From Bacteroides sp. (GTDB lineage: Bacteria; Bacteroidota; Bacteroidia; Bacteroidales; Bacteroidaceae), in assembly GCA_021201335.1 (NCBI GenBank), contig JAJQFD010000052.1:22405-86404 (forward strand): DNA of 64,000 nt, written 5' to 3'. A program made the translations under genes and the position numbers. Below, piece by piece: positions 1 through 64,000 of this stretch. The notes below the pieces were generated by a model, which was given only the letters and a program-made list of their open reading frames with translations, had not been told where the DNA came from and did not search any database. Positions within the stretch are counted from its first letter, which is position 1; every line of letters begins with the position of its first letter.

Positions 1-604
1 TAGGTTTGTTTACTTCTTTGTTTATATTTTCGATATAAGCTAATAATTCTTTGCGTCCCAGTCTGCTTTCGGAAGAAGACAGAAAATATGGGGGGAGTTC
101 TTCCCATTGCTTACGAAGTTCATTCAGGTACTTTTCGACATTGCCATGTAATTTACCACTTTTAAGTTTATCTACCTTCGTAAAAACAATGGAGAAAGGA
201 ATGCCGTTTTCACCCAGCCATTCCATAAATTCCATATCTATTTTCTGTGGTTCCAGGCGGCTATCTATCAACAGAAAGAGATTGGTCATTTGTTCTCTTT
301 CCAGGATGTAATCCTCAATGATTTTACGGATTTGTACCTGTCCTTTTTGCCCCCGGCGGGCAAATCCATATCCGGGTAAATCTACAATATACCAGCTTTT
401 ATTTATTAGGAAATGATTAATTAACATGGTTTTTCCTGGTGTGGCAGAAGTCATGGCAAGTCCTTTTCTTCCGGTCAACATATTAATAAGACTGGATTTT
501 CCTACATTAGAACGTCCAATAAAGGCATATTCGGGAAAGGTGCCTGCCGGGCACTTTTTAACGTCAGTGTTACTAATGATAAATTCAGCGCTTGTTATAT
601 CCAT
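1..604 (-). CDS. yihA: Ribosome biogenesis GTP-binding protein YihA/YsxC (EngB), C-terminal end runs off the window
   Basis: Minus-strand reading from ATG at 604: [59 protein letters not shown]..., with G1 (GRSNVGKS) and DLPGYGFA G3 motifs; no stop before base 1. Confidence 0.93.
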
Positions 605-2046
605 AATTTTTAGTTTTTTTCGATAATATGCACATCCCTGCAAATGTCAGAAAACCATTTAACATAAGCAATTCATAGCCAAATTTATAACCTGCCAGAT
701 TAGTTGTCAGGTAATCAATCAGGAAACAAATAAGCGGGGAAGCTATTGCAATATAAGGCACCCATTTGTCTTTTGTTTGGCGTTTGGTAAATAATCCAAA
801 AGCAAACATTCCTAACAAAGGTCCGTATGTATAAGACGCTATTACATAAATAGCATCGATAACACTTTGGCTATTTACTATCCGGAAAAAACAGATAAAA
901 GAGATCAGAATAAGGGACATGAATAAATGTACTCTGTTCCGTTTCCGCCGGGCGGTTTGTTCATCTTCTTTGTTTGTTTTTAAAATATCCACGCAGAAGC
1001 TGGTAGTCATGGAAGTCAGGGCGGAATCTGAATTGCTGAAAGCGGCAGCAATGATTCCGATAGTAAATAATATCAATACCGGTTGCCCCAAATAACCTTT
1101 GGTAGCAAACATGGGGAGTATATCGTCATTGATCGCTGGAAGTTCTACTGGCAATTGCTTGGCAAGAATCAGCAATAAAATACCCAGACATAAGAACAGG
1201 AAATTCAATGGAATGAAAGAGAAACCATACCAATACATGTTTTTTTGAGCTTCTTTCAGATTCCGGCATGATAGATTTTTCTGCATCATATCCTGATCAA
1301 GCCCTGTCATTACAATTACAATGAAAATACCACTAATGAATTGCTTAAAGAAATTCTGGCGGGATATCCAATTATCGAAAACAAAAATCCTTGCATGTTC
1401 ATGGTTTCGTATGGCCTCTGTCAGAGTGGGGAAGTCTATATTTAACTGCTGGGTAATAGCGATGATGATAAAAATCAGTGCAATAAATAAGCAAAAGGTT
1501 TGCAAAGTGTCTGTCCACACAATCGTTTTAATTCCGCTTTTATGGGTATAAATCCATACAAGTGCCACTGATACAACTGCAATTATCCAGAAAGGAATGC
1601 CGAATTCATGGAATACAAAATTATAAAGAATAAGGCAAACCAGGTATAATTTTGCAGCTGTACCCAGCATGCGGGAAAGTAAAAAGAAAAAAGACCCGGT
1701 TCGGTAGGATCGTTCACCTATACGATTGCCGAGGTAAGTATAGATACTTATTAAGTTTAGTTTATAATAAAGTGGGAGCAATACATGGGCTACTACTAGA
1801 TAGCCAAAGAAGAAACCAATCACAGTTTGCATATAAGTCATATCCATACTGCGCACCATACCTGGAACGGATACAAAGGTAACTCCGGAAATAGATGCTC
1901 CAATCATTCCAAAGGCTACAACATACCAGGGTGATTTGTTTTCTCCCCGGAAAAAAGCGGCGTCTGATCCTCCTTTTTTTTCCCGTAATGTGTGCAATAA
2001 TTAATAATGCAGAGAAATAACAAATAATGGTAATGAGTATCAACAT
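585..2046 (-). pseudogene. Sodium:solute symporter (SSS family), frame interrupted at an A8 tract near the N-terminus
   Basis: ORFs 1762..2046 ([24 protein letters not shown]) and 585..1997 (GGSDAAFFRGENKSPWYVVAFGMIGASISGVTF...) join into one SSS protein if the A8 (T8 on +, 1974-1981) is read as A7; 1461 nt = 487 codons after correction. Confidence 0.85.
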
Positions 2047-2082
2047 GCCGCAAAGGTAATACTAAATATCGATATTTTTATC

Positions 2083-2090
2083 TACATTTG
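2083..2090 (+). promoter_or_regulatory. Bacteroidetes -7 like element TACATTTG upstream of recR
   Basis: Matches TAnnTTTG about 25 bp upstream of the recR start. Confidence 0.4.
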
Positions 2091-2114
2091 TCGACGGAAA
2101 AGAGGAGATCGTCT

Positions 2115-2735
2115 ATGATAAATCAGCAATATCCCTCGGTACTATTGGAAAAAGCAGTGAATGAATTTGCCAAGCTGCCAGGTATCGGACGTAAGACTGC
2201 CATGAGATTGGTATTACATCTTTTAAGACAAGAAACTGCTACAGTTGATGCTTTCAGCCAAGCAATTCTTACCTTAAAGAGGGAAGTCAAATACTGTAAA
2301 GTATGTCATAATATTTCAGACACGGAAGTCTGTGCTATTTGTGCCAGTCCGCAACGGGATGCTTCTACCATCTGTGTCGTAGAAAACATACGAGATGTGA
2401 TGGCAGTAGAAGGAACACAACAGTTTCGGGGGCTGTATCACGTATTAGGAGGCGTTATCTCTCCAATGGACGGTGTAGGTCCCAGTGATTTACAGATTGA
2501 CAGTCTGGTAAAAAGAATTGCCAATGGAGGAGTAAAAGAAGTAATCCTGGCATTAAGTTCTACAATGGAAGGCGATACGACCAATTTTTATATTTACCGC
2601 AAACTGGATAAGCTGGATATTAAACTTAGCGTAATTGCCAGAGGTATTTCTATAGGCGATGAATTGGAATACACGGACGAAGTAACCCTGGGTCGAAGTA
2701 TCATAAACCGTACGGTGTTTACGGGTAATCTTTAA
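2115..2735 (+). CDS. recR: Recombination mediator protein RecR
   Basis: [32 protein letters not shown]..., zinc finger [16 protein letters not shown], Toprim segment; start chosen at ATG 2115 inside the longer ORF. Confidence 0.95.
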
Positions 2736-2752
2736 AAAATAATAACGGTATC

Positions 2753-3206
2753 ATGGAAGAAAAGATAAAAAGCTCTGTCAGGAAACTAAAGATAGGGTAT
2801 GTCTTGTTTTGGATAATCCCAGCTTTATTAATAGTTGCTTTTGAGACAGACCTCTTTCCGGTAGGAGTTTATGCGGATGATCAGGCAATGCAATATCGAT
2901 GGGAAACCGCTAGCATCTTGTTGACTATTGTGGTTGTACCGGTATCGCTTAAATATTTTAATGTGATTCTGAAGAAAAAAAATCGATCATTTGTCTATTT
3001 CGAATGCTATCAATCAATATGAAATGTGGAGTGCTATTCGATTACTTGTACTTCAATTGGCTGTATTGTTGGGCCTGGTGGTCTATTATCTAACTTTAGG
3101 AAATATCGGCAGTTTGTGTGCATTAATTGCGCTGACTGCTTCTGTGTTCTGTTTACCTGGCGAAAAACGTCTCAGAGAAGATTTAAACATACCAACAGAG
3201 AAATGA
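2753..3206 (+). pseudogene. Small membrane protein, frame interrupted at A8 tract
   Basis: ORFs 2753..3022 and 2991..3206 join as ...LKYFNVILKKIDHLSISNAINQYEMWSAIRLLVLQLAVLLGLVVYYLT...CLPGEKRLREDLNIPTEK if A8 at 2975-2982 is read as A7 (151 codons). Confidence 0.75.
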
Positions 3207-3736
3207 AAAACACTTATCTACGAGGAGAGTCAGTATATCTGCGTGCTTTAGAACCCGAAGATTTATCTTTTTTATATATGCTAGAGAATAATTCCGAATT
3301 ATGGGAAGTCAGTAGTTTTACGGTTCCTTATTCACGCTATATTTTAAAAGAGTTCATCACCCAATCCCAATATGATATTTTTGCAGATAAACAACTTCGG
3401 TTAATCATTGCTTTGCAAGATACACATACGATAGTGGGAACTATTGATGTTACAGATTTTGTTCCTTTACATAGAAGAGGAGCGGTAGGAATTGCACTAT
3501 TAAAAGAATATCGGAATAAGGGCTATGCTTCCGAAGCTTTACGACTTCTCTGCGAATATACTTTTAATTTCTTGCATCTTAAACAGTTATATGCGCATAT
3601 CCCGGAAGATAATAAGGCTAGTCTTCATTTATTTACCTCCTGTGGTTTTGAGCGCGGCGGGATAATGAAAGAATGGATTCAGACGAATGAAGGATATAAA
3701 GATGCTGTTTTTATGCAAAAGATTAATCTCAAATAA
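3203..3736 (+). CDS. GNAT family N-acetyltransferase (RimJ/SpeG-like)
   Basis: MKNTYLRGESVYLRALEPEDLSFLYMLEN...GIALLKEYRNKGYASEALRLLCEY...; ATG 3203 is the likely start within the longer ORF. Confidence 0.85.
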   Translation: MKNTYLRGESVYLRALEPEDLSFLYMLENNSELWEVSSFTVPYSRYILKEFITQSQYDIFADKQLRLIIALQDTHTIVGTIDVTDFVPLHRRGAVGIALLKEYRNKGYASEALRLLCEYTFNFLHLKQLYAHIPEDNKASLHLFTSCGFERGGIMKEWIQTNEGYKDAVFMQKINLK

Positions 3737-4060
3737 TATTCGTATTCTCTTTTATTTGAAAAGCAAGCAGATATAAATTATCACTTTGATAGTTTGACAC
3801 TTTGCAAATTAAACGTGCCTGGAATTTAGTTTTTAGGGTTCTTTCCCTAGTCTCATTAAAAAACGCAAGGAAATCGCATTTGAAAAATTCAAGAAGAAAC
3901 AGAATTTTTTGTTTTAATAAACAAATCACTTTATAATCGCTTTTATAAACTCAATATGTTATTAATGTAAGTTGATTGTATGTCTTTTTGATTATTTAGA
4001 AACGAGTGGATTTTTATTGCTCCCAGAGAAAAATCAGCAATTTTCCGTATGGTATTTTAT

Positions 4061-4141
4061 AGTTGCGCCTGCAAGTATAAAGACTTATAGGCGCAAGTTT
4101 TTATACTTGCAGGCGCAACTCTTTGTACTTGCGGGCGCAAC
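4061..4141. repeat. Palindromic repeat cluster, consensus TTTATACTTGCAGGCGCAACT
   Basis: Perfect 21-bp inverted repeat AGTTGCGCCTGCAAGTATAAA (4061-4081) / TTTATACTTGCAGGCGCAACT (4100-4120) with 18-nt loop, plus a diverged direct copy CTTTGTACTTGCGGGCGCAAC (4121-4141). Confidence 0.9.
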
Positions 4142-4423
4142 AATAGCACAAAATCAGCGAAAAATCATCTATAAAAGGTGAAAAAAATGCCTATTTTGAG
4201 GTAAAAACCTTGTGCTTTAACATATTTCAAACATTTTTTGGCTCGTCATAAAAAATAGGGCTGTTATCAAAGCTATTTTAAAATGATTCAAAAAGAAAAT
4301 AAAACATATATTTAGCTGTCTTTTTGATTTCATGTGATTCGTTAGAAGCTCTCAGTTTATGTAAGAACCTAAACTGATTTTGTTGAAGTACGTACGGCAT
4401 TAAACTTTTTTTTGTAGGAGTAT

Positions 4424-7400
4424 TTATTCTGACTTATTTTTCCTGTATTCCAGCGGTGACATCAAATATTGTTCTTTGAAACATTTCCCGAAGTAACGAG
4501 GTGAACTGAACCCTAATAAATCAGATATTTCAGCTATCTGTAAATCGGGTCTAGTTCGTAATAGGGTGGAAGCCATTTTGAGTTTGTAGTTTACTATAAA
4601 GTCATTCGGAGTCATACCTGTTAACCCTTTGAATTTAGAGAATAACGTGCTTCTACCAAGGCCAATTTCTTTAGCTAGTTGATTGATATCAAATTCAGGG
4701 TTATCCAGGTTACGCTTAATCACTTCTTCGATGCGCTCCATAAAGTTTTGATCCAGTTGATTTGTAACCAGAAGTGAATTATCTACATCTGTCTGCGAAT
4801 GATATTTCTTTTGAAGTAACCTTCTGTTTCTTATCAGATTATTACATCTTGCGAATAATAATTTGGCATTAAACGGTTTTCCAATATAGTCATCCGCACC
4901 TTTTTGTAATCCTTCCATGTTTTGCTCATTAGAGTTTAAGGCTGTAAGCAAAACTACCGGAATATGACAAATGTCAAGATTGCTTTTGATACGCAGACAC
5001 ATTTCCGTTCCGGACATGATAGGCATCATTATATCACTCAATACCAAATGGGGCATATCTTCCATCGTTTTTCGTAATCCTTCTTCACCGTTTCGTGCTT
5101 GTATTACTTTATATATCGGACTGAAAAGAGTCGTAAGAATCTGAAGCAATTCTTCGTTATCTTCCACAATCAAGATTAACGGTTTGTCTTCTTCTGATGA
5201 TACAGAAGTTAAATTGTTATCCACTTCTATCATATTTTCCATCAGAAGAGGATCAGGTAAAGTGTCCGGCTGGATGCTATCTTTGGGTGTATCCGATAAA
5301 ATTTGTATATGCGGATCGTTATTAAAATGTTCGTTTCCTTTTCGCAACCGGACGGAAAAAATAGACCCATAGCCCAATTGACTTTCTACCGAAATAGTGC
5401 CATAATGACTCTCCACAATACTTTTGGTAAGTGCTAATCCAATTCCGGTACCTTTGTTAACTTTATCCGGGTCATCATCAACCTGATAAAACCGGCCAAA
5501 AATCTGGTTCAGGTTTTTCTTGTCTATCCCTATGCCATTATCTATTATATTAATACAAATTTTATTTTCTTCTTCCTGGATATTAAGTTCAATAACTCCT
5601 TTTCTTTTGGTATATTTAAAAGCATTGGATAGTATATTATAGAATACTTTTTTCATTTGATTCGGGTCGAACCAACATAAGATCGTTTCTTTACGGGGAG
5701 TAAACTTATAATTAATCTCGTTCGACAGGGAGTATTCATAAAACGACAGATAAATTTCCTGCAGGAACGGGATCAGGTTTTGCTCGGAAACATTCAGGGT
5801 AACATGTTTCTGTTCAAATTTCCTAAAGTCCAACAATTCACTGATAAGATTCCTCATGTGATACGTATGTTTATATACTTTAAGAATCTTGTTATATAAT
5901 AAAGGAGAAAGAGACGTGTTTTGTAATAATAACTCAATTTGAGAAATAATCAGTGTTAACGGTGTTCTGAATTCATGGCTGATATTGGTGAAGAAACGTA
6001 GTTTAGATTGATTTAATTCTTCAATCCGTTCTTTTTCTTTTTTCTCCGCATCCAAGGATGCAGCCAGTTTCATTTTACTATACCTGAAATAAATGAAAGT
6101 GGAAATAATAAGGGCAGTCATTAAAAAATAAAGAAAATAAGCCAGGGGTGTGCTGTAAAATGGTCTTTTAATGGTTATGACTAGCTGAATTTCTTCGGGA
6201 GACTGAATCAAACTGGCTGGTTTCTTTTCTTTCACCTTTAAGACATATTTTCCGGGATTCAAATTCGTGTAGTAAATGCTATTGTTATAAGTTTCTATCC
6301 ATTCATTGTCAAATCCCTCTAAAATATATTCGAAAGTGGAACGACTAAGCATCCCTACATAATTGTTCGAGGCAAAATAGAAAATCAGGTTATTTTGTTT
6401 ATGATTTAAGATGATGGATTTGGTATAGGCTAATATGTCGGTGAGCACACCTTTTTCCGGCAGAGGGTATATGGGTTTGTTAGCTATATACAGCTCCGAA
6501 AAATAAATATTATAGGGTTTATTCTTTTTGGAAAGATCTTCTTCATAGAAAGAAGAGAGTCCATCTGCACCACCCACATAAATCTCTCCGTTTTGGCAAA
6601 CATATAATCCGCAACTTTCATAAATAGCATTAATTAGCAATCCTCGGGGACCCAGATTAATGGTTTCAATTAATCCTTTTTCGGGATTAAAAATAAAAAT
6701 GTTCTGGCTGCTTGTTACAATCAGGTTTCCTTGCTGAGACTGGGTTATTTTATAACAATAGTTGCTCGGAATATTCCCATTTTCCACGCTATATTCCACA
6801 AATTCCTGTGTAGCTGGATTAAAACGAAAAAGACCGGAACCTTGTGTTCCAATGTAAATATCTCCTTCCAGGGTTTCAAACATACCTTTTATCGGACGAA
6901 CCCCTAAACCCATTTCTCCGGTATTGTAAACCCGGACATCCGAAGGATCATCTATTTTGATACGGTTAATATAAGAGACTCGCGACAACCATATATATCC
7001 CTTGCTGTCTATAATAAAATCAACACCCGCTGCTATATTGGGGAAAATATCCGGAAACAATCTACTGAATTTTTCCGTAATAAGGTCCATTTGAAATAAT
7101 CCATTACGTGCCAGGATGATAAGTTTATCTCCGTAAATATCTACCTTATGGATAACATCATTTGGCTTTTGATTTACATCCATCGTATTTTCCAAATAAT
7201 TGGTAAAATGATTACTGGATATATCATATTTTGATAGCCCTCCGGTGTGTGTACCTATATATAATACATTCCTTTTACTATCATAACAAATACTTTTAAG
7301 ATTGTTATGGGCAATCGAATTTTTATGAGGGTCGGCCAGGAAATGCTCTATTTTCCCGGTTTTCCGGTTTAATTTATTGAGCCCTCCACCTTCGGTACAA

Positions 7401-8473
7401 ATCCATAGGTTGTTATTCTTGTCTTCCACCATATTACCTATGAAAGGATAACTCAAACAAAAATCATAATGGGGATTGTCCGTATAATGAGTAAATATAT
7501 CTGCTTCGGGATTGAAATAATTAACGCCTCCATAATACGTACCTACCCATATTGTACCTTGGTTATCCCGGCATAAAGAGAAGACCGACGAATGGGTTAA
7601 GCTTCCGGGAAGTTTGTTTTGAGTGTAATGTTCATATTCTCCCGTCAGAGTATTGTATTTCTGCAATCCCTTGAAGGTCCCTATCCATATTTCTCCGTTT
7701 TTATTTTCTGCAAAAGCTCTTACCTGGTCATTAGCTATAGAGTTCGAGTTATTAGGATCATGCTGAAAGAAAGTAACGTTTCCTCTGGGACTGATTTTAT
7801 ACATTCCTTCTGTTCTACAGCCAACCCACAAATCTCCATTGGAAGATTCGAATAAATTATAAATATCTTTATCCGGTATAATGCAGCTTACCTTACCGTT
7901 ATTATTTATTTGAAATAATCCGGTTCGGGTACCTAACCATATATTATTGTTTTGAGTTCGACAAATTTCATTGACAGTTAAATTTTTATCCAACTCTATT
8001 TGGAATTCACTTTTTTTATTGTCGTCATTCCAGATAAAGGTGGAATTTTGTGTGGCATACCATAAAATTCCATTAATTGAAGCGATAGCAGTCACATTCC
8101 TTTCCTGCAAACAGCTGAATCTTTGCTTCTTAATATCATATTTTATCAGTGAATTATCAATGTGGCAATAAATGTTATTGTTTTTGTCGGATACAATGGC
8201 ATTCACCATATACCCTGGCAAGAAGCTACCGGAAATGGAAAGAGGACTACCATCCGGATTGGATATCGTTTTATAGGTAATAATTCGTTCTCCATCATAA
8301 ATACTGATTCCTTCATTGGTGCCAAACCACATGCGACCCAATTCATCCTGATGGATAGACACCACCGAAAGTTGTGCTAAACCTTCGTTAAGGCCGATAT
8401 GATTGAAGTAGATGGGAAGTGCATGAGATGTTATAAATAGTGAGAATATTATGGTGAGGACTATCTTTTTCAT
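4424..8473 (-). CDS. Hybrid two-component system sensor/regulator (HTCS: beta-propeller, Y_Y_Y, HisKA-HATPase, receiver, AraC HTH)
   Basis: Propeller repeats (MWFGTNEGISIYDG, IWLGTRTGLFQ), FFTNISHEFRTPLTLI H-box, LILIVEDNEELLQIL receiver, C-terminal FDINQLAKEIGLGRSTLFSKFKGLTGMTP...SSPRYFGKCFKEQY; likely ATG at 8473 (MKKIVLTIIFSLFITSHA). Confidence 0.93.
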   Translation of the reverse strand: MKKIVLTIIFSLFITSHALPIYFNHIGLNEGLAQLSVVSIHQDELGRMWFGTNEGISIYDGERIITYKTISNPDGSPLSISGSFLPGYMVNAIVSDKNNNIYCHIDNSLIKYDIKKQRFSCLQERNVTAIASINGILWYATQNSTFIWNDDNKKSEFQIELDKNLTVNEICRTQNNNIWLGTRTGLFQINNNGKVSCIIPDKDIYNLFESSNGDLWVGCRTEGMYKISPRGNVTFFQHDPNNSNSIANDQVRAFAENKNGEIWIGTFKGLQKYNTLTGEYEHYTQNKLPGSLTHSSVFSLCRDNQGTIWVGTYYGGVNYFNPEADIFTHYTDNPHYDFCLSYPFIGNMVEDKNNNLWICTEGGGLNKLNRKTGKIEHFLADPHKNSIAHNNLKSICYDSKRNVLYIGTHTGGLSKYDISSNHFTNYLENTMDVNQKPNDVIHKVDIYGDKLIILARNGLFQMDLITEKFSRLFPDIFPNIAAGVDFIIDSKGYIWLSRVSYINRIKIDDPSDVRVYNTGEMGLGVRPIKGMFETLEGDIYIGTQGSGLFRFNPATQEFVEYSVENGNIPSNYCYKITQSQQGNLIVTSSQNIFIFNPEKGLIETINLGPRGLLINAIYESCGLYVCQNGEIYVGGADGLSSFYEEDLSKKNKPYNIYFSELYIANKPIYPLPEKGVLTDILAYTKSIILNHKQNNLIFYFASNNYVGMLSRSTFEYILEGFDNEWIETYNNSIYYTNLNPGKYVLKVKEKKPASLIQSPEEIQLVITIKRPFYSTPLAYFLYFLMTALIISTFIYFRYSKMKLAASLDAEKKEKERIEELNQSKLRFFTNISHEFRTPLTLIISQIELLLQNTSLSPLLYNKILKVYKHTYHMRNLISELLDFRKFEQKHVTLNVSEQNLIPFLQEIYLSFYEYSLSNEINYKFTPRKETILCWFDPNQMKKVFYNILSNAFKYTKRKGVIELNIQEEENKICINIIDNGIGIDKKNLNQIFGRFYQVDDDPDKVNKGTGIGLALTKSIVESHYGTISVESQLGYGSIFSVRLRKGNEHFNNDPHIQILSDTPKDSIQPDTLPDPLLMENMIEVDNNLTSVSSEEDKPLILIVEDNEELLQILTTLFSPIYKVIQARNGEEGLRKTMEDMPHLVLSDIMMPIMSGTEMCLRIKSNLDICHIPVVLLTALNSNEQNMEGLQKGADDYIGKPFNAKLLFARCNNLIRNRRLLQKKYHSQTDVDNSLLVTNQLDQNFMERIEEVIKRNLDNPEFDINQLAKEIGLGRSTLFSKFKGLTGMTPNDFIVNYKLKMASTLLRTRPDLQIAEISDLLGFSSPRYFGKCFKEQYLMSPLEYRKNKSE

Positions 8474-8495
8474 TTCTAACAAAATTGGATATAGG

Positions 8496-9737
8496 CTACA
8501 CAAAGATAGTTTTTTCTTGTTGCAAATGGAGTGTCTGGTCAAAACAAATTTCAAAAAGACAACCTTTTCCGACTTCTGAGCTAACATTGATCGATCCTCC
8601 ATGTTGATTGATTATTTGTTTGCAAAGGCTTAATCCAATGCCGGAACCGGAATTCTTGGTCGTAAAAAAAGGAACGAAGATTTTATCCATAACCTCCGGA
8701 AGGATGCCTTCGCCGTTATCGCTAATCAGGAAAATAACTTGTTCAGGATCCGCCTGAATAGCTGTTCTTATTTCAATTTGGGGTTCTGATACCTTTTCTG
8801 TGGCTTCCCTGGCATTTTTTAGTAAATTTATGAGTACTTGTTCTATTTGGGTACGGTCGGCTGATATAAATACCTCCTTTGCAGGAAGTTCGAACCGGAA
8901 TTCTTTTCCGGGAAAAAGCTTCTTAAGGTCTTTCAGTAATTCACCTATATTTACAGGAGCTAGTGTAAGAGCCGGTAAACTGGTAAGACGCCGGTAATTT
9001 TCCACGAAATTCAGCAAACCTTTGCTACGCCGATGAATGGTTTGCAAAGCCTGAAGCATGATTTGGTTTTCTGTGTCGTTCTGTTCCGATTGCGATGCCC
9101 GTTCACTGAGTGTTTCCGACAGAGAGAGGATAGGAGTAATGGAATTCATAATCTCATGGGTTAATACACTGATAAGTTTTTGCCAGGCTTCCATTTCGTT
9201 TCTCTGCAACACAGAATGAATATTTTTTAAACTGATCAGCAATTGTTCTTTTCCCTGGGCTGTAAAGATGGTAGAGGATTTAGCTAATTCCTGAATAATC
9301 CCGTTTCTTCTCAGCCGAATCATTTGGATTGCCGGTTGGCAGAATTGTTCCAGCAATTGTTCCGGTATTTGATGGTAATCTCCTAATAATTGTAGGGCAG
9401 CCTTATTGCTCCATTCAACCTTACCTTTAATATCAGTTACAAGTACAGCTGTATCAACTTTATTCAATAAATTTTCATAGTATTGATACTTGACTTCCTC
9501 TTGAAGAATACGTTGTTTGAGATCAGCTTCACGGGAACGGATATTTTCCACTAATCGTTGCATCGAATTAATGTACTTCGTTTGCAGTGTATATAATCGT
9601 ATGCAAATGCTTATGAGTATTAATAACAGGATGGTGGCACTGAACCAGAATTCTTTCCGGAAAACTAGATAACAACCTATCGATAATAAAATTATGAGCA
9701 GAATATGGATGATAATTGAAAATGGATATCTTTTCAT
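8496..9737 (-). CDS. NtrB-like sensor histidine kinase (two TM, PAS, HisKA, HATPase)
   Basis: LISVLTHEIMNSITPILSLSETL H-box, QVLINLLKNAREA N-box, GSGIGLSLCKQIINQHGG G-box; adjacent to NtrC-like gene. Confidence 0.9.
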   Translation of the reverse strand: MKRYPFSIIIHILLIILLSIGCYLVFRKEFWFSATILLLILISICIRLYTLQTKYINSMQRLVENIRSREADLKQRILQEEVKYQYYENLLNKVDTAVLVTDIKGKVEWSNKAALQLLGDYHQIPEQLLEQFCQPAIQMIRLRRNGIIQELAKSSTIFTAQGKEQLLISLKNIHSVLQRNEMEAWQKLISVLTHEIMNSITPILSLSETLSERASQSEQNDTENQIMLQALQTIHRRSKGLLNFVENYRRLTSLPALTLAPVNIGELLKDLKKLFPGKEFRFELPAKEVFISADRTQIEQVLINLLKNAREATEKVSEPQIEIRTAIQADPEQVIFLISDNGEGILPEVMDKIFVPFFTTKNSGSGIGLSLCKQIINQHGGSINVSSEVGKGCLFEICFDQTLHLQQEKTIFV

Positions 9738-11098
9738 AAACCAAGCTTTTCAAGTTTACGATACAAAGCATAACGGGTTATCCCCAGATAATCAGCAGCC
9801 CGGGACACATTTCCTTCGCTAAGTCGCATGGCGCGTTCTATGGCCTGTCGTTCCAGTTGTTCCAGATTGAGGATTTCCTCTTTAGCAGTTGGAGCCTGTA
9901 TAGGCTGAAGAAGAAAGCTTTCCGGACGCAATAAGACTTGTTCACTCAGAATGACCGCACGTTCAATACTGTGTTGTAATTCACGTACATTTCCCGGCCA
10001 GTTGTACTTCAGTAATTTGTTTTTGCTCTCACGAGTGAGTCCCTGAATTTCTTTTCGGTATTTTTGAGTATATATTTTCAGGAAATGATCCGCCAACAAT
10101 AGAATATCGTTTCCTCTTTCCCGGAGTGGCGGAATATGAATTTGAATAGTGTTTATTCTGTAAAGAAGATCCTGGCGGAAACCACCTTCATTTACCAACT
10201 TATGAATATTTACATTGGTTGCACAAATCAGCCGCACATCAATGGTGTATGCTTGTGTACTACCCAAACGGGTAATTTGTTGTTTTTCCAACGCAGTAAG
10301 AAGTTTAACTTGCATAGTAAGCGGCAAGTTCCCTATTTCATCCAGGAAAAGAGTACCTCCTGTTGCCACTTCCATGCGTCCCGGTTTGGACTTCCTGGCA
10401 TCTGTAAAAGCTCCTTTTTCGTAACCAAATAGTTCGCTTTCAAATAAAGATTCAGGAATGCTTCCCAAATCAATGCTAATAAATGGTTTATTATAGCGGG
10501 AAGAAGAACGGTATAGTAAATGAGCGATCATATCCTTCCCCGTTCCGTTTTCTCCGAGGATAAGTATATTAGCATCTGTATCACTTAATTTATATATGGT
10601 AGAAAAAATTTCCTGCATGGCTGCTGATTCACCGATAATTTCATGATCGTTGTATATCGAATCTTGGAGAATAGTAACCTGTTTTTTCAAATGTTTTACT
10701 TCCAGGCGGGAGTTCCTTAATTTAATTCCGGAAGAAAGAGTCGCCAAAAGTTTTTCTTTTTCCCATGGTTTGGATACAAAGTCTGTTGCGCCGGCTTTGA
10801 TGGCTTTTACCGCTTTATCTGTATCTGCATAAGCTGTCATAAAGATAACAATTGCCTGTGGATCGATCTCTAACACCCTTTTCAAACCTTCAAAACCTTC
10901 TTGCCCGCTAATAGCATCTCGGCTGAAATTCATATCCAGTAGTATAATGTCTGGTTCGAAGGTCTTCATAAAATAGGGGATTTTTTCAGGGGTGACGGCT
11001 ACCTTGATCTTTTCAAAATAAGGTTCTAGAAGCAAGTTTAATGCAAAAAGCACATCTTCATTATCATCAACGATTAATATTTTTCCTTGCTTGTTCAT
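9734..11098 (-). CDS. Sigma-54-dependent response regulator, NtrC family
   Basis: Receiver ILIVDDNEDVLFAL, AAA+ ILILGENGTGKDMIAHLLY and ESELFGYEKGAFTDA (GAFTGA-type loop), Fis-type HTH RAADYLGITRYALYRKLEKLGL. Confidence 0.95.
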   Translation of the reverse strand: MNKQGKILIVDDNEDVLFALNLLLEPYFEKIKVAVTPEKIPYFMKTFEPDIILLDMNFSRDAISGQEGFEGLKRVLEIDPQAIVIFMTAYADTDKAVKAIKAGATDFVSKPWEKEKLLATLSSGIKLRNSRLEVKHLKKQVTILQDSIYNDHEIIGESAAMQEIFSTIYKLSDTDANILILGENGTGKDMIAHLLYRSSSRYNKPFISIDLGSIPESLFESELFGYEKGAFTDARKSKPGRMEVATGGTLFLDEIGNLPLTMQVKLLTALEKQQITRLGSTQAYTIDVRLICATNVNIHKLVNEGGFRQDLLYRINTIQIHIPPLRERGNDILLLADHFLKIYTQKYRKEIQGLTRESKNKLLKYNWPGNVRELQHSIERAVILSEQVLLRPESFLLQPIQAPTAKEEILNLEQLERQAIERAMRLSEGNVSRAADYLGITRYALYRKLEKLGL

Positions 11099-11157
11099 AA
11101 GCTGATTTCGTTTGAAGTTCCATGGGACAAATATAGATATAAAATCTTTGTGCTGTA

Positions 11158-11194
11158 TGTGCGATAGCGCACGTGTTTTGTGCGTTTTTTCACA
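11158..11194. promoter_or_regulatory. Two 16-bp dyad sites (TGTGCGATAGCGCACG and TGTGCGTTTTTTCACA), candidate enhancer sites for the NtrC-like regulator
   Basis: Sites at 11158-11173 and 11179-11194, start-to-start 21 bp, in the divergent intergenic region. Confidence 0.55.
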
Positions 11195-11249
11195 TCTTTC
11201 CGTAAGTGTGTTCTTTATTATCTTCTTGTATTACAACCGATTGTCGGAA

Positions 11250-11265
11250 TGGCATGTCTTTTGAA
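11250..11265 (+). promoter_or_regulatory. Candidate sigma-54 promoter TGGCATG-tctt-TTGAA
   Basis: Matches TGGCAYR-N4-TTGCW spacing with one mismatch in the -12 element (GA instead of GC); about 30 bp upstream of ATG 11296. Confidence 0.5.
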
Positions 11266-11295
11266 ATAAAGGAATGTATAATAGTGGTCCAAAAG

Positions 11296-12786
11296 ATGAA
11301 AATCATATATCTGCTAAGACTGATGTTTTTTTGCTGGAATGAATTACTCGTTTTTGTTGATTTACCCACAGGTTGAACCTTTGGAATTGACATTGGAAGA
11401 GACTGTAGAGAGGGCACAAACATATTCGCCAGATGCTCAAACCGCCCGTCATAGCTTTCGCTCGGAATACTGGAATTATAAATACTATCGCGCCAATTAT
11501 CTGCCTTCTTTAACGCTTACCTCAAATCCGTACCTGAAAAGAGTTATTAATGAAATTACCCTGGAAGACGGTACAGTGAAGTTTGTTGAACAAAATATGT
11601 TAAGTACGGATCTTTCTTTCCAGTTTACTCAGAATATTCCGTGGACGGGGGGGGAAGCGTTTTTCTGGAAACCTTTGCGCAGCGTATTGATATGTTAAGC
11701 GATAGGGCAACATCCTGGCAAACATCTCCCATAAATATAGGCTATAGTCAATCTTTATTTGGGTATAATCAGTTGAAGTGGGATCAGAAAATTGAACCTG
11801 TCCGTTATCAGGAAGCCCGGAAAAGATATCAGGAAAAACTAGAATTGATTGCCACAAATGCTACTGATTTGTTTTTTGCATTGGCAACTGCCCAAAGTAA
11901 TCTAGAAACAGCTTTATTTAATTTTGCCCAGGCAGATACACTTTATCATTTTGCACAAGGACGATATGGTATTGGAACTATTACGGAAAATGAAATGCTT
12001 CAGCTTGAAATCAACCGACTGACAGAAGAAACCAATCAGCTGAATGCCCGTATTGAAGTGGAAAACAGCATACAGACCCTTCGTTCGTATCTGAGTTTCC
12101 AGGAAGATGTAGAAATAAGAGTAAAACTGAATCAGGAAGTACCGGGATTCATGATAGAATCCCATCATGCCTTATTAATTGCAACTGAGAACAGTCCTGA
12201 TATACTGCAAATGCTTCGTTGGAAATTGGAGAGTGAGAATGCTGTAGCCCAGGCAAAAGCTAATGCCGGGATAAAGGCTAATTTATACGTTCGCTTGGGT
12301 CTGACGCAAACAGCAAACAACTGGAAAGATGCTTATAAAAATCCACTTGATCAGCAATATATTAGTTTAGGAATTACATTACCTATTCTTGACTGGGGAA
12401 GAGGGAAAGGGAAAATACAGATTGCCCGTTCCCAGCGTGACCTGGTGTATACCCAAGTTCGACAATATGAAACAGATTTTGAGCTCAATGTACGCAAGCT
12501 GGTGAAACTTTTCAATTTACAGGTACAACGGGTAGAGATTGCCATACGTACTGATCAAACGGCGCAGCGTCGACATGATGTGGCGCGACGGTTATACTTA
12601 CTGGGGAAATCGACGATACTTGACCTGAATGCTTCGATTGCTGAGAAGGACAGTGCAAAACGCAGTTATATTAATGCTTTACATTATTATTGGACATTAT
12701 ACTATACATCACGAAGTATTACATTGTATGATTTTCAACAAAATAAAGCTCTGTCAGTTAACCTGGAAGAACTGATAGAAAATTAA
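11296..12786 (+). pseudogene. TolC-family outer membrane efflux protein, frame interrupted at G8 (and possibly T7) tract
   Basis: ORFs 11339..11698 (LELTLEETVERAQTYSPDAQTARHSF...QNIPWTGG) and 11641..12786 (GSVFLETFAQRIDML...) join across the G8 at 11647-11654; an upstream M-start ORF (MKIIYLLRLMFF) joins in frame if T7 at 11326-11332 is read as T6. Confidence 0.8.
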
Positions 12787-12796
12787 AATACTTTTT

Positions 12797-14047
12797 ATGG
12801 ATATACAACGAGAAAAGCAACCCTGGTACAGCCGATATAAATATCATATGGCTGCAGGCATAATCTTTACCGTCTTCTTGGTATATGTGGTTTTCCTTTC
12901 GGTAGGCCCCCGCCGTCTTCAGGTAGATGTTGAAAGGATACAGATTGCAGTAGTGAAGAAAGATAAATTCCTGGAATATATTGATGTGGAAGGGGTGGTG
13001 CAACCTATTCTAACTATTCAGGTAAATACACGTGAAGCGGGTAGCGTAGATTATATTCCAGGTGAAGAAGGAAGTATGCTTTCTCAGGGAGATACCATTC
13101 TTGTATTGTCAAATCCGGATCTGGTTCGCAGTATTGAAGATCAGCGTGACGAATGGGAAAAACAGATGATATCTTATCAGGAAAAACTAATCGAAATGGA
13201 ACAGAAGAGTCTTACCTTACAACAACAGGCTTTACAAACAGACTATGAGCTGACTCGTCTCCGAAAAAGTTATGAATTAGATAAAGAAGAATATCGAATG
13301 GGTATTAAGAGCAAGGCCCAACTGGAAGTGTCTGAAGATGAATTTAATTTTAATGTAGAGAAGGCAGCCCTGCAACGGGAAGGACTCCGGCAAGATTCGG
13401 TTGTAACTATGATCCGCCGTGATCTGCTGCGCAATGACCAAGAGCGAGAACGAAAAAAATACCTGCGTTCCTGCGAGCGTCGGGATGACCTGATTGTTAA
13501 GGCTCCGGTCAACGGGCAGCTAAGTTTTATAAAGGTAACTCCCGGTCAGATGGTATCTTCCAATGAAGCTATTGCTGAAATTAAAATACTTGATCAGTTT
13601 AAAATACATACGTCGTTGAGTGAATATTATATCGACCGGATTGTAACCGGATTACCTGGTACCATTCATTATCAGGGAAGCAAATACCCATTACAGATCA
13701 GTAAAGTAGTGCCTGAAGTAAAAGACCGGACATTTGATGTGGATCTGGTTTTTACAGGAGAGATACCTGATAATGTTCGTATTGGTAAAAGCTTTCGGGT
13801 ACAAATAGAATTAGGACAACCGGAAGAAGCTTTGGTAATATCTCGGGGCAATTTTTATTCTACTACAGCAGGGCAGTGGGTTTACAAACTTAATGGTACT
13901 AAAACAAAAGCTACACGTGTACCCATATCCATTGGCCGGCAAAACCCGCAACAATATGAAATAACAGATGGGCTACATCTAGAAGACTATGTGATTACCA
14001 CAGGATATGATACTTTTGGTGATGCACAGGAGTTAATATTGAAATAA
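12797..14047 (+). CDS. HlyD-family membrane fusion protein (periplasmic adaptor)
   Basis: Single N-terminal TM, coiled coil, VKAPVNGQLSFIKVTPGQMVSSNEAIAEI lipoyl-like motif; follows TolC gene. Confidence 0.88.
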   Translation: MDIQREKQPWYSRYKYHMAAGIIFTVFLVYVVFLSVGPRRLQVDVERIQIAVVKKDKFLEYIDVEGVVQPILTIQVNTREAGSVDYIPGEEGSMLSQGDTILVLSNPDLVRSIEDQRDEWEKQMISYQEKLIEMEQKSLTLQQQALQTDYELTRLRKSYELDKEEYRMGIKSKAQLEVSEDEFNFNVEKAALQREGLRQDSVVTMIRRDLLRNDQERERKKYLRSCERRDDLIVKAPVNGQLSFIKVTPGQMVSSNEAIAEIKILDQFKIHTSLSEYYIDRIVTGLPGTIHYQGSKYPLQISKVVPEVKDRTFDVDLVFTGEIPDNVRIGKSFRVQIELGQPEEALVISRGNFYSTTAGQWVYKLNGTKTKATRVPISIGRQNPQQYEITDGLHLEDYVITTGYDTFGDAQELILK

Positions 14048-14056
14048 TGAATTAAT

Positions 14057-14740
14057 ATGAATACTATGATCCAAACAGAAAACTTACAAAAGATCTTCCA
14101 GACGGAAGAAGTTGAAACATGGGCATTGAACAATGTCAATATTCAAATCAGTGAAGGCGAATTTGTAGCTATTATGGGACCTTCCGGTTGTGGAAAATCG
14201 ACTTTACTTAACATTCTGGGGTTACTGGATAAACCTACATCCGGCAACTATCGTCTCAATGGAACAGATGTATCCAACTATACAGAGTCGCAGCGCACTA
14301 ATCTCCGGAAAGGTGTAATTGGTTTCGTATTCCAGAGCTTTAACCTGATTGATGAATTGAATTTATTTGAGAATATCGAACTTCCTTTACTCTATATGGG
14401 TATTTCTGCTTCCGAAAGAAAAAAGCGGGTTGAAAGGGCAATGGAACGAATGGAGATTCATCAACGGAGTAAACATTTTCCTCAACAGTTGTCAGGAGGC
14501 CAGCAACAACGGGTTGCAATAGCACGCGCTGTTGTGGCTAATCCGAAGTTGATTCTTGCTGATGAGCCTACCGGTAATCTCGACTCTAAGAATGGAAAGG
14601 AGGTAATGTTCTTATTAAGCGAGCTTAACCGGGAAGGGACTACAATTGCGATGGTTACCCACTCTCAACATGATGCGAGTTATGCCCAACGGATAATTAA
14701 TTTATTTGATGGTCAGGTGATAAGTGAATTTAGGGGATAG
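14057..14740 (+). CDS. ABC transporter ATP-binding protein (MacB/LolD type)
   Basis: Walker A GPSGCGKSTLL, signature LSGGQQQRVAIARA, Walker B LILADEPTG. Confidence 0.95.
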   Translation: MNTMIQTENLQKIFQTEEVETWALNNVNIQISEGEFVAIMGPSGCGKSTLLNILGLLDKPTSGNYRLNGTDVSNYTESQRTNLRKGVIGFVFQSFNLIDELNLFENIELPLLYMGISASERKKRVERAMERMEIHQRSKHFPQQLSGGQQQRVAIARAVVANPKLILADEPTGNLDSKNGKEVMFLLSELNREGTTIAMVTHSQHDASYAQRIINLFDGQVISEFRG

Positions 14741-14887
14741 AAGGGTTCCCGTATTGCGCATGCTGAGGCTGCCTCCCACATAGATGTATTAAGAGCACTG
14801 AAGGCTGATTAAGGAATAGGGGGTATCTTTTTTTGAGTACAAAATTTCATATTTACCGTCTTCTGATTATAACTGAACCGGTATAAT

Positions 14888-17800
14888 ATGAAATTCAAAT
14901 ATTACCTTGCTTTTATTGTTTTCGTAAGTTTGTTTTCTTTCCGAAGTGTCCAGGCACAGCCATCATTGCAGCAGCAATTCCAAAATCCACCCGAAGAAGC
15001 GAAACCCTGGACAATCTGGCATTGGATGTTTGGTGCTCTTTCCAAAGAAGGGCTGACAGCTGATCTGGAAGCAATGAAAGAAGTGGGTCTGGGCGGTGCA
15101 TTTATATTGGCCATTAAATCGCCGGAACAAGGGCCACCTTATCCGGGAGCGCTCCGGCAACTTACCCCTGAATGGTGGGGAATGGTTCACCATACCATGA
15201 AGGAAGCCGACCGATTAGGATTGAAACTCGGTATGCATATATGCGACGGGTTTGCATTAGCCGGTGGTCCGTGGATTACACCAGAAGAATCCATGCAGAG
15301 AATTGTCTGGGCAGATACAATTGTTTCCGGAGGGAAAATAAAAGACCTAACTCTGCCACAACCGGAGAATTATCAAGGTTATTACAAAGATATAGCACTG
15401 TATGCCTATCCGATTTCTCCAAAGAGGACGCAAGAATTAACCCGAAAAGATTTTCCTATCATAACAACTTCAGCAGAGGTTGATACTACCGGTGGTTTTT
15501 TCCGGGCAAATGCTACGGATATCAGTGATCCTGCTGCGGACGGGGCATGGATACAGTATGAGTTTACCGAACCTTTCACTTGTCGCAACATTGAGATCGT
15601 AAAGGTGAACAATAACTACCAGGCACAACGCCTGAAAGTGATGGCTAGCAATGACGGAATAAACTTTCGACTGGTAAAGCAACTTGTACCAGCACGCCAG
15701 GGATGGCAGAATTATGAGTTTAACGATACCCATGCCATTCCACCAACTACTGCGCGATACTTTCGTTTTTATTGGAATCCAGCGGGTACGGAGCCAGGAA
15801 GCGAAGATATGAACGATGCCAAGTGGAAACCGAATCTCAAAATCAAAGAAATCTTATTGCATAGTGAACCTCGTCTCCATCATTGGCAAGCAAAAACAGG
15901 CCTCGTATGGCGAGTAGCAAATCATACAGCTAACAACGAAATTACACCTTCGGACTGTATATCTAAGGAGAGTTTGATAAACCTGACAGGCTTTATGAAG
16001 GAAGGTGTTCTTAGCACAGAACTTCCCAAAGGTAACTGGAAATTGTTGCGCATCGGCCATACTTCCAACGGACATACCAATGAAACTGGGGGAGCAGGAA
16101 AAGGATTGGAATGCAATAAATTCAGCCGGACTATTGTGAGGAAGCAGTTGGAAAACTGGTTTGGTGCTGCTTTCCGACAGACAGATCCGGCTCTGGCACG
16201 TCGGGTACTTAAATCTATCTTTGTCGATAGTTGGGAGTGTGGAAGCCAGAATTGGAGTGACAATTTCGCCGCAGAATTTGAGGCTCGTCGTGGTTATGAC
16301 CTGATGCCTTACCTGCCACTTTTAACCGGACTACCCATGGAAGATGCGGAAATCTCCGAAAGAATATTACGTGATGTACGTACTACTATGGCCGATCTTG
16401 TAGTAGATGTTTTTTATACGGAATTGGCTGCATTCGCCAAAGACTACGACTGTGAAATATCTGCTGAAAATGTTTCACCTACCATGATCAGCGATGGAAT
16501 GACTCACTTTCAGAAAGTAGACCGCCCGATGGGGGAATTCTGGTTGAGAAGTCCCACGCACGATAAGACCAATGATATGCTAGATGCTATCAGTGGAGCA
16601 CATATTTACGGGAAACCGATTGTACAGGCAGAAGCATTTACTCAGATTCGTGGCCATTGGGATGAACATCCCGGGATGCTGAAAGCAATGCTTGATCGCA
16701 ATTATGCATTAGGCATCAATAAAATGGTATTCCATGTATATGTTCATAATCCGTATTTGGATCGTAAACCAGGTATGACACTGGACGGTATCGGACTCTT
16801 TTTTCAACGGGATCAAACGTGGTGGAAGCACGGAGCCAAAGCTTTTGTTGAATATGCCACCCGTGTCCAAACCTTATTACAATATGGCTGTCCAGTTGCT
16901 GATATTGCTGTTTTTACAGGTGAAGAGATGCCTCGTCGGGCTGTTTTACCCGAACGTCTGGTTCCTTCCTTACCCGGTATTTTTGGAGCAGAAAGAGTAG
17001 CAAGCGAGAAGAAAAGATTAGCTAACGAAGGCCGGCCTTTGAGAAGCATTGCAGGAGTAACCCATGCCGCCAACATGGCTGATCCGGAGAAATGGGTCAA
17101 CGCTTTACGGGGATATGCTTATGATTCTTTTAATAAAGATGCCTTACTAAACCATGCTAAAGTAGAAAATGGCAGAATAGTTTTATCCGGAGGTGCCTCT
17201 TATAAAGTGCTTGTATTGCCTTTGGCTCGTCCAATGAATCCGGATAATATACCTTTATCTTCTGAAGTCTCAACTAAAATTGAAGAGTTTCGCAAAGGGG
17301 GGTGATTATTCCTGAATTACCCTATAACGAGGATGATTTTTCTGCATATCAGTTGGAAAGAGACGTAATTGTTCCTGAAAATATTGCCTGGACTCATCGA
17401 ACCGGGGAGGAAGCTGATATTTATTTTATCGCCAATCAAGCAGGGGAAGCTGTTTCTTTTGATGCCTCTTTACGTATGGTCGGTACTCCCGAACTTTGGA
17501 ATCCGGTAACCGGAGAGATCACCTTGCCTTTAGAGGTTGAAACCCATGGAATGCGTACCATTGTGCCATTACGTCTTGATTCCAATGAATCGGTATTTGT
17601 GGTCTTTCGGAAACAGGGAAATACAGTGGCGGATGCTATGCAAGAAAAATCATCTGTTACCTTGCCTTTGGAGGTGGATCATTGGAGTATTTTATTCCCA
17701 TCTCTAGGTCAGTTAACCTTAACTAAAGGTCATCTTTTTGATTGGAGTAAAGAAGAAGATGAAAAAATAAAATATTATTCTGGTACTGCCGTTTATAATA

Positions 17801-18132
17801 CTATTTTTAAATGGAAAGGTAAACCGAAAGGACGTATTTATTTATCTCTGGGTGAGGTAGCCAATATAGCTAATGTCTGTGTAAATGGTATAGATTGCGG
17901 AACTGCCTGGACAGCTCCTTATCAGGTAGAGATAACAGAAGTCCTGAAGAAAGGAAATAACCGTCTGGAAATACAAATAGAAAATACCTGGGCTAATGCC
18001 CTTAACGGATTGGAGAAAGGGAAAGCCCCTTTTAACGGTATTTGGACCAATGCCAAGTATCGTAGAAAAGAAGATACACTGCTTCCGGCAGGATTACTAG
18101 GCCCCGTGAAAATTATTGTGCGAGAGCATTAA
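14888..18132 (+). pseudogene. Glycoside hydrolase family 106-like (alpha-L-rhamnosidase), frameshifted at a G6 tract
   Basis: WTIWHWMFGALSKEGLTADLEAMKEVGLGGAFIL..., C-terminal galactose-binding-like domain in second ORF 17302..18132; frames join (EFRKGGVIIPELPYNEDDF) if G6 at 17297-17302 is G7 (1082 codons). Confidence 0.85.
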
Positions 18133-18146
18133 AAACGATTGATATA

Positions 18147-19574
18147 ATGAGAATTTTAAACCCAAAGCTAAGCCTTTTCTTACTGCTGGCAATTATTACC
18201 TTGCCTGCTTTTGCTGAAGTAAAATTGCCTGCTTTCTTTTCTGACGGCATGGTGCTGCAGCAACAAACAAGTGCAAATTTGTGGGGGATAGCCACTCCTA
18301 AAAAGAAAATAACGGTTACCACCGGATGGGACCAGAAGCAATACACGGTTACTGCCGATGCTTCCGGTAAGTGGAAATTAATAGTAACTACCCCGGTAGC
18401 AGGAGGTCCTTACGAAATAACTTTTAACGATGGTCAGGAGACGACCCTGAAAGACATCCTGGTGGGCGAACTCTGGATATGTTCCGGTCAGAGCAATATG
18501 GAAATGCCTATGAAAGGATATAAGAACCAGCCTATAGACAATTCGAACATGGACGTATTGAAGAGTAGGAATCCCAATCTTCGTTTATTTACAGTAAAAC
18601 GAACTTCTACTCTGAAACCACAAACCGATGTAGTGGGAGAATGGAAGGAAGCAATACCTGAAAATGTTTACGAGTTTAGTGCTACAGCCTATTATTTCGG
18701 TCGATTGGTGCAGGAAATAACCGAAGTTCCTGTAGGGCTGATCTTGGCTGCCTGGGGCGGTTCGGCTGCGGAAGCCTGGATGACCGAAGATTGGCTCAAG
18801 GCTTTCCCCGATGCTAAAATACCACGCACGGACGAAGACATTAAATCTAAAAACCGTACTCCAACCGTATTATATAATGGTATGCTTCATCCCCTTATCG
18901 GAATCAGTATGCGAGGTGTAATCTGGTATCAGGGAGAAGATAATTATAATCGTTCACACACATATGCTGACATGTTCACTACATTGATTAATGGTTGGCG
19001 TTTGGAATGGAAACAGGGTGATTTCCCGTTTTATTATTGTCAGATTGCTCCCTATGATTACGGTATTATTACTGAACCAGGAAAGGAACCCATCAATTCA
19101 GCCTATCTTCGTGAAGCACAGGCACAGGTAGAACATCGGGTAACTAATTCGGGAATGGCTGTCCTATTGGATGCAGGAATGGAAAAAGGTATTCACCCAT
19201 CCAATAAACGAGCTGCGGGAGAAAGATTAGCTTTTTTGGCATTAAGTAAAACATACGGCATAAAAGGTATTTCGGGTGACAGCCCTTACTATAAATCAAT
19301 GGAGATTCAGGGCGATACTGCCATTGTCTCTTTTGAGCGTGCCCCGATGTGGATTACGGCAGAAAATTTTGAGTCAAAAAATTTTAAGATAGCTGGTGAA
19401 GTTAAAGTGTTTTATCCTGCCAAAGCTTGGATATCACGTAGCAAAGTATATGTGAAGAGTGAAGAGGTGAAGAAACCTGTGGCTGTACGGTATGGTTTTG
19501 AGAACTATGTGAAGGGAGATCTTTTTGGTTGTAACGGTCTGCCGGTATCTTCATTCAGAACGGATAATTGGTAG
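18147..19574 (+). CDS. Sialate O-acetylesterase-like / SGNH carbohydrate esterase
   Basis: Signal peptide, VGELWICSGQSNMEMPM GQSN block, GVIWYQGEDNYNR, MAVLLDAGMEKGIHPSNK. Confidence 0.88.
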   Translation: MRILNPKLSLFLLLAIITLPAFAEVKLPAFFSDGMVLQQQTSANLWGIATPKKKITVTTGWDQKQYTVTADASGKWKLIVTTPVAGGPYEITFNDGQETTLKDILVGELWICSGQSNMEMPMKGYKNQPIDNSNMDVLKSRNPNLRLFTVKRTSTLKPQTDVVGEWKEAIPENVYEFSATAYYFGRLVQEITEVPVGLILAAWGGSAAEAWMTEDWLKAFPDAKIPRTDEDIKSKNRTPTVLYNGMLHPLIGISMRGVIWYQGEDNYNRSHTYADMFTTLINGWRLEWKQGDFPFYYCQIAPYDYGIITEPGKEPINSAYLREAQAQVEHRVTNSGMAVLLDAGMEKGIHPSNKRAAGERLAFLALSKTYGIKGISGDSPYYKSMEIQGDTAIVSFERAPMWITAENFESKNFKIAGEVKVFYPAKAWISRSKVYVKSEEVKKPVAVRYGFENYVKGDLFGCNGLPVSSFRTDNW

Positions 19575-19836
19575 TGGTTAGTAAGAGAAGCTATTGATTT
19601 ACACCGATATAATAATGAATATAGGTCTTAAAATCAGATTAGATAGTATGAGACTTGTGTAGCTTGTGTTACTAAGATACATAGGAAATGCCGTCACTAA
19701 CGATCAAAAAATCAGTGTTTTACAAGGATCTGTAATACGAGTGATACTTTTTTGAAGAAATTCTCTTGGAAAAAGATATCCTTTCAATCGAAAAATGGAA
19801 CTTGCTTTTAATCAAAATGCAATAAGCATCTCAGCC

Positions 19837-19875
19837 AAATCCCGGTTGCATTTGGTCGGAATGCAACCGGGATTT
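19837..19875. repeat. Perfect 16-bp inverted repeat with 7-nt loop, AAATCCCGGTTGCATT tggtcgg AATGCAACCGGGATTT
   Basis: Read directly from the sequence; intergenic. Confidence 0.85.
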
Positions 19876-20088
19876 ATCCATAGATTAACCGGAATTTCCA
19901 GAAAGGGTGTGCTATAAAAAATAGATTAAATAATCGTATGTTAAAATATTTATATCTGAAAAAATGAGGAAATAAACCTTAATTATTTATCATGTCAAAA
20001 ACCAGATTTTATAAATTATTATTTACTATATTTACGGTGTACGGAGTGATCTGAGTACATTTTACCTTTATTTTCGTCCATTTTTAGT

Positions 20089-22329
20089 ATGAAAAGAACG
20101 CTTTTTCTTATTCTATGGGTGGTGTTTTCAAGTATGTTGACTCTTTATGGTCAGTATACTTCTTTTACCTGGAACACTCCTAGCCAGAACTCTTCCGAAT
20201 CCATGCCTTGTGGAGGTGGCGATATAGGAATGAATGTGTGGGTTGAAAACGGAGATTTGCTTTTCTACCTGAGTCGGAGTGGTACCTTTGATGAACATAA
20301 TTGCATGCTCAAATTAGGTCGGTTCCGTATTCGTTTTACACCTAACCCTTTCGAAGATACGACAGATTTCCGACAGGAATTAAAGCTTCAGGACGGATAT
20401 GTCGAAGTGTCCGCTAAAGGAACTACCATTCAGTTGTGGGCCAATGTTTTTAGCCCTGTAGTGCATGTTGAACTGGAAAGCTGGCAGCCTGTAACTGCTG
20501 AAATCTTTTATGAAAACTGGCGATACGAAGACAGACTGATCCGAAAAGGAGAAGGTCAGCAAAATTCCTATAAATGGGCGCCGCCTAAAGGTAGTTATAC
20601 TTCCAAAGATTCTGTTTCGGTGTTTTCCAACCAACTAACCTTTTATCATCGTAACCCTGCTGAAACTGTTTTTGATGTAGTGGTGAAGCAATAAGGATTA
20701 GATACGGTAAAAGAACGACTGATGAATCCGTTGGCTAATCTTACTTTTGGTGGCAAACTTTGGGGAGATAATCTTGTTTATACTGGTATGCAGGAAGACA
20801 CATACGCTGGAACAGATTATCGTGCATGGGTTTTTCGAACTCGTAAACCTGTACGGCGTGAACATATTCGTATTGCCCTTCATACCGAGCAGGCGGAAAC
20901 CATGGCTCAATGGCAGGAAAATCTCCATCAAACCATTACCCGTATTCAGTCCGCAAAAGATAAAAAACAATCCCGTGCGTGGTGGCATGATTTCTGGCAA
21001 AGAAGTTATATTAAGGGTTCCGGTGCAGCTGAAGAGATTACCCGCAATTACACCCTTTTCCGGTATATGCTGGGATGCAATGCTTATAGCAATGTTCCTA
21101 CTAAATTTAACGGTGGTTTATTTACGTTTGATCCCTGTTATGTGGATGAGAAACAGTCATTTACTCCTGATTATCGCAAGTGGGGTGGAGGAACCATGAC
21201 GGCTCAAAACCAACGCCTTATTTATTGGCCCATGCTCAAAAGTGGAGATGTGGATATGATGACTGCTCAGTTCGATTTCTATCATTGTATGTTGGGTAAT
21301 GCGGAATTACGTTCCGAAGTTTATTGGGGACATCGGGGTGCCTGCTTTGCCGAACAATTGGAAAACTTTGGTTTGCCCAATCCGGCCGAGTATGGTTTCA
21401 AACGTCCGGACTGGTTTGATAAAGGGCTGGAATACAATGCTTGGCTGGAATACGAGTGGGATACGGTTTTGGAGTTTTGCCAGATGATACTGGAAACAGC
21501 ACGTTATCAGGGAGCAGATATCAGTAAATACATTCCGATGATCGAAAGCTGTCTTACTTTTTTTGATGAACATTACCGCTATCGTGCCAGCCGGCGCGGA
21601 AGAAAAGATCTGGATGGAGATGGCCATCTGGTACTTTATCCCGGCTCGGCCTGTGAGACATATAAAATGACGAACAATGCTTCCAGTACTATTGCCGCTT
21701 TGAAAACAGTGTTGGAAACATACGGAAAAAAGAATGAAATGCTGGAAACCATTCCGCCAATCCCCTTCCGAATAGTGGAAGGAAAGGAAATGATTTCTCC
21801 GGCAAAGACATGGGAGCGTGTGAATAATGTCGAAACTCCCCAGCTATATCCTGTTTATCCATGGCGTACATACGGAGTAGGCAAAGAAGGACTGGATATA
21901 GCTCGTAATACATATTGGTATGATCCGGATGCGGTGAAATTCCGTTCGCATATAGGATGGAAGCAGGATAATATCTGGGCGGCCTGTCTGGGTTTAACAG
22001 ATGAAGCTGCCCGTCTGGCCTTACTCAAACTGAACAACGGTCCACATCGCTTCCCTGCATTCTGGGGTCCAGGTTTCGACTGGACACCCGATCATAATCA
22101 TGGAGGTAGCGGTATGATTGGCTTGCAGGAAATGCTATTGCAGACCAATGGAGAACAAATTTATCTATTTCCGGCATGGCCTCCGGATTGGGATGTCGGA
22201 TTTAAGCTCCATGCTCCAGGATTAACAATAGTTGAAGCGGAGTTGAAAGGAGGAAAAGTAATAAACCTGAAAGTAACGCCTGAAAATAGAAAAAAAAGAC
22301 ATTATAATAATGATCCAATAACCATTTAA
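20089..22329 (+). pseudogene. DUF5703-like / GH95-like catalytic protein with in-frame TAA
   Basis: ORFs 20089..20694 (SFTWNTPSQNSSESMPCGGGDIGMNVW) and 20722..22329 are in the same frame, separated by one TAA (VVKQ*GLDTVKERLMNPLANLTFGG); 747 codons overall. Confidence 0.8.
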
Positions 22330-22367
22330 CCATTCATAAACCTTGATTATAATAACAAACCTTTTTT

Positions 22368-24984
22368 ATGAAAAAAATTCTGATTACCCAACTTCTATTA
22401 TTGACCTATTTGTTTGTGTATGCTGATGCCTATCGTCCTGAAACATCTGTTGCCGGTTTTATACCCTTAGACGGAAGCGGACGTTTAGTGTATAGTTTTA
22501 ATCCCGGCTGGCGTTATTACAAAGGAGACATGAAAGGTGCCGAAGCACTGAACTTTGATGATTCTTCCTGGGAAATCGTATCTACTCCTCATACAGTCGA
22601 ACTCATGCCTGCTGAAGCCAGTGGTTGCCGCAATTATCAGGGGCCTGCCTGGTATCGGAAACATTTTGTTATCCCTATCGAAACTCAAAGCAAAGAAGTT
22701 ATAATACACTTCGAAGCTATAATGGGGAAGCAAATTATTTTTCTTAACGGTCAGCAAATAAAAGAACACGTAGGAGGATACCTGCCTTTTTCCGTCAACC
22801 TTACACAAAAAGGATTGAAAGCTGGTGATAAATGCTTATTAGCCGTCTTTACTGATAATAGTGATGATAAAAATTATCCTCCGGGCAAGCCACAGTATAC
22901 ACTCGATTTTGCTTATCATGGAGGAATTTACCGGGATGTATGGATGATTGCCAAATCTCAGGTGGCTATTACCGATGCTATTGAGGCTCGCAAAGTAGGA
23001 GGTGGCGGTGTATTTGTTCATTTCGATAATATAACAGAAAAAGGTGCCGAAGTATATATCGACACCGATGTAAAGAACAGTGGAAAGATCCTTAAAACCG
23101 TAATTGTTGAAACGTCTCTGCTAACTACTGAAGGAACATTGATTAAAAAGGTATCGGATAAATTAACCCTTCAGCCGGGAGAATCAAAAGCTACAAAACA
23201 ACAAATCAATATTCGGAATCCCAAGCTTTGGTCACCGGATACGCCTTATTTGTATAGAGTCGAATCCCGTATCAAAGAAGGTAGAAACTCTCTCGATGGG
23301 GGTATTACCCGTCTAGGTATCCGCAAAGCTGAGTTTCGTGGCAGAGAGGGGTTTTGGCTCAATGGTAAACCTTTCGGTCAGTTGGTTGGTACCAATCGGC
23401 ATCAGGATTTTGCGTATGTTGGTAATGCAGTTCCCAACTCTCAGCAGTGGCGGGATGCTAAAAAACTCCGTGATGCCGGATGCCGGGTCATTCGTGTTGC
23501 CCATTACCCAATGGATCCTTCTTTTATGGATGCTTGTGATGAGCTGGGTATGTTTGTCATTGTAGCTACTCCCGGTTGGCAGTTCTGGAATAAAAATCCG
23601 GAGTTTGCCCGTCTGGTACATGAAAATACCCGTGAGATGATTCGTCGCGACCGAAATCATCCTTCTGTTTTGATGTGGGAACCTATTTTGAATGAGACTC
23701 GTTATCCACTGGAATTTGCTTTGGAAGCCTTACAGATTACAAAAGATGAATATCCTTATCCGGGACGTCCGGTAGCAGCGGCGGATGTACATTCTGAAGG
23801 TGTCAAAGAACACTATGATGTCGTTTATGGTTGGCCAGGCGATGATAAGAAAGGAGTTGCTGAGCAGTGCATTTTCACCCGCGAATTTGGTGAGAATGTG
23901 GATGATTGGTATGCGCATAATAACGATAACCGTGCCAGTCGTAGTTGGGGAGAACATCCCTTATTAGTTCAGGCCCTCTCCTTAGCCCGAAGCTATGATG
24001 GGATGTTTGAAACGATGGGTGGCTTTATTGGTGGCGCACAGTGGCATTCTTTCGATCATCAACGTGGCTATCATCCAGATCCTTATTGGGGTGGATTGTT
24101 CGATGCTTTCCGCCAGCCGAAATATGCTTATTACATGTTTCGCAGTCAAACGGCTGCTGATTTGAAACATCCGATGGCTGAATCGGGGCCGATGGTATTC
24201 GTCGCACATGAAATGTCTGCCTTTTCAGATAAAGATGTCGTTGTATTTAGTAATTGCGATTCCGTACGTTTATCGGCCTATGATGGAACGAAGAGTTGGA
24301 CAAAACCGGTTATACATGCCCAAGGACACATGCCAAATGCTCCGGTTATTTTTGAAAATGTATGGGATTTCTGGGAAGCCCGGGAATATAGTTACAAACA
24401 AAAGAACTGGCAGAAAGTCAACTTTATAGTGGAAGGGATTATAGATGGTCAGGTGGTATGCCAGGAAAAAAAGATGCCTTCCCGTCGTTCCACCAAATTG
24501 AGATTGAGTGTTGATCACGGTCCACAGTCGTTAATTGCCGATGGCTCTGATTTTATTGTTGTAATTGCAGAAGTTACGGATGACAATGGAAATATACGCC
24601 GATTGGCAAAAGATAACATTTTATTTACGGTAGAAGGAGAAGGAGAAATTATTGGAAATCAGACCATAGGAGCCAATCCACGTGCAGTTGAATTCGGTGC
24701 AGCTCCGGTGTTAATCCGTTCTACCCGCAAAGCAGGGAAAATTAAGGTAAAAGCTCGCGTACTGTTTGAAGGTACACAGGCACCTACTTCTGCTGAAATG
24801 GAATTTGAAAGTGCTCCTTCTGTATTTCCATTCTGTTTTACAGAGCAGGAAAGAGTAACCGCAAGCAAACAAAGTATAAAAAAAAGAAGGTTCCCAACAA
24901 AGAAAAGTACTTTCAGAAGATGAAAGGAAAAAAATACTCGATGAAGTTGAAAAGCAACAAACAGAGTTTGGTATAAGTCAATAA
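22368..24984 (+). pseudogene. Glycoside hydrolase family 2 (beta-galactosidase/glucuronidase-like), C-terminal frameshift at A8
   Basis: Jelly-roll, Ig-like and TIM-barrel segments (MWEPILNETRYP, FTREFGENVDDW); after A8 (24878-24885) the frame encoding KKEGSQQRKVLSEDERKKILDEVEKQQTEFGISQ ending at 24984 is restored by A7 (872 codons). The annotated ORF stops at 24923 with an aberrant tail RRFPTKKSTFRR. Confidence 0.78.
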
Positions 24985-25004
24985 ACTTATGGTTTATAAT
25001 ACTG

Positions 25005-25049
25005 ATCTGCTTCCTTTCTATATATAAGAATAAGAAGCAGATTTTTTTA
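25005..25049 (+). terminator. Rho-independent terminator after GH2
   Basis: ATCTGCTTC (25005-25013) / GAAGCAGAT (25034-25042) followed by a T-run. Confidence 0.7.
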
Positions 25050-25161
25050 TTTATTGGGGAGGATCGTTTAGGTGGAGCTGTGCGTTCATTCTTTATTTAA
25101 CTTTATTTCTGAATTGTTTTTGTTATCTTTGAACTTTACATAGTACATTCAAAGATAATCC

Positions 25162-28100
25162 ATGAAAATACACTTATATCTTTTATTCCTATTTATCTTT
25201 TACTCAAAGCCTATAATGGCTGACCCGGGTATTATTGTTGAACATTACACAGTCGATCAGGGATTACCAAATGATATTGTTAATTGCTCCTTAAAAGACT
25301 CTGATGGTTTCATCTGGTTTGGAACCTGGTATGGACTATGTAGTTTTGATGGCGCTAAATTTAAAACGTATAATAATCGAGATGGGTTTTATTCAGATAT
25401 TCCTCCTCGTAAGATACAAAGTATTGTAGAAGATAAGAATGGTTATTTATGGATAAAAACCATTGATCGTAAGTTATATGTTTTCGATAAGCACCAGGAA
25501 CGTTTTCATGCTGTGTATGATGACGTAAAAGATTATTCCGGCAATACCCAGATTATTAAGATTCAAAATACACCAGATGGAGATGTTTTATTACTGACTA
25601 AAGATAAAAACTTACTCAGGGCATTCGCAACCAAAGAAGGAAAGATTGAACTTCAGTTATTGCATGACTCCAGCCCGGAAATTAATGTTTATGATTCCAA
25701 ATTGAAATATAATGTGTTTGCGGAAACGAATGAATATATCAATTGGATTGGGATGGATTATCAGATATTTTCCTGTCCCAAGGGAGAAGAACTTCATAGT
25801 AAACCGGCAGACTTTATTTTTCGTAAAATGTCCATTTCTTCTCCGGATATTTTCACGTGTGCATTTCAAAATATGGAAAGGGTATGGCTGGGAGACAAAT
25901 TTGGGAATTTATACAGTATCAGTATACAAACAGGAACCGTTCATAAATATACCCTACCGGGAATAAACCACCCCATCCAGAATATTCTGATAACTGAAAG
26001 TGGTATAGCCTATCTGAGTATCAGTGGACAGGGTATTTATGAATATGACCTGGGATATAAGCAACTCAATAAAATATCGGCCGATATTAATCCTTCCAAA
26101 ATCTTTACTTCGTTTACGGATAAATACGACAAAATCTGGTTTGTTGAAAATGATAATGCGTTGCTTTATTATGATCCGTTAAATAAAAAAAGCAAACGGT
26201 TTTCTATACCTCTCGGAGTATCTATTGGTTCTTTCAAGTATCAGGATGCCGGAGAACAGGGACTATTTTTTCTTACTTCATCAGGCGAAATGATTATGTT
26301 TGATCGGGAATCATTGTCTCTAACTCGGATAAATCAGTTAAAATACTTTTCCGATATACAACCCAATCAATTATTTTTTGATCAGATGTTGGATGAAAAT
26401 GGGCTTTTATGGCTGTCTTCTTCTGCCATGGGAATTTATCGGGTCAACTTCCCCAAAAAACAATTCAAATTGTTTGAGCCTGACCTATTTACAAAAGATC
26501 CTTCTTCGGTAGAAAGCACATCACGGGGAGTGAGAGCTTTATTTCAGGCTCGTAATGGTGATATTTGGGTAGGGACCCGGTGGGGAGATTTATATCGGTT
26601 AAATTCCGGTGGACAATTAAAACAGATATCCTCTGCGTCATCCAATTCATACGTTGGAAATGTATATCATATCATGGAAGATAACAAAGGAAATCTCTGG
26701 CTATCTACCAAAGGCAATGGTCTGGTAAAAGCTGAACCTGATATCCTTTCACCGGCAGGTTTTCGTTTTACTCGATATAAAAATGATCCTAATATTTTAT
26801 CTACAATCAACAATAATGATGCCTATTTTACCTACCAGGATAGTAAAGGACGCATTTGGGTAGGTTTATTGGGCGGTGGCTTAAACCTGATTTGGGAAGA
26901 AGGAGGTGAAGTGGTTTTTAAACATAAATACAATGGATTAAAAAAATATCCCTCTTATGGACTTTATATGGAAGTTCGGAATATAACGGAGGATGATAAC
27001 GGACGTATTTGGGTAGGTACAACTGATGGGTTAATGTCTTTTGATAGTAACTTTAACTCTCCTGAGGAAATTGTTTTTGAAACTTACCGGGAAGAGAGTG
27101 CTAGTTCCAATATTGCTGACAATGACATTTATGTTCTTTATAAAGATGCTAGTTCTCAAATCTGGGTAAGTGTATTTGGGGGAGGACTAAATAAGTTAAT
27201 TGAATATGATAAAGAGAGCCGTCGTCCTATATTTAAAACCTATGGTATGCGTGAAGGATTAAATACGGATGTTGTTGTATCCATTGTGGAAGATGATAAA
27301 GAGCACCTTTGGCTTACCACTGAGAGTGGATTATCCCGTTTTGATAAATTATCGGAATTATTCCGCAACTATGATAAGTATGATGGTTTTCTGAATGTTA
27401 AAATGGAAGAAGGTTCTGCATTGAGGACTATAAATGGTGAACTATGGCTGGGCTGTCGGGAGGGAATATTGACATTCAATCCGGATAAACTGGAGACAAC
27501 CAATACTGATTTTAATACCTATATTGTTGACTTTAAAGTATCGAATAAGGATTTGCGTAGCTTTAAAGATGATCCGATTATTACGGAATCTATTAAATAT
27601 GCGGAATCTTTAACCCTGAATTACGATCAGTCCATGTTTACCATAGAGTTTGCAGCATTAAACTTTTTTAATTCTAATCGGATTTCCTATAAATATATAC
27701 TTGACGGGTATGAAAAAGAATGGCATTTTAGTGGTAAAAACAGAATAGCTTCTTATACAAATGTTCCTCCAGGGGATTATGTTTTTCGTATCCAGGCGGT
27801 GGATGAAGCAAATCCTGAACATGTATCAGAAAGGAACCTTACTCTCAAAATTCTGCCTCCTTGGTGGAGAAGTGGGTGGGCATATACCATTTATGCAATT
27901 CTGGGAATCGCATTACTAATCTTTGCGATTCGTTTGATCTTGCTGATGATGAAGATGAAAAATGATGTATATATTGAACAAAAGATATCCGAGCTGAAAA
28001 TCAGATTCTTCACGAATATTTCACATGAGCTTCGTACACCTCTAACTCTTATCAAAGGCCCCATACAGGAATTGAAAGAGCAGGAGAAACTCTCCCCGAA

Positions 28101-29574
28101 AGGTTTGCAATATATTGACTTGATGGAGAAGAATACGGATCAGATGCTCCAACTGGTAAATCAAATTTTGGATTTTCGTAAGATTCAAAATGGGAAAATG
28201 CGTTTGCATGTTTCACAGATGAACCTTAATATAATGATGAATTCTTTCCGGAAGGAATTTCAGATATTGGCTGAAGAAAATGAGATAAATTATAGTTTTC
28301 AGCTATTAGATGAACCTATTATGGTTTGGGCAGATAAAGAAAGATTGGCTATTGTGGTACGGAATGTTATTTCAAATGCCTTTAAATTTACTCCATCCGG
28401 TGGGACCATATTTGTAACTACAGGTATAACTGAAGGTGGTAAGAGTTGCTACATTCGGGTGGAGGATTCCGGGGTTGGTATTGCACAGAATAAATTGAAT
28501 GAAATATTCGAGCGTTTTTCGCAAGGTGAAAATGCTAAAGGTGCTTATTATCAAGGAACGGGCATTGGATTAGCATTATCGAAAGAAATTATGATCTTGC
28601 ATCATGGTTCTATTCGTGCAGAAAGTCAATCAAAAAAAGGAGCTGTATTTATTATCGAACTTTTATTGGGGAAATCTCATTATAAAGCTTCTGAAGTAGA
28701 TTTCTATGTAAGTGACAATGATACAGTGAATGATGATGAAAACAATGTACAGGTTGCTCAACAAAATCTTACTGAGGAAGAATATGAACATGCAGATTCT
28801 TCCTTACCTATTTTATTGCTGGTAGAAGATAACAAAGACCTTGGTAATCTGATTAAGCTTCAACTGGAGGATAGATTTAATGTATATACCGCACCCAACG
28901 GAGTAGAAGGACTAAAGAAGGTGCATCTCTATCATCCGGATATTGTGGTTACGGATCAGATGATGCCGGAGATGGATGGTCTTGAAATGTTGCAGCATAT
29001 ACGTAAAGATTTTCAGATCAGCCATATACCCGTTATAATCCTAACAGCTAAGAATGATGATGAAGCAAAAACAACAGCTATTAGCATGGGAGCCAATGCT
29101 TATATTACTAAACCTTTCAGCAAAGACTATTTGATTGCCCGTGTAGAGCAATTATTGAGAGAACGTAAATTATTCCGTGAACGTGTATGGAATCAGGAGG
29201 AGACAAAAGAGGCTGATACGTATGAACAATATTTGGTAAAGAAAGATGTTCAATTATTGGAGAAAATACATAAAGTGATTGAAGAAAATATGGATAACTG
29301 CGATTTTAATATTGATGCTATAGCATCTAATATAGGGTTGAGTCGTTCTGCTTTCTTCAAAAAATTAAAAAGCCTTACCGGTTTAGCTCCGGTTGATCTC
29401 GTGAAAGAAGTACGTTTAAATAAATCCATTGAACTCATCAAAAATACTGATATGACTATTTCTGAGATAGCTTATGCAGTAGGTTTCAAAGATTCTGGCT
29501 ATTTTGGCAAGTGTTTCCGAAAGAAGTATAATCAAACTCCGAGAGAGTATATGAATGAATCAAGGAAGAATTAG
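25162..29574 (+). CDS. Hybrid two-component system sensor/regulator (HTCS)
   Basis: Signal peptide, propeller repeats (IWVGTRWGDLYRLNSGG), Y_Y_Y, FFTNISHELRTPLTLIKGPIQEL, receiver LLLVEDNKDLGNLI, AraC HTH FNIDAIASNIGLSRSAFFKKLKSLTG. Confidence 0.95.
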   Translation: MKIHLYLLFLFIFYSKPIMADPGIIVEHYTVDQGLPNDIVNCSLKDSDGFIWFGTWYGLCSFDGAKFKTYNNRDGFYSDIPPRKIQSIVEDKNGYLWIKTIDRKLYVFDKHQERFHAVYDDVKDYSGNTQIIKIQNTPDGDVLLLTKDKNLLRAFATKEGKIELQLLHDSSPEINVYDSKLKYNVFAETNEYINWIGMDYQIFSCPKGEELHSKPADFIFRKMSISSPDIFTCAFQNMERVWLGDKFGNLYSISIQTGTVHKYTLPGINHPIQNILITESGIAYLSISGQGIYEYDLGYKQLNKISADINPSKIFTSFTDKYDKIWFVENDNALLYYDPLNKKSKRFSIPLGVSIGSFKYQDAGEQGLFFLTSSGEMIMFDRESLSLTRINQLKYFSDIQPNQLFFDQMLDENGLLWLSSSAMGIYRVNFPKKQFKLFEPDLFTKDPSSVESTSRGVRALFQARNGDIWVGTRWGDLYRLNSGGQLKQISSASSNSYVGNVYHIMEDNKGNLWLSTKGNGLVKAEPDILSPAGFRFTRYKNDPNILSTINNNDAYFTYQDSKGRIWVGLLGGGLNLIWEEGGEVVFKHKYNGLKKYPSYGLYMEVRNITEDDNGRIWVGTTDGLMSFDSNFNSPEEIVFETYREESASSNIADNDIYVLYKDASSQIWVSVFGGGLNKLIEYDKESRRPIFKTYGMREGLNTDVVVSIVEDDKEHLWLTTESGLSRFDKLSELFRNYDKYDGFLNVKMEEGSALRTINGELWLGCREGILTFNPDKLETTNTDFNTYIVDFKVSNKDLRSFKDDPIITESIKYAESLTLNYDQSMFTIEFAALNFFNSNRISYKYILDGYEKEWHFSGKNRIASYTNVPPGDYVFRIQAVDEANPEHVSERNLTLKILPPWWRSGWAYTIYAILGIALLIFAIRLILLMMKMKNDVYIEQKISELKIRFFTNISHELRTPLTLIKGPIQELKEQEKLSPKGLQYIDLMEKNTDQMLQLVNQILDFRKIQNGKMRLHVSQMNLNIMMNSFRKEFQILAEENEINYSFQLLDEPIMVWADKERLAIVVRNVISNAFKFTPSGGTIFVTTGITEGGKSCYIRVEDSGVGIAQNKLNEIFERFSQGENAKGAYYQGTGIGLALSKEIMILHHGSIRAESQSKKGAVFIIELLLGKSHYKASEVDFYVSDNDTVNDDENNVQVAQQNLTEEEYEHADSSLPILLLVEDNKDLGNLIKLQLEDRFNVYTAPNGVEGLKKVHLYHPDIVVTDQMMPEMDGLEMLQHIRKDFQISHIPVIILTAKNDDEAKTTAISMGANAYITKPFSKDYLIARVEQLLRERKLFRERVWNQEETKEADTYEQYLVKKDVQLLEKIHKVIEENMDNCDFNIDAIASNIGLSRSAFFKKLKSLTGLAPVDLVKEVRLNKSIELIKNTDMTISEIAYAVGFKDSGYFGKCFRKKYNQTPREYMNESRKN

Positions 29575-29607
29575 AATACTTATTTGCAGATGCTTTTATA
29601 CTCTATA

Positions 29608-29650
29608 ATATAGCGTTGTCAGAATTTTGGGGTAACGCTATATTTTTTTG
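29608..29650 (+). terminator. Rho-independent terminator after HTCS
   Basis: ATATAGCGTT (29608-29617) / AACGCTATAT (29634-29643) followed by T-run. Confidence 0.7.
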
Positions 29651-29728
29651 AAGCTGAATTCAGAAACAATTCATTGAATCTATTGTTGTTTAAGAGATTA
29701 TTTGGAAATTTGCACTCTCAATATAAAA

Positions 29729-30391
29729 ATGAATAAGACAGACATGATGAATGAAAAAAATAATATGGTTGTTCTATTTGACTTTGACGGAGTGGTTATG
29801 GATACTGAAGGCCAGTATTCTGTATTTTGGAATGATCAGGGAAACAAGCATTTAAACATTGATGACTTTGGCCGATTAATTAAGGGTCAAACTCTTCAAC
29901 AGATTTTTGATAAATATTTTTCTGGTGTGAAGAGTGTGCAGGAAAAAATACGAGGGGAGCTTGATAAATACGAAGAAAATATGCAATATGAATATTTGTC
30001 TGGTGTTTACGACTTTTTAATTGATCTACATACTCATGAAGTTAAAACTGCTTTAGTAACTAGTTCAAATAAAAACAAAATGGCAAATGTCTATCATGTT
30101 CATCCCGAAATAAAGGAATTATTTGATGAAATCCTCACCGCCGAGTACTTTACAAAATCCAAACCAGATCCACAATGTTTTTTGTTGGGAATGAGAATGT
30201 TCCATGCAGAGCCAAGTCAATCTTATGTATTTGAGGATTCTTTTCACGGGTTGAAAGCGGGTATGGATTCAGGTGCAACTGTCTATGGATTGGCTACAAC
30301 AAATTCACGGGAGGCCATTCAGGATAAGGCACATTATATTATTGATGATTTTGTAGGAATGACTTACGAAAAATTAATTTATAAGTCATAA
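29729..30391 (+). CDS. HAD-superfamily hydrolase (beta-phosphoglucomutase-like)
   Basis: VVLFDFDGVVMDTEGQYSVFW, ALVTSSNK, SKPDPQCFLLGMRMF, YVFEDSFHGLKAG; start uncertain (29729 or 29744). Confidence 0.85.
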   Translation: MNKTDMMNEKNNMVVLFDFDGVVMDTEGQYSVFWNDQGNKHLNIDDFGRLIKGQTLQQIFDKYFSGVKSVQEKIRGELDKYEENMQYEYLSGVYDFLIDLHTHEVKTALVTSSNKNKMANVYHVHPEIKELFDEILTAEYFTKSKPDPQCFLLGMRMFHAEPSQSYVFEDSFHGLKAGMDSGATVYGLATTNSREAIQDKAHYIIDDFVGMTYEKLIYKS

Positions 30392-30468
30392 CTTTGCGGC
30401 TTTATTCAAGTTATACCCGTTATAGCGAGCGTGTAAAAATATAAAACCCATAATTAAAAATTAAAACT

Positions 30469-31290
30469 ATGTCAGGTTATATTTCAGATGACACTAGGAA
30501 AGTGACAACACACCGTTTAATTGAAATGAAACAACGGAGTGAAAAAATATCAATGCTCACTGCTTATGATTATACTATGGCTAAGATAGTAGATGGCGCA
30601 GGAATGGATGTAATTCTGGTGGGTGATTCGGCTTCAAACGTAATGGCTGGGAATGTGACTACACTTCCTATGACACTGGAACAAATGATATACCATGCTA
30701 AATCTGTTGTTCGCGCGGTGAAAAGAGCTATGGTTGTGGTAGATATGCCTTTTGGAACTTACCAGGGTAATTCTAAAGAAGGTCTGGCTTCCGCTATCCG
30801 GATAATGAAAGAAAGTCATGCGGATGCATTAAAGCTGGAAGGTGGCGAAGAAATACTAGAGACAGTTAATCGGATATTATCTGCAGGAATTCCAATTATG
30901 GGACATCTGGGTTTGATGCCTCAGTCTATCAATAAATATGGAACTTATACTGTACGCGCCAAAGATAATAAAGAAGCGGAAAAGTTAATCAGAGACGCAC
31001 ATCTCCTTGAAGAATCTGGATGTTTTGGTATTGTTTTAGAGAAAATACCTGCTGCCTTAGCTGCCCGTGTGGCGAGTGAATTAACCATCCCTATTATTGG
31101 TATCGGTGCAGGTGGTCAAGTAGACGGACAAGTACTAGTGATTCAGGATATGCTGGGAATGAGCCAGGGATTTAGTCCTCGTTTTTTAAGGCGTTATGCT
31201 GACTTAAACACTATTATGAGTAATGCTATTGGTCAATATATAGCAGATGTTAAAAGCAGTGATTTCCCGAACGAAACTGAACAATATTAA
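30469..31290 (+). CDS. panB: 3-methyl-2-oxobutanoate hydroxymethyltransferase
   Basis: [35 protein letters not shown]..., [46 protein letters not shown]. Confidence 0.96.
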
Positions 31291-32434
31291 TGAATTCTTT
31301 TGTTCGGCTTAGCCTTGCCATTTTTTTAGTTTTTATTTCCCAATATATGCTTTTTCCGGTACTACCAGTGGTACTGGCTGACGAATTAGAAATCTCAATC
31401 GCTTCTGCCGGAAAAATATCCTTGATCTTAACAGCAGGAATGATTTTGGGAGGTCCATTTTACAATTATTTAATTGATACATATAAAAGGAAGCGGTTAT
31501 GTGTTCTTTCTTTTAGTGTTATTTTACTCATTTTCGTTGGCTATTATTTTTTAAACAAGCCAGTTGAATTATTTGTATTACCTTTATTGCAGGGTGTTTT
31601 TTTAGGAATACTAATCTCTTCATTATTAACCATAGGTATTGATATCATTCCTTCTGAAAAACGAGATTCCGGTAATTTAGTCTTGGGGTGGATGAGTCGA
31701 TTGGGAATGATTTCCGGTGTTGCTTTAGGTAGTCTAATTTACCTGAATTATAGTTTTCAGACAGTTGTCGTTGTAGCCATTGGCATAGGTATAATAGCAC
31801 TGCTGTTTCTAACTTCGATTCGTGTCTCATTTCGTGCTCCGATTGGTGTCTCTATTTTATCATTGGACCGTTTTTTCTTCCAGGCAGTTGGGTCTTATTT
31901 ATTAATATGATCCTGATAGCCTTTATCATTGGTATCTTATTTCCTTTAATTCACTTTAAAACAGGTGATTTGTTTTTACTGGAAGGTTGGACAGTTCCTT
32001 ATTTTGCTATTACAATCGTCGGATATTTATCATCTCTTGCCTTTGCCAAACTGTCTTTTAATAATAATATCTGGAAACAGATCGTAATAAGTTTATTGTT
32101 AATAGTGATAGCTATTTCACTTTTTATTTTGTTTGATCAACCGGTTATTCAGATTGTTTCTGCTTTCATGCTTGATTTAGCTTTCGGATTGATTACTCCG
32201 GCTCTTCTTTTCATGTTTATTAATCTTTCCCGTCATTGTCAAAGAAGTACGGCTAATATTACTTGTTGGTTGGCTTGGGAAATCGGAGTTGCTGTAGGAA
32301 TTGCCGTTTCATGCTATCTATATACACAATCTAATTCAGGATTAGCTTATCAGTTAGCTATGTTTTCAGGTGCTTTTGCTTTAATTTTGTTTGTTACAGT
32401 TTCTTCTCCGTATTATAAAAAGAAAATGCAGTAA
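31290..32434 (+). pseudogene. MFS transporter split by a single-base frameshift
   Basis: ORFs 31290..31910 and 31907..32434 are the N and C halves of a 12-TM MFS permease; +1 nt near 31885-31900 restores 382 codons (e.g. ...LFINMILIAFIIG). Confidence 0.7.
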
Positions 32435-32528
32435 CTCAACAAAAATTAAATTTATTGCGCGAAAGAAAGAATTGTACTATTTTTGTATCCTACCTACAAA
32501 ACAAATCGTGTACATTGTATAAAAATTG

Positions 32529-34871
32529 ATGAAGATGATAAAAAAGATAATAATAGGATTCTGGATCATTCTTGTTGTTGTTGTCATTGCCTCTTTTCTC
32601 ATCTTTTCTGCTATAGCAGACGGGAAAATAGGATATATGCCTCCGGTAGCAGAATTAGAGAATCCCACTTATAAATTTGCAACACAGATTTTTTCTGAAG
32701 ATGGTGAACTACTAGGTACTTGGTCTTTAAGTAAAGAAAACAGGGTATATACCAGTTATGATGAACTGCCTGCCAATATGATTAAGGCCTTAATTGCCAC
32801 AGAAGATATCCGGTTTTCAAACCATTCTGGAATTGATGCGAAAGGGTTAGCGCGTGCAATTATAAAAACAGGTTTTCTCCGGCAGAAAAATGCAGGGGGA
32901 GGAAGTACAATCAGTCAACAATTAGCAAAGTTACTTTATACGGAAGAAACCGCTAAAAACTACTTTGAGCGTCTTCTCCAAAAGCCTATTGAGTGGGTTA
33001 TTGCAGTAAAGCTGGAACGTTATTACACCAAAGAAGAAATCCTGACGATGTATCTCAATAAGTTTGATTTCCTGAATAATGCTGTAGGGATTAAAACAGC
33101 TGCCCATACTTATTTTGCTACTGAACCTGTTAATTTAAAAGTGGAAGAAGCTGCTACGTTAGTAGGAATGTGTAAAAACCCTTCTTATTATAACCCGAGA
33201 AGATATGGTGAACGTGCTAAAGGCAGAAGAAATGTGGTATTGGATCAAATGTCCAAAGCAGGATATATTACGGAGCAGGAAAGAGATTCTATTAAGAATC
33301 TGCCTCTTACATTAAAATATAACCCAGTAGATCATAAAGAAGGAATCGCCACTTATTTCCGGGAGTATTTACGTGGAGTGATGACTGCCAAGAAACCGGA
33401 GAAACGCAATTACAGAGGTTGGCAGAAACAAAAATATTATGAGGATTCAATTGCATGGGTTACAAATCCACTATTTGGATGGTGTGAAAAAAACAAGAAA
33501 AAGGACGGAACGAGCTATAACTTGTATACTGATGGTCTAAAGATACATACAACGATTAACTCCCGTATGCAGAAGTATGCGGAAGAAGCTGTTTATGAAC
33601 ATCTTGGTCTTGATCTTCAGGATCGTTTCTTTAAAGAAAAAGCAAAAAGTAAAACCGCTCCTTATACTCGTTTATTAAAAGAAAGTCAGGTAAACGAAAT
33701 ATTGAATCGTTCTGTAAAACAGAGTGAAAGATACCGGATCATGAAAGAAGCCGGAAAATCAGAGGTTGAGATTAAAAAAGCATTTAATACACCCGAAGAG
33801 ATGTCTGTTTTCACCTGGAGAGGTAATAAAGATACCATTATGACTCCGATGGATTCCATTAAGTATTACAAGCATTTTTTGCGTACTGGATTTATGTCTA
33901 TGGATCCAGTAACCGGACATGTAAAAGCTTATGTCGGAGGACCTAACTACACCTATTTTCAATATGATATGGCTATGGTGGGTCGTCGTCAGATTGGTTC
34001 TACCATTAAACCATTCCTTTATACATTGGCGATGGAAAATAATTATTCTCCGTGTGATGAAGTCAGGAAGGTTGAACAGACATTAATAACTGAAACTGGA
34101 GAGCCTTGGACACCCAGAAATTCCGACGGAAAGAAGAGATATGGAGAAATGGTTACCCTTAAATGGGGACTTGCAAATTCAGACAACTGGATTTCTGCTT
34201 ATTTAATGGGCAAACTGAATCCTTATCAGCTGGTACGATTAATCCATAACTTTGGTGTACTGAATCAGGATATTCCGCCTGTGGTATCTTTATGCTTGGG
34301 GCCTTGCGAAATTTCAGTGAGTGAAATGGTGAGTGCATATACTGCTTTTGCTAACAAAGGTATTCGCGTGGCTCCTTTGCTGGTTACTCGAATTGAAGAT
34401 AATGATGGTAATATATTAGCTTCATTTACTCCCGATATGGAAGAGGTTATCAGTACTTCCAGTGCATATAAAATGTTAGATATGATGAAAGCAGTTGTAA
34501 ATGAAGGAACTGGTAATCGTGCGAAAAGAATTTATAAAATAGAAGCGGAAATTGGTGGCAAAACAGGAACAACCAATTTGAATGCGGATGGCTGGTTCAT
34601 TGGTTTTACTCCTTCACTGGTATCTGGTTGCTGGGTTGGCGGGGAAGACAGAGATATTCATTTCGATACGATGAAAGATGGGCAGGGTGCTGCTATGGCA
34701 TTACCTATCTGGGGATTGTATATGCAAAAAGTATTAAATGATAAGACACTGGGATACAATCCAAAAGAAAAATTTGATATTCCGGCAGATTTTAGACCTT
34801 GTGGTGGTCGTATCTCGAATGAAGTTATTGATATTCCCGATCAATCCGGAATTGATGATTGGTATAATTAA
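32529..34871 (+). CDS. Penicillin-binding protein 1A (transglycosylase/transpeptidase)
   Basis: ALIATEDIRFSNHSGID, GGGSTISQQLAKLLY GT51 motifs; RRQIGSTIKPFLYTLAMEN (SxxK), GGKTGTT (KTG) transpeptidase motifs. Confidence 0.94.
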   Translation: MKMIKKIIIGFWIILVVVVIASFLIFSAIADGKIGYMPPVAELENPTYKFATQIFSEDGELLGTWSLSKENRVYTSYDELPANMIKALIATEDIRFSNHSGIDAKGLARAIIKTGFLRQKNAGGGSTISQQLAKLLYTEETAKNYFERLLQKPIEWVIAVKLERYYTKEEILTMYLNKFDFLNNAVGIKTAAHTYFATEPVNLKVEEAATLVGMCKNPSYYNPRRYGERAKGRRNVVLDQMSKAGYITEQERDSIKNLPLTLKYNPVDHKEGIATYFREYLRGVMTAKKPEKRNYRGWQKQKYYEDSIAWVTNPLFGWCEKNKKKDGTSYNLYTDGLKIHTTINSRMQKYAEEAVYEHLGLDLQDRFFKEKAKSKTAPYTRLLKESQVNEILNRSVKQSERYRIMKEAGKSEVEIKKAFNTPEEMSVFTWRGNKDTIMTPMDSIKYYKHFLRTGFMSMDPVTGHVKAYVGGPNYTYFQYDMAMVGRRQIGSTIKPFLYTLAMENNYSPCDEVRKVEQTLITETGEPWTPRNSDGKKRYGEMVTLKWGLANSDNWISAYLMGKLNPYQLVRLIHNFGVLNQDIPPVVSLCLGPCEISVSEMVSAYTAFANKGIRVAPLLVTRIEDNDGNILASFTPDMEEVISTSSAYKMLDMMKAVVNEGTGNRAKRIYKIEAEIGGKTGTTNLNADGWFIGFTPSLVSGCWVGGEDRDIHFDTMKDGQGAAMALPIWGLYMQKVLNDKTLGYNPKEKFDIPADFRPCGGRISNEVIDIPDQSGIDDWYN

Positions 34872-34875
34872 CGGG

Positions 34876-35241
34876 ATGGAAATGCATAAATGTATCGTAT
34901 GTATAGGTAGTAATTATGACAAGGAAAAAAACATTTCTTTTGCTCAGCAATCCTTGAAAAGTTTATTTCCTCCCATTTCTTTTGATTATGAAATAGAAAC
35001 AATACCGATAGGGCTGGACAATCCAGCCCTTTTTGCAAATCAACTGGCTGGTTTTATCACAGAATCTGATCAATACGTTGTGATAAGGCAATTAAAAGAA
35101 ATAGAATCTCGCGCTGGCAGGTTACCTGAAGATAAGGAAAAAGAAAAGATTGTATTAGACATTGATCTTATCAAATATGATGAATGTTGGCTAAAACCTC
35201 TGATACCCGAGTTGGCAGATTCTCTGTTATTAAATCAATAA
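34876..35241 (+). CDS. FolK-like 2-amino-4-hydroxy-6-hydroxymethyldihydropteridine pyrophosphokinase
   Basis: KCIVCIGSNYDKEKNISFAQQSLKSLF..., LKEIESRAGRLPEDKEKEKIVLDIDLIKYD. Confidence 0.72.
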   Translation: MEMHKCIVCIGSNYDKEKNISFAQQSLKSLFPPISFDYEIETIPIGLDNPALFANQLAGFITESDQYVVIRQLKEIESRAGRLPEDKEKEKIVLDIDLIKYDECWLKPLIPELADSLLLNQ

Positions 35242-35255
35242 TATAAGATCAAGTC

Positions 35256-36020
35256 ATGAAATTTATAGGAATTATTCCGGCACGTTATGCGTCCACACGT
35301 TTTCCTGCAAAGCCACTAGCTCTATTAGGTGGGAAAACTGTTATTCAATGGGTCTATAATCAGGTTGTAGATGTTCTGGATGAAGCATACGTGGCAACGG
35401 ATGATACTCGAATAGAAGAAGCAGTTAAAAATTTTGGAGGTAAGGTAATAATGACCTCTACACAACATAGGAGCGGAACTGATCGTTGTTTCGAAGCATA
35501 CAAAAAAATAGGGGTAAGAGCAGATATTATTATCAATATTCAGGGCGATGAACCTTTCATACAACATTCTCAGATTCAATTACTTAAAAACTGTTTCAAT
35601 GATCCTCGTACTCAGATTGCGACATTAGTGAAATCTTTTACGTCGAATGATTCATTTGAGATGCTTGAGAATACTAATTCTCCAAAAGTGGTGATTGATA
35701 AAAATATGAATGCCCTTTATTTTAGTCGTTCAATTATTCCTTATTATCGAAACGAAAAAAAAACGGAGTGGATAAAGGATCATGTCTATTATAAACATAT
35801 TGGCCTATATGCTTATAAAAGTGAAGTGTTGAAAGAAATTACAGCTTTGCCGCAATCATCATTGGAGTTAGCGGAATCTTTGGAACAATTGCGTTGGCTG
35901 GAAAATGGATATCTGATAAAAGTAGGGATTACGGATGTCGAAACAATTGGAATTGATACTCCTAATGATCTGGATCGGGCAGAACAGTATTTAATGGAAA
36001 GAAAAAATGAATTTAGATAG
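35256..36020 (+). CDS. kdsB: 3-deoxy-manno-octulosonate cytidylyltransferase
   Basis: MKFIGIIPARYASTRFPAKPLALLGGKTVIQWVYNQ, GTDRCFEAYKKI, NIQGDEPFI. Confidence 0.95.
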   Translation: MKFIGIIPARYASTRFPAKPLALLGGKTVIQWVYNQVVDVLDEAYVATDDTRIEEAVKNFGGKVIMTSTQHRSGTDRCFEAYKKIGVRADIIINIQGDEPFIQHSQIQLLKNCFNDPRTQIATLVKSFTSNDSFEMLENTNSPKVVIDKNMNALYFSRSIIPYYRNEKKTEWIKDHVYYKHIGLYAYKSEVLKEITALPQSSLELAESLEQLRWLENGYLIKVGITDVETIGIDTPNDLDRAEQYLMERKNEFR

Positions 36021-37299
36021 AACTAAACAACCTCAGATTCGTGATTTAGATAAAATAGGAGTTCCCTTTCCGGAACGAAATTTATTACCCAATGGTATTC
36101 CTCTGTATATAATTCGGGCAGGAGATCAGGATGTGGTACGACTTGATTTGGTTTTTAAAGGTGGGAGTTGGCATCAGACCCAGAATTTACAGGCCCTTTT
36201 TACAAATCGTATGCTTCGGGAAGGGACACGCAGTTATACTTCTGCTGATATTGCTGAAAAACTGGATTATTATGGTGCTTGGTTAGAGTTGTCTTCCTCC
36301 ATGGAATATGCTTATATTACCTTGTATTCTCTAAATAAATATTTTCAGGAAACATTAGCAATAATAGAATCTATTATTAAAGAACCAGTTTTTCCGGAAA
36401 AAGAGCTTTCCCGGGTTGCTGAGACAAACTTGCAACAATTCCAGGTAAACAAAACCAAAGTAGATTATATGGCTCACCGAAGTATGCTTATTGCTCTATT
36501 TGGTGAGGAACATCCTTGTGGCGAACTTCTGGTAGAAGAAGATTATCAATCATTGCATCCGGAAGTATTGAAATCTTTCTATGAAACTCATTATATGAGT
36601 TGTAATTGTCACATTTACATTTCAGGTAAAGTTACACCTACAATTATTGATTGCATCGAAAAAACTTTTGGTCAGGAAATATTTGGAGGGGATAAATTCA
36701 TTTTAAAAGAACCAAATGCACATATCGAAGTTACTCCTGAAAAGAGAATCTTCACAGAATGTCCTGATTCTATGCAAAGTGCGATTAAACTGGCAACTCA
36801 TTCTCTAACCCGTATGCATCCGGATTATAATAAGTTTCGTGTACTTCTTACTTTATTTGGTGGATATTTTGGAAGCCGGTTGATGACAAATATTCGGGAA
36901 GATAAGGGGTATACCTATGGTATTTCTGCCGGAATGATTTTTTATCCAGATAGTAGTTTATTCGCTGTTACTACAGAAACAGATAATGAATTTGTTGACC
37001 CTCTTATATCAGAAGTATATTACGAGATAGACAGGTTGCATCACGAATTGGTCTCAGAAGAAGAACTGGCACTCGTGAAGAATTACATGTTAGGAGAAAT
37101 GGTACGTTCTTATGAATCAGCTTTTTCTTTATCAGATGCCTGGATGTTCATTCAGACGACCGGTTTGCCTGATGATTTTTTTGAACATGCATTACAAGCT
37201 ATTAAAGAAACCACTTCACAGGATATAAATAAATTAGCATGTAGATATCTGAGAAAGGAGAGCATTAAAGAAATCATAGCAGGCAAAAAGAAATCTTAA
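36007..37299 (+). CDS. M16 family peptidase-like protein
   Basis: ALFTNRMLREGTRSYTSADIAEKLDYYGAWLELSSSMEYAYITLYSLNKYFQETLAIIE...; HxxEH motif not evident, so possibly the inactive-partner type. Confidence 0.8.
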   Translation: MNLDRTKQPQIRDLDKIGVPFPERNLLPNGIPLYIIRAGDQDVVRLDLVFKGGSWHQTQNLQALFTNRMLREGTRSYTSADIAEKLDYYGAWLELSSSMEYAYITLYSLNKYFQETLAIIESIIKEPVFPEKELSRVAETNLQQFQVNKTKVDYMAHRSMLIALFGEEHPCGELLVEEDYQSLHPEVLKSFYETHYMSCNCHIYISGKVTPTIIDCIEKTFGQEIFGGDKFILKEPNAHIEVTPEKRIFTECPDSMQSAIKLATHSLTRMHPDYNKFRVLLTLFGGYFGSRLMTNIREDKGYTYGISAGMIFYPDSSLFAVTTETDNEFVDPLISEVYYEIDRLHHELVSEEELALVKNYMLGEMVRSYESAFSLSDAWMFIQTTGLPDDFFEHALQAIKETTSQDINKLACRYLRKESIKEIIAGKKKS

Positions 37300-37395
37300 A
37301 ATTGTATTAATAAGTAGATGTTTAAGAGATAAATCGTAACTTTACTGTACAGTATTGGGCAATTATGCCCCATTGATCTATTTAATCAGGACAAA

Positions 37396-38502
37396 ATGAA
37401 ATATATCTATACTACGTTCATCTGCATTTTGTTATCATTAGCTACAGTTGACGCCCAGAATATAAAAATTGGTACTCATAATTTCAAAGACGGATCTGTT
37501 TATACTGGAGAAATGAAGGGCAGACGGCCTAATGGTAAAGGAAAAACAGTGTTCTCTAATGGTGATGTATACGAAGGACAATATGTAAAAAGTAAACGTG
37601 AAGGTTATGGTGTGCTTTCTCTTCCTAACGGAGAAAGGTACGAAGGGCAATGGGCGGAAGATCAAAAACATGGAAAAGGAATCTATTACTTTCTGAATAA
37701 TAATCGTTACGAAGGACAATGGGTTGAAAACAGTCGCCAGGGGAAAGGTATTATGACTTATCATACAGGCGATGTTTATGAAGGTGACTGGGTACAGAAT
37801 AAACGGCAGGGAAAAGGGACATACACATGGAAGAATGGATCCAAATATGTTGGTAATTGGGTCGATGATAATAAAGAAGGTGAAGGCGTGTTTACCTGGA
37901 ATGATGGCAGCAAATATTCCGGCCAATGGAAAAACAATGTGCGGGAAGGAAAAGGAACTTTTGATTACATTCATGGAGACAAATATATTGGGGACTGGAA
38001 GAATGACGTACAACATGGAACGGGTATTTATCATTTCCAAAACGGAGATCGCTATGAAGGATCATATATAGATGGTAAACGTTCCGGAAAAGGAGTTTCA
38101 AATTTTATCAATGGAGATAAATATGTTGGAGAATTCAAAGATGGGATGGAGCATGGTAAAGGAACATTTACTTGGTCAAACGGCTCAATTTACGAAGGTG
38201 AGTGGAAGGATGGTAAATTCAATGGTAAAGGAATTTATCATTGGAGCAATGGAGATACTTATGATGGGGAATGGAAGGAAAATCAACCTCATGGACAAGG
38301 AACTCTTACTACGGATGGTGTAAAATACAAAGGCGGCTTTGTTAATGGATTGAAGGAAGGCAAAGGCATTGAGATAGATAAAAAAGGTGTTCGTTTTGAA
38401 GGAACTTTTACACAGGGCAAGAGAAACGGACCTTTTACCGAAACAGATGCGAATGGTAAGGTTATTCGGAAAGGAAATTATAAAGCGGGACGTTTAGAGT
38501 AA
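37396..38502 (+). CDS. Secreted MORN-repeat protein
   Basis: Signal peptide MKYIYTTFICILLSLATVDA then roughly 14 MORN units (GDVYEGQYVKSKREGYGVLSLPNGERYEGQW...). Confidence 0.92.
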   Translation: MKYIYTTFICILLSLATVDAQNIKIGTHNFKDGSVYTGEMKGRRPNGKGKTVFSNGDVYEGQYVKSKREGYGVLSLPNGERYEGQWAEDQKHGKGIYYFLNNNRYEGQWVENSRQGKGIMTYHTGDVYEGDWVQNKRQGKGTYTWKNGSKYVGNWVDDNKEGEGVFTWNDGSKYSGQWKNNVREGKGTFDYIHGDKYIGDWKNDVQHGTGIYHFQNGDRYEGSYIDGKRSGKGVSNFINGDKYVGEFKDGMEHGKGTFTWSNGSIYEGEWKDGKFNGKGIYHWSNGDTYDGEWKENQPHGQGTLTTDGVKYKGGFVNGLKEGKGIEIDKKGVRFEGTFTQGKRNGPFTETDANGKVIRKGNYKAGRLE

Positions 38503-38564
38503 AGAACTAATAGCTGGGTAGTGTAAATTTAACTGTGTCAGTTTTATTTTCTTGTTAATACTCA

Positions 38565-38618
38565 TCGCTCGGGGATCGCCCCGCGGCAAGGGGCGGGAGC
38601 ACCCGTCCCGACGAGCGA
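38565..38618. repeat. GC-rich hairpin inside the IS left end
   Basis: TCGCTCG...CGAGCGA outer arms enclosing GGGGatcgCCCC and CCCCGcggcaaGGGGCG-like stems; GC-rich in AT-rich surroundings. Confidence 0.75.
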
Positions 38619-38623
38619 CAAAT

Positions 38624-39835
38624 TTACAAGATTTTAAATCTCTCTCCAAATTTAATGGCCAATTGCCCGGCAATAGTTGCCCAGTTAGCCAATGGCATAG
38701 TCCATTTTTTACGGATATTACGGTATGCTAAATAAACGAGTTTTTCCAGTGCAGTGTCATTTGGGAAAACTCCTTTGTTTTTAGTCACTTTTCTGAGCTG
38801 GCGATGATAGCCTTCTACTGTATTGGTGGTATAAATCATCCTCCTGATACCTTCGGTATACTCAAAATAGGCTGATAAGCGTTCCCAGTTATCCCGCCAG
38901 GACTTAATAACAATAGGATACTGTTCACCCCATTTAAGCTCAAGACTATCCAAATTGGACTCGGCTGTTTCTTTATTTATGGCGTGATAAACTGTTTTGA
39001 GATATTTAAGAAATTCTTTCTGATGCTTACTGCCGACATATTTACAGGAATTCCGTATCTGATGGACAATGCATAATTGGACGATTGTAGAAGGGAAAAC
39101 ACGGCATATAGCATCGGCAAAACCTTTGAGGTTATCTATACTGGCAATCAGGATATCCCGCACACCCCGGCTCTGAAGGTCAGTGAGAACCGATAACCAG
39201 AAGTTGGCTCCTTCACTTTTAGAAATATACATTCCTAAAACATTCTTATGTCCGTCTTTATCAATACCCAGAATATTATAAATAGCACGGCAAGCGGCAC
39301 GGCCTGAATCATCCATGACTTTATAATGGATGGCATCCAGCTACACAATAGGATAAACAGCATCTAAAGGGCGGGAACGCCAAGCTTTTATCTCCGGCAG
39401 GACACGGTCAGTGATAGCGCTTATGGTATCGGCGGATACGCGATTGCCCAGATTTTCTTCCATCCAGTCACTGATCTGACGGGTACTGTTGCCTAAAGCA
39501 TATAAGCCAATGATACGGTCAGCAACTCCTCCAGCAAGGATCGTTTCTCGTTTCTTGATAAACTGGGGATCAAAAGAGGAAGTACGATCACGGGGAGTGG
39601 AAACAGTCACTTCTCCAAGAGGAGTCTGAACCTGTTTGGGCATTTTACCGTTACGGCGATTACCGGAATCACGCTCTTCATCTGTGAAATGGGCATCCAT
39701 CTCACCTTCTAAAGCGGCGTTGAGAATACTTTCAAGCAAAGGGGCAAAAGCGCCATCTTTACCTAATAAGGGCTTACCGGACTTGAGTTGCTCCAAAGCC
39801 GTGTTCTTGATACTTTCAAAGTCAAATTCTTCCAT
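38624..39835 (-). pseudogene. IS256-family mutator-type transposase interrupted by in-frame TAG
   Basis: ORFs 39341..39835 and 38624..39316 are in one frame, read ...RPLDAVYPIV*LDAIHYKVMDDSGRAACRAIYN...; the stop stands where W/F/Y is typical (PIVWLDAIHYKV); 404 codons. Confidence 0.9.
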
Positions 39836-40152
39836 AAAAAAACTGTGTTAGTAAAGGTAATAATTTTTAGTTATTCTTCACTGACATAGTTCAAATTACA
39901 GCCTTAATAGCTGTTATTAATTATATAAATAAATTATCAAAGCCCATTGTCCCAATGAGCTAACTTAGTCCTATTTTTGAGCTATAATTTATCTAACATA
40001 ATTTGATCCCTTTCAATAATATGTTCAATAGGGGTTAAAAGTAGTTTCCGGTGCAAATATAATAATAATTCCTTATGTACCTGGATTATTATCAAAACAA
40101 ATGATAGGACTTAATCAATTTGATATATTGTTAATTCTGGATTTATTAAGTA

Positions 40153-41001
40153 TCAGGTTTTTGCTTTGTATTTAATGAATGTACCCGTTTGTAACTCGTT
40201 AAAAGTTTCCTGTAACTCTTTCCGACTATTCATAACAATTGGTCCACCCCAGGCTATAGGCTCTTTTAGAGGATGAGCAGCAAAAAGCATAAATCTGACC
40301 CCTTCCTCTCCAGCTTTAGAATAAAATTCATCTTCCATGTTAAATCTTATTGCTATCTTACTTCTTACCATGGCATCATCTTCTTCACCGAATCCTGCTG
40401 AGCCTTCAACAATATAAACAAATAAGTTTGCTTCGTTATCAGTGGGCATAGAGAAACTTTCTTCCGGATTAAGCCTGATATCCATTATCAACGCATCCAC
40501 ATATTCTCCTCTGGAAGCTTCTATATCCTTATATTTCCCTGCGATTAGTTTTATTTTTCCAAATGGTTCATTTACTTCTTTAATCTTATCTGCAGTTATA
40601 TTAAAATATTTGGGTTCAGTCATTTTATGATTTTTAGGAAGATTAATCCAGAGCTGCAACCCCAATAAGTGTGCTGTAGCTTTAGGCATTTCCTGGTGAA
40701 TAATTCCACTTCCAGCTGTCATCCACTGGCTTTCACCATCATCGATAACTCCTCTATTTCCCAAACTATCCTGATGTTCAATTCTTCCTTTTATCAGATA
40801 TGTTAAAGTTTCTATGCCTCTGTGAGGATGAAAGGGAAAGCCTTTGGTGTATTCAGCCGGATGGTAAGAGTCGAATGCATCCAACATTAGGAACGGGTCG
40901 AATCGTTCAACTTGATCAGGTCCTAATATTCTCACCAAATGTACTCCAGCTCCATCTATAGCAGGTACTCCAATTACTTTTTCTACAATTTTTCTTTTCA
41001 T
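40153..41001 (-). CDS. Pirin family protein
   Basis: MKRKIVEKVIGVPAIDGAGVHLVRILGPDQVERFDPFLMLDAFDSYHPAEYTKGFPFHPHRGIETLTYLIKGRIEHQDSLGN. Confidence 0.92.
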   Translation of the reverse strand: MKRKIVEKVIGVPAIDGAGVHLVRILGPDQVERFDPFLMLDAFDSYHPAEYTKGFPFHPHRGIETLTYLIKGRIEHQDSLGNRGVIDDGESQWMTAGSGIIHQEMPKATAHLLGLQLWINLPKNHKMTEPKYFNITADKIKEVNEPFGKIKLIAGKYKDIEASRGEYVDALIMDIRLNPEESFSMPTDNEANLFVYIVEGSAGFGEEDDAMVRSKIAIRFNMEDEFYSKAGEEGVRFMLFAAHPLKEPIAWGGPIVMNSRKELQETFNELQTGTFIKYKAKT

Positions 41002-41087
41002 GATTTTTTTGAATACACGATTATATAGTATAACCAGAAATAAAAGTAGATTGTTCAGGAAAATTAACCCCAAAGAGAGGTTATAAT

Positions 41088-41125
41088 AAAAAAGTGGAAA
41101 ACCAATAATCTGGCTTCCACTTTTT
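41088..41125 (-). terminator. Terminator hairpin downstream of fabD (bidirectional)
   Basis: AAAAAGTGGAA / TTCCACTTTTT arms with T-run on either strand. Confidence 0.7.
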
Positions 41126-41168
41126 ATTTAAGATAAAATTTTTGGCTTAAAAGATTTTGCAACAAATA

Positions 41169-42050
41169 TCAGCCAATGCCATGTGCTGTTACACTTGAAT
41201 CAATTTTCTTAATTAATCCTTGGAGTACACTTCCCGGACCACATTCAGTAAAATCTGTAGCACCATCACCAACCATATTTTTGACTGTTTGTGTCCAATG
41301 AACAGAAGCAGTTAGTTGTGCTACCAAGTTCTTTTTAATATCTACCGGATCAGTATGTGGAAGTGCATCAACATTTTGATAAACAGGACACTTAGGTATT
41401 TGAATTTCAGTATTGTTAATAGCAGTTTCCAGCTCTACTTTGGCTGGTTCCATTAATGGAGAGTGAAAAGCACCACCTACTTTTAATGGTAGGGCACGTT
41501 TTGCACCAGCAGCTTTCATAAGTTCACATCCTTTTTCAATACCGCTTATTGTACCGGAAATAACAACTTGGCCAGGACAGTTATAATTGGCAGGAACACA
41601 AATATCATCCGTAATTGAATTACAAATTTCTTCAACTTTTTCATCAGACAACCCTATAATAGCAGCCATAGTAGATGGTAGCAATTCACAAGCTTTTTGC
41701 ATAGCCATTGCGCGTGCATAAACTAGCCTTAAACCGTCTTCAAATGAAAGAGCGCCAGCAGTAACCAATGCTGAAAATTCACCTAATGAATGACCTGCAG
41801 TCATTTCCGGTTGAAAAGCATCCCCTATGCATAACGCAGAGATAACAGAATGTAGAAATACGGCAGGTTGGGTTACTTTGGTCTGTCGAAGATCCTCGTC
41901 TGATCCATCAAACATAATATCTGTGATACGAAATCCCAGCGTTTCATTTGCTTTTTCAAATAATTCTTTAGCTAAAGCTGAATTTTCATAAAGGTCCTTA
42001 CCCATTCCGGAGAATTGGGCTCCCTGGCCGGGAAAAACAAATGCTTTCAT
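41169..42050 (-). CDS. fabD: Malonyl CoA-acyl carrier protein transacylase
   Basis: KAFVFPGQGAQFSGMGKDLYE, GHSLGEFSALVTAGAL, GGAFHSPLMEPA. Confidence 0.96.
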   Translation of the reverse strand: MKAFVFPGQGAQFSGMGKDLYENSALAKELFEKANETLGFRITDIMFDGSDEDLRQTKVTQPAVFLHSVISALCIGDAFQPEMTAGHSLGEFSALVTAGALSFEDGLRLVYARAMAMQKACELLPSTMAAIIGLSDEKVEEICNSITDDICVPANYNCPGQVVISGTISGIEKGCELMKAAGAKRALPLKVGGAFHSPLMEPAKVELETAINNTEIQIPKCPVYQNVDALPHTDPVDIKKNLVAQLTASVHWTQTVKNMVGDGATDFTECGPGSVLQGLIKKIDSSVTAHGIG

Positions 42051-42115
42051 TGCTTATTATTTTAATATTTGAACTCAGAATATTGATAAATAGTTGCAAA
42101 TGTAAGCATTATATT

Positions 42116-42949
42116 TTAAAAAGTTGAATCAATAACAACCATCTTTTTAGGATTGAACGTGTGACACAAGCTATTTCCACTATGTCCTATTCTAATATTT
42201 TTACCGGATATAATGACATTAATTATATATTCCTGGGCCTCCTCTATCGCTTCTTTGAAGGTTTTACCCAAAGCTATAAAAGCTGCCACAGCTGCAGAGA
42301 ATGTAGAGCCAATTCCATGTATATGGGGGAAGCTGAGATCTTCGAGATCGTAAATCCATTCTTCATCATTCGGAAGACGAAGAATGTGATACCGATGATT
42401 ATTTTCCGGGCAGTGACCTCTTAGCAGGATAGTCATATTACTCATTTGAGCCAGATTCTGGGCGGTTTCCCTCATCTTCTCCATAGTTGATACTTTAATA
42501 TTAGTAAGTATTTCAGCTTCTTCTAATGTCATCGTAATAAGATTTGTAAAATGAAAAAGTTCATCCTGTATAGCTTTTATCGCATCTTTTTCCAGCATTC
42601 TTATACCTTCTACTGTAAAAATCACAGGGTCAAAGACCACAAACCTCGGATGATATTTTCGTAATCCCTCTGCAATAGTTTTAATTATATTTACATCATT
42701 CACAAAACCTATTTTCACCACATCCGGGCGAATATCTTCCATGACAACTTTAATCTGTTTCTTAATAAAGTCAGTAGGTACTAAGTGTAGGTTTTCTATT
42801 CCGCCTTCGGTATTTTGAACTACAACGGAGGTCGTGGCAGCACAAGCATAGGCCCCCAAAGAAGATACAGTTTTTATATCAGCTTGTACTCCGGCACTAC
42901 CAACACAGTCGGAAGCACCCATCGAAAAAACAGTAGGGTAACGTTTCAT
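42116..42949 (-). CDS. ThiD/PdxK-like hydroxymethylpyrimidine/pyridoxamine kinase, PfkB clan
   Basis: GASDCVGSAGVQADIKTVSSLGAYACAATTSVVVQNT, FDPVIF, GIGSTFSAAVAAFIALG. Confidence 0.85.
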   Translation of the reverse strand: MKRYPTVFSMGASDCVGSAGVQADIKTVSSLGAYACAATTSVVVQNTEGGIENLHLVPTDFIKKQIKVVMEDIRPDVVKIGFVNDVNIIKTIAEGLRKYHPRFVVFDPVIFTVEGIRMLEKDAIKAIQDELFHFTNLITMTLEEAEILTNIKVSTMEKMRETAQNLAQMSNMTILLRGHCPENNHRYHILRLPNDEEWIYDLEDLSFPHIHGIGSTFSAAVAAFIALGKTFKEAIEEAQEYIINVIISGKNIRIGHSGNSLCHTFNPKKMVVIDSTF

Positions 42950-43267
42950 AATTATTTTCAGTTTGATTAGTGATGTTTACAAATATAATAAAAAATGGTG
43001 AAAATGAAAGAAAATAAGAATGTTGTATGAAATATTTTTTAATAGTACAATAAGTATTGATCTAATTTAATTTTTGAATATTTATTATAGGGTCCTTAAG
43101 GATGTATTTATGCTTTTTGTGCATTATACGATAAGATGTTATTTTTCTGTTTTAGAATACATAATGTAAGTAAGACGATAAGTACAATTATACATATTGT
43201 AAGAAGTATGATATTTATCTTATTGATATATAGAATATTACTTTTATATATTTTTTATATCATATAC

Positions 43268-43297
43268 TTGTATAATTATAACTTATCACTATATTTG
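43268..43297 (+). promoter_or_regulatory. Bacteroidetes -33/-7 type promoter upstream of the NUDIX regulator
   Basis: TTG at 43268-43270, 19-bp spacer, TATATTTG at 43290-43297. Confidence 0.5.
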
Positions 43298-43317
43298 CAA
43301 ATCTAAAGATCAAATAT

Positions 43318-44052
43318 ATGCAAAACATAATTGCTAAAACTCCTCTGGCTAACAATCATATTTCCGTGGATTGTGTTGTCTTGGGTTTCGAAGGAGAACA
43401 GCTCAAAGTTTTACTAATAAAAAGGGCAAGTGAGGAGGAAGGAAGAGTTTTTCATGACATGAAACTTCCTGGTAGCCTGATTTACATGGATGAAGACCTA
43501 GATGAAGCAGCCAAGCGTGTTTTAAATGAATTAACGGGAGTAAACAATTTAAATTTAATTCAGTTTAAAGCTTTCGGTTCTAAAAATCGAACCAGTGATC
43601 CCAGAGATGTACGCTGGTTGGAAAGAGCCATGCAATCCAAAGTAGAACGAATTGTTACAATTGCCTATGTTTCATTGGTTAAAATAGACAGAGCACTTAG
43701 CCAGTCAGCTTTGGATAAATTCGAAGCATGCTGGGTCGGGATTAAGGATATTAAATCACTTGCCTTTGACCATAATCTGATTATCAAAGAGGCTTTAATT
43801 TATATTCGTCAGTATATAGAGTTTAATCCTTCGGCTCTTTTTGAACTTCTACCACGAAAATTCACTGCTTCGCAATTACGTATATTATTTGAACTTATCT
43901 ATGATAAAAAATTTGATGTACGTAATTTCCATAAAAAGATAGCAATGATGGATTATATAGTACCTCTGGAAGAACGACAAAAAGGAGTTCCTCATCGTGC
44001 AGCAAGGTATTATAAGTTTGATAAAAAGATATATAACAAATTAAGAAAATAA
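43318..44052 (+). CDS. NUDIX-domain transcriptional regulator (sugar-responsive type)
   Basis: N-terminal NUDIX-like domain (VDCVVLGFEGEQLKVLLIKRASEEEGRVFHDMKLPGSLIYMDEDLDEAAKRVLNELTG) and C-terminal winged-helix; adjacent to xylB. Confidence 0.85.
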   Translation: MQNIIAKTPLANNHISVDCVVLGFEGEQLKVLLIKRASEEEGRVFHDMKLPGSLIYMDEDLDEAAKRVLNELTGVNNLNLIQFKAFGSKNRTSDPRDVRWLERAMQSKVERIVTIAYVSLVKIDRALSQSALDKFEACWVGIKDIKSLAFDHNLIIKEALIYIRQYIEFNPSALFELLPRKFTASQLRILFELIYDKKFDVRNFHKKIAMMDYIVPLEERQKGVPHRAARYYKFDKKIYNKLRK

Positions 44053-44113
44053 TGAATATTTATGGGTTTATAAGCTTTTGACTTAAAAACTCAGGAATTT
44101 AAAAACTAAAATC

Positions 44114-45604
44114 ATGTTTTTATTAGGTTATGACATTGGTAGTTCGTCAGTAAAAGCAAGTTTGGTAAATGCAGAGACTGGCAAGAGTGTAGCTTCTTCT
44201 TTTTATCCGAAAACAGAGGCACCTATCACTGCAATTAATCCGGGTTGGGCAGAGCAAGACCCGGAAAGTTGGTGGGAATACTTGAAATGTTCTACACAGG
44301 CCGTATTGGAAGAATCCGGTATAAGTTCAGCGGAAATAAAAGCTATTGGAATTTCTTATCAGATGCATGGATTGGTATGTGTTGACAAAGATCAGCAAGT
44401 TCTCCGACCTTCTATAATATGGTGTGATTCGCGGGCTGTTCCGTATGGACAAAAAGCTTTTGAGGATTTAGGTGAAGAAAAATGCCTGTCTCATTTATTG
44501 AATTCTCCAGGCAATTTTACTGCATCGAAACTTGCATGGATTAAAGATAATGAACCGGAGATTTATTCTAAGATTGATAAAATAATGCTTCCGGGGGATT
44601 ATATTGCCATGAAATTAAGTGGTGATATCTGTACCACCATTTCTGGTTTGTCAGAAGGGATCTTTTGGGATTTTAAAGAAAACAAATTATCTGATTTCCT
44701 GCTGAATTATTATGGATTTGATTCTTCGGTAATTGCAGATATCAGGCCCACTTTCTCAGAACAAGGATATGTGAGTACCGCTACAGCTAAAGAACTTGGT
44801 TTAAAAGAAGGAACACCAATTACTTACCGGGCAGGAGATCAACCTAATAACGCGTTATCGTTGAATGTATTCAATCCGGGAGAAATTGCTTCTACTGCAG
44901 GAACCTCCGGAGTGGTATATGGAGTAAATGGTGAGGTTAATTATGATCCGCAGTCGCGTGTCAATACCTTTGCACATGTAAATCATACTGCAGAACAGAT
45001 TCGTTTAGGGGTATTGCTCTGTATCAATGGTACTGGAATACTCAATTCGTGGGTAAAACGTAATATTGCTCCCGAAGGAATCTCCTATAATGAAATGAAT
45101 ATTTTGGCATCCAAAGCTCCGATTGGCAGTGCCGGTATCAGTATTCTTCCTTTTGGTAATGGAGCTGAACGAATGCTGATCAATAAAGAAATCGGGTGCA
45201 GTATTCGTGGTATTGATTTTAACACACATGGTAAACACCATATTATCCGTGCTGCGCAGGAAGGAATTGTTTTTTCTTTTAAATATGGTATTGATATAAT
45301 GGAACAAATGGGGATTCCTGTGAATAAAATACATGCAGGACATGCCAATATGTTTTTGAGTCCTATCTTCCGTGATACATTAGCAGGGGTTACTGGGGCA
45401 GTCATTGAGTTATATAACACTGATGGGGCAGTAGGAGCAGCAAAAGGAGCCGGTATTGGTGCAGAAATCTACAAAAATACCCAGGAAGCATTTTCCACAT
45501 TAGAGAAATTAGATGTGATTGAACCGAATGTATCCCAACGTCAGGCGTATGTAGATGCGTATGCAAAGTGGAAACTTCGTTTGGAAAAATCAATGAGTAA
45601 ATAA
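44114..45604 (+). CDS. xylB: Xylulokinase
   Basis: [39 protein letters not shown]-type C-terminal domain; precedes xylA. Confidence 0.93.
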
Positions 45605-45642
45605 ATAATATTCTATCAATTTTAAATTCATTATTAAAAACT

Positions 45643-46959
45643 ATGGCAACAAAAGAGTATTTTCCTGGTATAGGAAAGATTAAATTTGAAGGTAAAGAAA
45701 GTAAAAATCCGATGGCATTCCGTTACTATGATTCTGAGAAAGTAGTGAATGGAAAGAAGATGAAAGACTGGTTTAAATTCTCAATGGCCTGGTGGCACAC
45801 GCTTTGTGCAGAAGGTGGCGATCCGTTTGGGGGTGGTACCAAAACTTTCCCATGGAAAAGTAGTTCGGACAGAATGCAGGCTGCTAAAGATAAAATGGAT
45901 GCCGGATTTGAATTCATGCAGAAAATAGGTATAGAGTACTATTGTTTTCACGATGTGGACTTAGTAGATGAAGCCGATACTATTGAACAATACGAAGCCG
46001 ATTTAAAAGAAATAGTAGCATATGCTAAACAGAAACAATCGGAAACAGGCATCAAATTATTATGGGGAACAGCTAATGTATTCGGTCATGAACGTTATAT
46101 GAACGGTGCTGCTACCAATCCTGACTTTGATGTAGTTGCCCGCGCAGCGGTTCAAATCAAAAACGCAATAGATGCAACCATTGAACTGGGTGGTCAAAAT
46201 TATGTATTTTGGGGTGGTCGTGAAGGCTATATGACCTTATTAAATACTGATCAGAAACGTGAAAAAGAACATTTGGCTCAGGTACTGAAGATGGCTCGTG
46301 ATTATGCCCGCTCTCGTGGTTTTCAGGGAACATTCCTCATTGAACCTAAACCAATGGAACCTACAAAACATCAATACGATGTAGATACTGAAACGGTAAT
46401 TGGTTTTCTCAAAGCTCATGATTTAGATAAAGATTTCAAATTGAACATTGAAGTAAACCATGCTACTTTGGCAGGACACACATTTGAACATGAATTAGCG
46501 GTAGCGGTAGATAATGGTATGTTGGGCTCTATTGATGCCAACAGAGGCGATTATCAAAACGGTTGGGATACAGATCAGTTCCCTGTTGATCAATATGAAT
46601 TGGTACAAGCTATGATCCAGGTTATTCGGAATGGTGGTTTGGGTACAGGCGGTACTAACTTTGATGCAAAAACTCGTCGTAGCTCTACAGACTTGGAGGA
46701 TATTTTTATTGCACATATTGCTGGAATGGATGCAATGGCACGTGCCTTGGAAAGTGCAGCTGCTCTGCTGAATGAGTCCCCTTATAAGAAAATGTTATCC
46801 GATCGCTATGCTTCATTTGATTCTGGAAAAGGAAAAGAATTCGAAGATGGTAAACTGAAACTGGAAGACCTGGTTACTTACGCAAAAGAAACTGGAGAGC
46901 CTAAACAAATTAGTGGCAAACAAGAATTGTATGAAGCTATTCTAAATATGTATATTTGA
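45643..46959 (+). CDS. xylA: Xylose isomerase
   Basis: [55 protein letters not shown]. Confidence 0.98.
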
Positions 46960-46968
46960 ATATAGCCT

Positions 46969-46996
46969 GATGACGGGCTGAATTCAGCCTGTCATC
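46969..46996. repeat. Intercistronic palindrome between xylA and the sugar transporter gene
   Basis: GATGACGGGCTGAATTCAGCCTGTCATC, near-perfect dyad. Confidence 0.75.
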
Positions 46997-47026
46997 TTGT
47001 AATTTATAACTTTATATAACTTAACC

Positions 47027-48427
47027 ATGACAAATACACATGAAGGCAGTAAAGTCTATTTATACTGCATCACAGCTGTTACCGTAATAGGTGGACTCTT
47101 ATTTGGTTATGATACGGCTGTTATTTCTGGTGCAGAGCAAGGTCTTGAGGCATTCTTTCGTTCGGCAAGCGATTTTGAATATACGAAAGCATGGCATGGT
47201 ATCACCGCCTCCAGTGCTTTAATTGGCTGCGTAATCGGTGGTGCTATTTCCGGCGTATTAGCATCCCGGTTAGGGCGTAGAAACTCACTTCGTCTGGCTG
47301 CATTACTTTTCTTTTTATCTGCACTTGGATCTTATAATCCTGAATTCTTATTCTTTGATTACGGCAAACCTACGACAGGTTTATTGATTGCATTTAATTG
47401 CTATCGTATTGTTGGCGGTATAGGAGTTGGGCTAGCTTCGGCTGTATGTCCAATGTATATTGCAGAAGTAGCTCCCGCCCACATGCGTGGCCGGTTAGTT
47501 TCCTGGAATCAATTTGCGATCATCTTCGGTATGTTGGTCGTTTATTTCGTGAATTATTTGATTCGTAACCATTTACCATCAGCTGAAGCCATGGTAACCA
47601 TGGGTTGGCGTCGTATGTTTTTAAGTGAAGCATTCCCAGCTGGCATATTTGGACTTTTACTGTTTTTTGTACCTAAAACCCCACGTTATTTAGTATTAAG
47701 TGGGCATAACAGTGAAGCGTTAACTGTACTTGAACGAATAAACGGTAAATTAAAAGCTGCCAGTATTTTGGAAGAAATTAAAGCGACTGCCAGAGAAAAA
47801 AGCGAGAAGCTATTAACCTATGGTGTAGGGCTTATTATTATAGGTATCTTACTTTCTGTATTTCAACAGGCAGTGGGAATTAATGTGGTTCTTTATTACG
47901 CTCCACGTATCTTTGAAAATATGGGTGCAACCGGAGATATTTCGATGATTCAAACGGTAGTAATGGGTATTGTAAATATTCTATTTACAGTTGTTGCTAT
48001 TCTAACGGTTGATAAATTCGGACGCAAACCTCTTTTGATTATCGGATCTGTAGGCATGATGATTGGTATGATTGCCTTAAGCATTCTTTCATTCCAGGAT
48101 GTTATCGGACTGGCAGCCTTGATATTTATTATTATATATACAGCATCTTTTATGATGAGCTGGGGACCTATTTGCTGGGTACTTATTTCCGAGATATTCC
48201 CTAACACAATTCGTGGAAAAGCTGTTGCCATTGCTGTAGCAGCACAATGGATCACAAACTTCCTGGTATCAAGTACATTCCCTTCGCTTTCCGAATGGAG
48301 CGTGGGAGGAACATACCTGATTTATGCTACTTTCTCATTGCTTTCAGCCATATTCGTCTGGAAATTTGTTCCGGAAACAAAAGGAAAAACATTGGAGGAT
48401 ATGAGTAAGCTCTGGAAGAAAAATTAA
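47027..48427 (+). CDS. xylE: Sugar porter MFS transporter (D-xylose:H+ symporter type)
   Basis: GGLLFGYDTAVISGAEQGLEAFF, VCPMYIAEVAPAHMRGRLVSWNQ, FQQAVGINVVLYYAPRIFENMG, FVPETKGKTLEDM. Confidence 0.92.
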   Translation: MTNTHEGSKVYLYCITAVTVIGGLLFGYDTAVISGAEQGLEAFFRSASDFEYTKAWHGITASSALIGCVIGGAISGVLASRLGRRNSLRLAALLFFLSALGSYNPEFLFFDYGKPTTGLLIAFNCYRIVGGIGVGLASAVCPMYIAEVAPAHMRGRLVSWNQFAIIFGMLVVYFVNYLIRNHLPSAEAMVTMGWRRMFLSEAFPAGIFGLLLFFVPKTPRYLVLSGHNSEALTVLERINGKLKAASILEEIKATAREKSEKLLTYGVGLIIIGILLSVFQQAVGINVVLYYAPRIFENMGATGDISMIQTVVMGIVNILFTVVAILTVDKFGRKPLLIIGSVGMMIGMIALSILSFQDVIGLAALIFIIIYTASFMMSWGPICWVLISEIFPNTIRGKAVAIAVAAQWITNFLVSSTFPSLSEWSVGGTYLIYATFSLLSAIFVWKFVPETKGKTLEDMSKLWKKN

Positions 48428-48459
48428 AAGATATATCCATAAAATCATCTTTATGAATT

Positions 48460-48490
48460 ACTGCCGGAAATATTATTTTCGGCAGTTTTG
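48460..48490 (+). terminator. Terminator after xylE
   Basis: ACTGCCGgAAAtattaTTTTCGGCAGT followed by TTT. Confidence 0.65.
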
Positions 48491-49055
48491 TTACCAATCT
48501 CTTTTCTCCGATACTCTATCGGAATATAGTGAAAATGCTACCGTAAGGTAATGGAAATCCTTATTCAATTGGTCTCAAATGCTACCGGCTCCAGAGCATA
48601 AAAGAACTTCTTCTTTTAGACGACCTCCCTTCCACTCAGTTTACCCTCTTACAAGAATTATCTCAAAAAAGTATCACTAGTCTCACACGCTACTGTAACT
48701 ATCTGAATATAAATGTCTTAAATTCCTCTCTTTCTGTTTTATTTGATCAAACAAGATAGACAAAGTCTCATCCTGAAATTCTCTAGGTTATTTATGTAAA
48801 TCGTTGATTTATATTGAGATCTCAACGACTGCTTTCAACGACCTAATGCAATATGAGCCGTAAAGTTCTTCGTTTTTAACTGCTGTTCACCCTATTTTAT
48901 GAGTTCCTCACAACAAGCACGATCAGTATATATACTAAATTAGAATTAGTAAATATGAAATAAAAAGAAAAATTAAATGAAGGATTGATTATAAATGAGT
49001 TAAGAACTATTCGGAATAATAATTGTTTAATTATAAAAACTAAACAGACTTACTT

Positions 49056-49604
49056 ATGAGAAAAATAATTTCTACCAGTGTCATTTTATTGATGCTAATT
49101 TCGTGTGGATCATACCAATCTTTTAATTTGAAGAAATTAACAACCGGTATGACAAAAGCAGATGTTATTGCCGTTGTGGGAGAACCTGAGCGCATGCTGG
49201 CGATGAATCAGACTGACAAAGGTTTTCAGGAAGTGTTGGAATACAGAACTTCTCGCGATGAAGTATACGCTTTGGAATTTTGGAATGATTATCTGACAGG
49301 ATACGAATTCCTTTATGATGATATACAATATATACCTTCTCTTTATCCGCCAACTATCTGGCCGGATTATGGACGTCCTATCTATATGGGGCCTGGTAAC
49401 AGACCTGTCAGACCGAATAGACCTAACAGACCCAGTCAACCAAACAGGCCAAATCGTCCAGAACCTGAAAGGCCTCCGGTAAATCGTCCGCAAACGAAAC
49501 CTACTCCAGGAGTAGGGCCTTCTGCCAGACCTACCACCAGGCCATCAGTAAATACGAATACAAATTCCAACCAGACGCCGGATAGATCGACTCTTAGAAG
49601 ATAA
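49056..49604 (+). CDS. Lipoprotein with SmpA/BamE-like N-terminus and Pro/Asn/Arg-rich tail
   Basis: Lipobox-like LLMLISCGSY; LTTGMTKADVIAVVGEPERM; tail RPNRPNRPSQPNRPNRPEPERPPVNRPQTKP. Confidence 0.75.
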   Translation: MRKIISTSVILLMLISCGSYQSFNLKKLTTGMTKADVIAVVGEPERMLAMNQTDKGFQEVLEYRTSRDEVYALEFWNDYLTGYEFLYDDIQYIPSLYPPTIWPDYGRPIYMGPGNRPVRPNRPNRPSQPNRPNRPEPERPPVNRPQTKPTPGVGPSARPTTRPSVNTNTNSNQTPDRSTLRR

Positions 49605-49607
49605 AGA

Positions 49608-50801
49608 TTAGTCTTCTTCTATATCATCCAATGGTAGAATTTTACTGCTTTCTTCGATCGGAAGCTTCTCAACCTGACGAAGTTTCCGTTCAATGGCACG
49701 TGTGCGTTTTCCCATTACTTCCTCAAGTTGGTCGCCTGCATTCTGGAGATTTTTCTGGACTTTCTCCAATAAGCCACCAAATTTTGAAAACTCTGTTTTA
49801 ACTGCTCCCAGGATAGTCCACACCTCACTGGTACGTTTTTGGATAGCAAGTGTTCTGAATCCCATCTGTAAACTGTTTAAGATAGCCCCTAATGTAGTTG
49901 GACCTGTCACTACAATTTTGTAATCCTTTTGCAGGCATTCAATAAGGCTTGTCCGGCGTATAACTTCAGCATAAATACTCTCGAACGGTAAAAACATAAT
50001 CGAAAAATCAGTTGTATAGGGAGGATCAACGTATTTATCATGTATATCTTTAGCCATCTTTTTAATTGTACTTTCCAATTGTTTGCCCGAAGATTCTATT
50101 AAATAAGTATCACCCGATTCGTAGGCGTCATAATATTGCTCATAAATATCTTTAGGAAATTTAGCATCAATAGGAAGATAGACTACAGTATTTTCATTGT
50201 CTTTTCCTGGCAGTTTAACAGCAAATTCAACAAATTCAGTTCCGCTTTTCTTTGTTTTAACATTGCATTCATATTGGTCCGGACTCATCATTTGTTCAAG
50301 TAAAGCTCCCAGTTGTACTTCACCAAATGTCCCGCGCATCTTTACATTGGTAAGTACTTTTTTTAATCCCCCAACATCTTGGGCTAGAGATTTCATTTCT
50401 CCGAGTCCTTTTTGAACACTTTCCAACTGGGTGCGAACCATTTCAAAGGATTGACCGATACGGTCATTCAGTGTCTTTTGCAGTTTTTCTTCTACCATTA
50501 ATCTCATCTCGTCTAATCTTTTCTCGGTAGACTGAACTAGTTGTTCCTGCTGACGGCTCATGGATTCAAATTTTTGTTTTTGCAGTTCTCCAGAAGTAAG
50601 CATATTTTTATGAAGATTATCCTGAAGCTCCATCCGTAATTCTCTGATTGTGCGATTCAATTCTTCCCGGTTTTCCTGCATCTGGCGTCTCAATAATTCG
50701 GATAGTTGGCTCATATCAGGTTGATTATTGCGGCCAATAAATACAAAAGCTAAAGTAATAACAAGTAAAATACTGTTTAGAATTAATAAGAATAAAATCA
50801 T
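49608..50801 (-). CDS. rmuC: DNA recombination protein RmuC
   Basis: N-terminal TM and coiled coil, GTFGEVQLGALLEQMMSPDQYECNV, LPIDAKFPKDIYEQY, FLPFESIYAEVIR, GPTTLGAILNSLQMGFRTLAIQKRTSEVW. Confidence 0.95.
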   Translation of the reverse strand: MILFLLILNSILLVITLAFVFIGRNNQPDMSQLSELLRRQMQENREELNRTIRELRMELQDNLHKNMLTSGELQKQKFESMSRQQEQLVQSTEKRLDEMRLMVEEKLQKTLNDRIGQSFEMVRTQLESVQKGLGEMKSLAQDVGGLKKVLTNVKMRGTFGEVQLGALLEQMMSPDQYECNVKTKKSGTEFVEFAVKLPGKDNENTVVYLPIDAKFPKDIYEQYYDAYESGDTYLIESSGKQLESTIKKMAKDIHDKYVDPPYTTDFSIMFLPFESIYAEVIRRTSLIECLQKDYKIVVTGPTTLGAILNSLQMGFRTLAIQKRTSEVWTILGAVKTEFSKFGGLLEKVQKNLQNAGDQLEEVMGKRTRAIERKLRQVEKLPIEESSKILPLDDIEED

Positions 50802-50925
50802 TATGCTATAGTTATTTGTCTGACAAAGATACTTAAACCAAGAATTATACAAATATATTTGTGACTATAATAAAAAAGATATTTTTTCTACCTTTGCCGT
50901 ATATTAATTTAAAAATAAAACTAAA

Positions 50926-51345
50926 ATGAAAACTTTAAACTATGCTAAAATCTTGCTGCTAATGGTAACCATACTGGGGATGACTTCGTGTGATAAATAC
51001 TATGATGACGAATACTTGCGTAACAGCGATAATAAACTTTGTGGCTATAATTGGTGGTATTATTATCCTACAACAGAGGGGGGGGGAAGAGCGGCATGGT
51101 GCACCTTAACTTTACGATTCGAGAAAAATGGACGGGGAAGAGAAGTATATGAATACCAACGCGATCAGGGTGGTGAGATATATAAAACCATTACTAATAA
51201 TTTTTCCTGGGAATGGATTAATAATATGGAAGGGCTTGTTATGATAACGGATGGCGTGGATAATATTTATTTTGATAATGTTTGGGTACGTGATTATTAT
51301 TTATCCGGCGTATACGATGGAGAGAATATAACTTTCCTTCGTTAA
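50926..51345 (+). CDS. Small lipoprotein, unknown function, with in-frame G9 tract
   Basis: MKTLNYAKILLLMVTILGMTSCDKYYDDEYL (lipobox); G9 at 51078-51086 encodes EGGGR. Confidence 0.75.
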   Translation: MKTLNYAKILLLMVTILGMTSCDKYYDDEYLRNSDNKLCGYNWWYYYPTTEGGGRAAWCTLTLRFEKNGRGREVYEYQRDQGGEIYKTITNNFSWEWINNMEGLVMITDGVDNIYFDNVWVRDYYLSGVYDGENITFLR

Positions 51346-51356
51346 GACAGTCCTAA

Positions 51357-53492
51357 TTAGGACTGCCCAACTCCTTTCATTGTTAACTGTATGCGTTTTC
51401 GTTCTATATCAATACTTAGCACTTTTACAGTAACATGTTGATGAATGGATACAACTTCCGTTGGATCTGAGATATACCGGTCTGCTAGCTGTGAAAGGTG
51501 AACCAGACCGTTTTCTTTTATACCTATATCAACAAATGCACCAAAATTGGTAATATTTCCTACTATTCCCGGTAGAATCATTCCTTCCCGAAGATCTCCT
51601 ATGGTACGGATGTTCTTATCAAATTCAAAAATCTGGATCATTTTTCTTGGATCTCTACCTGGTTTATCCAGTTCCTGCATTATATCTTTCAGTGTTGGTA
51701 CTCCTATAGTTGGAGTAATATAGTTCTCTATTTTTATTTTATTCCTTAATTCTTTATTCCTAATCAATTCAGATACTTCACATTGAATATCTTTTGCCAT
51801 TTGTTCAACAATATGATAACTTTCAGGATGTACTGCGGTATTATCCAATGGGCTCATCGCATCCGGAATCCGGAGAAAGCCTGCACACTGTTCAAAGGCC
51901 TTTGCACCCATGTGAGGAACTTTCATCAATTCTTTGCGAGAATTAAAGGCACCGTTTTCTAATCTGTAATTTATTATATTTTGCGCCCGTTGCGGTCCCA
52001 GGCCGGAGATATAAGTCAATAGATGGCTGCTTGCTGTATTTAAGTTTACACCAACAAGATTAACACAGTTTTCTACAGTCTGGTCCAATGCTTTTTTAAG
52101 TTTAGTCTGATCCACATCATGCTGATATTGTCCAACTCCAATTGACTTCGGATCAATTTTAACTAATTCAGCCAAAGGATCCATTAGTCGACGACCGATA
52201 GATACGGCACCTCGTACAGTCACATCGTAATCAGGAAATTCATCCCGGGCTATTTTGGAAGCAGAATATATGGAGGCTCCCTGTTCACTGACAACGAAAA
52301 CCTGTAGAGCTCTGTCAAATTGTTGATTAGTCACGAAGTTCTCGGTTTCACGACTGGCGGTTCCGTTCCCTATTGCAATAGCCTGGATGTTATATGCCTC
52401 CACCATTTTTCGTAACTTGGAAGCAGCATCAGCTGTCTTATTTATAGGAGGGTGAGGGTAGATATTTTCATTATGAAGCAGATTTCCCTGTTCATCCAGA
52501 CAAACCACTTTGCATCCGGTACGGTATCCGGGATCAATTGCCAATATCCTTTTTTGTCCCAAAGGAGGAGCTAAAAGAAGTTGACGTAGATTTTCAACAA
52601 AAACACGGATAGCTTCTTCATCTGCTTTTTCTTTTGATAATGAAGCGAATTCCGTTTCAATAGAAGGTTCAAGCAGACGTTTATATGCATCCTTAAGGGA
52701 TTCAAGAACTTGTTTACTACTGTTATTATTACCTCGAATCAGTAATCTTTCTAATCTTTCGAGGCATTTTTCATCTTCAATGGTTATCTTAACTTTTAAT
52801 AATCCTTCACTCTCTGCCCGCCTGATTGCCAGTAGGCGGTGAGAGCTGCATTTTTTTAATGAATCGGAAATATCGAAATAGTCTCTGTATTTAGCCGCTT
52901 CCTCTTCCTTACCTTTAACGACTTTAGCCGTAATTTGGGCTTGTCGGGAGAACTGGTTGCGGACCAGGTTCCTGACTTGTTCATTTTCATTTATATATTC
53001 AGCAATAATATCTCGGGCACCTTTTAAAGCATCCTCTACATTAACCACCTCACCCTTTACAAAAGGTTTGGCTTTTTCTTCAATGTTATTTTCCCCTTGC
53101 AACATAAGCAAAGTAGCCAGAGGTTCCAATCCTTTTTGACGGGCAACTTCCGCTCTCGTTCTACGTTTAGGCTTATAAGGCAAATAAATGTCTTCAAGTA
53201 CTGTCAGCTCCCAGGTATCATCAATACGCTTTTTTAATTCATCGGTAAGTTTTCCTTGCTCCTCGATAGTTGTAAGAATTGTTTCTTTTCTTTTTTTGAT
53301 TTCAGTGAGTTTATCATAATGCTCTTTTATGTCACTTATCTGTACTTCATCCAATCCACCGGTGATTTCTTTTCGATAACGACTGATAAAGGGGATGGTT
53401 GCCCCATCATTTAATAACAAAAGTGTACTTTTTACTTGTTTTTGTGTAATACTGAGTTTGTCAGATATTATTTCATTAAACAATTCCATCAT
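51357..53492 (-). CDS. tex: Tex family RNA-binding transcriptional accessory protein
   Basis: TIPFISRYRKEITGGLDEVQI, RILAIDPGYRTGCKVVCLDEQGN, SGLGPQRAQNIINYR HhH, S1 domain GMILPGIVGNITNFGAFVDIGIKENGLVHLSQLA. Confidence 0.96.
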   Translation of the reverse strand: MMELFNEIISDKLSITQKQVKSTLLLLNDGATIPFISRYRKEITGGLDEVQISDIKEHYDKLTEIKKRKETILTTIEEQGKLTDELKKRIDDTWELTVLEDIYLPYKPKRRTRAEVARQKGLEPLATLLMLQGENNIEEKAKPFVKGEVVNVEDALKGARDIIAEYINENEQVRNLVRNQFSRQAQITAKVVKGKEEEAAKYRDYFDISDSLKKCSSHRLLAIRRAESEGLLKVKITIEDEKCLERLERLLIRGNNNSSKQVLESLKDAYKRLLEPSIETEFASLSKEKADEEAIRVFVENLRQLLLAPPLGQKRILAIDPGYRTGCKVVCLDEQGNLLHNENIYPHPPINKTADAASKLRKMVEAYNIQAIAIGNGTASRETENFVTNQQFDRALQVFVVSEQGASIYSASKIARDEFPDYDVTVRGAVSIGRRLMDPLAELVKIDPKSIGVGQYQHDVDQTKLKKALDQTVENCVNLVGVNLNTASSHLLTYISGLGPQRAQNIINYRLENGAFNSRKELMKVPHMGAKAFEQCAGFLRIPDAMSPLDNTAVHPESYHIVEQMAKDIQCEVSELIRNKELRNKIKIENYITPTIGVPTLKDIMQELDKPGRDPRKMIQIFEFDKNIRTIGDLREGMILPGIVGNITNFGAFVDIGIKENGLVHLSQLADRYISDPTEVVSIHQHVTVKVLSIDIERKRIQLTMKGVGQS

Positions 53493-53554
53493 GTATCTTT
53501 ATTAATTTTTGATGCAAATGTAGATAATTATTTTCAGAAATGATAAATTAAACT

Positions 53555-53562
53555 TATATTTG
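53555..53562 (+). promoter_or_regulatory. -7 like element TATATTTG upstream of the sensor kinase gene
   Basis: TAnnTTTG match about 34 bp upstream of ATG 53596. Confidence 0.4.
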
Positions 53563-53595
53563 CGAAAGCTGGGAAATCTATTTTACAATGCAATT

Positions 53596-55530
<1,935 letters not shown>

Positions 55531-55565
55531 ACTATTTAAAATTACTCATTGTAAAACAGGATTTA

Positions 55566-57317
55566 ATGACGCGAAACGTAATTTTTTATGTTATGCTTTT
55601 CTTCCATGCAATTATAGTTACAGCTCAGGAGAAGCAGATAAAACTAAAATTCATTGAGACGAGTGATATTCATGGTAATTTTTATCCCTATGATTTTATA
55701 AATAAGAAATTTTGCAGTGGAAGTTTGTCGCGCGTTCATGCGTATGTGCAGGAAAAAAGAAAACTTTTCGGAAATAATTTAATTCTTATTGATAATGGAG
55801 ATATCCTTCAGGGACAACCTTCATCTTATTATTACAACTACATAGACACGACTTCTTCTCATCTTTGTGCAGAAATAATGAACTATATGAAGTATGATAT
55901 CGGGAATGTGGGTAATCATGATATTGAAATAAGTAAAAGAAAACTGGATCGTTGGGTTTCTCAATGTAATTTCCCTATTTTAGGGGCAAATGTATTGGAT
56001 GCATCTTCCGGTAAACCTTATTTTAAACCTTATGAGGTGATTGAAAGAGAAGGTGTAAAAATAGTTGTGCTAGGGTTGGTTACTTCTGCCATTCCAGTAT
56101 GGCTACCGGAAGATTTATGGAAAGGACTTCGCTTTGAAGATATGGAAAAAAGTGCTAAAAAGTGGATAAAGATAATTCGGAAGAAAGAGAAACCAGATTT
56201 GGTAATTGGCCTTTTTCATTCTGGCCAAACAGAAGTTTTGTTAGGAAAGAAATATTGGGAAAATACTTCTCTTCGTATTGCAAAAAAAGTACCCGGTTTT
56301 GATATCATCATGATGGGACATGACCATATCGAAGATTGCAAAAGAATAATAAATAAAACCGGAAAGTATGTTTTTATGATCAATCCAGCTAATGATGGTG
56401 TTCTGGCAGCAGAAATTGATGTTACATTTCATTTGTCTGAAGGAAAGGTTACCCATAAAGAAATTACTGGATCATTAATTTCAATGGACAAATATCATCC
56501 TGGTGAAGAATTTATGATTAATTTTAAACCTCAATATGATGAAATCAATAAATTTGTTTCTACCCAGTTAGGTGTATTGGATGAGACAGTAACTTCCAGT
56601 AGCGCTTTTTTTGGTCCCTCACCCTTTATAGATATGATTCATGCTTTGCAACTGGATATAACCGGAGCTGATATCTCTTTTACCGCTCCTTTTGCTTATA
56701 ACTCGGAGGTGCAGAAAGGAGATATAAAAGTAAGTGATCTGTTTGTTCTGTATAAATATGAAAACATGATTTATACAATGCGTATGACAGGTAAAGAGAT
56801 TAAAAACTATCTGGAGGAATCTTATTCTTTATGGACGAATCGAATGAAATCTCCAGATGATAATTTACTGAACCTCAAAGAAAAAAATGACCGGAATAAA
56901 GGATTTGATGCTTTTAAATATTTTATTGCCCATTTTGATTCTGCTGCCGGCATTATTTATACAGTGGATGTGACAAAAAAGAAAGGAGATAAAATAAACA
57001 TTATCAGTATGGCAGATGGATCTCCTTTCGATATGAAAAAAGAATATAGAGTTGCTATTAACTCTTTCAGGGGGAATGGAGGAGGAGAGCTGTTAACTAA
57101 AGGTGCTGGAATTCCGCAGGAGGAATTAAAAGATCGGGTTATTAGAACAACTGATAAAGATATGCGATATTATTTGATTCAATTTATTAAGCAACAGAAA
57201 GTTTTGCACCCACAAACACTGAATCAATGGAAATTTATTCCTGAGGAATGGACCATACCGGCAGCTGACAGGGATTGTGAAGCATTATTTGGAGTTAAAA
57301 GAAGAACATATGAGTGA
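55566..57317 (+). CDS. Bifunctional metallophosphatase / 5'-nucleotidase family protein
   Basis: LKFIETSDIHGNFYPYDF, NGDILQGQPSSYY, VGNHDIE, MMGHDHIED; C-terminal 5'-nucleotidase domain. Confidence 0.9.
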   Translation: MTRNVIFYVMLFFHAIIVTAQEKQIKLKFIETSDIHGNFYPYDFINKKFCSGSLSRVHAYVQEKRKLFGNNLILIDNGDILQGQPSSYYYNYIDTTSSHLCAEIMNYMKYDIGNVGNHDIEISKRKLDRWVSQCNFPILGANVLDASSGKPYFKPYEVIEREGVKIVVLGLVTSAIPVWLPEDLWKGLRFEDMEKSAKKWIKIIRKKEKPDLVIGLFHSGQTEVLLGKKYWENTSLRIAKKVPGFDIIMMGHDHIEDCKRIINKTGKYVFMINPANDGVLAAEIDVTFHLSEGKVTHKEITGSLISMDKYHPGEEFMINFKPQYDEINKFVSTQLGVLDETVTSSSAFFGPSPFIDMIHALQLDITGADISFTAPFAYNSEVQKGDIKVSDLFVLYKYENMIYTMRMTGKEIKNYLEESYSLWTNRMKSPDDNLLNLKEKNDRNKGFDAFKYFIAHFDSAAGIIYTVDVTKKKGDKINIISMADGSPFDMKKEYRVAINSFRGNGGGELLTKGAGIPQEELKDRVIRTTDKDMRYYLIQFIKQQKVLHPQTLNQWKFIPEEWTIPAADRDCEALFGVKRRTYE

Positions 57318-57798
57318 GCAACTAATAATAGTATCCGGAAGTAAAGAAGACCAATATATTTCTTTACTCTCCCAATTAAAATCCCTTGTCGAAGACGAGA
57401 CCGATTTAATAGCAAATCTGGCGAATGTTTGTGCAGCCTTAAAAGAATATTTCAACTTTTTCTGGGTTGGCTTTTATTTGGTAAAGAAAGATTCTTTGGT
57501 TTTAGGACCATTTCAAGGGCCTCTGGCTTGCACACGCATAAAAAAAGGAAAAGGGGTATGTGGTACTTCATGGGCCGAAAAGAAAACGATGTTAGTACCT
57601 GATGTTGATCAATTCCCGGGTCATATTGCCTGTAGTTCATTATCCCGTTCAGAAATAGTCATACCATTATTACATGAAGACTATGTATGGGGAGTTTTAG
57701 ACATTGATAGTAAAGAGTTAAACGATTTTGATGAAATTGATCTATATTATCTTGAAGAGCTCTGCCATACCATTTTATCTAAAAAACATATGCCTTAG
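57310..57798 (+). CDS. GAF-domain free methionine-(R)-sulfoxide reductase-like protein
   Basis: FFWVGFYLVKKDSLVLGPFQGPLACTRIKKGKGVCGTSWAEKKTMLVPDVDQFPGHIACSSLSRSEIVIPL, conserved fRMsr cysteines. Confidence 0.9.
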   Translation: MSEQLIIVSGSKEDQYISLLSQLKSLVEDETDLIANLANVCAALKEYFNFFWVGFYLVKKDSLVLGPFQGPLACTRIKKGKGVCGTSWAEKKTMLVPDVDQFPGHIACSSLSRSEIVIPLLHEDYVWGVLDIDSKELNDFDEIDLYYLEELCHTILSKKHMP

Positions 57799-57820
57799 TA
57801 GTAACATATAGAATAAAGTC

Positions 57821-57828
57821 TATCTTTG
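57821..57828 (+). promoter_or_regulatory. -7 like element TATCTTTG
   Basis: TAnnTTTG match 27 bp upstream of ORF 57855. Confidence 0.4.
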
Positions 57829-57854
57829 CATTTTCAAATTATTGAGTAATTATA

Positions 57855-58199
57855 ATGAGAGAAGCAAAGAGATTATTTTTTATCACTTCCCTTATCTCCC
57901 TATTTGCAGTACACCAGGTAAATATGCTTATATTTACACATGTACATTATGTAAATGGACGGACGATTACTCATACACATCCCAATAATGGTGAACATAG
58001 TCATACCAATGCGGAGTATATTTGTATATATTCATTATTTTCCCCCTTTTTAGTAACTTCTGTTATTTCTTACGTTTGTTCATCACAATTATTTATTTAC
58101 CAGATAAATAAAATTAATTCGATTTTTCTTTCTAAAGAAATTCACCTTAAGATTCCAAGTTTAAGGGCACCGCCTTTCGTTAAAGCATTGCATTCCTAA
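57855..58199 (+). CDS. Small His-rich membrane-associated protein upstream of a TonB receptor
   Basis: Two hydrophobic segments flanking FTHVHYVNGRTITHTHPNNGEHSHTN. Confidence 0.7.
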   Translation: MREAKRLFFITSLISLFAVHQVNMLIFTHVHYVNGRTITHTHPNNGEHSHTNAEYICIYSLFSPFLVTSVISYVCSSQLFIYQINKINSIFLSKEIHLKIPSLRAPPFVKALHS

Positions 58200-58286
58200 A
58201 GACTAAATGTTAGAAGGTACATGCAAATTTATTCATTTTATTAATAGCCCTCATTCAAAAATTCCAATTAATCATTATTAAAATCA

Positions 58287-60581
58287 ATGAGACATTTATT
58301 AATGATGTTTTTACTTGTGAGTATAAACATCGGAGTATTTGCTGTTACTCCAATAAAAAAAGGAAGTATTATTTCCGGACATGTAATTACAAAAGACAAT
58401 GAAGATAACCTTCCATTTGCTACCATATTAATTCTAGAAACTGGAGATGGAACAGTAACCAATGAACAAGGTCAGTTTGAATTCCGTAAAATACAACCAG
58501 GAGAATATACCATACGGGTACAAGCCTTGGGGTACCAAACTCAGGATAAAAGAGTCATAGTAAGTACAGAGTTTGCGACTGTTGTTCATTTTAAAATGGT
58601 AGAGGAGAGTTTCATAACAGATGAAGTTGTTATTTCAGCTAATAGAAATGAGGTTGGACGAAGATCCGCGCCAGTAGTAGTGAATGTAATGGGACCGAAG
58701 TTATTTGAAATGATAAATTCAACAGACCTAGCACAATCCTTAAATTATCAGTCCGGATTACGGGTTGAGAATAATTGTCAGAATTGTGGTTTTCCCTAAG
58801 TACGTATCAATGGTCTCGAAGGGCCATACTCACAAATTTTGATAAATAGTCGACCTATTATCAGTGCTTTATCCGGAGTTTATGGGCTGGAACAGATTCC
58901 TGTGAATATGATTGACCGTATTGAAGTAGTGAGGGGAGGAGGTTCTGCTCTTTTTGGTGCCAATGCTGTTGGTGGAACAATAAATATAATAACAAAAGAT
59001 CCAGTTAGTAATTCATTTCAGGTTTCAGGTTCTCTTTCTAATATGGATGGTCAATCCTGGGAACAATATTTTGGTGCCAATGTATCATTGGTAGGGAAGG
59101 ACAATTCTTATGGTATAGCCTTGTATCAATCTTATCGTAATAGAAATCCTTATGATAGAGACGATGATGGATTTTCGGAAGTTGGTAAACTGAATATGAA
59201 TACTTTTGGAATGAGAGCGTATTATCGTCCGACGCATATGAGCAAAGTTAATGTAGAGTATCATACAACTAATGAATTTCGCAGAGGAGGTAATGACTTT
59301 GACAAACAACCTCATGAAACTGATATTACCGAACAAACAAAACATATTATAAATAGTGGTGGTGCTAGTTATGACTACTTCTGGAACGAATATAAACATA
59401 AACTTTCAGCATATGCATCAATCCAACATGTAGACAGGAATAGTTATTACGGCGGCGGGCAAGATTTAAATGCTTACGGTAAGACAGATGACTTAACATG
59501 GGTAACAGGGGCTATGTATGTTACAAATATGGATAATTTTCTATTTTCACCTGCTACATTCACTGGAGGAATTGAATATCAGAATAACTCTTTGCATGAT
59601 GTAATGAACGGATATAACCGTGACATGAGACAAAAAGTCCGAATTGGAGGTGGTTTTCTTCAAAATGAATGGAAAATGAATTTGTTTACTATTTTGCTTG
59701 GTGTACGCCTTGATAAACATAATCTGATTGATAACATGATATTCAGTCCTCGTGTTAATCTTATGTATAAGCCGAATGAAAAATTCCAGGGAAGATTAAC
59801 TTATTCTACAGGTTTCAGAGCACCTCAGGCATATGATGAAGATTTACATGTTACTGTTGTACAGGGAACCGGAATGCAAATAAAATTGGCCGATGATTTA
59901 CGGGAAGAACGATCTAATAGTTTTAGCGGTTCAATTGACTGGACGACAAATATAGGGCATTGGCAGGCAAATCTTTTGTTGGAGGGTTTTTATACAGATC
60001 TGCGTCATGTGTTTATGTTAGAGAGTATTGGTGAAAATGAAAATGGTGATCAAATAAAAGAACGTAGAAATGGTGATGGAGCTAGAGTATATGGAGTCAA
60101 TCTGGACGCTAAATTAGCACATGGACGTGAAGCACAATTTCAATTAGGTTTTACGGCCCAACGCAGTGAGTATAAAAAAGATGAAGTGTGGACTAATGAA
60201 GAAGATCATCCACAAACTACCAAACGTATGGTGCGCACTCCCAATTATTATGGTTATTTTACTTTTTCTTCTGTTCCTCTTAAAAGGTTCGATTTTTCTG
60301 TTTCCGGGATTTATACCGGAAAAATGATTGTTCCTCATCTGGCCGGATATATTGAAGAACCACGTATGGAAAAGACTCCAGACTTTTTTGACGCTAATTT
60401 GAAATTGAATTATACTTTCCCCTTACGGGAACATTTAAAAATCCAACTCAATTGCGGGATTCAAAACTTATTTAATAGTTTCCAGAAAGATTTGGATAAA
60501 GGACCAGATAGAGATTCTGGGTATTTTTATGGTCCAACACAGCCGAGGACATTTTTCGTGGGCTTTAAAATAATGAATTAA
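58287..60581 (+). pseudogene. TonB-dependent outer membrane receptor with in-frame TAA
   Basis: CarboxypepD_reg-like domain, plug and barrel. Single frame across 58287..60581 (765 codons) read ...[63 protein letters not shown]...; stop sits where Q is typical. Confidence 0.88.
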
Positions 60582-60613
60582 TAGTATAAAAACAATTACT
60601 TAATTTCAATAAT

Positions 60614-60654
60614 GAAAAAGAGATAACAATCAGTGTAAATGTTATCTCTTTTTC
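60614..60654 (+). terminator. Strong terminator hairpin after TonB receptor
   Basis: Perfect 15-bp arms GAAAAAGAGATAACA / TGTTATCTCTTTTTC. Confidence 0.8.
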
Positions 60655-60872
60655 CTGTATTACTTATATAAATTAAATATTTTCATTATTGAATTAAGCG
60701 ACTTTCTTTCTCAAATCAACTACTTATTGTTACTTTTGAAAAGAAATTGTAACATTTATACCTTTCAAAAAGTTCGATATCTCCCAATGATTGTCCCGTT
60801 TCTCTTATTTTAAGACTATGTCTCTTGATTCTTTTTTTTTATTGTATAAGTTTGTATTAAAACAATGATGTT

Positions 60873-61760
60873 ATGAATACTAATACCTCTACCACTAATC
60901 ATTTAACTTCTACATTTCCGGCAGTTACAAACTCCAGAAAATTCGATTGCATTGAAAATGACTTTATTATTTTCAATGATTTGAGAAGTATGCCTTTGTA
61001 CAAGACCCCCACTAGAATGGACACTTCTATTATTGCTATCTGTACGAATGGGTATAATAGGATAACTGTGAATATGCAAGAATATTATATTTCCGCAGGT
61101 ACATTGTTAATCGCTTTTCCTGATCAAATACTACAGTGTTTGGAAATCAGTGATGACTTTCAGGGGATATTTATTGCGATTTCCCGCAAGATATCTGATG
61201 AGATATATCCAAAACTGAAAATCGTTTTACCCTTATTCTTTTATACTAAAGAATATCCTTGTGTTAATCTTTCATCTGATGAAATGAGTTCATTAATGGA
61301 ATACTATGATATGTTCTGGAATAAGGTGAAAAGAGAAGATACTTATAAAAAGGACGTAATCCAGGGGCTGCTAATTTCCATGTATTATGAAATCTATGAT
61401 ATATACCGTCATAGAGTTCCAAGAAGATCCGAAAAAAAGAATAGAAAAGAAATCTTATTTGATCAATTCATGAGAATGCTCTCTGAAAACTATAAAAAAG
61501 AGAGAAGCGTTAATTATTATGCCCGTGAGTTATTCCTTACACCTAAACACTTATCTAGTGTAGTAAAAGAAGTAAGCGGAAAAACAGCCGGTGAATGGAT
61601 TGACAACTTTGTTATTTTTGAAGCAAAATCCTTACTGAAATCTTCTCAAAAAAATATCCAGGAGATATCTGATGAGTTAAATTTCGCTAATCAATCTTTC
61701 TTCGGAAAGTATTTTAAGCATTACACCGGTATGTCTCCTAAAGAGTATCGGAAAAAATGA
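60873..61760 (+). CDS. AraC family transcriptional regulator
   Basis: C-terminal HTH: VNYYARELFLTPKHLSSVVKEVSGKTAGEWI...NIQEISDELNFANQSFFGKYFKHYTGMSPKEYRKK. Confidence 0.92.
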   Translation: MNTNTSTTNHLTSTFPAVTNSRKFDCIENDFIIFNDLRSMPLYKTPTRMDTSIIAICTNGYNRITVNMQEYYISAGTLLIAFPDQILQCLEISDDFQGIFIAISRKISDEIYPKLKIVLPLFFYTKEYPCVNLSSDEMSSLMEYYDMFWNKVKREDTYKKDVIQGLLISMYYEIYDIYRHRVPRRSEKKNRKEILFDQFMRMLSENYKKERSVNYYARELFLTPKHLSSVVKEVSGKTAGEWIDNFVIFEAKSLLKSSQKNIQEISDELNFANQSFFGKYFKHYTGMSPKEYRKK

Positions 61761-61763
61761 TTT

Positions 61764-62702
61764 TTAAATGATGTATTGAGAACTAATTGATTCGTTATTT
61801 AAAACCCGTCTAATTGTTTCCGCAAACATACTTGCAATACTGAGCTGCTTCACTTTGGGGCAGCCTTTGCAGTATGGAATACTATCAGTGAAAACTATTT
61901 CTTGTAAAGCGGAGGAATTTACACGTTCTGATGCCGGATCAGACATTACACAATGGCTGGCAATGGCACGTACGGATTTAGCTCCTGCATCTAGCATTAC
62001 ATTGGCCGCCTTAGTTATTGTACCGGCAGTATCTACAATATCGTCAACTAATACAACATTTTTACCTTCTACATCTCCAATAATCTGCATAGTGGACACT
62101 TCGTTTGCTTTCGATCTTGTTTTATTCCCTAACACAAGGGGAACGCCCAGATATTTGGAAAAAGTACTTGCTCTTTTTGATCCACCTACATCGGGAGTCG
62201 CTATAACCAGATCTTCCAGATGCAAAGATTGTATGTATGGTAAAAATACCGCTGAAGCATATAAATGATCTACTGGTATGTTAAAGAAACCCTGTATTTG
62301 ATCGGCATGAAGATCCATAGTAATTAACCGATCTATCCCAGCTACCGATAGTAAATCTGCTACTAATTTAGCACCAATTGAAACACGGGGTTTATCCTTT
62401 CTGTCCTGGCGAGCCCACCCAAAATAAGGTATTACCGCAATAACACTTTTTGCTGAAGCTCTTTTAGCCGCGTCAACCATCAGTAATAATTCCATCAGGT
62501 TATCGGAATTCGGGAAAGTTGACTGAACTAAAAATACATTTGCTCCACGAATGGATTCTTCATAAGAGACTGCAAATTCACCGTCAGCAAAATGAGTAAT
62601 ATTCATATTTCCTAACGGACATTTAAGACTGGCGCAGATTTTTTCTGCAAGATATCTCGATTTAGTTCCCGAGAATACCATAAATGGGGCTCTTGTACTC
62701 AT
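61764..62702 (-). CDS. prs: Ribose-phosphate pyrophosphokinase
   Basis: IPYFGWARQDRKDKPRVSIGAKLVADLL, MDLHADQIQGFFNIPVDHLYA, VVLVDDIVDTAGTITKAA. Confidence 0.97.
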   Translation of the reverse strand: MSTRAPFMVFSGTKSRYLAEKICASLKCPLGNMNITHFADGEFAVSYEESIRGANVFLVQSTFPNSDNLMELLLMVDAAKRASAKSVIAVIPYFGWARQDRKDKPRVSIGAKLVADLLSVAGIDRLITMDLHADQIQGFFNIPVDHLYASAVFLPYIQSLHLEDLVIATPDVGGSKRASTFSKYLGVPLVLGNKTRSKANEVSTMQIIGDVEGKNVVLVDDIVDTAGTITKAANVMLDAGAKSVRAIASHCVMSDPASERVNSSALQEIVFTDSIPYCKGCPKVKQLSIASMFAETIRRVLNNESISSQYII

Positions 62703-62841
62703 TGATTATAAAAGGTAATTACCTATTAATTAATTAGGCTGCAAATTTATGAATTCTCCTCACATTAAACAAAGACTTATCGTAGAAAAATCTATTAACT
62801 CATTTTCTTTCTTTGATATCCGTTCAGAAGTTATAAATTCT

Positions 62842-62849
62842 TATCTTTG
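62842..62849 (+). promoter_or_regulatory. -7 like element TATCTTTG upstream of yigZ
   Basis: TAnnTTTG match 25 bp upstream of ATG 62874. Confidence 0.4.
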
Positions 62850-62873
62850 CCATTGAATTTCTATTATTAAACA

Positions 62874-63479
62874 ATGAATAGTGATATTTATAGAACAATA
62901 TCTACCTTATCAGAAGCAATATTTACTGAAAAACGAAGTAAATTTATTGCTTTTGCCATTCCTGTTACTACCCAGGAAGAAATAAAAGAATACCTGGAAA
63001 TTTATCAGAAAAAATATTACGATGCCCGTCATGTGTGTTATGCCTACATGCTGGGACCGGAAAGAAAAGATTTTCGGGCAAACGATAACGGAGAACCTTC
63101 TGGCACGGCAGGAAAACCGATATTGGGACAAATCAATTCCAATGAACTTACAGATATTTTAGTTATCGTAGTACGTTACTTCGGAGGAATTAAATTAGGT
63201 ACCAGCGGATTAATAACAGCTTATAAAGCTGCTGCTGCAGCAGCAATAGCAAATGCTGAAATAATAGAAAAAACAGTAAATGAAGAAATTACAGTCATGT
63301 TTGAATTTCCTTTTATGAATGATATTATGCGGATTGTTAAGGAAGAAGAACCTGAAATTGTATCCCAGTCATACGAGATGGATTGCACCATGACTTTGAA
63401 AATCCGGGAATCCAAGTTGGATAGATTACATTCTCGACTAAAGAAAGTAGAGACAGCCCGGATTTTAGAAGATAATTGA
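62874..63479 (+). CDS. yigZ: YigZ / IMPACT family protein
   Basis: SKFIAFAIPVTTQEEIKEYLEIYQKKYYDARHVCYAYMLGPERKDFRANDNGEPSGTAGKPILGQI, VVRYFGGIKLGTSGLITAYK. Confidence 0.93.
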   Translation: MNSDIYRTISTLSEAIFTEKRSKFIAFAIPVTTQEEIKEYLEIYQKKYYDARHVCYAYMLGPERKDFRANDNGEPSGTAGKPILGQINSNELTDILVIVVRYFGGIKLGTSGLITAYKAAAAAAIANAEIIEKTVNEEITVMFEFPFMNDIMRIVKEEEPEIVSQSYEMDCTMTLKIRESKLDRLHSRLKKVETARILEDN

Positions 63480-63501
63480 ACAATAATTTAACGAATTTTG
63501 T

Positions 63502-64000
63502 ATGCCTTTTGAAGCAACCAAAAGAGAATGGAGTGAAATATTTGCTTTTTTTCGATTACTGGCGGATGCCCACATTTGTGAAAGACAAATCGCAATGATT
63601 TATCGTGAAGAACATGATGGTCCTCGTCGGTATTATGTGGAAAATGAAAATATCAGAATAGAAGGAGAAAATATCTCAAAAGTAATTCCGAGAGAAGATT
63701 TCAGGATGGTAGCTGAGTTAATACTGGCTAGTATGAAATCTACATCTGAAGATATGATCGTATCTTCAGAAGGAGTTGAAGTCTTTTTAGATGAAGTAGA
63801 AATATGTAACCTGGAAGCTCAAGCGAATGACCGGCCGGATCTATCTATCGCATTCTGGCATCCGGCTGCCCCATTGACCGGATTCAGTATTCGGTCAAGA
63901 TTAAGTAAGAGACTCCATTGCTGGACGGAGGACGTGCTGCTAATCTTAAATTTGAGCTTACCGGAATCAAATTTGCGGTTCCAACAATTAATAAAGTAAA
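63502..64000 (+). pseudogene. HpaII-family type II restriction endonuclease, N-terminal part, frameshifted, continues past the window
   Basis: EWSEIFAFFRLLADAHICERQIAMIYREEHDGPRRYYVENENIRI...FWHPAAPLTGFSIRSRL; after about 63910 the family-like continuation PLLDGGRAANLKFELTGIKFAVPTINKV is in another frame. Confidence 0.72.

Follow-up and report, generated by a model that had tools for sequence, protein, structure and literature searches.

The window, the whole 64,000-nucleotide stretch of Bacteroides sp. DNA that was analysed, carries a two-component gene pair that reads away from the genes of a TolC-type channel, an HlyD-family adaptor and an ABC ATPase, with a series of short sequence elements in the intergenic region (window coordinates throughout):

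8496-9737, minus strand: sensor histidine kinase (PAS, HisKA and HATPase_c domains), overlapping the regulator gene
9734-11098, minus strand: NtrC-type response regulator, the presumed enhancer-binding protein (Response_reg, Sigma54_activat and HTH_8 domains)
11128-11135, minus strand: probable -7 box of the regulator gene's housekeeping promoter, TATATTTG, of the type TAnnTTTG
11158-11173, no strand assigned: candidate enhancer dyad 1, TGTGCGATAGCGCACG, arms perfect, centred at about -110 relative to the predicted transcription start
11179-11194, no strand assigned: candidate enhancer dyad 2, TGTGCGTTTTTTCACA, centred at about -89 relative to the predicted start
11219-11243, no strand assigned: IHF-like palindromic element, TATCTTCTTGTATTACAACCGATTG, a candidate HU/IHF-family bend site in the enhancer-promoter linker
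11250-11265, plus strand: putative sigma-54 -24/-12 element, TGGCATGTCTTTTGAA, read as TGGCATG-TCTT-TTGAA, with transcription predicted to start at about 11276
11296-12786, plus strand: gene for a TolC-type outer-membrane channel, its reading frame broken by shifts
12797-14047, plus strand: periplasmic adaptor of the HlyD family, resembling DarC of the darobactin exporter most closely but scoring below the cut-off of that model
14057-14740, plus strand: MacB/DarD-like ABC ATPase, the last gene of the remaining operon

The regulator gene is intact and divergent from tolC, and its product combines a receiver, an AAA+ domain with the GAFTDA motif and a Fis-type helix-turn-helix with the recognition helix ITRYALYRK, as expected of an NtrC-type activator. 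The initial annotation, which had described a divergent sigma-54 activator with GAFTDA next to its kinase, was correct in this respect. The nearest named relative is Bacteroides sp. 224, whose regulator is 80% identical. The genome (4,997,259 bases in 62 contigs) encodes RpoN and eight full sigma-54 activators.

Both enhancer sites are 16-bp dyads of the consensus TGTGCG-N4-CGCACA, spaced 21 bp start-to-start; dyad 2 is a degenerate copy with two mismatches to CGCAC in its right arm. Re-reading of the sequence thus confirmed the two 16-bp TGTGCG dyads 21 bp apart that had been reported earlier, as well as their approximate placement 60-90 bp upstream of TGGCATG-N4-TTGAA, the GTGCG cores of dyads 1 and 2 beginning 91 and 70 bp 5' of TGGCATGTCTTTTGAA. 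Such a dyad pair did not arise once when the intergenic region of the window was dinucleotide-shuffled 20,000 times; the arrangement lies far beyond chance, and a fortuitous origin of the dyads was rejected. In a pattern search of the whole assembly, the perfect sequence GTGCGN4CGCAC occurred once in 4,997,259 bases, namely as dyad 1. A single perfect dyad in the genome points to a regulator with one main target and, judged from sequence, the regulator appears to be dedicated to this one operon.

The element TGGCATGTCTTTTGAA has the canonical GG-N10-G spacing of sigma-54 promoters, in agreement with the initial annotation, though its -12 dinucleotide is GA where the canonical one is GC. Most relatives likewise carry G-[A/T/G] at this position and do not keep the C of GC, while the GG-N10-G spacing is constant in 40 loci. 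Given this -24/-12 signature and the presence of rpoN in the genome, the element is predicted to be a sigma-54-dependent promoter. An Rfam scan of the window returned no match.

Conservation of the dyads at orthologous loci had been proposed earlier as a check, and its absence as a refutation. The check was made on homologues of the regulator from two collections, which provided 98 distinct upstream regions, and its outcome did not refute the initial annotation. A tandem dyad pair was present in 59 of the 98, with a spacing of 21 (n=43), 20 (n=14) or 22 bp (n=2), and under a strict pattern 40 of the 98 combined the pair with a -24/-12 element; among 19,600 shuffled upstream regions there were 8 with a dyad pair and none with the full arrangement. 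The distance from the dyad 2 core to the TGG was 70 bp in 32 of these 40 loci and 69-72 bp in the other eight, and it held even where dyad 1 was shifted by one base. When the -24 element was relaxed to TGGTA, more loci fitted, at 70-72 bp. Columns between the elements were mostly variable in the aligned orthologues, which argues that the conservation is not simply due to recent ancestry. Dyads, spacing and -24/-12 element are therefore kept in dozens of Bacteroidales loci, the module being present in P. vulgatus ATCC 8482 (L070) as well, and tandem upstream dyads conserved among orthologues are what an NtrC-type enhancer would look like.

Three loci (L126, L130 and L086) encode a regulator with the right recognition helix whose own gene is not preceded by dyads. 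When these loci were searched in full, all three proved to have one or more dyads, a palindrome-like linker and a -24/-12 element at 69-71 bp directly upstream of tolC, at least 1 kb away from the regulator gene, which argues that the sites follow the target operon and not just the regulator gene. Regulators with a helix of the type [IV][ST]R[FY]ALYRK pair with GTGCG dyads, and homologues with other recognition helices (e.g., in Chitinophaga and Cyclobacteriaceae) have no GTGCG dyad, so that the proposed pairing of regulator and dyad takes the form of an association between helix type and dyad type. Three loci with a fitting helix (L079, L082 and L090) showed no dyad pair in the DNA searched. 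In five further loci (L100, L101, L102, L104 and L106), tandem dyads with a spacing of 20 bp precede the regulator by about 110-125 bp, and neither a TolC exporter nor a sigma-54 promoter is adjacent.

Between enhancer and promoter lies an element that the initial annotation had missed. This 25-bp palindrome, centred at -19 from the T of TGG, follows the consensus YA-N5-YTG-N5-CAR-N4-WTR, with conserved columns YA (-31, -30), YTG (-24 to -22), CAR (-16 to -14) and WTR (-9 to -7) numbered from the same T; the window copy matches all 11 of 11 positions. Its half-site, CAR-N4-WTR, is that of IHF. The published IHF consensus WATCARNNNNTTR (PMC7962754) fitted best at exactly the palindrome's register in the 40 orthologues (mean 7.0/9, next register 5.05/9), with perfect matches in seven of them and 7/9 in the window. 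Scored with a position weight matrix trained on other genera, the held-out Bacteroides/Phocaeicola linkers averaged 12.2 and shuffles -10.4; exchanging training and test genera gave a concordant result. At two further promoters of this genome (L208 and L215), which adjoin other activators and had been chosen by their -24/-12 elements alone, before the palindrome was known, the best score again fell on register 0, and 2 and 3 of 5,000 shuffles, respectively, did as well. Searches with the combined pattern returned 18 strand-hits in this genome versus 2 for the reversed control, and 16 exact matches versus none for the control in 251 genomes of the family; as the pattern includes the element itself, these counts speak for recurrence and are not independent proof. 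Within the palindrome, covariation did not exceed the expectation from column composition, so its symmetry rests on the consensus rather than on compensatory changes. HU/IHF-family genes are present in the genome, and two adjacent ones (G000 C2:23300-23862) encode candidate binders of the palindrome. Taken together, the linker palindrome is a probable bend site for a protein of this family, and its symmetry suggests a homodimeric one.

The initial annotation had named the operon TolC-HlyD-ABC. All three genes are indeed present, although tolC is frameshifted and the permeases found in relatives are absent, a gap that had gone unnoticed. The gene order of Bacteroides sp. 224 is tolC-hlyD-permease-permease-ABC, and relatives that possess tolC and hlyD almost always carry at least one FtsX/MacB-type permease gene next to them. 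In the window, the ABC gene follows hlyD directly (14047-14057) and both FtsX/MacB-type permease genes are missing; a search of the whole assembly for relocated orthologues found none, the best matches being 21-26% identical. Measured against a DarBCD/MacAB-type tripartite exporter, in which an FtsX/MacB permease accompanies TolC, adaptor and ATPase, the set encoded here is hence incomplete. The tolC frameshifts lie near T-tracts (~11326-11354) and at a run of eight G (11647-11654). Homopolymer breaks occur elsewhere in the assembly: a GH106 rhamnosidase gene is split (14888-17305/17302-18132) at a run of six G (17297-17302), and an activator gene on contig 26 breaks at a run of nine C (L184, ~5640-5655). 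The tolC frameshifts are therefore probably homopolymer sequencing errors, and we did not adopt the view of tolC as a plain pseudogene. Sequencing error leaves the clean absence of ~4.7 kb of permease genes unexplained.

We propose that the intergenic region comprises the entire control region of an exporter operon that depends on sigma-54. The kinase would phosphorylate the divergently encoded regulator, two dimers of which would sit side by side on the tandem dyads, on the same face of the helix. An HU/IHF-family protein bound to the palindrome would bend the DNA and so bring the AAA+ ring and the GAFTDA loops it carries into contact with RpoN-RNA polymerase at TGGCATG-N4-TTGAA, whereupon the polymerase would open the promoter and transcribe tolC-hlyD-(permeases)-ABC from about 11276. 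We assign this reading a probability of roughly 0.86. It is in line with the activation of the exporter operon by the regulator-kinase pair predicted by the initial annotation, a prediction that gains support from the loci in which dyads and promoter precede tolC even though the regulator gene is distant.

The same dyads could be viewed mainly as the operator of the regulator's own gene, the TGGCA...TTG match being incidental. Alignment of the upstream regions revealed a conserved block, CAAAGATA (in the window CAAATATA, 11128-11135), at a fixed distance from dyad 1, and we take this block to be a Bacteroides -7 box of the TAnnTTTG type, read on the complementary strand. Dyad 1 thereby adjoins the -33 region of the putative regulator-gene promoter, and several Prevotellaceae-type loci keep the dyads with neither an exporter nor a sigma-54 promoter adjacent to them. 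These observations suggest that the dyads may serve autoregulation too, which is compatible with activation of the exporter operon. As their main function it is very improbable: the 70-bp spacing to the -24/-12 element is nearly invariant while the inter-dyad spacing varies, and in L126, L130 and L086 the dyads lie directly upstream of tolC, far from the regulator gene. The loci without a divergent promoter were also examined for a sigma-54 promoter directed at the regulator gene, and none was found. The linker palindrome, for its part, might not be a bend site but an operator bound by some other symmetric transcription factor, or an additional site for the sigma-54 activators. Its palindromic form is consistent with this, E. 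coli IHF sites being asymmetric, as is the score of only 7/9 of the window copy against the IHF consensus. We nonetheless consider it unlikely, since the element keeps a constant register to the -24 box at promoters that belong to different activators and have different dyads, as it should if a general architectural factor binds there, and since an external IHF consensus peaks at precisely this register.

A separate matter is the state of the operon in this strain. With the permeases missing, it is doubtful that activation would yield a working exporter, and in this genome the switch probably drives an incomplete one. The operon might even be a decaying remnant whose control region is no longer under selection: both permease genes of the nearest relative are gone from the whole assembly, dyad 2 has two mismatches and tolC is frameshifted. 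Against this, the frames of regulator, kinase, hlyD and ABC gene are intact, as are dyad 1, the linker element (11/11) and the -24/-12 element, and the tolC breaks fall at G and T homopolymers like others in the assembly, where they may be sequencing errors. We regard decay as a serious possibility that falls somewhat short of even odds.

Sigma-54 promoters of the NtrC/glnAp2 type, found in E. coli and other bacteria, have nitrogen genes as their target. The proposed control region shares with them a tandem dyad enhancer about 90-110 bp upstream, a GAFTDA-bearing AAA+ activator, RpoN and a -24/-12 element; it differs in its dyad (TGTGCG-N4-CGCACA), in its nearly invariant enhancer-promoter distance, in a -12 box without GC and in having an exporter as the target. 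An IHF site between enhancer and promoter is usual at RpoN promoters (PMC7962754), and IHF-assisted examples include those of Geobacter and Desulfovibrio orp (PMC7962754, PMC3897727). The candidate bend site resembles these in matching WATCARNNNNTTR between enhancer and promoter, but is palindromic, with two inverted half-sites. The closest counterparts of adaptor and ATPase are DarC and DarD, and the operons of relatives, with MacB_PCD/FtsX permeases and TolC, resemble MacAB-type tripartite exporters; unlike DarBCD and MacAB, the window's proteins fall below the curated DarC/DarD cut-offs and the permease is missing. A 2025 study used -24/-12 matrices to predict that FtsX-type ABC permeases of Bacteroidia are controlled by sigma-54 (PMC12316311); its bacterial class and exporter type are those found here. 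In the portion of that study available to us, activator, enhancer dyad and bend site are not named for the exporters, and a search of its text found neither 'IHF' nor 'HlyD'; the present locus supplies candidates for all three elements. The literature searched for a Bacteroides RpoN exporter regulon or IHF consensus held nothing specific beyond this study. Enhancer, IHF site and -24/-12 element in this order are a textbook arrangement (PMC7962754, PMC3897727). What is new, at the level of sequence comparison, is that an activator can be named along with its putative dyad, that the geometry is nearly fixed, that the linker element is symmetric and the -12 box non-GC, and that dyad and helix are linked; the literature searched appears to hold no description of a Bacteroidales module that combines a symmetric bend site with a -12 box lacking GC.

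From that literature, RpoN and its activators seem to have been hardly studied in gut Bacteroidales. A precisely spaced control region that recurs across the order points to a dedicated switch for a peptide/drug exporter. Comparison has pinned down a regulator and the likely sites of its binding and of DNA bending, along with a promoter and a target operon, and rpoN function thereby becomes directly testable in these bacteria. The apparent code from helix to dyad could be applied to other exporters, with antimicrobial peptides or drugs as their possible substrates.

Of the eight sigma-54 activators encoded in this genome, at least five adjoin ABC exporters, that of the window included, and several dyad types are represented (L181, L182, L184 and L180, on G000 C30, C33, C26 and C33). 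Beside the exporter-linked activators outside the window lie the dyads TGTCCG-N4-CGGACA (C30 and C33), TGTCTA-N4-TAGACA (C26) and GGGTAATAAATTACCC (C33), and the genes downstream of combined-pattern matches are mostly exporter genes (HlyD, FtsX, TolC, ABC). It is an even bet that Bacteroidales use a stereotyped sigma-54 architecture, mainly for peptide/drug exporters, in which paralogous NtrC-type regulators each have a dyad of their own (TGTGCG, TGTCCG, TGTCTA or another) and have in common a symmetric HU/IHF bend site of the homodimer type, fixed beside a non-GC -12 box. Three similar small secreted proteins of ~164 aa are each encoded behind an IHF-like palindrome and a sigma-54 type promoter (L209, L210 and L211; G000 C41:4091-4135, C62:33839-33883 and C19:547953-547997). 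TGTCC-type dyads are present at two of these three promoters, and a sigma-54 regulon of secreted proteins is possible.
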